A DNA stretch of 50,198 nucleotides from Leptospiraceae bacterium (GTDB taxonomy: Bacteria; Spirochaetota; Leptospiria; Leptospirales; Leptonemataceae): positions 2,148 to 52,345 of the forward strand of contig JAGRNA010000018.1 of NCBI GenBank assembly GCA_020441005.1, written 5' to 3'. The notes beneath the pieces are model-generated. The model was not told where the DNA came from, ran no database searches, and saw only the letters and a program-made list of their open reading frames with translations. Position numbers and translations under genes: made by a program. Of the stretch, positions 1 to 50,198 are shown one piece after another (position 1 is the first letter of the stretch; each line of letters opens with the position of its first letter).

Positions 1-37
1 CTATTCCGCAGAGCGCCTCGTTTGGGAGCGCACACGG

Positions 38-466
38 ATGATAACCAGCGGAGTTCTGGTAATGCTGGTTTTACAATTCATCATCATCCCGGGTGCCAGC
101 CGGCCGATCCTTCCCGTACAAAATATTCAAAAAATCCAGGGACCAGTCTGTCTCATCAGCGATGAACCGTGGGATGGATTTCAGCTGCAGTTATTACTAC
201 CCCATACCGAGATTCAACACTCGGTTCCAGGTAACAGCAAGGAATGCATCCAGACAGCTCGTTTCATTATTGATGGCAATGGGGCTTTGCCCCCAGACTC
301 CTTGTCCGGTCTCAGGCTGGCAGACAGCTGGAACAGATGGAAAAACCAGATGGCACCCCGGGAAATATTGGCCGGCTTGTTAGACATTCAAAGCTTGCAA
401 TACCAAAGCCGTCTTTATTCCAACCAGGGACAAACCCTGGTCCAGCCGGCCCAGAAACAACCATGA
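38..466 (+). CDS. Uncharacterised small secreted or membrane-anchored protein, possibly truncated at the window edge
   Basis: About 142 residues from the ATG shown. The frame stays open to the left edge, so the true start may lie outside the window. The first ~22 residues are hydrophobic (LVMLVLQFIIIPG) and could be a signal peptide or anchor. The rest is hydrophilic with no motif I recognise. The stop overlaps the ATG of the next gene (ATGA at 463-466), which suggests translational coupling, so the pair probably forms an operon for envelope proteins. Function unknown. Confidence 0.55.
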   Translation: MITSGVLVMLVLQFIIIPGASRPILPVQNIQKIQGPVCLISDEPWDGFQLQLLLPHTEIQHSVPGNSKECIQTARFIIDGNGALPPDSLSGLRLADSWNRWKNQMAPREILAGLLDIQSLQYQSRLYSNQGQTLVQPAQKQP

Positions 467-837
467 TAGCCTGGATCAAGCGTTATAGCAGCTGGCTTCC
501 GCTCTACGCGCTCCTCTTTTTAGTCATAATCAGGACGGGCCTGTACATCTTTAACAGCGCCATCGCAAACGACCAACAGCAGGCTACGGAAAACGCAATC
601 CGCAGCGATCTGCCCTGCCCGCGCTTTTGCGATGGTTTTCTAGTCTGCGCGGCCGAGGCTTTGCAAAAAACGGAAGTAAGCGAGGCAGAGCGCGAATATC
701 TGCAGCGCGCCTGTATCGCCGGCTGCCAGAAGCAGGCCGCGATCGTAGAAAATTGCCAGAACTTCGTGATTCAAAAACAATGCACGCAAGCAGCTCTTTG
801 TTTGCAGGCCGCCCTGCAGGGCCGTCCTATGGAATAG
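463..837 (+). CDS. Small Cys-rich membrane-anchored protein
   Basis: 124 residues. I chose the ATG at 463 because it overlaps the preceding stop; a longer frame starting at 337 would overlap most of the upstream gene. One N-terminal membrane segment (about residues 10-30) is followed by an extracytoplasmic domain with seven Cys in a spaced pattern (CPRFC, C, C-x3-C, C, C-x7-C). This suggests a small helical, disulfide-bonded fold like the short Cys-rich proteins common in leptospires. The 3' end overlaps the convergent SGNH-like gene by 11 bp (827-837). No enzyme motif seen; function unknown. Confidence 0.6.
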   Translation: MIAWIKRYSSWLPLYALLFLVIIRTGLYIFNSAIANDQQQATENAIRSDLPCPRFCDGFLVCAAEALQKTEVSEAEREYLQRACIAGCQKQAAIVENCQNFVIQKQCTQAALCLQAALQGRPME

Positions 838-1912
838 CCGCTCCGGCTTGCAGGGTGCGAACAGCCATTTCCGGATAACAGCGATTGCCAATGTGCACCG
901 GATCGACGAAAAAGCGACAGTGCAAAAGCCCTTCCTGGTCCATATCCAGGTAGCTGGAATGCGGCGTCTTGAGCCTCGCAACAGTCCGATTCCATTCTGT
1001 CATCCAGTGCGTCGCGGAATCATTACGCTTCAGGACTGATTGCCACAAGGGATGCGAGGCCGGCTTCCAAAAAACCAGCGCAATCCCCTGTTCCTGCGCC
1101 CTTGCCCTGATCAAATCAAGATAGCGCGCATAGACCGGATCCATTTTATAACCCTGGAACATGGTGCGCTCCATCTCGCTACTGACATAACGATACTTGA
1201 GCAGCTGTTCCTTGCTTTCACGGCCCTGCTCTACTCCGGTATAGGGCGGTATGCCGCGGGGAAGCTGATCCAGGTGGCGGGTCGCTTCGGCAAACAGGTT
1301 TTCCCATTGGGATTTGCTCTGATCGGCGCTGCCGGGCCGAAAACGGATCACCTGAAACAAACGGCTTGTCAGAATGGTTTTACTATGCTCTGCCGGCAGG
1401 CGGTTCAAATACCGCAGCGCAAAATCTGCCGGCACGCCGTGTTTAAGCTCAAAAGAGGCCCACATGCTGTTTTTATTAAACGAAAAGGGCGAAATTTCGA
1501 CCCAGATTTGATCGGGCTTTAAACCGTGATCCAGCCATTGGGCCATGCGCACATAAGCGCTTAGAATCGAGGCACCCGGCAAAGAGGAGTTTACAATCTG
1601 ATATTCTGATAGCGTTTTGCGCTCCGCATCCGTCAGGTATTGGCTAACAGCGATATGCTCGGGTGTCGGAGTACGATAATAACCCATGGATCTGGATGTC
1701 CCCAGATTCAAAATGATCTTGCGCCCGGACTCTCGCGCCGCCTGGACAATAGCATCCTGTTTGAAATCATAGTTCGCCATGCTTTCGAAAGGATTGCCCC
1801 GATACTGCGTGCAACAACTCTGCACAGCGGGTATCAACACGACTTTATCAATCAGAAACAGCAGCAGAACGAGCAGCAAGGGGAACCAGTATTTGTTGTT
1901 TACCATCTTCAT
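827..1912 (-). CDS. DUF1574-type SGNH/AlgX-like membrane-anchored protein paired with MBOAT
   Basis: 361 residues from the ATG at 1912. That start has a clear ribosome site (GGGGAG about 7 bp upstream), whereas the longer frame would run back into the MBOAT gene. One N-terminal membrane anchor (residues ~9-30) precedes a periplasmic domain with GTSRS (Ser73/Ser75, candidate nucleophile) and, near the C-terminus, DPVHIG (Asp337, His340). This is the Ser...Asp-x-x-His arrangement of SGNH hydrolases and of AlgJ/AlgX-type acetyltransferases. It starts 11 bp after the MBOAT stop. In leptospires such proteins neighbour MBOAT genes. By analogy with alginate acetylation, the pair probably moves acyl groups across the membrane onto a surface polysaccharide; the substrate is unknown. 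Confidence 0.75.
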   Translation of the reverse strand: MKMVNNKYWFPLLLVLLLFLIDKVVLIPAVQSCCTQYRGNPFESMANYDFKQDAIVQAARESGRKIILNLGTSRSMGYYRTPTPEHIAVSQYLTDAERKTLSEYQIVNSSLPGASILSAYVRMAQWLDHGLKPDQIWVEISPFSFNKNSMWASFELKHGVPADFALRYLNRLPAEHSKTILTSRLFQVIRFRPGSADQSKSQWENLFAEATRHLDQLPRGIPPYTGVEQGRESKEQLLKYRYVSSEMERTMFQGYKMDPVYARYLDLIRARAQEQGIALVFWKPASHPLWQSVLKRNDSATHWMTEWNRTVARLKTPHSSYLDMDQEGLLHCRFFVDPVHIGNRCYPEMAVRTLQAGAAIP

Positions 1913-1923
1913 CAACTGCTCCC

Positions 1924-3396
1924 CTAGAATTGAAAATACACGAAGGGTTGGTCTCCGCGGGCATAAACCGCGAGCAGCCCAAAGAGCGCCACGGCGGCCA
2001 ACAGATACCACAGCGGCCAGGAATCCTGGATTTTCTGGCGCCATTTTTGCAAGGGCTGGTAGTCGCGGTATTCCAGGTAATGTAGACCCAGAAATACAAG
2101 CACCACGATACCATGATGCCCGGTCAGGGCGAATAATCGAAATTCGGGGCCCCAGTTCCCGAGCATACTCGTCAGGATCAACTCCGCCCGCGACAGATCA
2201 ATGCCCGCATAGAAGAAAACTCCGGCAAAGGCGATCATATTAAACAACAGGAATGCTTTCAGCACATTGTACACGCTGCGATACTGATAGTGTTGCAGGG
2301 ACTCTGCATCCCGCCGCGCCCAGCTCGCCACCCGGGGCACAATTCCACTGACATATACAAAGCGCTCGATCGCCAGATAAAGGCCATTCAGAAGGCCCCA
2401 AATTACAAAACCCCAGCCGGCGCCATGCCAAAGTCCGCCGATGAAGAAGGTTAGCACCAGACCCACATACAAACGAAAAGCGCCATTGCGGCTGCCACCC
2501 ATCGTGAAATATACATAATCCCGCAACCATTGCGACAAAGTCAAGTGCCAGCGCTGCCAGTGATCGGCGAAGCTGATCTGGAAGAAGGGTCCCCGAAAGT
2601 TGACTGGAATATCAAATCCCAGGAGCAGCGCGGAACCGCGCGCCAAATCGGTGTATGCCGAAAAATCCAGGTAGACCATCAAGGCAAAAAACCAGGCGGC
2701 CAAAACCAAAATCCAGGCTTGCCAGGTTGCCGGGGCGGCATAGATCTGATACACAGTCTCTGACAGGTAATCCGCCATCAGAACCTTTTTGATGATCCCG
2801 GACGCAATTAAGGCCAATGCGCGGGGCACATCATTCTCTTGCACAGACTTATGTGAATGTAACTGAGGGAACAGCTCATTGTGGCGCATAATGGGGCCGG
2901 CAATCAGCTGCGGAAAAAACATGATAAAAAGCGTAAAGTCAAGCAAGGGCGGTTCCGTTTCCAGCTGCTTACGCCACGCATCCACATGCAGGGCGATAAT
3001 CTGGAAGGTGTAAAAGCTGATCGCCAGCGGCAGAATAATAGGCGGCCACTCATTCTGGACGGTATTAGTCAGCAAACTGGCGCTATCGGAATCCAGCAGC
3101 AGAGCAATATTATCCGTAAAAAAATAAAAATATTTAAAAAAAGACAAATTGATAATATTGAGTACCAGTGCGAGGCTCAAGGCAGCGGCTGATTTTTTTC
3201 GGTAGATCCAGACCAAAAGCGGATAATTCAGCAGGATAATGGCCAAAAAATGAGCCAGAAAAAGCAGGGACCAGGAGGAGTAGAATACCAACGATGCCAG
3301 GAGCAGGATCAGGTGCCGATAACGATGCGGGGATTGCCAATAAACAATATAAACCAGAATAAAAAAGAGCAGATACTCTACTGAATTAAACAGCAT
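1924..3396 (-). CDS. MBOAT family membrane-bound O-acyltransferase (AlgI-like)
   Basis: About 490 residues from the ATG at 3396; a TTG 12 bp further upstream is also open, but MLFNSVEYLLF matches the usual start of AlgI-like proteins. Around ten or more membrane segments are visible. Diagnostic motifs are present: HWQRWHLTLSQWLRDYVY and GGLWHGAGWGF, the latter carrying the conserved MBOAT histidine. Family members transfer acyl, usually acetyl, groups from a cytoplasmic donor towards an extracytoplasmic acceptor. It lies downstream of obgE on the same strand with a 60-bp gap and is followed by its probable SGNH partner. Family assignment is firm, substrate not. Confidence 0.9.
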   Translation of the reverse strand: MLFNSVEYLLFFILVYIVYWQSPHRYRHLILLLASLVFYSSWSLLFLAHFLAIILLNYPLLVWIYRKKSAAALSLALVLNIINLSFFKYFYFFTDNIALLLDSDSASLLTNTVQNEWPPIILPLAISFYTFQIIALHVDAWRKQLETEPPLLDFTLFIMFFPQLIAGPIMRHNELFPQLHSHKSVQENDVPRALALIASGIIKKVLMADYLSETVYQIYAAPATWQAWILVLAAWFFALMVYLDFSAYTDLARGSALLLGFDIPVNFRGPFFQISFADHWQRWHLTLSQWLRDYVYFTMGGSRNGAFRLYVGLVLTFFIGGLWHGAGWGFVIWGLLNGLYLAIERFVYVSGIVPRVASWARRDAESLQHYQYRSVYNVLKAFLLFNMIAFAGVFFYAGIDLSRAELILTSMLGNWGPEFRLFALTGHHGIVVLVFLGLHYLEYRDYQPLQKWRQKIQDSWPLWYLLAAVALFGLLAVYARGDQPFVYFQF

Positions 3397-3456
3397 ACCG
3401 CAGACCAAAAACCAGTGCTCCAGATTTCCACTAGTTCCCGGATTGACAAGGAGAAA

Positions 3457-4623
3457 TCAGGGCAAATCAGGAGCTGTATGCCGGATCTGAATATGGTCGG
3501 CTTGCTCGCTTTCATCCGGATCGGTAATAAAATCAGCCTCAGCGGGATTGAGCGCCAGCTCGGCCAGACTGGCCTGACCCGCAAAGAGTTCGAACAAGGC
3601 GATCAAAAATTCCGTAACTCTCCAGCCCTCTTTGGCAGACATAAAAAACACTGCCGGTTTTTTCCTGGATACTGGGCCCGGCCCTGCATCGGCTGAATTC
3701 CAGAATTCCGCCCCATCCAGCTCCTTGGCAGCCTGGTGGCCGAGTTCCAGTTCATAGTCAAATTGGTCCATTTTATTAAAGACTACCATTGACGGTAAAT
3801 CAAGCAAGCGCGGTGAGTAGGACTGCAGCTCCTGGCGCAGCAACCGAATCTCGCTGGCTGCTTCCAGGCTGGTGCCGTCGAGCACATATACGATCACTCG
3901 CACCCGCTCGATATGACGCAGAAATGACAGGCCCAGCCCGTGCCCTTTGCTGGCCCCTTCGATAATGCCCGGGATGTCGGCCATCAGCAGCCGTCGCTCG
4001 CTGTCTGCGCGCGGATCAGCGATCACACCGATGTTAGGGGTTAGCGTGGTAAAGGCGTAGTCCGCAATCCGCGGCACCTTATGTGATACAGCCGCCAATA
4101 GAGTGGACTTACCGGCATTGGGCAGCCCCACCAGGCCCACATCGGCCATCAATTTAAGTTGCAAGAGCAGTTGGCGGCTTTCACCAGGCAGACCAGCCTG
4201 GGCATATTCCGGGGTTTGATTGCTGGACGTGGCAAAGTGCTGATTACCGCGCCCGCCCATCCCGCCGCAGGCAATGCGCTCCCTGACGCCCGGATGGGTT
4301 AAATCGCACAAAACGTGACCGCTTTTTTGATCAATAACGGCGGTCCCCACCGGTAGCTGGATGATGGCATCGGCGCCATTCGCACCGCTCTTTTGGCTGC
4401 CCCGTCCGGCTTCGCCGTCAGCTGCTTGCCATTCACGCTTGCCGACGAGAGTTCCCAGGGATTGCAGGGAGGGATTGACCGTAATCCAGACGTCGCCGCC
4501 GCGGCCGCCGTCACCGCCATCCGGACCGCCGAATTCACGGTATTTTTCGTGCAAAAAACTGACACACCCCGCCCCGCCATGACCGGCAGTGACTACAATC
4601 TCGATTTCATCAACAAACTTCAA
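3457..4623 (-). CDS. obgE: Obg/CgtA GTPase, ribosome assembly and stress
   Basis: 388 residues, full length. The Gly-rich N-terminal Obg fold spans residues ~1-158, with GGPDGGDGGRGGDV (32-45) and GGMGGRGNQHF. The G domain follows: P-loop GLPNAGKST (166-174), switch-I region FTTLTPNIGV, DIPG (216-219) and NKMD. The poorly conserved C-terminal tail is acidic. Obg proteins bind the 50S subunit and couple late ribosome assembly to the GTP/ppGpp state. The sequence LPNAGKS instead of generic GxxxxGKS is typical of the family. The upstream neighbour on the same strand (a putative lipoprotein) is functionally unrelated. Confidence 0.97.
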   Translation of the reverse strand: MKFVDEIEIVVTAGHGGAGCVSFLHEKYREFGGPDGGDGGRGGDVWITVNPSLQSLGTLVGKREWQAADGEAGRGSQKSGANGADAIIQLPVGTAVIDQKSGHVLCDLTHPGVRERIACGGMGGRGNQHFATSSNQTPEYAQAGLPGESRQLLLQLKLMADVGLVGLPNAGKSTLLAAVSHKVPRIADYAFTTLTPNIGVIADPRADSERRLLMADIPGIIEGASKGHGLGLSFLRHIERVRVIVYVLDGTSLEAASEIRLLRQELQSYSPRLLDLPSMVVFNKMDQFDYELELGHQAAKELDGAEFWNSADAGPGPVSRKKPAVFFMSAKEGWRVTEFLIALFELFAGQASLAELALNPAEADFITDPDESEQADHIQIRHTAPDLP

Positions 4624-4685
4624 GGCGCGGCGTTTCCTTGCATGGAACAGCCAGTCTCTGCGTTGCCAGAGGACCGGCGATGGGC

Positions 4686-5939
4686 CTATTCTGCTGCAGA
4701 ATGTTTTTTGCGCGCCGCCATTAGATTCGAGGTCCCTTTGCGATACATATACCCGATGCCGAAATCGAGCGGCTTGACATCCTTGCCGCTGTAGGCCTTG
4801 CGCAAGTCCATTTGGACCCGATTTTTGAACAGGGGGATGGGGGTGTGGTAGGAACCGTAAAAGCTGCGATCCCAGGTATCAGCCGGAAAGTATTTGAGCG
4901 GTATGCCCGAGTCATCTTGCAGCAGAAACTCACTTTGGCTTAAAACCAGATTGCGAATGATCGAAAAGCTGGCGTTATGCATCAGGTAAGATGCGGCTTT
5001 CAAGTAGGTATTGGTTGGTCCCTGGCTTTTGATAAAATCCGGAAACTGGCCGAACTCCTTGAGTCCGGCATCGGACACGTTAAAAGAAAAGAATAGCAGC
5101 TCCTGCAAACGCTCCGAACCGGGGCGCACAAAACGGATGCGCACTCCCGGGATCACTTTCCATTTGGCATTCGCTGCTGGCTTGTAGACCGGCAAGTCCT
5201 GCTTTTTAGGCGCGTAAGCGTTATCATCGTAGATGGCATAGAGTTTGCTGTCCTCAGCGAGGCGCACTGTAGTCAGATCCAGCACATGCATACCCTTGCG
5301 AGCCATAAAGGCCAAAAGCACCGGATTCAGACCGTCGAGGGCCTTGTTATTAAAATCCACCTGCATGCTCAGGGTGCGAAAAAAAGACCATTTCAGAATG
5401 GAATGCAGCGAGCGCTGCACATGCGCCAGAAAAGAGGCTTGTTCTTTCTCGCTCAGTTTGCTGATATCCGGTGGCGAGCCCGGGTTCTCAAGTCCAAAGA
5501 GAATGTAACGGCGGCTGTCGGGATACAGCGTATTGATATTGATAAAGTCCGGTCCGCTAAACGGGTAAAACACCGTGCGCCGCAGTTGATAGACGTCGCT
5601 CAACTCCGCACTGCGCCATTTTTCCATCGCCGCCAGCCGCTTTGCCTCCGGCTCCCAGCCTTGAGCGAAGGCCTTGCGGTGCGCCACGGCCCGGGCAGAA
5701 TCATCCACACCCTTGAGCACACTGCCCTCTGCCGGCTCGAGGCCCGCCAGGTAGCGCGCCAGATCATTCCAATAACGCGGATAGTCGGTCGACAGGTCGC
5801 CGCCGGACTCCACTTCGATTTCCGGGGCCGCCTGGGATTCGGACACCGGCTTGCAGGTGGCTGCCAGCACAATGACCGCTAAAAAGAGCAGCACTAAAGG
5901 GCGCACGGCCGTTACAAGGTTTGATACGATCTGTTTCAT
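4686..5939 (-). CDS. Putative lipoprotein of unknown function (YPFSGPDF family)
   Basis: About 417 residues from the ATG at 5939, which has AGGA about 6 bp upstream; a GTG at 5951 is the alternative. The N-terminal hydrophobic segment ends in LAATC-KP, a relaxed lipobox (Cys29; Thr at -1 is unusual but tolerated by spirochaete lipoboxes). The mature part contains YPFSGPDFININTLYP and RYILFGLENPG, motifs I associate with a conserved uncharacterised family found in several Gram-negative phyla. It is probably an outer-membrane or periplasmic lipoprotein. It is transcribed away from the divergent radical SAM gene, with ~100 bp between them. Function not assigned. Confidence 0.65.
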   Translation of the reverse strand: MKQIVSNLVTAVRPLVLLFLAVIVLAATCKPVSESQAAPEIEVESGGDLSTDYPRYWNDLARYLAGLEPAEGSVLKGVDDSARAVAHRKAFAQGWEPEAKRLAAMEKWRSAELSDVYQLRRTVFYPFSGPDFININTLYPDSRRYILFGLENPGSPPDISKLSEKEQASFLAHVQRSLHSILKWSFFRTLSMQVDFNNKALDGLNPVLLAFMARKGMHVLDLTTVRLAEDSKLYAIYDDNAYAPKKQDLPVYKPAANAKWKVIPGVRIRFVRPGSERLQELLFFSFNVSDAGLKEFGQFPDFIKSQGPTNTYLKAASYLMHNASFSIIRNLVLSQSEFLLQDDSGIPLKYFPADTWDRSFYGSYHTPIPLFKNRVQMDLRKAYSGKDVKPLDFGIGYMYRKGTSNLMAARKKHSAAE

Positions 5940-6040
5940 AATCCTGGACACTTCACGCGCACTTTTCGGACGGGCCGTTATAGATCAAATAGAAAAAAAG
6001 CTGGCCCTGGCAGCCAAACCTGCCATATTCAGTTTCTGTT

Positions 6041-7135
6041 ATGCTTTATTTTCTGTTCACCACAACGAAATGCAATTTGAAGTGCGCCTACTGCGAGGAT
6101 TTTCCGCACAAGCAAATGCCGGCCAAAGTAGAATACAGCCTGAGTGATTTACAGCAATTCATCGCTGGCGATCCCGATCCGGTCTTTGTCTTTTACGGCG
6201 GCGAACCCCTCATTAATATCCCCTATATAAAAGAGGTGATGGATACCTTCGATGCCGACTTTGTGTTGCAAAGCAATGTTACGTTGCTCGATCGCCTGCC
6301 AGATGAATACCTGCAGCGGCTGAAAAGCATCCTGGTCTCAATCGATGGACGACCGGAGACCTACGATCAGTACCGGGGAGCAGGCATGTATGCCAAAGTC
6401 ATGCGCCAATGCCAGAATGCGCGCGAGCGCGGCTACCAAAACGACCTGGTCGCCCGTATGACGGTCTCCTCCCGCTCGGATGTCTATGCCGAAGTGCATC
6501 ACCTGCTGTACGATAGTCCGGTCCGCTTCGATCATGTTTACTGGCAACTGGACGCCGGATTTGACGGCGAGATGTCGATGCGCTGGGACAGCTTTGAGAA
6601 CTGGCTCGACAACAGCTATAAACCCGGCCTGACCCGGTTGACCGACGAATGGCTCGCGGATATGCAAACGGAGTCTACAGCCCGGGGGATCGTGCCCTTC
6701 CTGGGCATCATGCATAGCCTCAATGCGGGCACGCCCGAACACCTGCCGATCCGTTGCGGGATCGGGCACAATGCCTTCGCGGTGGCAACTGACGGCAAAC
6801 TGATGGGTTGCCCGGTGGCAACCGGCGATGACTGGAACCAGCTGGGACATCTGCACCACGACAGCTGCCAGGATCTGACTGGTCGACTGGAGCCAAAGGG
6901 GCCCTGCGAGACCTGCGATATACGCCACATTTGCGGCGGCCGTTGCCTGATTGCGACCCACAATAATTACTGGGGCACAAACGGCTTTGATCTGGTTTGC
7001 GCCAGTATTCGCCACCTGGTCCATGAGATGGAACGCATCCAGCCAGCTGTCCAGGAATTGGTCCAGACGCATACACGCATCGCCGATGCCTTTCAGTACC
7101 CCGCCACCCGTTGGAGCCTGGAGGTGATCCCCTGA
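6041..7135 (+). CDS. Radical SAM/SPASM enzyme, putative peptide-modifying
   Basis: 364 residues. The radical SAM cluster motif C-x3-C-x2-C is CNLKCAYC (Cys11, 15, 18), followed by FVFYGGEPL, the SAM-binding GGEP element. A C-terminal SPASM-type region has Cys at CGIGHN, GCP, CETCDIRHICGGRC and a final C, enough for two auxiliary Fe-S clusters. The TTKCNLKCxYC start and the C-terminus resemble the group annotated as putative peptide-modifying radical SAM enzymes (AF0577-like), better known from archaea. No obvious precursor peptide lies next to it. A hemerythrin gene follows 36 bp downstream and may be co-transcribed. Fold and cofactor are certain; the substrate is unknown. Confidence 0.85.
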   Translation: MLYFLFTTTKCNLKCAYCEDFPHKQMPAKVEYSLSDLQQFIAGDPDPVFVFYGGEPLINIPYIKEVMDTFDADFVLQSNVTLLDRLPDEYLQRLKSILVSIDGRPETYDQYRGAGMYAKVMRQCQNARERGYQNDLVARMTVSSRSDVYAEVHHLLYDSPVRFDHVYWQLDAGFDGEMSMRWDSFENWLDNSYKPGLTRLTDEWLADMQTESTARGIVPFLGIMHSLNAGTPEHLPIRCGIGHNAFAVATDGKLMGCPVATGDDWNQLGHLHHDSCQDLTGRLEPKGPCETCDIRHICGGRCLIATHNNYWGTNGFDLVCASIRHLVHEMERIQPAVQELVQTHTRIADAFQYPATRWSLEVIP

Positions 7136-7171
7136 ACCGGAGCCGGACGGATCAGGGCGTTGCTATAACCG

Positions 7172-7591
7172 ATGAGCATTACCAGTCAATACCGTAGCCA
7201 GCATGCTGAGCTGGCCGATCTGGCGGAACAGTTGTTGGCCATTTTGGATGCCGGCAATCTGGCTGAACGCGCTTTGGAAGTCACCCAGCTATTAACGCTT
7301 TTCGCGGCTCGCTTGAAGGTGCATTTATCCATGGAGGATCTGAGTTTGTATCCCCGTTTAATTCAGTCCGCCAACCCGAGCTGCGCTGAAACAGCCCTGC
7401 AGTTTCAATCCGCAATGGGCGGTTTGCAACAGGATTTTGAGCAGTACATGACCAAATGGTCCGTTGCCCGGCGCATCCAGGCAGATACAGCCGCCTTTAT
7501 TGGCGCCACGCACACCCTGCTGCAAGCGCTACATACTCGAATGGATAAGGAAAACAAGATTCTGTATCCTCTGGCAGAGCAACAACCCTGA
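7172..7591 (+). CDS. Hemerythrin HHE domain protein
   Basis: 139 residues forming a four-helix bundle. Candidate di-iron ligands follow the hemerythrin pattern: His10 (SQHAEL), VHLSMEDLSLYP (H..E), then H-T-L-L-Q-A-L-H and DKENKILYPLAE (E...). Such domains bind O2, NO or iron and often protect Fe-S enzymes. The start ATG lies 36 bp after the radical SAM stop, so the two may be co-expressed. A role in shielding or sensing for that oxygen-sensitive enzyme is inference. Confidence 0.8.
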   Translation: MSITSQYRSQHAELADLAEQLLAILDAGNLAERALEVTQLLTLFAARLKVHLSMEDLSLYPRLIQSANPSCAETALQFQSAMGGLQQDFEQYMTKWSVARRIQADTAAFIGATHTLLQALHTRMDKENKILYPLAEQQP

Positions 7592-7707
7592 ACCGAAGCA
7601 AAGCCCGCCGCAATACCACCCATCTGGCCTGATTTTTTTGGCCGGCCCGTTTGCGCGATGAACCGATAGTACTAACAGCCTGGCACCCAGGCAGTGAGGT
7701 CTGATCC

Positions 7708-8343
7708 GTGCAAAATTTTGATTTTTCAGCCCATCGCGGCTCGTTTAGCGAGGTCAAGGCCGCCGGACCGACACGCACCCGGTCTAAAAATCCAGAGCTG
7801 CAAAAACGCAACCGCTTGATCAGCTTCACCCTGGCGGCCCTGGTGCTAGTATTTGCCATGGGCTTGTACGCCGGGATTCGCATCGGTACTGTGCAGACCA
7901 TTGAAGATCCGGAGTGCGTTGTCCGTTATCCGAACGGCACGCATCAAAAAACAAGCCCACCTGCCTCAGGCGGCACCGTATCGGATCCAGCCAGCCCGAC
8001 AACGAGCAATACCGCTGCATCCCAAAGCCTGGCAAACGCAGGCTCCAGCCGCACCTGGATCATCAAGGTCGGCGATTTTGATCAGCCCACAGCCCGTAAA
8101 CTGGCCAGCCAATTGGCCACCTTACCGGAGATCCGTCAGCTACAGGCCGCCAAATGCAAGGGCGTGCGCGAAAGTGACCCGGATCGTCTGCCCGTATTTC
8201 GGATGCAATCCAGTCAGAATGCGGATCAGGAAAATGTGCTCATCGGCTGCTTTCAGACGGCTGCGCGGGCCAATCATATTTTAGCCAGCGTACGTAAATC
8301 GGGCTTGCCAGGCAGTAGCCGTGCCACGCTATATGAGTACTAA
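7708..8343 (+). CDS. Single-pass membrane protein of unknown function, upstream of argJ
   Basis: 211 residues from a GTG preceded by GAGGT (7694-7698); no suitable ATG exists upstream. The cytoplasmic N-terminus is basic, followed by one membrane segment (residues ~38-58), a Ser/Pro/Thr-rich linker and a C-terminal domain of about 90 residues. That domain starts WIIKVGDFDQPTARKLASQL and contains VLIGCFQTAARANHILASV, a pattern reminiscent of SPOR domains (VGxF...A..L). The resemblance is weak and a peptidoglycan-binding role is only a guess. The stop codon TAA overlaps the A of the argJ ATG, so the two are coupled. Confidence 0.65.
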   Translation: MQNFDFSAHRGSFSEVKAAGPTRTRSKNPELQKRNRLISFTLAALVLVFAMGLYAGIRIGTVQTIEDPECVVRYPNGTHQKTSPPASGGTVSDPASPTTSNTAASQSLANAGSSRTWIIKVGDFDQPTARKLASQLATLPEIRQLQAAKCKGVRESDPDRLPVFRMQSSQNADQENVLIGCFQTAARANHILASVRKSGLPGSSRATLYEY

Positions 8344-9587
8344 TGTTCCAAAAACCTCCTCGCGGCTATCTGGCTTCCGGCTGGAATATCGGGTTAAAAC
8401 CGGACAAAGCTGACTTTGGTGTGGTCTATAGCCCCAGACCCTGCACCTCGGCAGCCGTTTTCACCCGCAATGTGTTTTGCGGACAACCCATCCTGGTGGG
8501 CCGCGAGCATGCCCGCAGTCAGTCCATCCAGGCCATTATTGTCAATTCAGGCAATGCCAATGTCGCCACCGGTCCGCAGGGCCTTGATCTGGTTTACGCC
8601 TGTTGCCGCCAGGCCGCCGCAAATCTGGGCCTCGAACCGGTTCAGATTTTGCCTTCCAGCACCGGCGTCATTGCCCGCCAGCTGCCTGAGCAACCCATGC
8701 TGCAAGCCTGCGCCCAACTGAAAGAGCGCTTGCTGGGACCGGATTTTGCAGCCTTTAACAGCGCAATCATGACCACCGATGCCTGGCCCAAATTTGCCGA
8801 GCGCGAACTCGGTGATGGCACGCGCATCCTGGGTGTGGCGAAAGGGGCTGGCATGATCCAACCGGATATGGCCACCATGTTATCGTATTTGTTCACCGAT
8901 GCGGCCTGCCCGGCCGCCGATCTGCAACGCCTGCTGGAAAGCGTGGTGTCCAGGAGCTTTAATCGTATATCGGTGGATAGCGATACCTCAACCAGCGATA
9001 CCGTGGCCTTGCTGGCCAATGGCGCCCATGCGAGCCAAATTCGATTTCCAGCCGCAGCCGCCCAAATGCTGGCCCGTATGAGCTGGCCCATCGATCCAGC
9101 CACCCTGCGGCAATTGCCTTTGGACCAGGCGTCGCTCGAGTTTGTACAAGCCTTGTTGGATATTTGTGTGCACCTGGCCAGGCGAATTGCGGCGGATGGT
9201 GAAGGGGCGACCACCCTGATTGAATTGCAGATTCATGAGGCCGTGGACGCCGCACAGGCCCTGGCTGTCGGTCGATCAATCATCAATAGCCCGCTGGTGA
9301 AAACCGCCGTAACCGGCGCCGATCCGAACTGGGGTCGCCTCTTGATGGCGATCGGCAAGACCTTTGATACGCGCTTGAAACAAGATCGACTGCGTATTTT
9401 TTTTGGTGATCTGGAATTGGCCGGTAATCTACAGAGTCCCGATCAGCTTCGAGCGATTAGCGAATATTTGCGGGAACCGGAAATTGTATTAAAAATTATG
9501 CTTGGCCTCGGCAACGCATCCGAGACTCTTTGGGGATGCGATTTGACCGGGGACTATGTGCATTTGAATTCCATGTACACCACCTGA
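8343..9587 (+). CDS. argJ: Bifunctional glutamate N-acetyltransferase / ornithine acetyltransferase
   Basis: 414 residues, normal length for ArgJ. Oxyanion-hole motif SSTGVIARQLP and the autocleavage site GMIQPDMAT|ML are present; the Thr at about residue 178 becomes the N-terminal nucleophile of the beta chain. VNSGNANVATG and the C-terminal TGADPNWGRLLMAIGKT segment are also typical. The enzyme transfers acetyl from N-acetylornithine to glutamate, and in bifunctional forms can use acetyl-CoA, in arginine synthesis. One-base overlap with the preceding membrane-protein gene; the next gene starts one base after the stop. Confidence 0.96.
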   Translation: MFQKPPRGYLASGWNIGLKPDKADFGVVYSPRPCTSAAVFTRNVFCGQPILVGREHARSQSIQAIIVNSGNANVATGPQGLDLVYACCRQAAANLGLEPVQILPSSTGVIARQLPEQPMLQACAQLKERLLGPDFAAFNSAIMTTDAWPKFAERELGDGTRILGVAKGAGMIQPDMATMLSYLFTDAACPAADLQRLLESVVSRSFNRISVDSDTSTSDTVALLANGAHASQIRFPAAAAQMLARMSWPIDPATLRQLPLDQASLEFVQALLDICVHLARRIAADGEGATTLIELQIHEAVDAAQALAVGRSIINSPLVKTAVTGADPNWGRLLMAIGKTFDTRLKQDRLRIFFGDLELAGNLQSPDQLRAISEYLREPEIVLKIMLGLGNASETLWGCDLTGDYVHLNSMYTT

Positions 9588-9588
9588 A

Positions 9589-11007
9589 GTGCCGGACTGG
9601 CAGGCGCAGTTGCCGCTAATCCGATCGCTGGCCCTGGAAGCTATGCCCTACTGGAATCGTATACAGAATTACCTGAGCAGGTTTATCCGTGGCAGCCGGG
9701 TGCGCCGCTTCGCGGTTTCGCTTTTTTTCGGTATTTTGGTAGTTTTGCTATACTACCTGCTGCGCCTGATCGTACCGCTGGATTTTGACAGCCGGGAACA
9801 AATAATCACCCTGGCATTTATTCTGATAGCTGTACTGCTCCTGTTTCCAGCCCGAGAAGCCATCCTGGCGCGCATCCTGCCGCGTTACGATTATCTGACC
9901 TTTTTTGGCCATGATCTACACCACCTGGAATTGCTGGCGCGCCAGTTTAGCGTCGAGGAGCTGATTCACGAAATTCTGCCCGAATTCACAGACTGGTTAG
10001 GGGTGCGTGAGTCTATTTTAGCGGTTCAGGACCCGGATCGTAACGGCTATAATTATTATCACAGCAATCGCAATCACAGCACTAGTTTTAACCCACCGAC
10101 CGAATGGGAATCCGATCTGGAGATTCTGATCCGACAGGCCAAAAGCCATGGGCGCCACCTGGACGCCCTGGATGAGACCTGGTCCGACGAAATTCGGCGC
10201 TTGCTGCAAGGCATGAATATGGCCATCTTGTACCCTTTCGTTTACCGTAAGGGATTGCCCGGCTTTATGATCCTGCACCAGAGTCCCCGCCATCCGCACG
10301 CTCACAAGGCCCTGCAATTCTTCGCCCATAAATCGGCGGTCGCCATTCAAAACTATCTGTTATCCCTGCGGGTCATCGATTCCCGGCTTTATGATCAGGA
10401 GATGAAAACCGCCCGCCGCATCCAGAGCATCTTTCACAAGACCCAGACCCCGAGCATTCAGGGCTATGAATTTCAGCCGCGCGGCAGCGGACGCACCGTC
10501 ATTGAATTCTTCACTGCCCGCGAAGAGCAACACTATATGGTGGCCCTGTCGGCGGATCGCCTGAGCAGCGCTGCCGGCATCATCCTCTACGGCCTTTTGG
10601 GCCGCTTACACGCCCTGTTGTACAATCGGAAGGACATGAAAATCAATCAAATTATGACCGATCTGAAGGCCGATCCCGATTTCAAGCGCGAAGGCTATCG
10701 GGTGGATGTCCTGATTGCAGAGATCAAACCCGATTCGCCCCTGGTCACCATACTGCATAGCGGCAGTCATTACACTTTATACGATGCGACCGATCCCGGA
10801 CAAAACTTGCTCAGTTTTGGCTGGCGCAACCTGCTCACACTCCAGGCAGATCATAGCTATGTGCTATCCTATCACTCCGTGCCTTTGATCACCATTCGCT
10901 TTGTGCCATTCAAAGGCGCACAAGACCAGGCGCAGACGGTGGCATCAGACTCGCTCGAGGAAGAGGACAATCACATGGTCACCCGGCCAAAGGATGGGTC
11001 GGACTGA
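9589..11007 (+). CDS. Membrane protein with GAF-like region and degenerate SpoIIE/PP2C-like domain (pseudophosphatase)
   Basis: 472 residues from a GTG one base after argJ; an ATG at 9643 is an alternative. Two membrane segments (about 40-62 and 68-86) are followed by a GAF-like region (~100-265) and a C-terminal domain that follows the SpoIIE phosphatase layout. TARRIQSIFHKTQTP matches the usual ARxIQxxLLP entry. The positions that should carry the metal-binding acidic residues read ALSADRLSSAAG instead of GDVSGHG, and SYHSVP instead of YSDGVTE; the first GD is also absent. The fold is probably kept but catalysis lost. The next gene is an intact membrane SpoIIE phosphatase, so a regulatory or partner role is a reasonable inference. 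Confidence 0.7.
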   Translation: MPDWQAQLPLIRSLALEAMPYWNRIQNYLSRFIRGSRVRRFAVSLFFGILVVLLYYLLRLIVPLDFDSREQIITLAFILIAVLLLFPAREAILARILPRYDYLTFFGHDLHHLELLARQFSVEELIHEILPEFTDWLGVRESILAVQDPDRNGYNYYHSNRNHSTSFNPPTEWESDLEILIRQAKSHGRHLDALDETWSDEIRRLLQGMNMAILYPFVYRKGLPGFMILHQSPRHPHAHKALQFFAHKSAVAIQNYLLSLRVIDSRLYDQEMKTARRIQSIFHKTQTPSIQGYEFQPRGSGRTVIEFFTAREEQHYMVALSADRLSSAAGIILYGLLGRLHALLYNRKDMKINQIMTDLKADPDFKREGYRVDVLIAEIKPDSPLVTILHSGSHYTLYDATDPGQNLLSFGWRNLLTLQADHSYVLSYHSVPLITIRFVPFKGAQDQAQTVASDSLEEEDNHMVTRPKDGSD

Positions 11008-11011
11008 ACGC

Positions 11012-13510
11012 ATGATGCTGAAGCAACTCTATAATTATGGGGCCTACCCGCTCTTTGCGCTGTTACTGCTGTTCGCTTTCTGGTTTCCGACACCCGATAG
11101 CGGTTATCGACTGCCTTTTTACTACACGCCGGATGGCGCCATTCTGCCGGTTCAACGGGGTCTCTTGCTCGAATCGGCGACCGTTCGTCAAATCAACGGC
11201 CATAGTCCCCTGCAAAGCCCGGGCGCCTTTACGCAACCCGGTTTTGCGGTAGTCATCACCGATACAGGCAGCTTTCATTTGCGCCTCGAGGCGAATCAAC
11301 CCTGGCGCCTGCTGCTGGATTTTAAACTGGTGATCCTGTTTGCCCTGGTCAATTTATTAGCCGCGTTGTGGCTGATTGTCATGGCCCGCGACTTTCTGCT
11401 CGGGATTATGTGTCTGATCCAGACCGGCTTTGCCTGGCTGGCCTACCTGGTGGTCGTGAATCCCTCGCCCATGCTGCTGCTCTTGTGGCTGGGTAGCAGC
11501 ATCTTTATGCCCCAGGCCCTGCTGAATGTCGGCTTTCGAACCACAGGCAAAGACATCCCGGCCATTGTACTGGTAACCGAAGTCATCCTGGGGCTATTCT
11601 TGCTGCTGGTATCCTTTGTGGGTCTGGACAATTTTGCGACGGTCCGCAAACTGGGCTATCTCAACTACAGCCTCTTTGCGTTGGCCTTGCTGATCACCCT
11701 GGCCTTGCAGGTCCAAAACGCGCTGGAGTTTAGTCCGGACCGCATTGAAAAATTCAAAAACCGGGTTTTGCTACTGGGGACCTTCCTCGGGGTCCTGGTA
11801 CCCAGCAGCCTCTTCGGCTTGAGCTATGTCTGGGCCTGGCGCTCACTCTCGATTGACTGGATTGTACTACCGGGCATTGTATTCCCACTGACTTTGATCT
11901 ATAGCACCTACCGCTTGCATTTTGTAAAGTTCCAACTGATTTTGACCCGCTCGTTAATGGCCGGTATTCTGACCGTCGGCCTGATTGGATCTTACGGCAC
12001 CGTGCTTTTGATTCACAGCCTGCTATTACCCGAGCAGGGCGGCGAATATAGCTGGATTGTGAATGTGGTATTCATTCTGATACTGGTTTTCCTGCTCGAT
12101 CCGGTCCGGCGCAGCATTTCCAGTTTTTTGGAAAAACGCATCTATCGACTGGATGAACGATTGACCGAATCCCTCAAGGTTCTAACCACCCTGATCGCGC
12201 GGCATAGCCGTATCCAGCCGACGGTGAACAGCTTTTTACAAGAGATTCAAAAAACGCTCGAAGTGGAAAAACTGAGTTTTTTGATCTCGGGGGATACCTT
12301 TGCCGAACTCAATATGCGCTCGGGCCAATTGCAGCGCATGCCCACCGAAAGCCCCGTCTGGCGTTATCTGCGACCGGGACAGATGCGCGTGACCGCTTAT
12401 TTGGCCTACGCTGCCGGCTATCGCGGCGAGTTGTTCCAATACATGTATAAAAATAATTATTTGATCGCCCTGGGAGTCATTGACGACGAGGGCGGCAAGT
12501 TCACGGCCCAGCGCGCTAGCGGCATGACCAAACAGGCCCTCTCGGCCATTCGTAGCGCCACCCGCCAGTACCGCAGTCCAGCCACTTTGCGAGCGGCCTT
12601 GTTGGTCGGTTATAAACAGGAGCGCCAAAAGCTGCGCCTGAACGAGATTCGCTATTTGCAGGAAGCGGCTAAACTCAGCGAGCTATTGATCTACAACTAC
12701 GCCCTTTTGATTCGTGAAATGGAAAAGCGGCAACGCATTCGTGAACTCAATCTGGCCGGTATCCTGCAACGCAGTCTGCCGGGACCGCTCGGCACCCATA
12801 GCAATCATTTCAATCTGGCGTGGTTCAACAAGGCCGCGGTCTCGGTTTCCGGCGACTACCTGGAGATCCTCGAGCTTTCTCCGGAACGCTACGCCTTTAT
12901 CCTGGGTGACGTCAGCGGCCACGGACTGGGCACGGGCTACATCGTCAGTGCAATCCGCTCCATTATTCGCACGCATCTTTTGGCCGGCCAGAGCCTGGTG
13001 CACACCGTCAACAGCGTGAACGCCTTCCTGGTCGACCGCTATCGCGGCGGCGAGTTCATCACCCTCTTTGCCAGCATCCTGGAAATTGAAAGCGGCCGGC
13101 TGGAGTACATCAACGCGGCTCACCCGGCTCCGATAGTCTTGCGCCAGGGCTCGCCTCTACAAAGTCTGCTTTCCACACAAAGACTGATCGGAGTCTTGCC
13201 GACCATCTATTACAGCGAGGAAATCACCCTGCTGGCGAACGATAAACTAGTTTTGTATTCTGACGGGGTTACAGAGACCTTCGATGCAGACGATCGGGCT
13301 TATGGCGAGGAACGGCTGGAACAGCTGTTAGAGCAAAATAGCCGCCTCGAGGTGGCTGAGCTCGTCAGCTTGATCGAAAAGCGCCTGCTGGAATTTCGAG
13401 GCCAAACACAGCAAAGTGATGATACCACACTGGTCGCCATCCAGTTCACGCCGCAAATCGGATTGTTTCAAAATTTGCTCGATCTGTTCGGGATTGGCAA
13501 GCATGCTTGA
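11012..13510 (+). CDS. Multi-TM membrane SpoIIE-family PP2C phosphatase
   Basis: 832 residues from the ATG at 11012, four bases after the previous stop. A short extracytoplasmic N-terminal region (~25-95) precedes about eight membrane segments (~100-400). These are followed by a GAF-like cytoplasmic region, a helical linker (~540-590) and a C-terminal SpoIIE domain. The metal sites are intact: SGD (Asp615), GDVSGHG (632-638), LYSDGVTET (Asp751) and SDDTTLVAI. Such spirochaete proteins dephosphorylate anti-sigma antagonists or related Ser/Thr phosphoproteins in response to membrane signals. It sits between a degenerate SpoIIE homologue and a methyltransferase. The target is unknown; no STAS-domain or RsbW-like gene is in the window. 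Confidence 0.9.
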   Translation: MMLKQLYNYGAYPLFALLLLFAFWFPTPDSGYRLPFYYTPDGAILPVQRGLLLESATVRQINGHSPLQSPGAFTQPGFAVVITDTGSFHLRLEANQPWRLLLDFKLVILFALVNLLAALWLIVMARDFLLGIMCLIQTGFAWLAYLVVVNPSPMLLLLWLGSSIFMPQALLNVGFRTTGKDIPAIVLVTEVILGLFLLLVSFVGLDNFATVRKLGYLNYSLFALALLITLALQVQNALEFSPDRIEKFKNRVLLLGTFLGVLVPSSLFGLSYVWAWRSLSIDWIVLPGIVFPLTLIYSTYRLHFVKFQLILTRSLMAGILTVGLIGSYGTVLLIHSLLLPEQGGEYSWIVNVVFILILVFLLDPVRRSISSFLEKRIYRLDERLTESLKVLTTLIARHSRIQPTVNSFLQEIQKTLEVEKLSFLISGDTFAELNMRSGQLQRMPTESPVWRYLRPGQMRVTAYLAYAAGYRGELFQYMYKNNYLIALGVIDDEGGKFTAQRASGMTKQALSAIRSATRQYRSPATLRAALLVGYKQERQKLRLNEIRYLQEAAKLSELLIYNYALLIREMEKRQRIRELNLAGILQRSLPGPLGTHSNHFNLAWFNKAAVSVSGDYLEILELSPERYAFILGDVSGHGLGTGYIVSAIRSIIRTHLLAGQSLVHTVNSVNAFLVDRYRGGEFITLFASILEIESGRLEYINAAHPAPIVLRQGSPLQSLLSTQRLIGVLPTIYYSEEITLLANDKLVLYSDGVTETFDADDRAYGEERLEQLLEQNSRLEVAELVSLIEKRLLEFRGQTQQSDDTTLVAIQFTPQIGLFQNLLDLFGIGKHA

Positions 13511-14192
13511 AAAAGACGCAATTCAACACCATTTCGACGGCCACTGTGCTGGCGAGTCGTGGTATGGCCGTCTTTTCGCTCGTATCTATGATCCGCTGCT
13601 CGCTGCCGCAGAACGGGACAGTTTAGGCTGGCACCGCCGGCATTTGCTGAACCAGGCGGAGGGCCGGATCCTCGAAGTCGGTTGCGGCACCGGCGTCAAT
13701 TTTGGGTTCTACCATCCCGACCGCAAAGTGGATGCCTTTGACCCTTCCCCGGCCATGCTGGCGCAGGCCGCAGAGAAAGCCCGCCTGGCACCGGCCCAAA
13801 TCCAGCTGGAGCATTGCGGGATTGACGAGTATCAACCGGCACACACCTACGATACGATCGTCGCTACGCTGGTGCTATGCACTGTGCCCGATCTGGAACG
13901 CAGTCTGGCACGCTTGCAAGACTGGCTGCGACCGGGCGGCCGCCTGCTGATTCTGGAGCACATTCGATCACACAAAAAAAGGACTGCGCTCTGGCAAGGA
14001 ATGCTACGGCCTGCCTGGGCTTGCGTGGGCCAGGGATGCCAGCTCAACCGGGCCACCGATCAGCACCTGTTACAGCATGCTGCCTTTCAACAACAGGAAC
14101 TGGTGTATTTCCAGAACTCCCTGCCTTTTATGCGCGGCGTTTTTTTAAGGCGCCCGGAGCCAAAACAGGAGCCTCGGCTGCCGATACTGTAG
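13503..14192 (+). CDS. Class I SAM-dependent methyltransferase (Methyltransf_11 type)
   Basis: 229 residues. The ATG at 13503 overlaps the last eight bases of the phosphatase gene, consistent with coupling. Motif I is ILEVGCGTGVNFGFY, the acidic ribose-binding motif II is VDAFDPSPAML, and motif III is LRPGGRLLILEHI. The small-molecule methyltransferase layout (N-terminal lid YGRLFARIYDPLL) resembles ubiquinone/thiol methyltransferases of the METTL7-like group. The substrate cannot be deduced. It is co-directional with the VWA-FHA gene, which starts 5 bp later. Confidence 0.85.
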   Translation: MLEKDAIQHHFDGHCAGESWYGRLFARIYDPLLAAAERDSLGWHRRHLLNQAEGRILEVGCGTGVNFGFYHPDRKVDAFDPSPAMLAQAAEKARLAPAQIQLEHCGIDEYQPAHTYDTIVATLVLCTVPDLERSLARLQDWLRPGGRLLILEHIRSHKKRTALWQGMLRPAWACVGQGCQLNRATDQHLLQHAAFQQQELVYFQNSLPFMRGVFLRRPEPKQEPRLPIL

Positions 14193-14197
14193 GGAGT

Positions 14198-15970
14198 ATG
14201 GTTGCATCCGGCAAAGAGTGTTCCAGGCGCAGAACGGCCTGTAGATCACAAAAAAAAGCCCGCCTGGGCCTGGCGATCAGCCTGGTGTTACTCCTTGGCG
14301 GTCGTCTTTCGGCCCAGGTTCTGCAGATAACCGATCTGGATGTGGCTGCCTGGCCCACGATTACCATGCAGATCCAGGTCCGATCCGCTCATCCAGTCAG
14401 CGCTGCGAAAAAAGCCTTGCAGGACCCAGAGCTAGCCATCTATGAGCTGTATATCGATCAGGAGCAGGAAGTACCGCAAATCGACCTGCAGGCCCTGGAC
14501 CCGGCAGATTTACGCCTGAATCTGGTGCTGGTACTGGATCGCACCCGCTCGGTGAGCAAACACGATTTCAACCTGGCTCGGGAGCAGGCCCACGAATTGC
14601 TGCTGCAACTGGACAGCCAGGATCGCAGCGCGCTCTACAGCATCCAGGGACAACCCTTGCTGCTTGGCGATATCAGTTCCGATCACCGGGCCCAGGCGCT
14701 GAAGGTCAGCGGACTGAAACACACCGGCGAGCGCACCCGCCTCTATGATACCCTTTTCAGCGCCATCTACACCGCGCGCAGCATGGCCACTGATGCGCTG
14801 GAAAAAGGCGCCCAAAAAACTGCGGTTGTGCTGTACACCGATGGTCGCGACGAAGGCAGTTATTTAAACGAAAACGACTGTTTTGAATTAACCGAGCTGG
14901 GCCGTAAACTGGAAATTCCAGTGTATGTTTTTACCCAGCAATCGAGGTTTACTGAAACCAAAGCGGACCGCGGCGCAGAAACCAGCGTTACCAGCACCAA
15001 TTTGCGACTTTTGGAGCGTCTGGCCCTGAAGACCGGCGGACAGGTCTGGTCGCTGCCGCGCGAGGAAGCGCAAAGGAAACGCGCCTTTGCGATCATCCAG
15101 AGCGGGAACAACCAAAACTATCGCCTGCGCTTCACCAGCGCAGCCAGCCAGGCAGATGTATGGCCCGGAGATCAAATAACCTTGCGCACACGTTTGCAGT
15201 CCAATGCAGGCGTCTTTCGCAGCGTCAGCCGCTATCGGGTACCGCCAGGACCCTGGATCCGCAACCGCTATGGCCGTTCGGCCTTCCTGATCTATCTGAT
15301 TGTGGCCGCCCTGGTCTTATCCTTTGCACTGCTGGTGGGACTGCTGCTCTTTTTGTTGTACCGCACCCGGACAGCAGCACAAGCGGCAACGCCAACCAAA
15401 CAAAGCGCAGACGAGGCCGACCTGGCCAACGATGAGCCACAGAAGCCCAACATCCAGGATTACCTGGATAAGCCGACCCAGTTCCTCGGGAGCGATACAA
15501 CCGCGATCGATGATGACTTCAGACCCGGTCCGTCAGAATCCGTCCGCTCAGACCGGAATTTTGCCGCCGTTCATCCAGCGGCAGTCCTGATGGATGACGA
15601 GCGACGCCTGTATATGCGGGAGTACAACTATCGATTGCTGCAAATGGCCTTGCGGGAGGCCGGTCTCTACCAGACGGCCCGCCTGGTGCTGTTAAATCAT
15701 CCCGAATCACCCCATGGCCGGGATTACGATCTATTTCTGGAAAACACAGCCATCGGCAGCGGTCGCTGGGCGAACATTCCGCTGCACGACAATACCGTCA
15801 GTCCGATTCATGCCCGCATCAAACGGGTGAATCAATCCTGGGTCCTTTATGACCTGCTCAGCGCGGGCGGAGTCTATGTCAATGATCGCAAGCTTTTACG
15901 GCCCCGTGGTCTGCAAAACGGCGATTTGATTCGCATCGGCCGCAGCCAGCTGCGCTTTTTGGGTCAATAA
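14198..15970 (+). CDS. VWA - transmembrane - FHA domain protein
   Basis: 590 residues from the ATG at 14198, just after AGGGAG and 5 bp after the methyltransferase stop; the longer open frame would overlap that gene. Signal/anchor at ~22-40. The periplasmic VWA domain (~110-310) has a MIDAS-like DRTRS (Thr for Ser in DxSxS) and VVLYTDGRDEG. One membrane segment (~365-390, LIYLIVAALVLSFALLVGLL) precedes an acidic linker and a C-terminal cytoplasmic FHA domain with GSGR, SPIHARI and LQNGDLIRIG. FHA domains read phosphothreonine, so the protein could link a periplasmic adhesion or sensing module to cytoplasmic Ser/Thr phosphorylation. That fits its neighbour, a PP2C phosphatase, but the link is inference. 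It ends 4 bp from the convergent malic-enzyme-like gene. Confidence 0.8.
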   Translation: MVASGKECSRRRTACRSQKKARLGLAISLVLLLGGRLSAQVLQITDLDVAAWPTITMQIQVRSAHPVSAAKKALQDPELAIYELYIDQEQEVPQIDLQALDPADLRLNLVLVLDRTRSVSKHDFNLAREQAHELLLQLDSQDRSALYSIQGQPLLLGDISSDHRAQALKVSGLKHTGERTRLYDTLFSAIYTARSMATDALEKGAQKTAVVLYTDGRDEGSYLNENDCFELTELGRKLEIPVYVFTQQSRFTETKADRGAETSVTSTNLRLLERLALKTGGQVWSLPREEAQRKRAFAIIQSGNNQNYRLRFTSAASQADVWPGDQITLRTRLQSNAGVFRSVSRYRVPPGPWIRNRYGRSAFLIYLIVAALVLSFALLVGLLLFLLYRTRTAAQAATPTKQSADEADLANDEPQKPNIQDYLDKPTQFLGSDTTAIDDDFRPGPSESVRSDRNFAAVHPAAVLMDDERRLYMREYNYRLLQMALREAGLYQTARLVLLNHPESPHGRDYDLFLENTAIGSGRWANIPLHDNTVSPIHARIKRVNQSWVLYDLLSAGGVYVNDRKLLRPRGLQNGDLIRIGRSQLRFLGQ

Positions 15971-15974
15971 AGCG

Positions 15975-17168
15975 CTATAAGAGCTGGCTTTGGGTAGCAG
16001 CCCGGAAAACTGCGTCGGCAATACTGGTGTGCAATTGCTCGGCAAACAGATCCGCAAATAAATCGGCCGGCGCTGCCGGCAAGCGGGCCAGTGCCTGGGC
16101 GGCGGCAATGTACATCCGGTCATTAATGCGGACCGCTCCGGCGCGCATCGACCCTGCAATCACACCCGGATAGATCCGCGCCGCCAGGGTCGCCGGCCAG
16201 GTTTCGTCCGGTGCGGGCCATAGCGTCGGCAAAGCAGCGGTCGTTGGCGTCGCCTGGGCAAGCTCGCCTGGTTCGGCGGCAGTACTGATGTCGCGCAGAT
16301 CGATCAACAAACTGCCAGCCGGCAGGTTTTGTTGTAGCCTGGCCAGCCAACCGGGTTCAGCCGATTCAGCCCGACCTCCCAGATGGATCCAGACATTGCT
16401 TTGGCGGGCCAATTCCAGCGCATCCCCCTGAAACCGGGTGCGGTTGCTAACAGCGGCCAGTTCCGCTAAAACAGAAGGCTGCACTAGATCCGCGCGACCG
16501 GGGTACAGACAACCCGCCTCATCAATCACCACGACATCGCCTGGTGGTTGCAGACCCGGCTGATCGCGCTCCAGGTAGAGCAAGGACCGGGCCATGGCCG
16601 GCAGTTCGCAGCCCTTGCCCTCCACCACTACGCGCAGATTGTGGCCTGGCTGTTTGCTGAAATACAGATAGCGAAACCAGGCTGCCATGGCCAGCACACT
16701 GGCGCAGCTCTGCTCGAGATGCATCACCGGGATACCTGTGAATTGCAAGCGCTCACTGAGCTCCAGAGCCCGTTCGCTGGCAATGCCTTGCAGCAAAACC
16801 GCGCCAAAACCGCCCGTCAGACTGCGCGCCACTTGCAAGATTTCTTCATTATTCTGGCTGCGAATACCAAGCGGCCAGCCGTCCAGATGCGCGAAGCGTT
16901 TCAGCAAAATCGCCGTACTTTCCAGCCAGGGAACAACAGCGATCGGTCCAATCGCACCCAGGCCGCGTACTTCCGACCCGTCGCTCAGGATGGCAACGCT
17001 GTTCGCCTTGAGGCTGCCCGCCTGCCCGGAATGCGGGTCGTGCATGATGGCCATGCTCCGCTCCAGGCTGTATTCTCGCAAGAGCTGCCGTAGCTCCCGA
17101 TGATTGCGCAGCAGACTGCGGCTGCGTACCTCGATCCGGCCTCCCCGGCGGGTTTCGCGAGGCTGCAT
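15975..17168 (-). CDS. Malic-enzyme homologue with lost active site (pseudoenzyme)
   Basis: 397 residues. The malic-enzyme scaffold is readable throughout: SVAILSDGSEVRGLGAIGP (57-75) matches the family's VAVVTDGTAVLGLGNIGP, and VVVIDEAGCLYPGRADL matches the NAD-domain D-x-x-G-x-I-Y-x-GR segment. The C-terminal GVIAGSMRAGAVRIND matches the usual GALD/RA..I stretch. The catalytic positions are replaced. MEGK (catalytic Lys) becomes LEST (82-85), LEDI (metal Glu/Asp) becomes LQGI (126-129), HDDQHGT becomes HLEQSCA (150-156), and the Rossmann G-x-G-x-x-G loop reads EGKGCELP. Decarboxylating malate oxidation is therefore unlikely. The frame is intact and selected, so this is probably a repurposed regulatory or binding protein, not a decaying gene. 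The small gene upstream overlaps it by one base (TAATG). Confidence 0.7.
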   Translation of the reverse strand: MQPRETRRGGRIEVRSRSLLRNHRELRQLLREYSLERSMAIMHDPHSGQAGSLKANSVAILSDGSEVRGLGAIGPIAVVPWLESTAILLKRFAHLDGWPLGIRSQNNEEILQVARSLTGGFGAVLLQGIASERALELSERLQFTGIPVMHLEQSCASVLAMAAWFRYLYFSKQPGHNLRVVVEGKGCELPAMARSLLYLERDQPGLQPPGDVVVIDEAGCLYPGRADLVQPSVLAELAAVSNRTRFQGDALELARQSNVWIHLGGRAESAEPGWLARLQQNLPAGSLLIDLRDISTAAEPGELAQATPTTAALPTLWPAPDETWPATLAARIYPGVIAGSMRAGAVRINDRMYIAAAQALARLPAAPADLFADLFAEQLHTSIADAVFRAATQSQLL

Positions 17169-17479
17169 TAGAGCATGCTTTCCAGTTCGCTAACAGCCTT
17201 GTCCTTTTCCTTGATCCCGGTTTTTTTCACCGCTTTGCGAAACACATCCACCCATTTTTTCTCGGGCAAGGCCTCTTTCATTTCTTCCAGGATTTCCAGA
17301 ATGCCTTCATCGGAAGAAATATTGAATATTTCATTATGATCAAATAAAAAGGCAGCGTGTAACTGGTTGATATAATCACCTACCGACCCGTTACGCACGC
17401 CGCTATCCGCTAGCGTCTTGTCTTTTTTTTCCTTACGCTTGATTTCCCGTTCAATACGATCGATCTCTGTTCGTTTCAT
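17168..17479 (-). CDS. Small conserved-looking helical protein of unknown function
   Basis: 103 residues from the ATG at 17479, which follows GAGGAA with good spacing; the longer frame would run into the epimerase gene. The N-terminus is strongly charged and coiled-coil-like (RIEREIKRKEKKDK). The centre (DYINQLHAAFLFDHNEIFNI) looks like a compact helical domain, and the C-terminus is KWVDVFRKAVKKTG. It has no catalytic motif. The stop overlaps the start of the malic-enzyme-like gene by one base, so the two products are probably made together and may interact. Confidence 0.7.
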   Translation of the reverse strand: MKRTEIDRIEREIKRKEKKDKTLADSGVRNGSVGDYINQLHAAFLFDHNEIFNISSDEGILEILEEMKEALPEKKWVDVFRKAVKKTGIKEKDKAVSELESML

Positions 17480-17595
17480 ACATTCCTCACTAATCAGGCT
17501 CACCAGGGCGTTGTGCCAGCCAAAGCGCCGCGCAGGGGCCGCCTTGCAAATCTCACTGTCACTGATTCTGGCCGGTCCCGATTGTATGCAAGGGT

Positions 17596-18639
17596 CTAGA
17601 ACAACACCTTGAATATTTTCAGGATTCCCTGCTTCCAGGGCACCCGGTGCGATATCCCGGAAGCATTTTGAAAGCTGTCCAGGTTTTCCAAATACCATTT
17701 GTAATTCCGAATCAAGGCGTCCTGATTCGAATGGACTGGATTATAACCCAGGACCTGCTCGGCCTTCTCAATCGAGACAAAAGAATCCTTGGCTGCGGTT
17801 TCATAGACCCATTTGTACAAGGGAGACAGCTTCATTAACTCTAGAACGCGCAAAACCATAATCAGCGGCCAGGCGGGAAAGGCGCGCACCTTTTTGCCAA
17901 AACCGGCGTAGTCCAAAACAGCCTGAAAATCGGCCTTCATGGTCGAAAATTCACGCGCCCCGACATTGAAGGTATCATTGACTTTCTTCGCTGCTCCAGT
18001 CGCACACAGATAAATGGAAGCGCACAAATCTTCTACATCCAGCAGTTGATACAGGTTTTTGCCGTTACCGAGGATCGGAAACCCGTGCCCGTCCTTGGCC
18101 CAGTCGTAAAACAGGGCAAAGACCCCCAAACGCTCCGGTCCAATGAAGGACTTGGGCCGCACAATGGGAACGATCATGCCTTTCTGACGGAATTCGAGGC
18201 AGACTTCCTCGGCCTGAATTTTGGCCATCCCGTAGGGTCCCACACCGTCGAGCTGGTCATCTTCTTTCAGCGGATGGTGATCCGGAATACCGTAGACCGC
18301 AGTTGACGAAACATGCACAACGCGCTTGATCTTGTTTTGCCAGGCCGCCTCGAGCACGTTGCGAGTCCCGTCCACATCGGTGGAGAAGATTTCTTCGGCC
18401 GTGTACAGGGGCAGGGCCGCCGCGCAATGCACGACGATGTCGACCCCCTTCATGGCCTTCTTCATGGCATCCAGATCGCGGATGTCTGCCTTGATGATTT
18501 TGACCCGTTTGTCGTCCTTTTCGGGATAATCAAATTCCGCTACGTCGACAGAAACGCACTTATGCTTTTTATCCAAAAGATAGCGAATTAAATTGATGCC
18601 TAAAAAACCGGCCCCACCGGTTACTAAATACGTTGCCAT
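17596..18639 (-). CDS. NAD(P)-dependent epimerase/dehydratase (extended SDR)
   Basis: 347 residues. The Rossmann motif TGGAGFLG is at residues 7-14, with the ADIRD acidic segment, VHCAAALP, and catalytic SSTAVYG (Ser/Thr) and Y-x3-K as PYGMAK. Extended SDRs with this pattern act on nucleotide sugars or on sterol/lipid-like substrates. The C-terminal half (LELMKLSPLYKW, WYLENLDSF) resembles leptospiral family members whose substrate is not defined. AGGAAGG lies 6 bp before the ATG. It is transcribed divergently from the Cys-rich protein gene. Confidence 0.88.
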   Translation of the reverse strand: MATYLVTGGAGFLGINLIRYLLDKKHKCVSVDVAEFDYPEKDDKRVKIIKADIRDLDAMKKAMKGVDIVVHCAAALPLYTAEEIFSTDVDGTRNVLEAAWQNKIKRVVHVSSTAVYGIPDHHPLKEDDQLDGVGPYGMAKIQAEEVCLEFRQKGMIVPIVRPKSFIGPERLGVFALFYDWAKDGHGFPILGNGKNLYQLLDVEDLCASIYLCATGAAKKVNDTFNVGAREFSTMKADFQAVLDYAGFGKKVRAFPAWPLIMVLRVLELMKLSPLYKWVYETAAKDSFVSIEKAEQVLGYNPVHSNQDALIRNYKWYLENLDSFQNASGISHRVPWKQGILKIFKVLF

Positions 18640-18703
18640 AGCGCCCTTCCTGAATGTCCTCTTCTATACTTAACGCCTTTATAGATTTTTTTTTGCAACC
18701 CTT

Positions 18704-18732
18704 TCTTGACCACGCACGTCGAATAATAAAAT
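18704..18732 (+). promoter_or_regulatory. Candidate sigma-70-type promoter for the Cys-rich protein gene
   Basis: TCTTGA (18704-18709) and TAAAAT (18727-18732) are separated by 17 bp, about 50 bp before the ATG at 18785. TTGACC at 18706 gives a less usual 15-bp spacer. Read by eye only. Confidence 0.35.
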
Positions 18733-18784
18733 CGGAACAGCGAGCGCTAGTCCCCTGCGTGTAAGCCTCCCCAATCTAAAAACC

Positions 18785-19156
18785 ATGAAATCTATCTCGA
18801 TCACAACCCTGTCCCGGATCTCTTTCGCCGCCGGTCTCTTGTTCGTTTACAGTGCGGTGCCCCTGCCGGCTCAGTCGCGCGGAGAATGTCGCGATGATGT
18901 AGCGCGCTTTTGTCAAAATACCAGGCCCGGGAACGGCCGGGTGATGAACTGCCTGCAAAGCCATGCCAGCGATTTAAGTCCAGCCTGCCGGGCGCGCGTG
19001 GAGAGCTGGCAGAAAGTCCGTGCAGCCTGTCAGGAGGATGTGCAGGCCTTCTGTAAGGATAAAAGCGGGGCCGAGCTGCAGGAATGCATCAAGGCCAATC
19101 GCCCCAAATTCTCGAATCCCTGCAAATCAGCTGTCAAAACTGTGCGCGGCATGTAA
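18785..19156 (+). CDS. Secreted GLG1-type cysteine-rich repeat protein
   Basis: 123 residues with a signal peptide (LLFVYSAVPLPAQS, cleavage near residue 30). Two tandem Cys-rich repeats follow, each with the pattern C-x3-V-x-x-F-C...C-(L/I)...C: CRDDVARFC / CLQSHASDLSPAC and CQEDVQAFCKD / CIKANRPKFSNPC. This is the Cys-rich GLG1 repeat seen in exported proteins of spirochaetes and proteobacteria. All Cys are paired in number, implying disulfides in the periplasm. Role unknown. Precedes the pseudopilin operon by ~130 bp. Confidence 0.85.
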   Translation: MKSISITTLSRISFAAGLLFVYSAVPLPAQSRGECRDDVARFCQNTRPGNGRVMNCLQSHASDLSPACRARVESWQKVRAACQEDVQAFCKDKSGAELQECIKANRPKFSNPCKSAVKTVRGM

Positions 19157-19287
19157 TCCTGACCGAATCGTGTGCCGGCAAAAGGGCCAATCAGCTGCCA
19201 GGTCCCGGGAGCGCTGGATCCAAAAAAATCTGATTGCAAATGTCGGACCGGGCAACCAGGCTTGTCCAGATACAGGAGAAAACTTTT

Positions 19288-19797
19288 ATGCTAGCTTTTT
19301 TGAAACAATCTTTGGCCCATCCGGCCCTTAAATCCAGTCCGCGCGCCCGACGCTTGCTGAGCGACGCTGATCGCGCTGGTTTAACCCTGGTGGAACTGGC
19401 GATTGTGATCCTGGTCATTGGCATCATTATGACCATTGTCGTTATGAACCTTGATTTTTCGGTGGTAGATAAAGGCAAGATCCTGGCCGTCAAAAGTCAA
19501 CGCATGAACCTGATGAACAAACTCAAAATCTATGAAATGGAAAACCCGCCTCTGAATGAAGGCGATGACCTGGGTTCGATTGACGGTGTCAACGAGGAGA
19601 TGCTCAATGATCCCTGGAGCCGACCCTATTTCATCTGCCGTGCGGACAGCGGTCAGCGTCACATTTGCAGCTACGGCGCCGACGGCGAACAGGGCGGCGA
19701 GGGCGAGAATCAGGATTTTTATCTGACCGGCAATCCCAAGGAATGGCCGGCCTGGCTGCGAGGCAAGAAAGAAGGGGAAGAGGAAGAGGGACTGTAA
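19288..19797 (+). CDS. gspG: Type II secretion major pseudopilin GspG-like
   Basis: 169 residues from the ATG at 19288, preceded by AGGAGAA. A long basic leader ends in the prepilin peptidase site G|LTLVELAIVI with Glu at +5, followed by the hydrophobic N-terminal helix. The C-terminal half has the GspG signature NDPWSRPY...SYGADGEQGGEGENQD, which includes the calcium-site loop. The ~32-residue leader is longer than usual. It is first in a gspG-H-I-like run; other secretion genes (C-F, J-M) are not in the window. Confidence 0.85.
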   Translation: MLAFLKQSLAHPALKSSPRARRLLSDADRAGLTLVELAIVILVIGIIMTIVVMNLDFSVVDKGKILAVKSQRMNLMNKLKIYEMENPPLNEGDDLGSIDGVNEEMLNDPWSRPYFICRADSGQRHICSYGADGEQGGEGENQDFYLTGNPKEWPAWLRGKKEGEEEEGL

Positions 19798-19855
19798 TCC
19801 CGGGGCGCCTTTGTCGCTGGCCTGCGCGGGTGACAGAATAGAAGGCTAAAATTCG

Positions 19856-20464
19856 ATGACAGCCCCTGTTCGTAGAATCAGCCGGGCGCGGCGCCGCGCT
19901 GGCGTCGCCGAGTGCCGGGCCGGTATGAGCCTGGTGGAGATGGCTGTCGTGATTATTGTCATCGGCCTGATAGCGGTAATTATGATGCCACTGACAGCCG
20001 ATGTCTTCTTGTCGCTCAGCGATACAAAAAAAGCCAAACAGCTGGCGGTGCTGCTAGATCACGCCCGTAACACTGCCATTAGCCGTAACGCCGATATCAC
20101 CCTCGAATTCGAGTTATCTAGCGACCCGGATGAAAGCGACGCCTATACCGGCTATGTGATGGATCGCGAGTCCGATAGCGCCGAAAAAAAAGTGATCTTT
20201 GAACGCACCAGCATCCATCTGGGCGGCATTCGCAGCGTCGGTAGTCCCCTGATCGACAAGGGCAAGGTCCAGCTGGTTTTCCTGCCTTCCGGCGTTTCTG
20301 AGCAGGCCTGGTTTTATGTCGGAGATCGCGAGGATCAACCGGAGGCGGTGGTGGTCCTGGACCGTTACCTGGGAACCGCTCGTGTTTTTGAAGACCCCGC
20401 TGCCATGCAAAAATGGCAGGACGCTGACCTGAAGGACGACAGCTGGCACCATGATCAAAACTAG
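19856..20464 (+). CDS. Type II secretion minor pseudopilin, GspH-like
   Basis: 202 residues. The Arg-rich leader ends at G|MSLVEMAVVI with Glu at +5. After the N-terminal helix, AKQLAVLLDHARNTAISRNADITLEF matches the GspH pattern, in which the helix is followed by L...RxxAixxn.. and beta strands. It starts 58 bp after gspG. Assigned to GspH from position and this pattern; the beta domain is too variable to be sure. Confidence 0.75.
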   Translation: MTAPVRRISRARRRAGVAECRAGMSLVEMAVVIIVIGLIAVIMMPLTADVFLSLSDTKKAKQLAVLLDHARNTAISRNADITLEFELSSDPDESDAYTGYVMDRESDSAEKKVIFERTSIHLGGIRSVGSPLIDKGKVQLVFLPSGVSEQAWFYVGDREDQPEAVVVLDRYLGTARVFEDPAAMQKWQDADLKDDSWHHDQN

Positions 20465-20996
20465 ACTGCGCAATGGCTACAGCCTCGCGGAAATGGCGCT
20501 GGCTGTCATGGCCGTCAGTTTGTATTTAGGGGGGATCATGTGGACGATCGTCGGCGGAGTTGATCTGGTCGTAAAGGCCGACAACCGCACCATCGCCCTG
20601 GCTCTGGCGCAGGCCAAAATGTCCCAACTGCTCAATAACCCTAACCTGAGTCCCAGTCGGGGCGAATACAGAACCATCAATAATTCCGGCATCTACAATG
20701 GGTTCCGCTGGCAGGTGGAGATCAAACAGGACAAGGTCAATCTGGCCGAGGTTTCCGAGAAGGGCAGCATGGCTCCTGATATCGATGATCAACTGCCAGC
20801 CAGCGTGCAAAATCCGAGTACACGCGAGGAGTCGGCTGGCAGCAGCACGTCGACTGTCACCGGCGGCGATATTGAAATTCTGCGCATTATAGTGTCAATC
20901 AAACCGCCCGAGGCAACCAGCCAGGACTGGGTTTACCGGGTGGTTTCTTTTCAACCACTGCGTACCAGCACCAAAAAAGACGAAGAGCAAATTTAA
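20451..20996 (+). CDS. Type II secretion minor pseudopilin, GspI-like
   Basis: 181 residues. Short leader, cleavage G|YSLAEMALAV with Glu at +5, then a helix ending in ALALAQAKMSQLLNNP. That stretch matches the GspI feature A..lA..k....... after the membrane helix. It overlaps the GspH-like gene by 14 bp. The region ~115-150 is Ser/Thr-rich. A rho-independent terminator follows at 21021-21054, closing the operon. Confidence 0.7.
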   Translation: MIKTRLRNGYSLAEMALAVMAVSLYLGGIMWTIVGGVDLVVKADNRTIALALAQAKMSQLLNNPNLSPSRGEYRTINNSGIYNGFRWQVEIKQDKVNLAEVSEKGSMAPDIDDQLPASVQNPSTREESAGSSTSTVTGGDIEILRIIVSIKPPEATSQDWVYRVVSFQPLRTSTKKDEEQI

Positions 20997-21020
20997 TTGG
21001 CGACTTTGGGGCCGCATCGG

Positions 21021-21054
21021 TCCGGCCTTAAAGTCCGGGCCAGGATTTTTTTTT
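21021..21054 (+). terminator. Rho-independent terminator after the pseudopilin operon
   Basis: TCCGGCC (21021-21027) pairs with GGCC-A-GGA (21038-21045, one bulged A) around a 10-base loop, followed directly by nine Ts (21046-21054). It lies 24 bp after the gspI-like stop, between convergent genes. Confidence 0.75.
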
Positions 21055-21083
21055 GACAGACGCATAAAAACCGGCCAGTCACA

Positions 21084-23249
21084 TTAGTAGCCGTTGCTGG
21101 TATAGCGTACCAGATACACGCTCTTGATGATCCCATCCGGAATCAGCCCCACTGCCTGATAGGTGCCGTGTCCCTGGTAGGCGCCCAGATTCGGGGCATA
21201 TTGGCAGATCTCATATGATTCGCAAAGGCCGTTTTCATTGCCATAGGAATCGTTCAAAACCTCGATCGCGCCGCGCAGTCCGACTTGCACGCACTTATTC
21301 AACGTAGTCCAGTCTCCGCCGGCCCCCTCGCACAAGGCCTGGGTATTATATCCGGGCAGACTGCAGGCATTGCCAATCCAGGAGGCGCCGGCATGCTTCA
21401 GGCAATCAGCGCTGTTACCCACATTGCGATACAGCGGCATAGCGACATTGCCATCCGTCGGCTGGGGGACATTGCCACGCACAACACTGACTGTATTTTT
21501 CATATTAAAATCATAAATCCGACACGCAGCAGCGCCGATACCAGGACCGCGAGTGGTGGAGTTTAGAAACAGGGCTCCATCCTGCCCCCAGCCGCGCAAC
21601 AGGCTCTCCATGCCCAGCCAGTCCGTGATTGTGTTGCAGGTGGCAGAGCCATTGGCATCGGATGAGTTGGCGGTGTCATCAACAATGATCTTGCCGTAAT
21701 AATCGTTGATCAAGCTTACGACCGGGACAGGCACAATGATGGAGGGTCCCTCGGCCGCACAGGCCGCCGTCAAGCCAGGCAACACTCCGCCGACCACCGC
21801 GCAATCGCTGGTGTTGTTCCCCTTGGCCAGAATGCCCAGATAGAAATTATTGGAGCTGTTATTAAAATCGTAACCAACACCACTATGGGCCGCAACGACA
21901 TGAACGATGGAATTGCGATTGGCATTGCCCAGCATAGAAAAGCCGGTCGCGCCGTTGATGGCAGCTGTATTGGCAATTGTATTGTAGGTCGCGCCATTCA
22001 ATTGAATAGCGGCTGCGCCGCTGATATTGACAGCGTTACCGGCCAAAAGCAGATTGGAATGGCTGCCGTCTATACTGATCCCGTTGATCGTGCTGTGAAC
22101 CGAGACAAGCATTAGCGTATTAAAATCACTGGTATTATTTAAATACAAACCGGGCCCCTGACCATTGCTCAAATACACATTGCTCAGCGTATTCGCTTTG
22201 GAATTATTGAGCTCGATTCCGCCCACGGCCTGCCAATTGGCTATGCGCACGTATTGAATTAAATTGCTATCCGAGTTTTGCAGGTATATGGAGCGCGACG
22301 CGCTGCTTTGAATGGCCACGCCGTTGATGACGCTGTACTTTGTGTTTTGAAACTGGATGGCGGTATTATCAGCGGCGGCATTGATGACGAAATTTTCGAT
22401 CCAGACGTAGTTACGATTGGAAGCATTGATCGATATTCCGCCCGCGCCCGGATCGCCCCGTAAATAAAAGCCGCCCTGGCCCACCACGGCAATCTGATCA
22501 GCCAGAATGTTAATATCCTTGTCCTGGGATGCGCTAAAGATATAGACAGTGCCGGCTGTGTTCAGGTCGATCGTGACTCCGCCGACCAGGTCTTTCACTA
22601 TCGGATTCGTCCACAGCTGCATCGGGTCCGTAGTCACGCTGCCGGCATCCGTGTTGATCGTTACCGTCAGGCTCTTCCAGGTGCCGCTACTAAAATCAAT
22701 CGCCTCTTTCAGCCCAAAACCGGGCGCAAAGCCAAGCGACACAATCTCGGGCGACCCGCTACTTTCGACGCAACCCCAGACCATCAGCGCAAGCGAATCT
22801 GCGGCGGTCACATTGGTGCAGCTGCTCGTGTTGGTTAGCTGGATCCGCCGTTGCAGGGCTCCATGGATGCAACCGCCGTAACCGTACTGCGCGGTCGCAA
22901 TGCAGGCAGCGCCGCTAGCCGAGAAACGGTTGATTCCGTCATTGGCGATATAGGTATTGAACTGATTGCCGTAGGGGGAACTGACGCTTGTTATGGTCGG
23001 CAGCGTACTGCCCGGGCCTGTGGTCGTCTCGCGTCGCACAAATGGTGCCACCAGGAATACATTTTCCAAAGCGGAGGAGTCCGGCAATCCGGCCACACAG
23101 TGAGACAGCCCCAGCCCCGGCAGCATCGCCGTCAGAAAGACGATGCCTGCCCCAAGCAGGTTTCCCGGCAGCCACAATCGGGCTGCCAGGCTGCGGTTTT
23201 GCTGCTGTGATGCTGCCATATTCGCGGTCCGCTGTCGATCAGACAACAT
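21084..23249 (-). CDS. Secreted right-handed parallel beta-helix protein
   Basis: 721 residues. An N-terminal signal segment (GNLLGAGIVFLTAMLPGLGLSHC) is present; either the ATG at 23249 or at 23219 could start it. Residues ~240-500 form a long series of ~22-residue Asn-rich coils (e.g. NAADNTAIQFQNTKYSVING, SRSIYLQNSDSNLIQYVRI), typical of PbH1 beta-helices. The C-terminal third holds paired Cys and VLNDSYGNENGLCES...GAYQGHG, closely reminiscent of leptospiral exported proteins. Probably surface-exposed or secreted, possibly carbohydrate-binding. It converges on the pseudopilin operon; whether it is a type II substrate is untested. Confidence 0.8.
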   Translation of the reverse strand: MLSDRQRTANMAASQQQNRSLAARLWLPGNLLGAGIVFLTAMLPGLGLSHCVAGLPDSSALENVFLVAPFVRRETTTGPGSTLPTITSVSSPYGNQFNTYIANDGINRFSASGAACIATAQYGYGGCIHGALQRRIQLTNTSSCTNVTAADSLALMVWGCVESSGSPEIVSLGFAPGFGLKEAIDFSSGTWKSLTVTINTDAGSVTTDPMQLWTNPIVKDLVGGVTIDLNTAGTVYIFSASQDKDINILADQIAVVGQGGFYLRGDPGAGGISINASNRNYVWIENFVINAAADNTAIQFQNTKYSVINGVAIQSSASRSIYLQNSDSNLIQYVRIANWQAVGGIELNNSKANTLSNVYLSNGQGPGLYLNNTSDFNTLMLVSVHSTINGISIDGSHSNLLLAGNAVNISGAAAIQLNGATYNTIANTAAINGATGFSMLGNANRNSIVHVVAAHSGVGYDFNNSSNNFYLGILAKGNNTSDCAVVGGVLPGLTAACAAEGPSIIVPVPVVSLINDYYGKIIVDDTANSSDANGSATCNTITDWLGMESLLRGWGQDGALFLNSTTRGPGIGAAACRIYDFNMKNTVSVVRGNVPQPTDGNVAMPLYRNVGNSADCLKHAGASWIGNACSLPGYNTQALCEGAGGDWTTLNKCVQVGLRGAIEVLNDSYGNENGLCESYEICQYAPNLGAYQGHGTYQAVGLIPDGIIKSVYLVRYTSNGY

Positions 23250-23317
23250 TGCCCTGTCTGAGATAACAAGGCAATCAATATTATTGGAGCTATTTTTGGC
23301 CGATCCAGACCCCAGGT

Positions 23318-23860
23318 CTAATTATCATCATCATCGTCGTCATCGTCCTCGTCGCCTTCAGCCTTGATCGCGTGATTATCCCCGGATTCGCTATTGTTCG
23401 TCGCATCCAAAGCCCCGTCTGGTTCGCTGCGAATCTCGGTATGACGGATTTGACCGCCCAGCATGGCCGCGCGTCCAATCAAAAAACTGCCCGGAATCAT
23501 GACCACAATCTGGGCGACCGCCAGCCATTTACGCAGGTTCTCCGACTGGCTTTTCACCAGGCCCGCAATGGCCAATACTGCCGCCAATAGCAGGGTAAAC
23601 AGCCCCAATTTGGCCGCATCCTCATGGTGATGAATCAGCTGCTCCGAAAAACCGGCCATATGCTCGACTACATGCTCGGCCCCGTCGCCACTTTTCATTG
23701 CCAGCATGGCAAACAGACCGGCTGCCAGCACAATGCCAAAGGCCAGACGGTAGAGGCTGGTATTCTGCGCCAGCAAGGCGATCAAAAGCACCACGATACT
23801 CATAAAGCCCAATACGATGGGGAAATGAATTATCATTAAATGAAAATGGGTTGCGTTCAT
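23318..23860 (-). CDS. DUF2231-like integral membrane protein with poly-Asp tail
   Basis: 180 residues with four membrane segments (about 8-28, 36-54, 84-102, 112-132). The start MNATHFHLMIIHFPIVLG and the loop SGDGAEHVVEHM ... HHHEDAAKLG match the DUF2231 pattern (HP..VHFPi..; G..A...v). Clustered His suggest metal or haem binding. The C-terminus is acidic and ends in about eight Asp residues encoded by a GAT/GAC trinucleotide run (23320-23345). Function unknown; redox or metal handling would be a guess. Confidence 0.65.
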   Translation of the reverse strand: MNATHFHLMIIHFPIVLGFMSIVVLLIALLAQNTSLYRLAFGIVLAAGLFAMLAMKSGDGAEHVVEHMAGFSEQLIHHHEDAAKLGLFTLLLAAVLAIAGLVKSQSENLRKWLAVAQIVVMIPGSFLIGRAAMLGGQIRHTEIRSEPDGALDATNNSESGDNHAIKAEGDEDDDDDDDDN

Positions 23861-24257
23861 ACAGTTTGTGTCCCTCGAAAACTTTTATTTGGAATGCAAA
23901 AACAGGTCGAGTATAACCGCATTGCATACCAATTGTCAATAGGTCAAAAGTCCTTTTCTACTGGGAAGAGGCTTTCAGCGCTTTTTTCTGCCGCTCTTTT
24001 GAGCAGATAGACCAGCCGGCCGGTTTTGGAGCAAACGAGGGCACTTTACGCACGAAAGAGCCGGACCTGATTTTAGCTTGCGCTCTCAGGCAGGCCGTTA
24101 CCATTTTACCCGGACCTGGCCGTGAGCAGGAGTAGCTTAGGCGCATCTCTGGCTAGCTCGACGCCGCGGGGCGGTTCACCGGTGCAAGGCTTAAACAAAG
24201 GCCGTATAACCCGTGCAATGGCCGGTAGTTAAACTAGCACAGCCGAAAATTTGAATC
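23861..24257. other. Intergenic region between divergent DUF2231-like and mvaB genes
   Basis: About 400 bp. It should hold promoters for both flanking genes, but I see no clear consensus pair. The only coding candidate is a short basic frame on the minus strand (23958-24104), listed separately. CACCGGTG at 24177-24184 is a small palindrome. Confidence 0.4.
23958..24104 (-). CDS. Possible small basic protein
   Basis: 48 residues from the ATG at 24104 (62 if the ATG at 24146 is used). The composition is basic with two Cys and a C-terminus rich in Lys/Arg (SKERQKKALKAS). No known motif and no convincing ribosome site. Listed because its codon use looks like the neighbours and nothing else fills the gap; it may be spurious. 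Confidence 0.25.
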   Translation of the reverse strand: MVTACLRAQAKIRSGSFVRKVPSFAPKPAGWSICSKERQKKALKASSQ

Positions 24258-25172
24258 ATGTCACCGCAATCTGCAATTACCATATACGAAGTCGGACCGC
24301 GTGACGGACTACAGAATGAAAGCGCATCGATTGCCAGCGCCGATAAAATCGAGTACATCAATCGGCTATCGACCAGCGGCCTTACACGCATTGAAGCGAC
24401 TTCCTTTGTGCGCGCAGGAATCATCCCCCAGTTAGCCGATGCCGGCGCCGTTATGGCCGGGATCAAACGCAATCCGGCAATTCGTTATGCAGCCCTGGTA
24501 CCCAATGTCAAGGGGCTTGAGCATGCCCTGGCGCACGAGACCGATGAAATCTGCGTTTTCACCGCCGCATCGGACGCATTCTCTCAAAAAAATACCAATG
24601 CCACCATTGCCGAAAGCCTGCAACGGATTCGGGCCATCCGCAGAGCCCTGACAGAGACAGGACAACAGCGTCCGATCAGGGGCTATGTGAGTACGGTGAT
24701 CGAATGCCCCTACAGCGGCCAGGTTTCTGCCGAGCAGGTGCTCGAGGTGTGCAAGCAGCTCCTCGATCTGGGGATCTATCAAATCTCGCTCGGAGAAACG
24801 ATTGGTACGGCTGTTCCGGACGAAGTTGCCCGCTTGCTGGATCTCTTGTGCAAACACATCCCGGCCGAAAAACTGGCCGGTCACTTTCATGATACGCGCG
24901 GCACAGCCCTGGCAAATGTAATGCGATCGCTGGAGTATGGCCTGCGCAGCTTTGACTCCAGCTCGGCCGGCCTGGGTGGCTGTCCCTATGCGCCCGGGGC
25001 GGCCGGCAATCTGGCCACCGAGGATCTGGTGTACGCCTTGCACCGTAGCGGCTATCAAACCGGCGTCGATTTAAACGCACTCCACGCCGCGAGCCGTTTC
25101 ATTATGGACCGAATTGGCCGACCGGCAGCCTCGCGGGTCTACCAGGCCCTGCAAAAGCGCACAGCATACTAA
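24258..25172 (+). CDS. mvaB: Hydroxymethylglutaryl-CoA lyase
   Basis: 304 residues, full length. Active-site motifs: EVGPRDGLQNE (Arg/Asp), metal ligands in GHFHDTRGTALAN, and the flexible catalytic-Cys loop GLGGCPYAPGAAGNLATEDLVY. It splits HMG-CoA into acetoacetate and acetyl-CoA, the last step of leucine breakdown. The leucine-degradation partners (methylcrotonyl-CoA carboxylase, methylglutaconyl-CoA hydratase) are not in the window; the gene stands alone. Confidence 0.95.
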   Translation: MSPQSAITIYEVGPRDGLQNESASIASADKIEYINRLSTSGLTRIEATSFVRAGIIPQLADAGAVMAGIKRNPAIRYAALVPNVKGLEHALAHETDEICVFTAASDAFSQKNTNATIAESLQRIRAIRRALTETGQQRPIRGYVSTVIECPYSGQVSAEQVLEVCKQLLDLGIYQISLGETIGTAVPDEVARLLDLLCKHIPAEKLAGHFHDTRGTALANVMRSLEYGLRSFDSSSAGLGGCPYAPGAAGNLATEDLVYALHRSGYQTGVDLNALHAASRFIMDRIGRPAASRVYQALQKRTAY

Positions 25173-25184
25173 CCGGTCGAAACC

Positions 25185-26111
25185 TCAGGCCCATAAATTG
25201 AGTTCGCTGGACTCAGCCAGGCCGCGCGTTTCAAGCTGCAACAGATCAATGCCTTCTTTTTGCAGCAGCTTTTTCAAATAATCTGCTTGCTCATCCAATT
25301 GAGCGGCTAGCCTGGCCGGCTTGACTAGCAGCCAGATGCTGAGCTGACTGAATTGTGGATCAGTTGACAGCGCTGCGCCGGCAATACTCAATCCGACACC
25401 GTCCTGAAACTGAAAGAAATAGTACAAAGGCGCTGCCGCACTGCGACCGATCGCCTGCATTTGCCAACGCTCTGGCGCCTGCCTGGCATCTGGATTCAGT
25501 TGCACCAGCCAACTGGCCACCAGACTCTGGTCGGGCATGTACTGCGGGCTGATTTCATCACCGCTGATCAATTGCACCAGCTCGCCCAGAAAGGCCCCTC
25601 GCATGCCGCTCTTTTGTAAGTGCCGCGCCATTGCGCGCAGGTTCTTCAGGTCCCGGGCCTGCAAGGGGCTCTCCTGCCATTGGCTCGCGCTTCCCTGCCG
25701 TGATCCATTCAAAACGAGCCAAAATAGATTGGCCAGACGCGTCAAACCGCCTTGTGCCGAAGTTGCGCTACCGGCTTGTAAACCAGGCCAGCCATTCTGG
25801 ACCAGGGTGGAGGGATCCAATACCACAAGCTGCAGGCTATCCTTGATCTGCCTGACCAGTACCGCAATTCCCTGGCCGGATTGCAGGCGAACCCCCTGCA
25901 AAAGGGCCTCAAAGCGCTGACCGGCAATGCGCAACTCGGCTCGCTGGCCATCCGCTGCAACCTTGAGCACTTCCAGATCTACCACCTGACCGATTCGGGC
26001 GCGCAACAACTCTCCCAGCACCTTGCCCAATTGCACCGGTTGCAGCTGCTTTGTAGTGGGTCGCGACACCCGCTGCGAAGCATCGGGTGGTATGCCGCCG
26101 GTTCCTACCAT
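25185..26111 (-). CDS. FliK/YlqG-like hook-length-control-type protein
   Basis: 308 residues. The N-terminal domain (~25-100) reads LGKVLGELLRARIGQVVDLE...AELRIAGQRFEALLQGVRLQSGQGIAVLV, the L..G..l.A.V....g..vL.i.G....a.....l..G..l.l.V pattern of FliK-like proteins. The C-terminal part (LSIWLLVKP...YLKKLLQKEGIDLLQLET) resembles the Flg_hook domain. It overlaps rnhB by 7 bp. In Bacillus the FliK-like ylqG also sits next to rnhB downstream of rplS, which supports the call. Role may be flagellar or unrelated. Confidence 0.6.
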   Translation of the reverse strand: MVGTGGIPPDASQRVSRPTTKQLQPVQLGKVLGELLRARIGQVVDLEVLKVAADGQRAELRIAGQRFEALLQGVRLQSGQGIAVLVRQIKDSLQLVVLDPSTLVQNGWPGLQAGSATSAQGGLTRLANLFWLVLNGSRQGSASQWQESPLQARDLKNLRAMARHLQKSGMRGAFLGELVQLISGDEISPQYMPDQSLVASWLVQLNPDARQAPERWQMQAIGRSAAAPLYYFFQFQDGVGLSIAGAALSTDPQFSQLSIWLLVKPARLAAQLDEQADYLKKLLQKEGIDLLQLETRGLAESSELNLWA

Positions 26112-26746
26112 CGAAAGCTGCGCCTGTGCAAGGGAGTCGGTCCCAGGGTCTGAATGGCCGAACGATGGGCCCGCGTGCCATAGCCCTTGTGCTGCGCCAG
26201 GCCATAACCGGGAAACAGCCTGTCATACCGTCGCAGGCGCTCATCGCGCGCTGTTTTGGCCAGAATCGAGGCCGCCGCCACATGCAGTATTTTTTGATCA
26301 CCCTTCACAATCGATTCAAATCGGGTGGCGGGAAAACAAGCGTACAATTCATGAAAACGGTAGTTGCCGTCAATCCAGACGTGATCGATATGCAGGGCAC
26401 TGCGCTCGGCGCGCTGCAGGGCATGCGTCATTGCTTTTTGGATGGCCCCGTTGATATTCAGTTGATCCACCTGCCGGGCGGGTAGATGCACGACGGTTGT
26501 AAAAAGTGCCAGATGCCGGATGACAGCGGCGTAGCTTTCCCGCTCGTTGGTCTTGTGTTCCTTGGAATCGCTTAGGCCCTGTAATGCGGCCGGAATGCCA
26601 CTGGCGAATAGCGTCGCTGGAAAAACAACCAGGCCAACGCTAACCGGACCAGCCAAAGGACCGCGTCCGGCCTCATCCAGTCCGGCAACCAATGCACCTG
26701 GTCGGTCTGACCAGATGCGCTTTTCAAAATCAATTGTCGCCGGCAC
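26105..26746 (-). CDS. rnhB: Ribonuclease HII
   Basis: 213 residues. Catalytic acids are all visible: GLDEAGRGPLAGPV (Asp, Glu), HVWIDGNYRF (Asp) and SILAKTARDERL (Asp), plus SDSK and the C-terminal HKGYGT. It removes RNA from RNA-DNA hybrids and single ribonucleotides from DNA. The only plausible start is a GTG, 37 bp after rplS. Some RNase HII have SDSKxLs; here the sequence continues EHKTNERE, a minor deviation. Confidence 0.93.
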   Translation of the reverse strand: MPATIDFEKRIWSDRPGALVAGLDEAGRGPLAGPVSVGLVVFPATLFASGIPAALQGLSDSKEHKTNERESYAAVIRHLALFTTVVHLPARQVDQLNINGAIQKAMTHALQRAERSALHIDHVWIDGNYRFHELYACFPATRFESIVKGDQKILHVAAASILAKTARDERLRRYDRLFPGYGLAQHKGYGTRAHRSAIQTLGPTPLHRRSFRW

Positions 26747-26783
26747 GAATTACGCGGTCCGGGGGTCCGGAAAACGGGCCGGA

Positions 26784-27401
26784 CTATTTCCGGGCGGCTG
26801 TTTTCTTCTTTTTGGAAGCAGTCTTTTTGGCCGTCTGCTTCACTGCCGCCTTTTTGGCGACTTTTTTGGCCGCTTTTTTAGTGGCGCGCTTTTTCTTCGA
26901 CTTGGCGGCCTTGCGGGCTTCACTCTCGGCGTCGAACTTTACGGCTTCCTTGATGCGACCTTCCTTGCCGGACTTTTCGCGCAAATAATACAGCTTGGCG
27001 CGCCGAACCTTGCCATAGCGAGTCACGACGATCTTCTCGATCATCGGCGAGTGCCAGGGAAAAATCCGCTCCACACCGATCTCGTGCGAGATCCGACGGA
27101 CAATAAAAGACTTGCCCATTCCCGCTCCGCGAATGGAGATCACGTTGCCGCTATATAACTGCACCCGCTGCTTGTCGCCTTCCTTGATTTTATAATAAAC
27201 CTCAACTGTATCGCCAATCCCGAACGCGGGCCATTCCCGTCGCTGGGCCTGCATATCGACCGATGTGGCCACCAGGCCGCCTGCAATACGGATTTGCTCC
27301 TCTACTACGGGCGCCGGAGTTTCTGCTACTGCAGCCGCGTCTGTTTCGGCAGCTGCCACTGCTGCGGTCTCTTCATTTTCTGCCTGTTCATTCTCAGCCA
27401 T
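26784..27401 (-). CDS. rplS: Ribosomal protein L19 with long acidic N-terminal and Lys/Ala-rich C-terminal extensions
   Basis: 205 residues against about 115 for a standard L19. The core (~45-155) is clear: [29 protein letters not shown] and [33 protein letters not shown]. The first ~35 residues are Glu/Ala-rich. The last ~45 are a histone-H1-like run of [13 protein letters not shown] repeats. L19 sits at the 30S-50S interface. The start overlaps the trmD stop by 8 bp, so the two are coupled. Confidence 0.93.
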
Positions 27402-28059
27402 TTTCTTTATTCCTGATTGCCGTTATCTCTTGCTGGCGCTCCTGGCGCCAGACCCGGACAGCCTGATGGTTTCCACTCAACAGAACCTCCGGTACCGCCC
27501 ATTCCCCGTATGTGGCTGGACGGGTATACTGGGGATATTCCAGCAAACCGTCCTCGTTGCTCTCTTCCAGGTGGCTCTCGTCGGACCCCATATACCCTGG
27601 TATCAGCCTGGTTATGGCTTCTATCAGGCACAGGGCCGGCAGGTCACCCGAACCGAGCACAAAATCGCCGAGGGAGACCTGGTAATCGACCAGGTGTTGC
27701 GCCACGCGCTCATCCACTCCCTCAAAGTAACCGCTCAGCAGGGTTAAACCCGGCAGTGCGGTAAAAGCACGCACTTGCTGCTGATCGAGTCGCCTACCAC
27801 GGGGGGTAAACAACACAACCGGCGAGCGTTCCGGCAGGGCCTGCAGAGCCCGATCGATGGGCCCGACTTCGAGGATCATCCCCGGTCCCCCGCCATACGG
27901 CGCGTCATCAATCCGTCCCTTCCGAGCCGGATCGGCAAAATCCCTGATATTCAGGGTATAAAGCTCAAACAGCTTTTTGGAAATGGCCCGCGCTGGCAAG
28001 CCTGATTTGGTATAATCAGCAAAACGCTCGGGAAAAAGTGTCAGTATTTGAAATCGCAT
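27394..28059 (-). CDS. trmD: tRNA (guanine37-N1)-methyltransferase
   Basis: 221 residues, shorter than the ~240-255 common in the family. Motifs: [31 protein letters not shown] (knot region), [14 protein letters not shown], and [11 protein letters not shown]. It methylates G37 of tRNAs reading CNN/GGN codons and prevents frameshifting. At the position of the catalytic Asp169 of E. coli TrmD (EDSF) the sequence reads EESN, a Glu for Asp. First gene of the trmD-rplS-rnhB-fliK-like run. Confidence 0.94.
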
Positions 28060-28170
28060 GCGGCTCCAGTTTCAGGACAATATTGGATCAACGTCTTTCT
28101 GACCACTACAAAGCAAGGTGCGGGCAGTCCAGCCTCGCGGTTGCCCCGCAACGCGGCGCGATTGCCTGAG

Positions 28171-29472
28171 CTACACGGAACTCCGTGTCGGCCGGCGACT
28201 GCCAGGACCTTTTTTGCGGTCACCGCGCGGCGCTTGCTTACCCCGGTAGCCCCCATGGGGCCGGCTCTGCTGCTGGTGGTCTTTTTTAGCTGGTGCTGCT
28301 TTGCTTTGCCGATTCAGTTGCCCTGCCGCTGGCAGGGGATGAGTGGGCTTGAATCCAGGGGCTTCGCGGCGCTCTAGCGCCAGGCCAATCAGGCGTTCGA
28401 TACTCTGCAGCTGCTTGTATTCGTCCAGACACACCAAAGAAACAGCCTCGCCTGGACTACCGGCCCGGCCTGTGCGTCCGATACGGTGTACATAATCCTC
28501 CGGAACATGCGGCAGATCAAAATTGACTACCTGCGGCAGCTGATCTATATCGAGCCCGCGGGCAGCTATATCCGTGGCAACGAGAACCTGGATCCGTAAG
28601 CTTTTAAAATCGGCGAGGGCCTTCGTGCGCGCCGCCTGGCTTTTATTGCCATGAATGGCAGCGGCTTTGATCGCCTGTGTTTCCAGAAAGCGAGCCAGCT
28701 TGTTGGCTCCGTGCTTGGTGCGGCTGAATACCAGCACCTGATTCCAGTGATGCTCGGCGATCAAGTGCTGCAGCAGCCTGGACTTCTGATTCTTGTCCAC
28801 GGCATAGACCGACTGGGTCACCAAATCAATGGTGCTGTTCGGTGGACTGACCGAGATTTCGGTCGGATCGATTAATATGCTTCGCGCCAGCTTGCGAATT
28901 GGGTCCGAAAAGGTAGCCGAGAACAGCAAAGTCTGCCGGTCTTTGGGCAGCCGGGCCAATATTTTGCGAATATCATGGATAAAGCCCATATCCAGCATCC
29001 GGTCAGCCTCATCCAGGATCAGCACCTCCAGGCTTTTAAAATGGACCGCTTTTTGCTGATACAGGTCCAGCAGCCGGCCGGGGGTGGCGACCAGTACATC
29101 TACTCCCTGGCGCAGCTTTTTGATTTGGGGATTGATATTCACACCGCCAAAGACGACGGCGGCGCCTACATTCAGGTAGCGGCCGTAAGTCTCTACGCTG
29201 GCATGCACCTGCGCTGCCAGCTCGCGGGTGGGAGTCAAGATCAGGGCGCGCACCGGCTGCCCGGGCGCGCTCGGGCCGGCGCTCAGCTTCTGCAAAACAG
29301 GCAGAGTAAAACCGGCTGTCTTGCCCGTGCCGGTCTGCGCTGCAGCCAGCACATCCTGGTCTTGTAAAATGGCCGGAATCACCTGCGACTGGATCGGGGT
29401 GGGACTAGTATAACCCTCATCCGAGAGTGCTTTTTGAATTTGGACGGAAAGTCCCATTTGATTGAATTGCAT
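28171..29472 (-). CDS. DEAD-box ATP-dependent RNA helicase (RhlE-like)
   Basis: 433 residues from the ATG at 29472, which gives the usual MQFNQMGLS... start; ATGs further upstream lack ribosome sites. Q motif ([13 protein letters not shown]), motif I AQTGTGKT, Ia [13 protein letters not shown] as [15 protein letters not shown] as FSATF, and motif [12 protein letters not shown] are present. The C-terminal tail (~370-433) is basic and Gln/Pro-rich, typical of RhlE-like proteins acting on ribosome assembly or mRNA decay. Confidence 0.93.
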
Positions 29473-29580
29473 TGCGGGGGAGTAAGTTCGAAAGATCCGC
29501 ATGCTGCGCTGGCAGCGAATCTCAGGAAACTGGGTGAAAGGTTGCGCCACTGTTTCCAGGTCCCCCTGACAGACAGCAAC

Positions 29581-29613
29581 AAAAAAACATGGCCCACGCC
29601 TTTCTGTTGGGCC
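29581..29613 (-). terminator. Rho-independent terminator downstream of the CASTOR/POLLUX-like gene
   Basis: On the minus strand GGCCCA (29613-29608) and TGGGCC (29596-29591) form a 6-bp stem around an 11-base loop. AT-G and then seven Ts (29587-29581) follow. It lies ~75 bp after the channel gene's stop and before the helicase start, so those two genes are separate units. Confidence 0.7.
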
Positions 29614-29685
29614 CTGCCCCGCAGTTAGATGCCGCTTACAACAGGCTGTTGAGCGATAAAAGCTGCAGCGGGCGGGATTGTTGCG

Positions 29686-31647
29686 TCAGAGTTCATCTTC
29701 AGCCAGCACAATCAGCGTATCCATTGCATGCGGTCTGATCCGCTCGTTTTTCGGCAGATTGATGCGCACCCCAAAGTTGGCATGCACGTCCTGAATCTCC
29801 TGGTAACGCCGGTAGCCGATAAAAACCTCGCCCCGTTTTTGGGCCAGTTCGATCAAATCGGCGACGCTCAACACCTCCGGCAGTGACTCCAGATAAAGAT
29901 GCAGCGGTTTCAAATAGATTTCCGACCCGGCATCAGAGAACAGCACTTCGTATACCGCCAGAATATCCGGGTTCTCGGCGACTTGCGCCATGATCTTGGA
30001 AATCATTTGATGCGAGATAATGGTGTCGTTGACTCCGGTGCGGGCGACCAGCTCCAGGTTGTCGGAATTCATGACCTCCGTGATCAGCTGGGTATGCACC
30101 CCATTGCCGCTTTGGCGGCTGTAATCCGCCAGAATTTCACGGATCAATAACAGGCGTGTAATCGTTTCGGAGTCCAGCTTCTCGGTATCATCCTCAATTT
30201 CATTTAATAAAATTACATTGTTGTACTCATGAACTTGCAACCGGCGCAGGTCTGATTCCTTAAGAGAGTTGGCCGCCTTGAATTCGATCTGAATAGCCGG
30301 ATTGGCCTGGATCAGAGCTTCCATCTCCATCTGCCGGGCCTGCGCACCGGGCGGCAGTACAATATGAATCATGGAACCCGGCAAAATGTAATTAGCGTAT
30401 TCCTGGATAATGATCGGACATTTGGCATTCCAGCCGATGATCAGTTCCTTTTCGATCGCCGGCTGTAGCCGTTTGGTGCACAATGGCAGACCGCCGGGCA
30501 CGACGGCATTCTGCGGCGAAAAGCGGATCGCGGAGTCATCCCGGGCAATAATAATCACCGCATCATCGGCCTGCATGGCGTAATCATTGTCCGGTTTGAG
30601 GCTGCACTGCCCGTCGCTATGGCGCACACCGATTGGCACTCCCTCTACAAAGCGGTAGGCCAACTCGGCAAAAGTAAAAGAGCTATAGTTTCCTTTGTGA
30701 AAGTAAATTTCGGAACCGTCAAATCCAATCAGCGTGGCATAAACAACAGCCAAACCGGAACTGCGCGATGTCTGCACGATGATCCGGGCAACGATATCAC
30801 GCGTGTTGACCATCGTGATGTTATCCGGGGCCAGATTGGTCATCACCTCTCGTTTGGTCAGATCGTGCACCTCTGCAATTATATTCGCTTTGGATGCATC
30901 GTCTTTAGAACTGGCTACAACCGCCAGAATGGCTTTCAGGGCCTTGGCATCGCTGGTCGCTTTTTCACCTTCCGGAGCGGCCTCATTGGCCTCGGGTAAC
31001 ACGATGACCGACTTGCAGTCGGTGACAGAAACTCGCGCCAGTGAATCGATAGAACTGATCTGGCCGGTGCGGGTGATGATGCGTGTATTGCCTGTTTGGG
31101 GCAGACGTTCGTTCAGATAGGCATCCATTTCTTCCTTGGGTTCTTCTGCTAGAATCACCACAGCGGCATCGCGCCTCGAAGCGTTCGCTTCAATCAGTTC
31201 GCGAACGATCTCCACAACCATTTCGCCCCAGCCCAGGATCAGGATGTGCCCTTTTTCAATCACGCGGCTGCGGCCCTTTTTGAGATCCGCTATGCGCTCA
31301 TCGAGCTGCGTTGTGATGAATGCGATGACTGCCGAAAAAAAGATCAACCCCAGAAATACAGTCAGCATGCCTACCAGCTTCATGACGATTGTGTTTTCGC
31401 CATCCTCGGCCATCGCGCCCGGGTCGGTAATTTGCAGGAAGCTGAGCCACAGATCGTTGAGTATCACCGACACTGCGATACTATGACCCAGCGCCGACTC
31501 GACTATGACCCTTAATATGGCGGTCAAGACGAAGGCGGCCAGAAACAGCAGCAAGAGTGATAGAAAAACCGACCGCGGGCCGGATGCCATAAAATTATCG
31601 AAGCGATAACGCCAAATGTCTTTCCAGCTGTTCTTTTTCATCTGCAT
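29686..31647 (-). CDS. CASTOR/POLLUX-like ion channel protein with RCK domains
   Basis: About 653 residues from the ATG at 31647, with AGCAGG ~8 bp upstream; a GTG at 31674 and an ATG at 31641 are alternatives. Two membrane segments (~25-48 and ~88-110) flank a pore-like loop. Then comes a long cytoplasmic part with a Rossmann RCK unit (GHILILGWGEMVVEIVRELIEA) and a second RCK-like half (~430-560). Layout and sequence match the bacterial relatives of plant CASTOR/POLLUX and of RCK-gated K+ or cation channels. No canonical TVGYG filter is present, as expected for this family. Ion specificity unknown. Confidence 0.8.
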   Translation of the reverse strand: MQMKKNSWKDIWRYRFDNFMASGPRSVFLSLLLLFLAAFVLTAILRVIVESALGHSIAVSVILNDLWLSFLQITDPGAMAEDGENTIVMKLVGMLTVFLGLIFFSAVIAFITTQLDERIADLKKGRSRVIEKGHILILGWGEMVVEIVRELIEANASRRDAAVVILAEEPKEEMDAYLNERLPQTGNTRIITRTGQISSIDSLARVSVTDCKSVIVLPEANEAAPEGEKATSDAKALKAILAVVASSKDDASKANIIAEVHDLTKREVMTNLAPDNITMVNTRDIVARIIVQTSRSSGLAVVYATLIGFDGSEIYFHKGNYSSFTFAELAYRFVEGVPIGVRHSDGQCSLKPDNDYAMQADDAVIIIARDDSAIRFSPQNAVVPGGLPLCTKRLQPAIEKELIIGWNAKCPIIIQEYANYILPGSMIHIVLPPGAQARQMEMEALIQANPAIQIEFKAANSLKESDLRRLQVHEYNNVILLNEIEDDTEKLDSETITRLLLIREILADYSRQSGNGVHTQLITEVMNSDNLELVARTGVNDTIISHQMISKIMAQVAENPDILAVYEVLFSDAGSEIYLKPLHLYLESLPEVLSVADLIELAQKRGEVFIGYRRYQEIQDVHANFGVRINLPKNERIRPHAMDTLIVLAEDEL

Positions 31648-31841
31648 ATTCGGGCCTGCTCCCTGTAAACTCACTCAGCACCGCTGCCGCCAAACTACAA
31701 ACCGACGTATCGAGCGGCATGCACGGTTCAGCCTGGCAGATCCCGCATGGCCTGGCAAGCCAAATCAGACCAAGAGTGCAAAAAGAGACGCTTATCTCAT
31801 TGACCCCTGGCAACCTGTGCTCCAGTCTGGACCTGAAGTCC

Positions 31842-33518
31842 ATGAACAACTCCGTTTTATTTATTCAATTTCGTATACCGGACAAGGTGAATCGCATCCG
31901 CAACCTGGCCTTTTTGCTGGGTTTGATCGGCCTTTTGGCCAGCCTGCCTTCTGCCGAGTACAGGACGGACACTGGCCTGGATCAGCTGGAGCTTGGTCCG
32001 GCCGAGCTCTATGGGGCAGGCCGCCCGACAAATATGGTCGTCTGGGACGACGGTCAGGCCAGCATACCCGCTGTCGAATTCCGGATAGACCGCAGCGCAA
32101 GCGATGCCGCCGAACTGGCCAAACTCGATCAAATCTATCGGGTACGGACTGGCAGTATCGAGATTCGCAGCAAGGCCGGCTACGGGGAAGGCGCAGTACT
32201 GGGCAAGGCCTGGCGACATGCTCTGGTAGAGCTGATGGATGAAAGTGCAAGCAATCCAGATCAGGCCCGGGAATCCGGCTGGTACGCCGTGCGGGTCCTC
32301 AATATCAGCTTTAATGCCGAAGGCAATGTCGACGACGAAACTTCTATCGAAGGCTTTGTGCCAGTGAGTGCTGTCCAGAGCCTTGCCGGTCGCGACAGCT
32401 TTACCCTTCTGGCTCATGATGTAGATTTTAAGGATATTTATGAATATAACTACCTCAGCCTGGTGGCCTGGCCTTTCCGCCTTTTGGTTGTATTCAATGT
32501 CATCTGGCTTTTGTACATCTTTGCCTTTGTGATGATGCCGGTTTACATTCTGGTGATGTATATTGCCGCCCTGCTGAACTGGATCTATGCGGCGATTACG
32601 GAGCGCAACAATATGGAACTGGTGCAATTTATGATCCGCGCCGAACACTACCGCTGGAAAATGATGTGCGCTCTGAGCGGGGCAGTCGATCACATCCCCC
32701 ATATTGATATTTATGCCCGTGAGAAACGCAGCTTCCCGCTTTCTTTTTATGCCAATCCCGACGAAAGACTGAGCCGGGTCGGTGTGCTGGTACGGGCGGC
32801 TCTCTTGCCGGCCTGGTTTTATGCCGGCAGCACCCTGGCTGGTCTGGCCGGCGATCTGATTCATGAGTACGCAGCCTATGCGGTTGGCTTTCTGTTCCTG
32901 CTGCCCTTCCTGATTCTCGGACTATTAGGTCTGGCATACTCGCTTCTGCAGCTGACTGCGTGGGTTTTGCAGGCCGCCACCGGACGCTCGGCTTTGGGTA
33001 TTCTCAACGCCATGTTTGCCATAGCAGCTTTGTTTACTCTGCTACAGGCCCTGTTTTTGGGCTGGAAAAGTGATTTGTCCGCCTTGCAGGAATTGTGGTC
33101 CCGACCAGTGGAAAGCGGCGATGAAGAAGGCATGGATGATGAACCCTATGATCAGGATCCGGACTGGTATACTCCAAACGACAGCCAGGAGATAGAATCA
33201 AGTTTGTTAATTATCTTCCTGTTGGTTTATTTTACCTTCCCGCTCTACTTTTTTATCTGGATCGCACGCATTATGAAGCTAATGGGCGATGATCCCTTTA
33301 CCCACCTATTGCTGATGATTCTGTCTGGTATGTTGTACGGCAGTTTTCTTTTGCCGCAATACTACCGCCGCTCGGAACGATTACAGAAAAAAGAGCCCGC
33401 GGTTTTATTTGAAATTGTACTATTTATACCGGTGATCAATATTCTATTTGCCCCGTTTATTATTCAGTATGGACTAAACCGCTACGACCGGGCCCGCCGC
33501 AAGCTGGCCGGAGAATAG
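31842..33518 (+). CDS. Multi-pass membrane protein with N-terminal SH3-like domain
   Basis: 558 residues from the ATG at 31842; the longer open frame would overlap the divergent channel gene's upstream region. An N-terminal signal/anchor is followed by a ~100-residue extracytoplasmic domain reading like bacterial SH3 (YRVRTGSIEIRSKAG...LGKAWRHALVEL...WYAVRV...EGFVPVSAVQ). Then come about eight membrane segments, with a cytoplasmic loop at ~265-325 and an acidic segment (~425-450, EEGMDDEPYDQDPD). No family name recognised. It may sense or bind the cell wall, which is inference from the SH3-like part. Confidence 0.65.
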   Translation: MNNSVLFIQFRIPDKVNRIRNLAFLLGLIGLLASLPSAEYRTDTGLDQLELGPAELYGAGRPTNMVVWDDGQASIPAVEFRIDRSASDAAELAKLDQIYRVRTGSIEIRSKAGYGEGAVLGKAWRHALVELMDESASNPDQARESGWYAVRVLNISFNAEGNVDDETSIEGFVPVSAVQSLAGRDSFTLLAHDVDFKDIYEYNYLSLVAWPFRLLVVFNVIWLLYIFAFVMMPVYILVMYIAALLNWIYAAITERNNMELVQFMIRAEHYRWKMMCALSGAVDHIPHIDIYAREKRSFPLSFYANPDERLSRVGVLVRAALLPAWFYAGSTLAGLAGDLIHEYAAYAVGFLFLLPFLILGLLGLAYSLLQLTAWVLQAATGRSALGILNAMFAIAALFTLLQALFLGWKSDLSALQELWSRPVESGDEEGMDDEPYDQDPDWYTPNDSQEIESSLLIIFLLVYFTFPLYFFIWIARIMKLMGDDPFTHLLLMILSGMLYGSFLLPQYYRRSERLQKKEPAVLFEIVLFIPVINILFAPFIIQYGLNRYDRARRKLAGE

Positions 33519-33557
33519 ATCGCAAGTGGCGGTGATTTGCAGGAGAAAATCGGCGGA

Positions 33558-35624
33558 TTAAACCCGGAAAAAACGGACTTTCTGCCGGGTGTTCTGCACA
33601 GAATCGTTCAGCGTTTTGATGGTTTCAGTGATTTTCTGCGAGCCGCCGGCAAAATTCTGGGTCCGTTCATTCAGTTCCTGGATGGCGCGCGCGATTTCCA
33701 GCACAGCCTCTTTTTGGGTCTGCATCAGCTGCTTGATGGTATCGGCAGCTTTGCGGACTGATTCCGAGCGCTGGTTCACCTGCTCCTGGCTCTGCGACTG
33801 CTGCTGCACAATCCCGTGCAGTTCAGCGACCATGCCGCCGGTTTCCTCAACATAGTCAAGCATGGACGCAATGACCTTGCTGGCCTGTTCAATCGCCGCG
33901 CTGCCTTTTTGCGTTTCGACAGCGCTCGATCGAATTAATTCTTCGATATCACGAATGCTGCGGGCGGTCTGATCAGCCAGCCGGGAGATTTCTTCGGCCA
34001 CGACCGCAAAACCGCGCCCGGCGTCTCCGGCCCGGGCCGATTCGATGGATGCATTCAATGCCAGCAAATTGACTTTTTCTGAAATATCATTAATAATGCC
34101 GGTGGCCGCTTCCACTTCGTTCACGACCGACTGGATCCGCTGCATACTGTCTTTCATATTCTGCAGCGCCCCGGTAGCCGTAGCGCTTTGGTTGGCCATA
34201 GACTGTGCCATCCGGGCCGTCTCTTCAAACTGGGCGCTCATTTGCTGCACAAGTTGGGCAACAGTATGATTTTCCTGATTCAACTGGCCGAGTTCACCAA
34301 CCTGCCCCTCCGCATGATCACTGGCAACAGCCAGTCCGCGCGCAATTTGATCCGTTGTCGCCTGGATTTCTTCTGCAATAGCCGCCTGGCCCTGGGCGCT
34401 ACTGCTGAAATCAATAGCCTGATCCTGCATACTACTGCCCTGCACCGTTTGCGTTTCGACCAGCTGACGGATATCAACAATCACATCCCTGATTCTTTCC
34501 ATAAAAGAATTAAACTGTATTGAAAGTTTATCTAGTTCATCATGGGTGTCTTCGCGCACCGGCAGGCGCACAGTCAGATCGCCCTCACCCTGGCTCAAAT
34601 CCGCCAAAGAATCGGTTACCTGCAGAATACCGCTGCGAATACGACGCACCCCGCGCACAATAATGGCAAAAGTCAAAAGGCCGACCAGCAAGACCATTAC
34701 ACCCAGACCAATCTGCAGATTGCGCCCCAGGGCCAGCAGTTCTTTTTCATTACGACCCAGCAGCACCTTGCCGATCACTTCTTTTTTGTAATCCAGCAAA
34801 TCAATCGCATAGATGTACATTTGACCGGTATGCCGGTATTGACCATCCTGCATTTTTGCCAGCCGGGGCCGGAACTGAATCTGGGCCTTGAAATCGTCGT
34901 TGGATACTGCCACCACCTGATAGTCACCCAGAGCAAACATTTTTGCCTTCAATGCCGGTTCATTAATAATGGATGCCGGGTCGGGCTTGAGCAATACGGC
35001 CAGCCGCTCGGTGGGAGCCAGATCATCAAAGAGCTGTTGAAAACCAAACAATAGCTCTGCCGATCCGTAGTAGCGTCCCTGCCGAATCACCGGTGCCAGT
35101 CCCCTGATCACCAGGCCCCCGCGTCCGACCTCCACACCGCGGATGGATTTCTTGTTCCGACTGACGTCCAGCACAGTTTGCCGAAAGGCCGAGATATCAT
35201 CGCCGCCGTCTTTTTGGCCCGGTTCGCGCCACATCCGCAGAAAGCTGCGGGCTGGCGGTTTATGATAATGCAGCTTGATCAGCTTTAATCCTAAATTTTG
35301 TTTTATATCATTATATACCGGAGTGACCTTATTGCGCAAACAGCGGCGACCGGTATCTTCCGGCAAATCATAGCAGTCTTCTACACCGGGATAATCAGCC
35401 ATGATGGTGGCCACCCATAGCGCCTGATTTTGCAGCGCCTCAATAGACCCTTGCAGCTGCCGACCCCGAAATTCCAGATTTGTGCGTATATCGCCCTCGA
35501 GAATACTGCCGGTAAACCAGCTCATTACCGCCCAGGCGACGACCCAGAGCGGCAGACTGAAAATTGCAAGGGGGACAAGAAAGCGGGTTATAATGCTTGA
35601 GAAATGAAAATTAAAAAATTTCAT
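33558..35624 (-). CDS. Methyl-accepting chemotaxis protein, dCache-type sensor
   Basis: 688 residues. TM1 (~12-36) is followed by a large periplasmic sensor (~40-300) with KLHYHKPPARSFLRMW...DDISAFRQTVLDV, the double-Cache type known from many bacterial chemoreceptors. TM2 (~305-325), HAMP (~326-380) and the cytoplasmic signalling hairpin follow, the last with the tip NLLALNASIESARAGDAGRGFAVVAEEI. No CheR/B-binding pentapeptide at the C-terminus. The ligand is unknown. No other chemotaxis gene is nearby. Confidence 0.93.
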   Translation of the reverse strand: MKFFNFHFSSIITRFLVPLAIFSLPLWVVAWAVMSWFTGSILEGDIRTNLEFRGRQLQGSIEALQNQALWVATIMADYPGVEDCYDLPEDTGRRCLRNKVTPVYNDIKQNLGLKLIKLHYHKPPARSFLRMWREPGQKDGGDDISAFRQTVLDVSRNKKSIRGVEVGRGGLVIRGLAPVIRQGRYYGSAELLFGFQQLFDDLAPTERLAVLLKPDPASIINEPALKAKMFALGDYQVVAVSNDDFKAQIQFRPRLAKMQDGQYRHTGQMYIYAIDLLDYKKEVIGKVLLGRNEKELLALGRNLQIGLGVMVLLVGLLTFAIIVRGVRRIRSGILQVTDSLADLSQGEGDLTVRLPVREDTHDELDKLSIQFNSFMERIRDVIVDIRQLVETQTVQGSSMQDQAIDFSSSAQGQAAIAEEIQATTDQIARGLAVASDHAEGQVGELGQLNQENHTVAQLVQQMSAQFEETARMAQSMANQSATATGALQNMKDSMQRIQSVVNEVEAATGIINDISEKVNLLALNASIESARAGDAGRGFAVVAEEISRLADQTARSIRDIEELIRSSAVETQKGSAAIEQASKVIASMLDYVEETGGMVAELHGIVQQQSQSQEQVNQRSESVRKAADTIKQLMQTQKEAVLEIARAIQELNERTQNFAGGSQKITETIKTLNDSVQNTRQKVRFFRV

Positions 35625-35655
35625 ATGCTGTACTGCAATACCGGCCCAGACGGCC

Positions 35656-35684
35656 AGTCAGTCCTGACAAAAGGTTTTTACCTG
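35656..35684. other. Hairpin between PHP gene and chemoreceptor gene
   Basis: CTGAC and GTCAG flank an inner AGGT-TTTT-ACCT hairpin. It could be a weak attenuator or terminator for the upstream minus-strand PHP gene, but there is no clear T-run on that strand. Confidence 0.3.
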
Positions 35685-35707
35685 TCAGTGAAGCGGCAAG
35701 CATATTT

Positions 35708-36544
35708 TCAACACACTCTGGATTGACGCAATTGCCGGCGAGAATTACAGAATTCCAGCGCGCTTTCCAGGCTGCGATTCACGATCAACTCCGGGGGGAA
35801 GTCCATCGCGCGAATCAATTCCAGGACCTCTTGATGAAAGCCGATCTCGGCGGCAGCATGCGCATCCGAACTGACACTGATCTGACAATCCGCTTGCCTG
35901 GCAGCCGCGAGCAGCGACCGGATCACGTCCGTTTCGATCCGTTTATAACGCAGATAGGAATTGTTAACCTCCAGAGCCACACCGGCCGTTGCAGCAACCC
36001 GAGCCAGAGCAACATAATCCACCTGATAACGACGGCTGTAGGGATGGCCGACAATGTCCAGCGCCGCCTGCCCAACCACCTGCTGCAAAACCGCGTTTAC
36101 ATCTTCGCGACCGGCATCAAACAAGTGCTCAAACTCATGAATAGAAGCGATCACCAGATCCAGCTGGCCTTCGAGTCCCGGCGGCACATCAATCCATTCC
36201 GAGCGGCCGGTTGTGACCGGTCCCAGAATATTACATTCGATACCCTTAAATAATTTTAGTTTTATCTCCGGCGGCGGAGCATAACGACTGAGCAAGGTGT
36301 GAAAATAATGCTTGTCGGGCGCCTGTACACGCTCCAGGTCCGCTTGCAAATCCGCCTGCTGGAGCCGGGCCGCGAGAAGGTAAATGGTATTATCCAGACC
36401 GGGACTGTGATCGGTCAGAGCGACGGCCACCAGGCCCCGACTGGCAGCGGCCCGCAGCATTTCATCGATCGAATTCTGGGCGTGATGGGAGGCGATCGAA
36501 TGGCTGTGAAAATCTACTGCGAGGCCAACTTGACTCAACTGCAT
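35708..36544 (-). CDS. PHP domain metal-dependent hydrolase
   Basis: 278 residues. Metal-binding motifs in order: DFHSHS, LTDHSPG, KGIECNI, ASIHEF, GHPYSRR and SSDAHAAAEIG, the full PHP set. The lone-PHP architecture resembles YcdX/histidinol-phosphatase-like phosphoesterases. GVALEVNNSYLRYK is typical of the YcdX side. Substrate unknown. It is the last GC-rich core-type gene before the AT-rich repeat region. Confidence 0.88.
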   Translation of the reverse strand: MQLSQVGLAVDFHSHSIASHHAQNSIDEMLRAAASRGLVAVALTDHSPGLDNTIYLLAARLQQADLQADLERVQAPDKHYFHTLLSRYAPPPEIKLKLFKGIECNILGPVTTGRSEWIDVPPGLEGQLDLVIASIHEFEHLFDAGREDVNAVLQQVVGQAALDIVGHPYSRRYQVDYVALARVAATAGVALEVNNSYLRYKRIETDVIRSLLAAARQADCQISVSSDAHAAAEIGFHQEVLELIRAMDFPPELIVNRSLESALEFCNSRRQLRQSRVC

Positions 36545-36765
36545 AGCTTTGCAGGCTGGCGGGCCAGCTCAGGCTGTCCAGTGGAATTGCCCGGACGCGC
36601 AGTGCCCTGTGCCGCATTTATGTAGAAGCGATCCCAAAGCCCTCCATGGTATGGGGGACGCAGAACGCAATTTGATCGCAAAGCTCCTAAATTGCTAAAT
36701 TTCTATGGAGATTTCGCCAGTGGTAACACATCCTGTGTTGCCAGAGACTGCTCGGGCACAGGCTC

Positions 36766-36921
36766 CTAAATTGTAATATTCTCCATTGCTCTTTCTATAT
36801 GATCCGCAATTTGAGCCGCAGTTTGTGAACCCTGCCGGGCATACAGCTTGCAGGCTTCCTTGATTGTCTTAAGCTCGCTGAAATTCAGATTCGCAATGGC
36901 GAATTCATTGTCCGGATTCAT
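36766..36921 (-). CDS. Small helical protein of unknown function (51 residues)
   Basis: The frame runs from the ATG at 36921 (GTGAAAG about 8 bp upstream) to a TAG at 36766. The product begins MNPDNEFAIANLNFSELKTI and ends in an amphipathic helix (AAQIADHIERAMENITI). The balanced composition looks like a real protein, and it lies just before the repeat array. No family recognised; an antitoxin-like or regulatory role is possible but unsupported. Confidence 0.4.
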   Translation of the reverse strand: MNPDNEFAIANLNFSELKTIKEACKLYARQGSQTAAQIADHIERAMENITI

Positions 36922-37006
36922 TTTACCAACTTTCACCAGTAAAAACTACTGTCGCGCTAACCGCTTGTCAATGATTTCCAATCATAAACAACGCTGCGGC
37001 TGCGAG

Positions 37007-37045
37007 TTGGGCCCGTATTCCGCCTGCTGCAAACGCTTCAGCTAT
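37007..37045 (+). repeat. Diverged copy of the right-end repeat
   Basis: GCGAGTTGGGCCCG followed by CTGCTGCAAA at the same spacing parallels the 91-bp direct repeat near 49.86 and 50.12 kb, so related elements flank both ends of the accessory region. Confidence 0.45.
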
Positions 37046-37190
37046 AGACCAACTGCTTCTCCTGATGTGTCATACAGCCGCACTCCCTTTCCCTAATCCT
37101 GCCTACAAGTCGGGCTGCATCCTCTTTTGTCTTTTTTTGCCCAAATCAATCCAAAAATCATTGACTCAGCCCAATTCGTGCGAAACTATC

Positions 37191-37322
37191 GGCACCGGGT
37201 CGGATTTCTGTCAATTTGTTTCTCTTTACCCTTCGACAGGCTCAGGGACCAGGGGGCTTTGACTCAAATTTGCCAAGGGATTTGGGGCGCGCTTTTATTT
37301 ATGAACGCGCACTAAATTCCTG
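37191..37322 (+). repeat. Array repeat copy A
   Basis: First of six related intergenic repeats. Starts GGCACCGGGTCGGATTTC, then TGTCAATTTGTTTC. The centre carries CTTCGACAGGCTCAGGGACC (37231-37250), followed by GGGATTTGGGGCGCGC, and the copy ends GAACGCGCACTAAATTCCTG. Sits just upstream of the WG-repeat gene. Confidence 0.85.
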
Positions 37323-37344
37323 TATAGTATAGAGAGTAAATCTA

Positions 37345-39576
37345 ATGAGAAAAGCAATTCCATTTGTTTTTGTCTGCCTGGGTTCACTATGGAGCCGGCC
37401 AGTCGTAGAGTTAACACATTTTAATGATGCTCGTGATTTTCAAAATGGCCGTGCACGTTTATCACTATTTGGTAAATATGGCTTGGTAGACCGACGGGGT
37501 ATTTGCAAGTCTCGCTTTGACTATATATTCATTGATAGATTTAGCAACGGTCTTGCTCCGGCTTTACTCAGAGGTAAATGGGGCTATATTGATCGCAATG
37601 GTCAAACGATAATCTTACACCATTATAGTCAGGCCCGTCCTTTTTATCAGGGTCGGGCAGCAGTGGCTAAAAAAGAAAAGTGGGGGTATATTGATTTGAA
37701 CGGCAATCTCCTGATTGATATACAATTCCAGGAGGCGCGTGACTTTCACGAACAAATGGCTGCCGTTAAACGTAATGATAAATGGGGATTCATTGACACA
37801 AATGGCTCCATTGCCATTCCTTTTCAGTTTGAAAATGCATGGCATTTTTCAGAGGGTTTGGCTGCAGTACAGGTAAAGAACAAATGGGGATTCATTAATA
37901 GTGCAGGTCAAATAGTTATTGAGCCCCGTTTTAAAAATGAGACGAAGCATGGCGTTCAAGACACTCCGTCCTACAAAAAATACGTATTTCAAAATGGTGT
38001 CGCACCAGTTTCAGTAGGTGTGAGAATTCATGGCAATATTATTGAACAACATGCCTTGATCAATAAGGTCGGCGCTTTTGTAATCAAGCCGTCATTCCAA
38101 AAGGATTTCTATCGTTTTTCTGCCGGACTAGCTCCATTCGAAAGCAGCGAAAACGTATGGGGATTTGTGAACCACAAAGGAAAGATTGTAATCCCGCCAA
38201 AGTACTTTTGGGCTTATCCATTTGCTGAGGGTCTGGCGCAGGTAGCAGTGAAGCAAAAAGCAGGTGCTTATAAATACGGTTACATTGATCCCAAAGGAGA
38301 GATGATCATTCCGCCGGTGTTTGATAATGCATACAGTTTTCAGGAAGGACGGGCTTCAGTTAAGTTCAATGGACGCTGGGGTTATATAGACAGAACAGGT
38401 CAATTTTCTGTGTTGCCCAATGCCCGACAGGTCAAAAAGTTCAAAGAAGGCTTTGGCCGCATTGATTACAACGACTCCCGTCAAATTAATAGTGTGTTTT
38501 TTCCAACTACAACGTTTTTGCCTTCACATTCAGGTTTTGTCGATCGTTCCGGCAGATTATTTAAACTCCAGCATTCTGTTACAAAATGCGGACTAAATAG
38601 TGAAAGCAAGTCGCTCATTTTTGATGATGTCAAAGAGTTTAGCGAAGATATGGCCGCTGTTCAAAAAAACGATCTATGGGGATTTGTACACCGCAGTGGC
38701 CAGCTGCGAATCCCTTTTCAATATGAAGCTGTAGGTACAGCCTTTAATCAGGACAGGATGGCAGTTCAAAAAAACGGCAAATGGGGGTATATCAACCGCA
38801 AGGGCTACCTTGTCATTGGATTACAATATGATGATGCGAAAAGTTTTCAGGAAGGACTCGCAGCAATCCAAATCAATGGTAAGTACGGCTTTATTGACAA
38901 ATCAGGAAAGATCCTTATCCAGGCACAATTCGAAAGCGCACAATTCTTTTCCGAAGGACTCAGCCCGGTCAAAATAAAGGGCAAGTATGGTTATATCAAC
39001 AAAACTGGTAATGTTGTGATTCAGCCGAAGTATGTGTGGGCGTATCCATTTAGAGGTAAGCGGGCTGTTGTTCTGATGGACTGGGATTCATATGCCCTGA
39101 TTGACAATAACGGAAATTATGTCATAGAACCCGGAAATACAAAAATTACCGGGTTTGAGAGTAATTTGTCAGCTTTTCAAAGCAAGCAACAAGGAGCCGG
39201 TTTCATAAATCCGGATGGAAAGCTGGCAATTCCAATGCAGTATAAACAGGTCGGCTCCTTTAGCAACGGATTGACGAATGTGCAGCTTACAGACGGACGC
39301 TGGGGTTATATTGATCGCAATAATAGTATGGTGATTCCACCGCGCTGGCATGAAGCCCATAGCTTTAGTGAAGGATTTGCCCGGGTAATGCTAACGGTTC
39401 TGAATTTAGGTCCGCGCTATGGCTTTATCAATACACAAGGAGAATATCTTGTGTTTCCAGAATTTGATGACACTGGTTCTTTCAATAACGGTTTTGCCCC
39501 GGTAAGGAGCGGTCAAAAATTCGGTTTCATTGATACTAGAGGTCAATTATTAAAGATAGAGGATAGTAAATTATAG
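37345..39576 (+). CDS. Secreted WG-repeat protein with about 19 repeats
   Basis: 743 residues with a short signal peptide (AIPFVFVCLGSLWS). Almost the whole protein is WG (beta-rich) repeats: I count about 19 units with the W/Y-G-(Y/F)-I-(D/N)-x-x-G core, e.g. KWGYIDRNG, KWGFIDTNG, KYGYIDPKG, RWGYIDRTG, KYGFIDKSG, each preceded by an F-x-(E/N)-G-(L/R)-A segment. WG-repeat proteins are usually exported and thought to bind partners or peptidoglycan; no enzyme motif. DNA is much more AT-rich than the core genes. The stop TAG lies inside repeat copy B (TATAGGCACC). Confidence 0.9.
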   Translation: MRKAIPFVFVCLGSLWSRPVVELTHFNDARDFQNGRARLSLFGKYGLVDRRGICKSRFDYIFIDRFSNGLAPALLRGKWGYIDRNGQTIILHHYSQARPFYQGRAAVAKKEKWGYIDLNGNLLIDIQFQEARDFHEQMAAVKRNDKWGFIDTNGSIAIPFQFENAWHFSEGLAAVQVKNKWGFINSAGQIVIEPRFKNETKHGVQDTPSYKKYVFQNGVAPVSVGVRIHGNIIEQHALINKVGAFVIKPSFQKDFYRFSAGLAPFESSENVWGFVNHKGKIVIPPKYFWAYPFAEGLAQVAVKQKAGAYKYGYIDPKGEMIIPPVFDNAYSFQEGRASVKFNGRWGYIDRTGQFSVLPNARQVKKFKEGFGRIDYNDSRQINSVFFPTTTFLPSHSGFVDRSGRLFKLQHSVTKCGLNSESKSLIFDDVKEFSEDMAAVQKNDLWGFVHRSGQLRIPFQYEAVGTAFNQDRMAVQKNGKWGYINRKGYLVIGLQYDDAKSFQEGLAAIQINGKYGFIDKSGKILIQAQFESAQFFSEGLSPVKIKGKYGYINKTGNVVIQPKYVWAYPFRGKRAVVLMDWDSYALIDNNGNYVIEPGNTKITGFESNLSAFQSKQQGAGFINPDGKLAIPMQYKQVGSFSNGLTNVQLTDGRWGYIDRNNSMVIPPRWHEAHSFSEGFARVMLTVLNLGPRYGFINTQGEYLVFPEFDDTGSFNNGFAPVRSGQKFGFIDTRGQLLKIEDSKL

Positions 39577-39750
39577 GCACCGGGTCGGATTTCTGTCAAT
39601 TTGTTTCCATACCCTTAGACAGCGGTTATCGAGCGAAGTCGAGATGCAGGGACCACGGGGCTTTGATTTAGATTAGCCACTTGTACTGAGCGAAGCCGAA
39701 GTGAGGGATTTGGGGCGCACTTTTATTTATGAACGCGCACTAAAGTCCTG
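39570..39750 (+). repeat. Array repeat copy B
   Basis: Longest copy (~180 bp). It shares GGCACCGGGTCGGATTTC and the following ~14 bases exactly with copy A, and has the same GGGATTTGGGGCGCAC and GAACGCGCACTAAA blocks. Its centre holds two inserts, around 39622-39654 (ATCGAGCGAAGTCGAG) and 39680-39705 (CTGAGCGAAGCCGAAG). The stop of the WG gene is inside its first bases. Confidence 0.85.
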
Positions 39751-39958
39751 GAAAATTAGATAATATGCTGGCTTGTCACGAGTAAAGATTTCTAATTTAT
39801 ATATTTTTTTATAAATAAAATGCAACCTGATTCAGATGGCTCGATTATTTCCGCGACCTTGATTCGGCTCGTCTCAACTCCACTCGCATCAACTCCAGAC
39901 TATGAATTTAACCGCAAAAAACGGGTGACCGACTGGAGCAACCGGATAACAGTGCGCC
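39751..39958. other. Leader region upstream of the GNAT gene
   Basis: About 210 bp, AT-rich at first (TATATATTTTTTTATAAATAAAA near 39800). No gene and no clear promoter pair. Together with copy B it fills the gap after the WG-repeat gene. Confidence 0.4.
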
Positions 39959-40444
39959 ATGATTATTCGAAGGGCATGTTTGTCAGACGAGTCCTCTATT
40001 CATGCTGTATTGGTTGAGTCCTACTTTGAATTTGCTGCAAGAATCGGTTCGGATAACTGGACGACGATGCGTTCCCGACTGGAAAAGGCCGCAGAATATG
40101 CCGGTCTGGAAACATTTTATTTAGCTGAAATAAAGGTCCATTTGGTTGGTTTGATTTCCTATGCAGCGCCATTTAAAGGAACTACACCACGAATTCCAGA
40201 GGATTGGGCTTCGATTCGTTTCCTGGGAGTTTTGCCATCTGCACAGGGTCAAGGGATCGGTCGCCTGCTGACCGAACAATGCATAGTAAATGCCAGGGAA
40301 GACAGGGCAAAGTCAATCGGTCTTTTTACCAGTGAGGCCATGATTGCCGCCCAAAAACTGTATACGAATCTTGGCTTTTGTCGCGTATCAGAAATCGATT
40401 CGCATTTCGGCTTGCGTTACTGGTTATACAAGCTTGATTTATGA
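39959..40444 (+). CDS. GNAT family N-acetyltransferase
   Basis: 161 residues, the typical single-domain GNAT length. Motif A is visible as IRFLGVLPSAQGQGIGRLL (the Q/R-x-x-G-x-G/A acetyl-CoA loop), with the C-terminal AAQKLYTNLGFCRV motif B. It starts MIIRRACLSDE, the usual GNAT entry. The only clearly cytoplasmic product in the repeat array. The acceptor substrate is unknown. No good ribosome site immediately before the ATG. Confidence 0.85.
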   Translation: MIIRRACLSDESSIHAVLVESYFEFAARIGSDNWTTMRSRLEKAAEYAGLETFYLAEIKVHLVGLISYAAPFKGTTPRIPEDWASIRFLGVLPSAQGQGIGRLLTEQCIVNAREDRAKSIGLFTSEAMIAAQKLYTNLGFCRVSEIDSHFGLRYWLYKLDL

Positions 40445-40457
40445 GCTTTGTATGTGC

Positions 40458-40940
40458 TCAATACTTGAAAATCCGCTGAAACAATACTCTCAAATCCTGG
40501 TCCAGGCTATTGACAATCCTGGTATAGCCAACGCGATCGCCTTTCAGGACTGGCTGTATGTTCCATTCCAGGGGCCAGTCATTTTGCAAGCCGCAAAAAC
40601 CCTCAAGATTCAGAACATTTCTTTTGATCTGCCAGACCCTGGTCTGCAATTCACCGCCGGATACGGTGTTCAAATACTTTTCGTCCTGCTCCAGTTCAGG
40701 CAGGATCAGATTTACTATTAGCATGATAGTATTCAGATAAATACCGGTGTGATAGCATAACTCGGAATCTCCCCCCTTACGTTCCAGGGTTTCAGAAAGC
40801 GGCATATAAAGAAAACTGACCGAAGTGGCTAATTCAGAAAGCTTTGCTGATTTGGCAAGATCCTGGGCGGGATTGGCGTGTAAAAATCCATTGGTGCAAA
40901 AGATGATTAAGAGCCAAACTTGAAGATATTTTCTGAACAT
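40458..40940 (-). CDS. Small secreted protein of unknown function
   Basis: 160 residues with a signal peptide (VWLLIIFCTNGFLHA). The mature part is largely helical, with one Cys pair candidate (ELCYH, GFCGLQ) and many hydrophobic residues (IYLNTIMLIVNLILPELE). It is opposite in strand to the other array genes and converges with the GNAT gene, sharing the module between repeat copies B and C. No family recognised. Confidence 0.55.
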   Translation of the reverse strand: MFRKYLQVWLLIIFCTNGFLHANPAQDLAKSAKLSELATSVSFLYMPLSETLERKGGDSELCYHTGIYLNTIMLIVNLILPELEQDEKYLNTVSGGELQTRVWQIKRNVLNLEGFCGLQNDWPLEWNIQPVLKGDRVGYTRIVNSLDQDLRVLFQRIFKY

Positions 40941-40969
40941 GCCGAATTACCTGTTATTGCAAATAATGA

Positions 40970-41131
40970 ATGACCGAACTAATGAATTTATATCGGCCAA
41001 TTTTACAATCCCGTTTTGGACTCAGACAAAATAATGGTTTGTTACCAGAATTCCCTGAATTTATTGATCAGCTTATCGATTCGACATTGACAGGCATAAA
41101 AAACAGGGATAGTAACACAGACTTTTGCTAA
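40970..41131 (+). CDS. Possible small protein or gene remnant (53 residues)
   Basis: The ATG at 40970 directly follows an in-frame TGA and runs to a TAA at 41129-41131. The product (MTELMNLYRPILQSRFGLRQ, then NNGLLPEFPEFIDQLIDSTL and a short tail) has a protein-like composition but no known family. It may be the remains of an older gene in this module. It ends 30 bp before repeat copy C. Confidence 0.3.
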   Translation: MTELMNLYRPILQSRFGLRQNNGLLPEFPEFIDQLIDSTLTGIKNRDSNTDFC

Positions 41132-41160
41132 AGCCGGCCAAATCCATCTTACTATCAGGT

Positions 41161-41276
41161 AAATTACAGGCGCCGTGTCGATTTCAGGTCAGTTCTTTTC
41201 TCTTTAGGAGCATTGATCCAGATTGGCCAGGGAATTCGGGGCGCATTTCAAATAATGAACTCGCACTAAATTCCTA
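41161..41276 (+). repeat. Array repeat copy C
   Basis: Short form without a central insert: AAATTACAGGCGCCGTGTCG, ATTTCAGGTCAGTTCTTTTC, GATTGGCCAGGGAATTCGGG, GCGCATTTCA, then ACTCGCACTAAATTCCT. It is the most diverged at the 5' block. Confidence 0.8.
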
Positions 41277-41333
41277 GAAAATCGGATGATAATAGATTCG
41301 ACATTCAGGAAGCGTTTGGGGAAACTGAACTGA

Positions 41334-41936
41334 ATGAGAGGGACTATGCGGTATTCTATAGCGTTGCTGTTCATGGTAATCGTGCTGCTGGGAGGGTGTA
41401 ATCCGGCGGTAGCTGAGAGCTACGCAGTTGTGCGTGATGGCTTGCCATTTTACGAACAAAAGACGGCCGATAGCCGCATGCTTCGGCTGATACCTTACGG
41501 TGGTAAGGTCGAACTCGTCGAAAAAAGCGGCGAATGGACCGAGATCCTTTTTTACGGCGAGTCAGGGTTTGTTCGTTCATCTGGCCTTTCTAATAAGGTG
41601 GTTTATTCTGAGCCCTTGCTGAGGGGAACGTATTTCGAGCATCACGAAAAGCTCGGTTCGGGAACGCAACTTCTTGAGCTGCGGCCAGATTCTCAAGAGT
41701 TCAGGTTTACGTTGAACTTCTGCGGGAGTGGCGAGGATTTGACCGGTCGTTACGAAATATATGCGCCGTTGTGGCATTCCCCCGACCTCTTCAGTCTGCG
41801 TCTTGTCCACACCAGTGCGCGGGTACAAAATCCGATTCTCTTTGAAATCTTCGGAGAGAATCGATTGAAACTGATTACGCCGATCGATTCTGCCTGTGCG
41901 CTGCAGGGTGCGGAATATGTCAGGAAGCAAGAGTGA
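41334..41936 (+). CDS. SH3-domain lipoprotein
   Basis: 200 residues (196 from the ATG at 41346). The signal ends in lipobox LGGC (Cys22). The mature N-terminus is a bacterial SH3-like domain: SYAVVRDGLPFYEQKTADSRMLRLIPYGGKVELVEKSGEWTEILFYGESGFV, with the GxVR/W-x-x-I...GfV features. The second half is a ~100-residue domain I do not recognise, with two Cys. Probably anchored in an envelope membrane and bound to cell wall or protein partners. GC content is higher than its array neighbours. The stop is 5 bp before repeat copy D. Confidence 0.75.
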   Translation: MRGTMRYSIALLFMVIVLLGGCNPAVAESYAVVRDGLPFYEQKTADSRMLRLIPYGGKVELVEKSGEWTEILFYGESGFVRSSGLSNKVVYSEPLLRGTYFEHHEKLGSGTQLLELRPDSQEFRFTLNFCGSGEDLTGRYEIYAPLWHSPDLFSLRLVHTSARVQNPILFEIFGENRLKLITPIDSACALQGAEYVRKQE

Positions 41937-41940
41937 TGTA

Positions 41941-42055
41941 AAATTATAGGCACCGGGCCGATTTCAGGTCAATTCTTTTCTCTCTAGGGCATTGATCAAG
42001 ATTGGCCAGAGGATTTGGGGCGCACTTCAGCCACTGAATGCGCACTGAATTCCGG
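41941..42055 (+). repeat. Array repeat copy D
   Basis: Cleanest short copy. Inner inverted repeat GGTCAAT(T)CTT / AAGATTGGCC. The 3' end folds as GCGCA-(C)-TTCAG, loop CCA, CTGAA-TGCGC (42020-42043), a 10-bp stem with one bulged C. Begins with AAATTATAGGCACCGGG right after the SH3 lipoprotein gene. Confidence 0.85.
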
Positions 42056-42186
42056 GAAAACAAAGCTTTAATACATAGTAAAACCTAATGTAAAGTCTTA
42101 AGAATTTAAAAGAGTGCTGGGCCAGACATTCTGCCTGGTGTGAATAAAACTTGCCAGTTATTTTGAATTACAGATACTGTTTTTTT

Positions 42187-43722
42187 ATGAAATCAATATC
42201 CATATTAATTTTTTGCATTAGTTCGGCTTTCTGCGGCTTATATGCTCAGGAGCAAGGACCTGCTAATTACAGTCAGGCTTATGATGTATACTGGCAAGCA
42301 CATAAGGCCTTCGCGCAAAATCAGCACGAAAAAGCCATGCAACTGCTGAAAAAAGTTGAAGCATATACTGAAGTAAAGCCGGAGCATAAAAACTTTTTCG
42401 ATCATGGTTATCGCAATTTTTCTTTAATAGATATGGTCGAAAAGCATCGGGATTTGGGAAAAATCCAGGCTGATACGATTCACAAAGTTCTGGTTTTGTA
42501 TATCATGAAAACTGACATTAAATTTCGTAAGCAGCATATTCATAAGTCTTTCACTCCGGAGTTGAAGGACACGGCCTATATATCGCAGGAAATCTGTAAG
42601 AAATATATGGAAGTCATGAGTGGGGGCAAACTGTCCCTGGAATTTGACCGCATGGATTTGAATTCTGTTTTAACTGGATTGGATGCTTTTGGCTATAAAG
42701 GTCCAAGTAAAGCTCCTATGGAGACGGTGCACTCCAGATTGGAATCATTGCAACCTTATCCCGGTGAGCTGTTATTAGAAAAGTATAATGAATACGACAC
42801 CTTTATGTTCTATTATCACAGCGGGGGATTAAGTCTGCCCAATGGCGGAGGAGCAACAGCTGTGGGCGGCAGTCTGAATTTCTATTTTACTCCCTATGGT
42901 CTGAGCGGACCGCGACGTGGTCGCCTGATGGTTTCCGAAAGACTGATCAATAAACCCGGCACCCTGTTTCATGAGTTTTTTCATACCATAGAGCAGCGAT
43001 ATGGAATTCAGCCGGGTCATGGATTCTGGCCACATTTACGTAAAAATTTTCCTGAATGGAAAGGCGAAGGTGAATTTGATTACTATCGCTACCACTTTGG
43101 AAAAATCGCAAAAACTGCCGGATTTGAAAAATTCGAATTTCATGAAAGCTGGCCATCGAATGCTACCAAGACACAGTTTTCAGAAATGCACCAGAAAATG
43201 CGTCGGATCCCGATGACTGATTTGCAGAAAGCCGAGTCCCTTTTTATAAAAGCCCAGGAGTCCTATGTTCATGGCAATAAGGATGCCAAAAAATTGCTCT
43301 ATCGAGTCATCAAACTGAATCCTTATCATTACAGAGCTTTGTATTATCTTACAATATTGGAAAACACAGATAAAAATTCCGATCTGGCATTTGAACTCAT
43401 CCGGAGAGCATATAAGATTAACCCCTATGACAGTCTGATCTGTTACTGGATGGGAGTAAAACACTTTCATATTAGGGAACTGGACGAATCTATAAAGTAT
43501 TTGTCAGAATCTTTAGCAAACGATCCTGTTTATGATTCGGCCTGGCAATACAGGGGTTTTGTTCATTATCAAAAAGGTGAATATAATCAGGCACTCGCTG
43601 ATTTCAAAAGCTGTCTGGAAAAAAGCGATCGTTTTCGTAATTGGATTACTGAATTTCTCGAGGGAAGGCAGAAAAGTGGAGATTTGGAAGCTGGGGAAAT
43701 GTTGGAAAAATTATCACTGTAA
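42187..43722 (+). CDS. Secreted TPR protein with HExxH metallopeptidase-like motif
   Basis: 511 residues from the ATG at 42187; the longer frame would need a TTG. The signal peptide (SILIFCISSAFCGLYAQ) is cleaved near residue 21. A helical region (~22-80) is followed by a ~250-residue central domain containing YYHSGGLSLPNGGG and LFHEFFHTIEQRYG, in which HEFFH fits the zinc-binding HExxH of metallopeptidases. A third ligand is not certain (E or H in GHGFWP or EFDYYRYHF). C-terminal TPR units span ~350-500 (ALYYLTILENTDKNSDLAFELI..., AWQYRGFVHYQKGEYNQALADF). No ribosome site seen. Confidence 0.7.
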   Translation: MKSISILIFCISSAFCGLYAQEQGPANYSQAYDVYWQAHKAFAQNQHEKAMQLLKKVEAYTEVKPEHKNFFDHGYRNFSLIDMVEKHRDLGKIQADTIHKVLVLYIMKTDIKFRKQHIHKSFTPELKDTAYISQEICKKYMEVMSGGKLSLEFDRMDLNSVLTGLDAFGYKGPSKAPMETVHSRLESLQPYPGELLLEKYNEYDTFMFYYHSGGLSLPNGGGATAVGGSLNFYFTPYGLSGPRRGRLMVSERLINKPGTLFHEFFHTIEQRYGIQPGHGFWPHLRKNFPEWKGEGEFDYYRYHFGKIAKTAGFEKFEFHESWPSNATKTQFSEMHQKMRRIPMTDLQKAESLFIKAQESYVHGNKDAKKLLYRVIKLNPYHYRALYYLTILENTDKNSDLAFELIRRAYKINPYDSLICYWMGVKHFHIRELDESIKYLSESLANDPVYDSAWQYRGFVHYQKGEYNQALADFKSCLEKSDRFRNWITEFLEGRQKSGDLEAGEMLEKLSL

Positions 43723-43793
43723 GAGAACAGTATATCAATAAGGCTGAATGATTCTCTCCTGCTCAGAAAATAACCAGGAAAATTATTAATGAT

Positions 43794-43933
43794 AAATTAT
43801 AGGCACCGGGTCGATTGTAGGTCAATTCTTTTCTCTAAAGGGGGCATTGGCACTTCGACGAGCTCAGCGGAACTCCAGATTGGCCAGGGGATTCGGGGCG
43901 CACTTAAGATACTGAACGCGCACTAAATTCTTA
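43794..43933 (+). repeat. Array repeat copy E
   Basis: AAATTATAGGCACCGGGTCG opening, then GGTCAATTCTTTTCTCT, a central insert CACTTCGACGAGCTCAGCGG (43851-43870), GATTGGCCAGGGGATTCGGG and GAACGCGCACTAAATTCTT. Starts about 70 bp after the preceding stop. Confidence 0.85.
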
Positions 43934-44000
43934 GAGAATACTGAAGGAAAAACCAAAAATATCATACAAATCCAGGAAAGCTTATCGATCGCGAAACTCA

Positions 44001-45407
44001 ATGCTCAGGACATCTATACTTTTTAGCTTTATTATTTCTTTTATAGTATTGAATAACGTCGGTCCGCTTCATGCTCAATCCTCAAATTGGGCACAGGCCT
44101 ACGCTTTCTTGAAAAAAGGCGACTGTGAAAATGCGATTCCGCATTTGCAGCGCGCCGTTGAGGCCCAGGAGCCAGTGACTCATATTTATATTAATCTGCA
44201 TGCCTGTTACTATAAAGCCGGTCGTCATCATGAGAGTGTAGCGGTGGCTTTATCGGGTACCCAGCGTTTCCCTGGGGACGAGTCCATGCGCAAATATCTC
44301 GCTTTGGCCAGGCATGGTCTGGGATGGCAATACATGCGCGAGCAAAAGATCGGCCTTGCGCGTGAGCAGTTTGCTCAGGCTCTTGAGTTGCAGCCGGATC
44401 ATGCGGACATCATGGCGGCCTTTGGCATAACTCTCCTGCGGAGTTCCGATAGCAGCGACGTGCACCAATCGATGGATTTGCTTTACCAGGCTCGCAAGAA
44501 ATCACCGGATACCGATTATATTCAGAACAATCTGATGGCGGCCTATTATAAGTCGCTGCAGCTACACGTAAAACATAAAGAATATGACGAGGCCGACACT
44601 TTAATTGATCTAATATACAATGATCGATCAGAGCATCCGGAAATCTATTTACGCGGTGCGAAAAGTGAGCTGGCAGTTAGCGATATGCTAGATGAACTTA
44701 CGGCTGGTCCCTTCATGATCGCTGCGCGAGCCCTGGAGGATAAACATTCTCTAACTGAGCTAGCCACCTGCATGCAATCGGTCATGGAAAAATGGCCCAA
44801 TCTTTACCGATTGCGCCATTGGTATGGTGTGGCAGTAACCAAGGCTGGCGATGCCAGGCGTGGCCATGCCCTGCGTAAGCAGGCCTATGGTGATTATAGG
44901 CGGATAGTTCAGCCAAAGGAGCACCCTCTACTCCTGGAAGTGCCGCTGCGTGGATGGATATATCCCTGTACAAAACCCGATTCAGATTTGTTTTCGCATT
45001 CGGGACTTTTTCAAAACGCTACGGATTACACCCATGCCACCGAAACAAGTTTACAGAATCTATCATATGAGAAGCCGGTTTATGCTCCCATTGACGGAGT
45101 TTTAGTCGAGGTTGATAACACTCACCCAACGGATGCCAGGGTGATCATCCAAATTCAAAGTGGTATAAAAGTTGAGCTGATCCATTTGAAAGCTGGTAGT
45201 ATTAAGCTCAGGAAAGGAGAGCATGTAAAAACCGGGCAATTTTTAGGCCTCCTGGGCTGGAAAGAGAATGCCCATCTGCATATGCACGTTTGGGGTCTGC
45301 ATGGCGTGACTATTCCTTATCGCTACAAACGCTTTCAAACCAAAAATGGGCAAGCAAAGAATAATCAAAGCCCCAAGCGATTAGAATTGTTTTACTATAA
45401 TAAGTAA
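44001..45407 (+). CDS. Secreted TPR protein with C-terminal LytM/M23-like domain
   Basis: 468 residues with signal peptide ending near PLHAQ|SS. TPR units at ~28-290 include AQAYAFLKKGDCENAIPHLQRAVEAQ and LAREQFAQALELQPDHADIM. The C-terminal domain (~325-440) follows the M23 layout: NATDYTH, PVYAPIDGVLVEVD, VELIHLKAGSIKLRKGEHVKTGQFLGLLG, HLHMHVWG. The HxH ligand pair is kept as HLHMH. The first His of the H-x(n)-D pair is not obvious before NATDY, so zinc binding and activity are uncertain. It could cut or merely bind peptidoglycan. The stop TAA is the first codon of copy F. Confidence 0.75.
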   Translation: MLRTSILFSFIISFIVLNNVGPLHAQSSNWAQAYAFLKKGDCENAIPHLQRAVEAQEPVTHIYINLHACYYKAGRHHESVAVALSGTQRFPGDESMRKYLALARHGLGWQYMREQKIGLAREQFAQALELQPDHADIMAAFGITLLRSSDSSDVHQSMDLLYQARKKSPDTDYIQNNLMAAYYKSLQLHVKHKEYDEADTLIDLIYNDRSEHPEIYLRGAKSELAVSDMLDELTAGPFMIAARALEDKHSLTELATCMQSVMEKWPNLYRLRHWYGVAVTKAGDARRGHALRKQAYGDYRRIVQPKEHPLLLEVPLRGWIYPCTKPDSDLFSHSGLFQNATDYTHATETSLQNLSYEKPVYAPIDGVLVEVDNTHPTDARVIIQIQSGIKVELIHLKAGSIKLRKGEHVKTGQFLGLLGWKENAHLHMHVWGLHGVTIPYRYKRFQTKNGQAKNNQSPKRLELFYYNK

Positions 45408-45521
45408 ATTACAGGCACCGGGTCGATTTGCTGTCAATTTCTTTCCAAAAACGGGTCCTTGACTAAAATTGGCCAAGGGATTTGGGGCGCACTTTATTCA
45501 TGGATGAGCAAAGAATTCCTG
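45406..45521 (+). repeat. Array repeat copy F
   Basis: GTAAATTACAGGCACCGGGTCG opening overlaps the stop of the TPR-LytM gene. CAATTT / AAATTG inner inverted repeat, no central insert, GGGATTTGGGGCGCACTT kept. The 3' hairpin has decayed (ATGAGCAAAGAATTCCTG). Last copy found; none follows the next gene. Confidence 0.85.
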
Positions 45522-45606
45522 TAAAATTGAAATTGAATAGTGAAATAATCAGACTCTGCTGTCTTGTGCATGGTCTGCTAAAAGCAAAGAAACAACTCTA
45601 AAGACT

Positions 45607-47646
45607 ATGAAAATGCACCAACATTATATTCACTTTATTACAGTGGTAATTTGTGTATTTCTGCTCTCACCTGGATTAAATCTGCAAGCCCGGGATTTTC
45701 AGGATGATTTTTCCAGGGATGAGCTGACGAAAGATTCGGCTTACATTCGCTTTGGGCATCCAGAGTTTCATGTTGCTAAAGATGTATTGCAATTAAGGCA
45801 TGAGGCTGGAAAGTCCGAGATTTTGAGTTTGCTTCCTGTACTGGGCAAAAAATCGGAAATCACTTTTAGAGCCCGCTGGACAGATGGGGAAGCTGCTTCT
45901 CTGGTTGTTTATTCGGACTGGCGTTATCGCACTAATGGTTTTTACCATCGCACATTGATCTGGTTTCACCAGCAGTATGTCTATTTTCATTACAACGGCG
46001 CCAAACTGATTTACAGCCCGCTGCCGATAAAAAAAGGAGAGTGGATTAATTTTCGCATACAACGTATAGACCGCCGCCTCACTTTCTACGCGAATCAAAA
46101 AAAGCTTCTGGAGCAGGAGCTGCCCTTTCCCAATGACACTGCCAATGATTCATCCGAAAAAGAATACGGCGGCTTTGCGCTCGGCAGTGAAAATTTTGAC
46201 AAGCCCTATTCATTGGAAATCGATGATCTCAAAATTAAAGGCGACGCATCACCAGTTCAGTTTCATTCGCAGTACAAAGAATATACAGTGAATGACCAAA
46301 AGCATCGTATCACTGTCGTTTACACCACTGGTAACGAAAAATTTGCGCGTGGCCAAATCGATCTTTCGCCTGAATATCTGATCTTTTGTCAAAAGCTGTT
46401 TGACACAGCACCCATGGTAAGTCACAGCATGATTGTAGAGGCCCGTGGTACCGCCTTTTTAAGGGCTGGTTTCAATAATGGCGGTATCATCACTGGTGGC
46501 TCCCCAAAAGACCAGAATCCCTTTTTAAACTGGCACGAACTGGCACACAACTGGGGGCATCTATACGCACAACGCTGGACCACCGAGGGATCGGCCGATT
46601 TCGCCGGCGCAATGTGGCACGAGCAGCAATCCAATTCCTTCACCCACGCCCTTGGACTGCAAACCGAAAATGTCGGCGAGTTCATCAAAACACAACAAGC
46701 GCTCTATCTGGATGAGCTCGAAGGCAACGATGTATACAAATGCCGCTGGAAAAACTCATTAATATTTATATATCTTTATCGGATATTGGGGCCGGATCTG
46801 TTTCGTAAGTTGCATAGCGAAGCATTGATGAGCAAAAACCCGTTAAAATCAAAAAATCTGCGTGAGATTGCTGAACGCCTCTCTGGTCGCGATCTTGGCC
46901 CGATTTTTGACGGATGGGTCTTTCAAAAAAATGGGACGCCTGGAATGAGCCAGGCCTTCAGCGACTCCGATGGTGATGGATTGGGTGATCTTGATGAATG
47001 GGTGCTGGGAACCAATCCCCTAAGCCGGGATTCCGACAAGGATGGTTTCGGCGATCTGGGTGAGATCATTGGTGGCTTTAATCCACTCTCGGCCAGCGAC
47101 CCTGACTTGAGCAAGAACGAATTGTTCATACTGGCTGATGGAAATGGATCGGACTGGGATGGGGTCCCGGCAATTTCCGAAGATGCAGTCGACCCCAATC
47201 GGCCTGATGATCTGAAATCAATTCATATGCTACATGATGCAACGAATCACATGCTGCACATTCGCGTCGACTATTATCGTCCAATTGCCAATCCGGCAAA
47301 GGTGACCCTGACTCTGGACTTCAGCCTTGCCGAGTCCTACAAGAGTTATTACAGAATGAATATAAACCTGGGAAATACTCAAATCAGTTTTTATGAGCAG
47401 GATAATGATCAGGTGAAAGGCGCTGATCGAGCTCCGATCAGGTACATTCCCATGCAAAGCGGCAAGACGATGGTCGAGCTTTCGATCCCATTGCAGATCA
47501 TGCCCAAATGGGATGGAAAGCGCTTGTATGTTTATTCAACATCCAAAACTGGCAGCGAAGTGATGGACCAGCAACCTTTTCCCCTGCCTGAAGGGCACAA
47601 TATGCGGAAGCTCCCGATGCGCTTTTGGCTACCCAGGCGCGATTGA
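45607..47646 (+). CDS. Secreted multidomain gluzincin-like metallopeptidase with TSP3-type calcium repeats
   Basis: 679 residues. Signal peptide ~1-28. Residues ~30-215 look like a LamG/concanavalin-type beta-sandwich (YGGFALGSENFDKPYSLEIDDLKIKG). The catalytic domain (~225-450) contains WHELAHNWGHLYAQRWTTEGSADF, HELAH plus a downstream Glu in TEGSADF, the HExxH...E arrangement of gluzincins. At ~455-500 there are calcium-binding repeats DSDGDGLGDLDEW and DSDKDGFGDLGE. The C-terminal ~170 residues resemble a CBM9/DOMON-like beta domain (LADGNGSDWDGVPAI). Probably degrades host or environmental polymers outside the cell; substrate unknown. It follows repeat copy F. Confidence 0.8.
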   Translation: MKMHQHYIHFITVVICVFLLSPGLNLQARDFQDDFSRDELTKDSAYIRFGHPEFHVAKDVLQLRHEAGKSEILSLLPVLGKKSEITFRARWTDGEAASLVVYSDWRYRTNGFYHRTLIWFHQQYVYFHYNGAKLIYSPLPIKKGEWINFRIQRIDRRLTFYANQKKLLEQELPFPNDTANDSSEKEYGGFALGSENFDKPYSLEIDDLKIKGDASPVQFHSQYKEYTVNDQKHRITVVYTTGNEKFARGQIDLSPEYLIFCQKLFDTAPMVSHSMIVEARGTAFLRAGFNNGGIITGGSPKDQNPFLNWHELAHNWGHLYAQRWTTEGSADFAGAMWHEQQSNSFTHALGLQTENVGEFIKTQQALYLDELEGNDVYKCRWKNSLIFIYLYRILGPDLFRKLHSEALMSKNPLKSKNLREIAERLSGRDLGPIFDGWVFQKNGTPGMSQAFSDSDGDGLGDLDEWVLGTNPLSRDSDKDGFGDLGEIIGGFNPLSASDPDLSKNELFILADGNGSDWDGVPAISEDAVDPNRPDDLKSIHMLHDATNHMLHIRVDYYRPIANPAKVTLTLDFSLAESYKSYYRMNINLGNTQISFYEQDNDQVKGADRAPIRYIPMQSGKTMVELSIPLQIMPKWDGKRLYVYSTSKTGSEVMDQQPFPLPEGHNMRKLPMRFWLPRRD

Positions 47647-48049
47647 ATAGAAAATGCCCTTAGGGAGCCTCCTAATGCAGATTGATTCTCAAAATAGCTA
47701 TGTATAGGGCTCCCTTAATCCATTTACAGATCTGATCGTGATCAATAACTTTTATCTGGCTGATTTTTTCTCACTGAAAAATATGCCATGCGGTCAAAAA
47801 GATGGTGAGTCAAATGGGAATCGATAGTCCAGTAACTGGATAGAGATAGGTCATTGCAATCAGCATTACCCCGGAAAAGTCTCCTGAGATAAAAAAATTG
47901 ACATAAATCCGGGTGCGCACCTCTAATAACTTGCAGAGCGACGTAAAAACAGATACCAGAGACTGAAGCTTGTTCCTGGTCAAAATGCCGACTGGATTCA
48001 CTGATCCAGTTGCAGCGCAAATACGGCTTTGACAGAGCGGGGGATTTCG
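47647..48049. other. Intergenic region at the right edge of the array
   Basis: About 400 bp. An 8-bp inverted repeat AGGGAGCC (47662-47669) / GGCTCCCT (47708-47715) flanks a 38-base loop shortly after the metallopeptidase stop, possibly part of its transcript end. No seventh repeat copy is visible. The minus strand has overlapping short frames with hydrophobic content that may be a decayed membrane-protein gene; not called. Confidence 0.4.
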
Positions 48050-49744
48050 ATGACCTTACAAAAAGCGAGACTACATATAACACTAATAGCCCTGCTCCTG
48101 GCCGTATCCCCGGTGTTTGCCAGAATCAATAATTTTAGCGATGCGGTCCTGTACAACGACCAGGCCAGCATCGAACATTTTCTAAAGCAAGGTGCTGATA
48201 TTAACCAGGTTGTCTCCCAGGGGATGACTGCCCTGATGTACTATGCCGAGAATCGCAATTACAAAATGATGCAGTTCCTGATTCAGCGCGGAGCAAAGGT
48301 CGACCAGACCACCAGGCTGGGTAACACAGCTCTGATGAAAGCCATGGGAATTTCATCCGAAGTAATCGAACAACACACAACGCCGGCAGATAAATACCGC
48401 ATGGCAGTGCTGCTGGTCAACGCCGGTGCCGATGTCTCAAAGACCAATCAGCATGATTGGACAGCCCTGCACGATGCCTTGCTGGGCAAAACCGACCTGC
48501 AGCTGATTACTTATCTTGTGTCCAAAGGGGCCCTGGTGAACCAAAAAGATCAATCCGGGCGCACTCCTCTTTTCCTGGCAGCTACCAGACTCCATCCTGA
48601 TATTGTTGCCTACCTGATTCAGCAGGGAGCCGCAGTACAGACGCGAACGAGCGATGGAGACACTGCCTTCCTGGAAACCATAGCGTTTCTCAGCAACAAC
48701 GGTTATAATCAGAAAATACATAGCAACTATGCTGCCAGTCTGCAGATCCTTGACATGCTGGTGAAAGCCGGTGCCGACCTGAACGCCAGCAACAAACAGG
48801 GCCAGCACCATTTTCATAAGATAATAACATTTAATGCGCCCCTCATTTTGCACCTGGTGGAGATGGGGGCGGATGTAAACCTGAAAGATAATGATGGAAA
48901 TACCGTTCTGGCGCTAGTGGAAAAGAATTACCGGGATGGGTATATCAAGGAGCCGGAGTACAAAAAGATCAAAACCATCCTGCTTTCTGCCGGCGCCAGG
49001 CCGGTAGCGCTTGCCAATAATCAGGACCAGTATTTGTTTGGCGCCATTACCAGCGGCAGCCTGGACCGGGTCAAACAAACCCTGGCCGCAGGAGCCAACA
49101 TCAATGCCTATGACTCGATGGGCCAAACTCCACTGATTGCAGCCATCAAAGCGATGAACTATCCGATTGCGGTCTATTTGCTTGCCCATGGAGCGGATAA
49201 AAACGGCCAGACTCGTGATGGATTGCCCCCCCTGCAAGCTGTCCAGGGACTCGAGTATAACCTGGTGAGCAATTACCAGACCACAAAATATTTCACGCTT
49301 TTACTGCAATCGGGCAGCGATGTCAACGCGGTAGACAGCCAGGGCAGAACAGCGCTGATGTATGCCGCCAAAACAAAGGACATGGATGCGATCCGACTCC
49401 TTTTGCAGCACCGCGCCGATACCGGCCGAACAGACAAAAGCGGCAGCTGTGTCTTGCACTACCTGGATTTTTACGGCACCGTCAGCGCAGCCGAGCTGCT
49501 TATGCGCAATGGGGCCCAGGTAAACTGCCGTAATGACAAGGGGATTACGCCGGCGATGGTAGCATTCAATGATAATAATCTGGAACTATTGGCATACTAT
49601 CTCCAGAATGGAGCCGCTGTGACATTGAAAAACAACAGCGGGGAAAGCCTGGTAGATATGGCAACCAGGCAAAAGCAAACAGCCAGGTTCGATAAAGAGT
49701 TTTACGAAAAGGCATACACCTTGATTACGAAAGCCGCCGAGTAG
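48050..49744 (+). CDS. Secreted ankyrin-repeat protein
   Basis: 564 residues from the ATG at 48050, preceded by GCGGGGGA; the longer frame would need a TTG. Signal peptide ITLIALLLAVSPVFA. The rest is ankyrin repeats, about a dozen, e.g. QGMTALMYYAENRNYKMMQF, GNTALMKAM, SGRTPLFLAATRLHPDIVAY, MGQTPLIAAIKAMNYPIAVY, QGRTALMYAAKTKDMDAIRL. Such periplasmic or exported ankyrin proteins act as protein-binding scaffolds; partner unknown. GC content is back near the core level, so it may not belong to the array. Confidence 0.9.
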   Translation: MTLQKARLHITLIALLLAVSPVFARINNFSDAVLYNDQASIEHFLKQGADINQVVSQGMTALMYYAENRNYKMMQFLIQRGAKVDQTTRLGNTALMKAMGISSEVIEQHTTPADKYRMAVLLVNAGADVSKTNQHDWTALHDALLGKTDLQLITYLVSKGALVNQKDQSGRTPLFLAATRLHPDIVAYLIQQGAAVQTRTSDGDTAFLETIAFLSNNGYNQKIHSNYAASLQILDMLVKAGADLNASNKQGQHHFHKIITFNAPLILHLVEMGADVNLKDNDGNTVLALVEKNYRDGYIKEPEYKKIKTILLSAGARPVALANNQDQYLFGAITSGSLDRVKQTLAAGANINAYDSMGQTPLIAAIKAMNYPIAVYLLAHGADKNGQTRDGLPPLQAVQGLEYNLVSNYQTTKYFTLLLQSGSDVNAVDSQGRTALMYAAKTKDMDAIRLLLQHRADTGRTDKSGSCVLHYLDFYGTVSAAELLMRNGAQVNCRNDKGITPAMVAFNDNNLELLAYYLQNGAAVTLKNNSGESLVDMATRQKQTARFDKEFYEKAYTLITKAAE

Positions 49745-49851
49745 GCCTTTCATCGTGCTCCATTTAAGCCAACAGCCAGTCGGCGCTTCGACGACGTGAT
49801 TGGTGCACTTCGAGAACCTCAGTGACCGCTTGCCGAACCACAGCGACCTTG

Positions 49852-49942
49852 GCGCAGCGTCAGCGAGTTGGGCCCGCAATTTTCTTGCTGCAAATACGCC
49901 TGTATGGACAAACCGGCCCCCGCGCCAGGGATGCGCAGGGCC
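49852..49942 (+). repeat. 91-bp direct repeat, left copy
   Basis: Begins GCGCAGCGTCAGCGAGTTGG and ends GCCAGGGATGCGCAGGGCC. Matches 50108-50198 at 90 of 91 positions; the single difference is G at 49906 against T. Confidence 0.95.
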
Positions 49943-50107
49943 TGGTCTGCCACAGGCAGACCGCAGCGCTAGCGAAGTGCTTCGACAAGCTCAGCAACCA
50001 CCCGTAGCAGCCCGGTGCCGGTCGGTTTTTTTTAAACAAATACACAGTATTTGATAGACTGCATGGGTGCGCTGTGAAGCCAGGTGGACAGGCGGATTGC
50101 CTGTTCA

Positions 50108-50198
50108 GCGCAGCGTCAGCGAGTTGGGCCCGCAATTTTCTTGCTGCAAATACGCCTGTATTGACAAACCGGCCCCCGCGCCAGGGATGCGCAGGGCC
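50108..50198 (+). repeat. 91-bp direct repeat, right copy (reaches window edge)
   Basis: Near-identical to 49852-49942, 256 bp downstream of it. The repeat may extend past the window, so its true length is unknown. Confidence 0.95.

Follow-up and report, generated by a model that had tools for sequence, protein, structure and literature searches.

Insertion sequences of the ISCR and IS91 types have been blamed for the spread of resistance and virulence genes. The transposase of IS91 proper has two catalytic tyrosines (YxxxY) and those of ISCR elements have one, and gene gain by ISCR elements is known in the form of whole-element copies beside genes. Our current understanding of how these elements pick up neighboring DNA has few experiments behind it. 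IS91-type transposition is reported to begin at the right end and to terminate at the left end or wherever a ter-like site is met; in IS801, right-end fragments of 229–679 nt transpose and 290–1431 nt of upstream DNA can be picked up (PMC3189936). For both oriIS and terIS, secondary structure has been described (PMC13393415). On the oriIS side of ISCR1 there are variable genes and promoters that point outward, and as of 2018 transposition had been shown for no ISCR element (PMC6218425). We found no description in the open-licence literature of arrays in which bare IS91 or ISCR end units alternate with genes.

Here we describe a probable array of this kind in the genome of a Leptospiraceae bacterium (4.36 Mb in 304 contigs, ~90% complete, ~55% GC). 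The window, by which we mean the whole stretch of 50,198 nt that was analyzed, contains a short folded repeat, R, reiterated with genes between its copies. We favor a model in which an IS91/ISCR-like rolling-circle transposon has R as its right-end (oriIS-side) unit and the arrays arise by one-ended transposition, and give it roughly two chances in three. The same layout is present in several related genomes, which suggests that this type of transposon builds gene arrays with its end unit.

Repeat R and its array

Six copies of R (A to F), all on the plus strand, lie between 37.2 and 45.5 kb of the window, at the locus C70. The features of the array are listed here by their positions in the window.

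36989..37033, plus strand: S repeat, just left of L; at C282 and C25, S is found upstream of the transposase
37080..37182, plus strand: leader L, transposon DNA left of the first R (upstream-region alignment, 5 copies in the genome)
37183..37328, plus strand: R copy A, which opens the array and has a hairpin inserted in its HP1 loop
37345..39576, plus strand: WG-repeat protein gene of the A–B segment (Pfam PF14903, 538 bits; 42% GC)
39568..39756, plus strand: R copy B, with two hairpin inserts; provides the TAG stop of the WG gene
39959..40444, plus strand: GNAT acetyltransferase gene of the B–C segment (Pfam PF00583)
40458..40940, minus strand: secreted-protein ORF, antisense, of the B–C segment; no family match
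41161..41282, plus strand: R copy C
41334..41936, plus strand: SH3-domain lipoprotein gene of the C–D segment (Pfam PF08239)
41941..42060, plus strand: R copy D, starting 3–4 nt past the stop of the SH3 gene (start 41940/41941)
42187..43722, plus strand: TPR protein gene of the D–E segment (40% GC)
43793..43939, plus strand: R copy E, 70 bp past a stop; its HP1 has a hairpin inserted on the 3' side
44001..45407, plus strand: TPR and peptidase M23 gene of the E–F segment, its stop inside R copy F
45405..45527, plus strand: R copy F; the TPR-M23 gene stops at its first codon, TAA
45607..47646, plus strand: gene past the last R; no family match
49852..50198, plus strand: S repeat, two copies 256 bp apart, running to the contig end

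Nucleotide, profile and covariance searches place ~25 copies and relics of R in the genome, clustered at C70 (6), C282 (4), C25, C81 and C61 and otherwise single. No copy turned up in 30 relatives, nor in the GTDB genome and viral collections (searched with one exact pattern each), and plasmids gave no match. The core of R measures ~122 bp and its copies are about 125 bases long; 13 aligned copies have a mean pairwise identity of 77% and fold on the plus strand into two consecutive hairpins, with an RNAalifold value of −11.2 against −3.7 ± 2.0 in column-shuffled alignments. This fold is more stable than that of the minus strand in all 13 copies and 86% of base-pair cells are kept, with true covariation weak. 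Extra REP-like palindromes occupy the HP1 loop, the stretch between the hairpins and the HP2 loop, and a further insert breaks HP1 in copies E and C282d. We rejected R as an intrinsic terminator, as no consistent T-tract follows its hairpins.

Both edges of R are sharp, the left as much as the right, and at C282 two copies abut with zero spacer. Most good copies have a sense gene start within ~200 nt downstream, and some of the degenerate ones abut a gene in antisense orientation. The minus strand of the left edge carries a near-perfect sigma-70 promoter, TTGAC[A/C]-18-TATAAT, that points leftwards and matches at 11 or more of 12 positions in 11 of 18 copies. As the main explanation of R this promoter was dropped, since copies that have a divergent gene conserve it no better than others; leader L as a plus-strand promoter was dropped for its spacing misfit. 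Over its last 136 bp, R is 100% identical in C200 and C25b, and the pairwise homoplasy (PHI) test indicates recombination among copies (p<0.001), from which it follows that R copies exchange sequence. This recombination is scattered, and a mosaic of R halves with a fixed crossover site is unsupported.

The initial annotation of this DNA had proposed that repeat boundaries are held close to gene stop codons and that gene plus repeat therefore travels as one unit. The observation is partly confirmed. As described there, the WG ORF (37345–39576) ends with the TAG of TATAGG in copy B, and the TPR-M23 ORF (44001–45407) ends with the TAA that is the first codon of copy F (TAAATTACAGG); the SH3 gene does stop close to copy D, at a gap of 3–4 nt where 5 bp had been given. 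A full-length paralog of the TPR-M23 gene at C200 (44% identical) ends within 2 residues of the same point, which argues that R did not truncate the gene; homologs of the M23 gene were found in no GTDB genome.

The boundary is not tight genome-wide. Mapped over the ~25 copies and relics, stop-to-repeat distances range broadly, from −10 to +332, and this is largely the broad spread that had been named in advance as evidence against a mobile unit. From the left edge of R to the sense stop, the distances are −10 (B), −10 (C81b), −3 (F), +3 (D), ~+11 (C25b), 42, 61, 70 (E), 71, 105, 198 and 332, and for about half of the copies there is no sense gene to the left. In the window, copies A and C are preceded by no sense gene: A, with ~75–105 bp of leader ahead of it, lies 637 bp from an antisense gene, and C lies 219 bp from the start of another. 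The four copies within −9..+10 of a stop exceed a uniform null (5.1% of allowed positions), at a binomial p of 0.007 (n=16) or 0.036 (n=25) depending on the copies counted. The left edge of R (TAAATTATAG) holds TAA and TAG, stops in two of three reading frames, so that the reading frame of any gene joined to R will almost inevitably close at this point. Given these built-in stops and the broad distances, stop coincidence alone is no proof of unit mobility. The units of the related genome G029 lie at least 33 bp past stops or adjoin antisense genes.

Transposase linkage in this genome and its relatives

Leader L stands ahead of the first R at C70, C282, C25, C81 and C61. At C282 and C25 it is continuous with the 3' region of a transposase gene, which at C282 precedes L–R as a gene and at C25 as a relic; C70, C81 and C61 have L–R and no transposase. 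The C282 gene (L036 12058–13083) matches Y2_Tnp at 70.5 bits (cut-off 20.9) and appears N-terminally short. Its Zn_Tnp_IS91 domain scores 25.3 bits, just below the cut-off, and that of G029 54.2. The two transposase-bearing loci sit in one duplicated segment, in which homology between C282 and C25 extends through the transposase gene, L and R and stops exactly at the right edge of R (L036 11618, L037 6952); the paralogous segments C25a and C282a are alike up to this edge and unlike beyond it. No clear target tetranucleotide (GAAC/CAAG-like) was seen beside R in this genome. The arrays lie in AT-rich islands of ~40–50% GC within the ~55% GC genome.

C25 and C61 also have in common a block made of a 30-codon gene end and R (C25b and C61b). 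The two versions are 68% identical over 279 bp and have the same internal deletion; their homology stops at the right edge of R and their flanks are unlike on both sides. Gene and repeat can thus move together, and at least one such block has been copied between loci. This lends partial support to the interpretation in the initial annotation: joint travel of gene and repeat finds independent support in this block, in the segments C25a and C282a and in the relatives' units (below), which recur behind a Y2_Tnp transposase with foreign-looking DNA between them. The mobile unit would be a transposon end with variable upstream DNA and no cassette cut at the stop codon.

Four related genomes carry this transposase family too, there followed by a unit of its own that is 97–126 bp long and arranged head to tail with genes between. 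G029 has three tandem 126-bp units after its transposase gene and then units at 5589, 7508 and 9241, which lie 0.6, 2.5 and 4.2 kb beyond these. The G029 units all share one strand and are 99.6% identical. The DNA between them is 43–50% GC, against 54–55% in the chromosome outside, and a truncated MGS-domain (purH-like) gene runs into the right edge of one unit. In G030 the transposase gene is followed by spaced units, the second 3.3 kb beyond the first, and in G019 by three such units; G004, which belongs to the same family as our genome, carries arrays of ~97-bp units at C88 and C3. A tandem repeat in G026 (L093) is probably coding-sequence repetition and was left out of the comparison.

Downstream of the transposase gene, homology among the relatives stops at the right edge of the ~126-bp unit, and in our genome and the relatives alike the unit marks the element's right boundary. 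The bases that follow the G029 and G030 units are GAAC in some cases and otherwise TAAA, TAAG or CGAG. The three unit families have matching left edges (AAATTTAAGC in G004; AAATATAGC in G029, G030 and G019; AAATTATAGGC in R), giving AAATATAG as the left edge of the unit. Over their whole length R and the G029 unit are not significantly similar in sequence (87 of 1000 shuffles reach as high a score), and R is therefore equated with the relatives' units on the grounds of position, size, orientation, edge motif and architecture. The C282 transposase has an NPHVH motif that five relatives share (NPHIH in one), and all five aligned sequences have one conserved tyrosine (QYxAxG), with Gly at +4. By this single tyrosine the transposase is classed as ISCR-like rather than IS91 proper, that is, as IS91/ISCR-like and not IS91 sensu stricto.

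A model for the arrays and its alternatives

The architecture, the transposase link, the right-edge breakpoints and one shared gene-plus-R block are direct observations, and around them we can picture the following series of events. The putative HUH transposase would nick at the right edge of the unit, and replication would proceed left through the unit and sometimes onward into upstream DNA, a polarity under which capture would occur by over-run. The product, either an upstream gene with R or bare R, would insert beside an existing right edge, the presumed target, and repeated rounds would yield L-R-gene-R-gene-R, with constant units in one orientation and variable genes. Genes that end at R would survive because its left edge provides stop codons. 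One-ended capture alone needs no left terminus, and the sharp left edge of R suggests that the unit has one built in; movement of bare units probably accounts for some R copies.

Bare-unit movement could also be the whole story, R being a non-autonomous miniature element, an end unit mobilized in trans and inserted between genes that were never captured, in AT-rich islands that merely tolerate it. An element of this sort would have two sharp edges, could stand in bare tandem (as at C282, and as three units in G029), would fall at broad distances from stops and antisense to neighbors, and has a precedent in the IS801 right-end fragments that move alone (PMC3189936). It would not, however, be expected to leave the gene-end-plus-R block at C25b and C61b, a switch of gene content exactly at the right edge of R between paralogous segments, an MGS-domain gene fragment that runs into a unit's right edge in G029, or such strong head-to-tail clustering, and we consider it unlikely as the full explanation.

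Much less probable is a reading of R as a regulatory leader RNA or a REP-like element spread by duplication and homologous recombination, the arrays then reflecting shared regulation. R has no Rfam match, the promoter at its left edge would direct antisense transcription into B, D, E and F, the genome has no Y1_Tnp/RAYT, and the transposase-linked arrays of the relatives account for the repeat without regulation. These points outweigh the conserved two-hairpin fold, the sense gene starts within ~200 nt of most good copies, the near-consensus minus-strand sigma-70 promoter itself and the recombination within R (PHI p<0.001; 136 bp identical between C200 and C25b). An IS200/IS605 derivative or REP/BIME was rejected, PF01797 (Y1) being unmatched in this genome, which is ~90% complete, and positive in 5 of 14 control genomes. 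Largely refuted, finally, is an integron-like array in which R is the folded site of a tyrosine recombinase and a cassette is one gene plus R, since for all its head-to-tail and mostly single genes, its structured R at their 3' ends, its leader before the first R and its islands, no integron integrase scores over the cut-off (TIGR02249) in our genome or 30 relatives, R lacks GTTRRRY/RYYYAAC ends and folds better on its top strand in 13 of 13 copies, and the relatives' arrays are attached to a Y2_Tnp transposase.

The transposon end-unit model, which we retain, raises a wider and decidedly tentative proposal: that single-tyrosine HUH (ISCR-like) transposases with a 97–126-bp end unit whose left edge is fixed (AAATnnnAGC) may drive a widespread and undescribed integron-like accretion, adding foreign genes stepwise beside the element, one unit per gene, in several genera of one class. 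Arrays of the G029 type, with different foreign DNA between near-identical end units, would record successive capture events, and their sequence could reveal the borders and target of the unit and the polarity of capture. They would add a second, integrase-free route to integron-like gene arrays.

Comparison with known systems

MITEs and Correia-type elements are, like R, short, dispersed and structured, with a promoter at one edge; R differs in having no clear TIR or target duplication and in forming arrays tied to a rolling-circle transposase. With integrons and CALINs our arrays have in common head-to-tail, mostly single genes and a structured site of ~100–125 bp that is often near a stop codon. 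Here, however, there is no IntI and there are no canonical attC ends, an HUH transposase is present instead, and segments also hold antisense or truncated genes.

The likeness to IS91 and IS801 lies in the HUH Y2_Tnp transposase, in the position of the unit on the right-end side downstream of the transposase gene and in the mobility of right-end fragments and upstream DNA known from IS801 (PMC3189936). Unlike in those elements, the end unit of ~125 bp recurs here in many head-to-tail copies that have genes between them, and the transposase has a single tyrosine (QYxAxG) in five aligned sequences where IS91 has two. That single-tyrosine motif, together with variable and often foreign genes on the oriIS side, is shared with ISCR elements. 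The near-consensus promoter here points left, toward the transposase gene, whereas ISCR promoters face outward near oriIS (PMC6218425), and in place of a whole element it is the terminal unit alone that separates the genes.

A promoter and palindromic inserts in R

On the minus strand, the left edge of R, the ~122-bp two-hairpin repeat read as the right-end unit of an IS91/ISCR-like transposon, carries a near-consensus sigma-70 promoter (R copies within 37183-45527 of the window), which in copy B matches the consensus at 12/12 positions, also on the minus strand. Judged from sequence, the minus-strand promoters of copies B, D, E and F would be predicted to direct antisense transcription into the preceding gene. 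Separately, REP-like palindromes of the CTTCGACnnGCTCAG type are inserted in the loops of R and between its hairpins; the copies with such inserts are A, B and E in the window and C282d, C200 and C25b elsewhere in the genome.

Repeat S and the transposase loci

A second repeat, S (GCGCAGCGTCAGCGAGTTGGGCCC...), lies on either side of the R array:

36989-37033, S repeat
49852-49942, S repeat
50108-50198, S repeat

S also adjoins a truncated R at locus C81, and at C282 and C25, which hold the Y2_Tnp transposase gene and its relic, respectively, it sits upstream of the transposase. S may be the transposon's other end region. In the C282 contig, GC content is 66-69% over the first 6 kb (L036 1-6000), compared with ~50% beyond; this initial stretch could represent a chimeric join or foreign DNA.

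A probable rearrangement, and degenerate and tandem units

C25 and C200 have in common a 752-bp block at 88% identity (L037 16398-17146; L041 7236-7987) and 136 bp of R at 100%, with the order of the two swapped, pointing to recent rearrangement at or near R. Degenerate R copies sit between tandem paralogous genes, one pair starting MKRILQELPVWFSKGF and one a DUF2147 pair (L153 6796-8030; L039 12531-13644). In the related genome G029, three near-perfect tandem copies of a 126-bp end unit directly follow the transposase (L090 118-497) and are nearly identical to the spaced units of that genome, which suggests recent activity.

A tyrosine recombinase at C276

Locus C276 encodes a tyrosine recombinase with a KPDAN repeat tract (L056 1754-3421), and similar genes are present in most relatives. 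It is kin to integron integrases, with scores (118 + 91 bits) below the cut-off.
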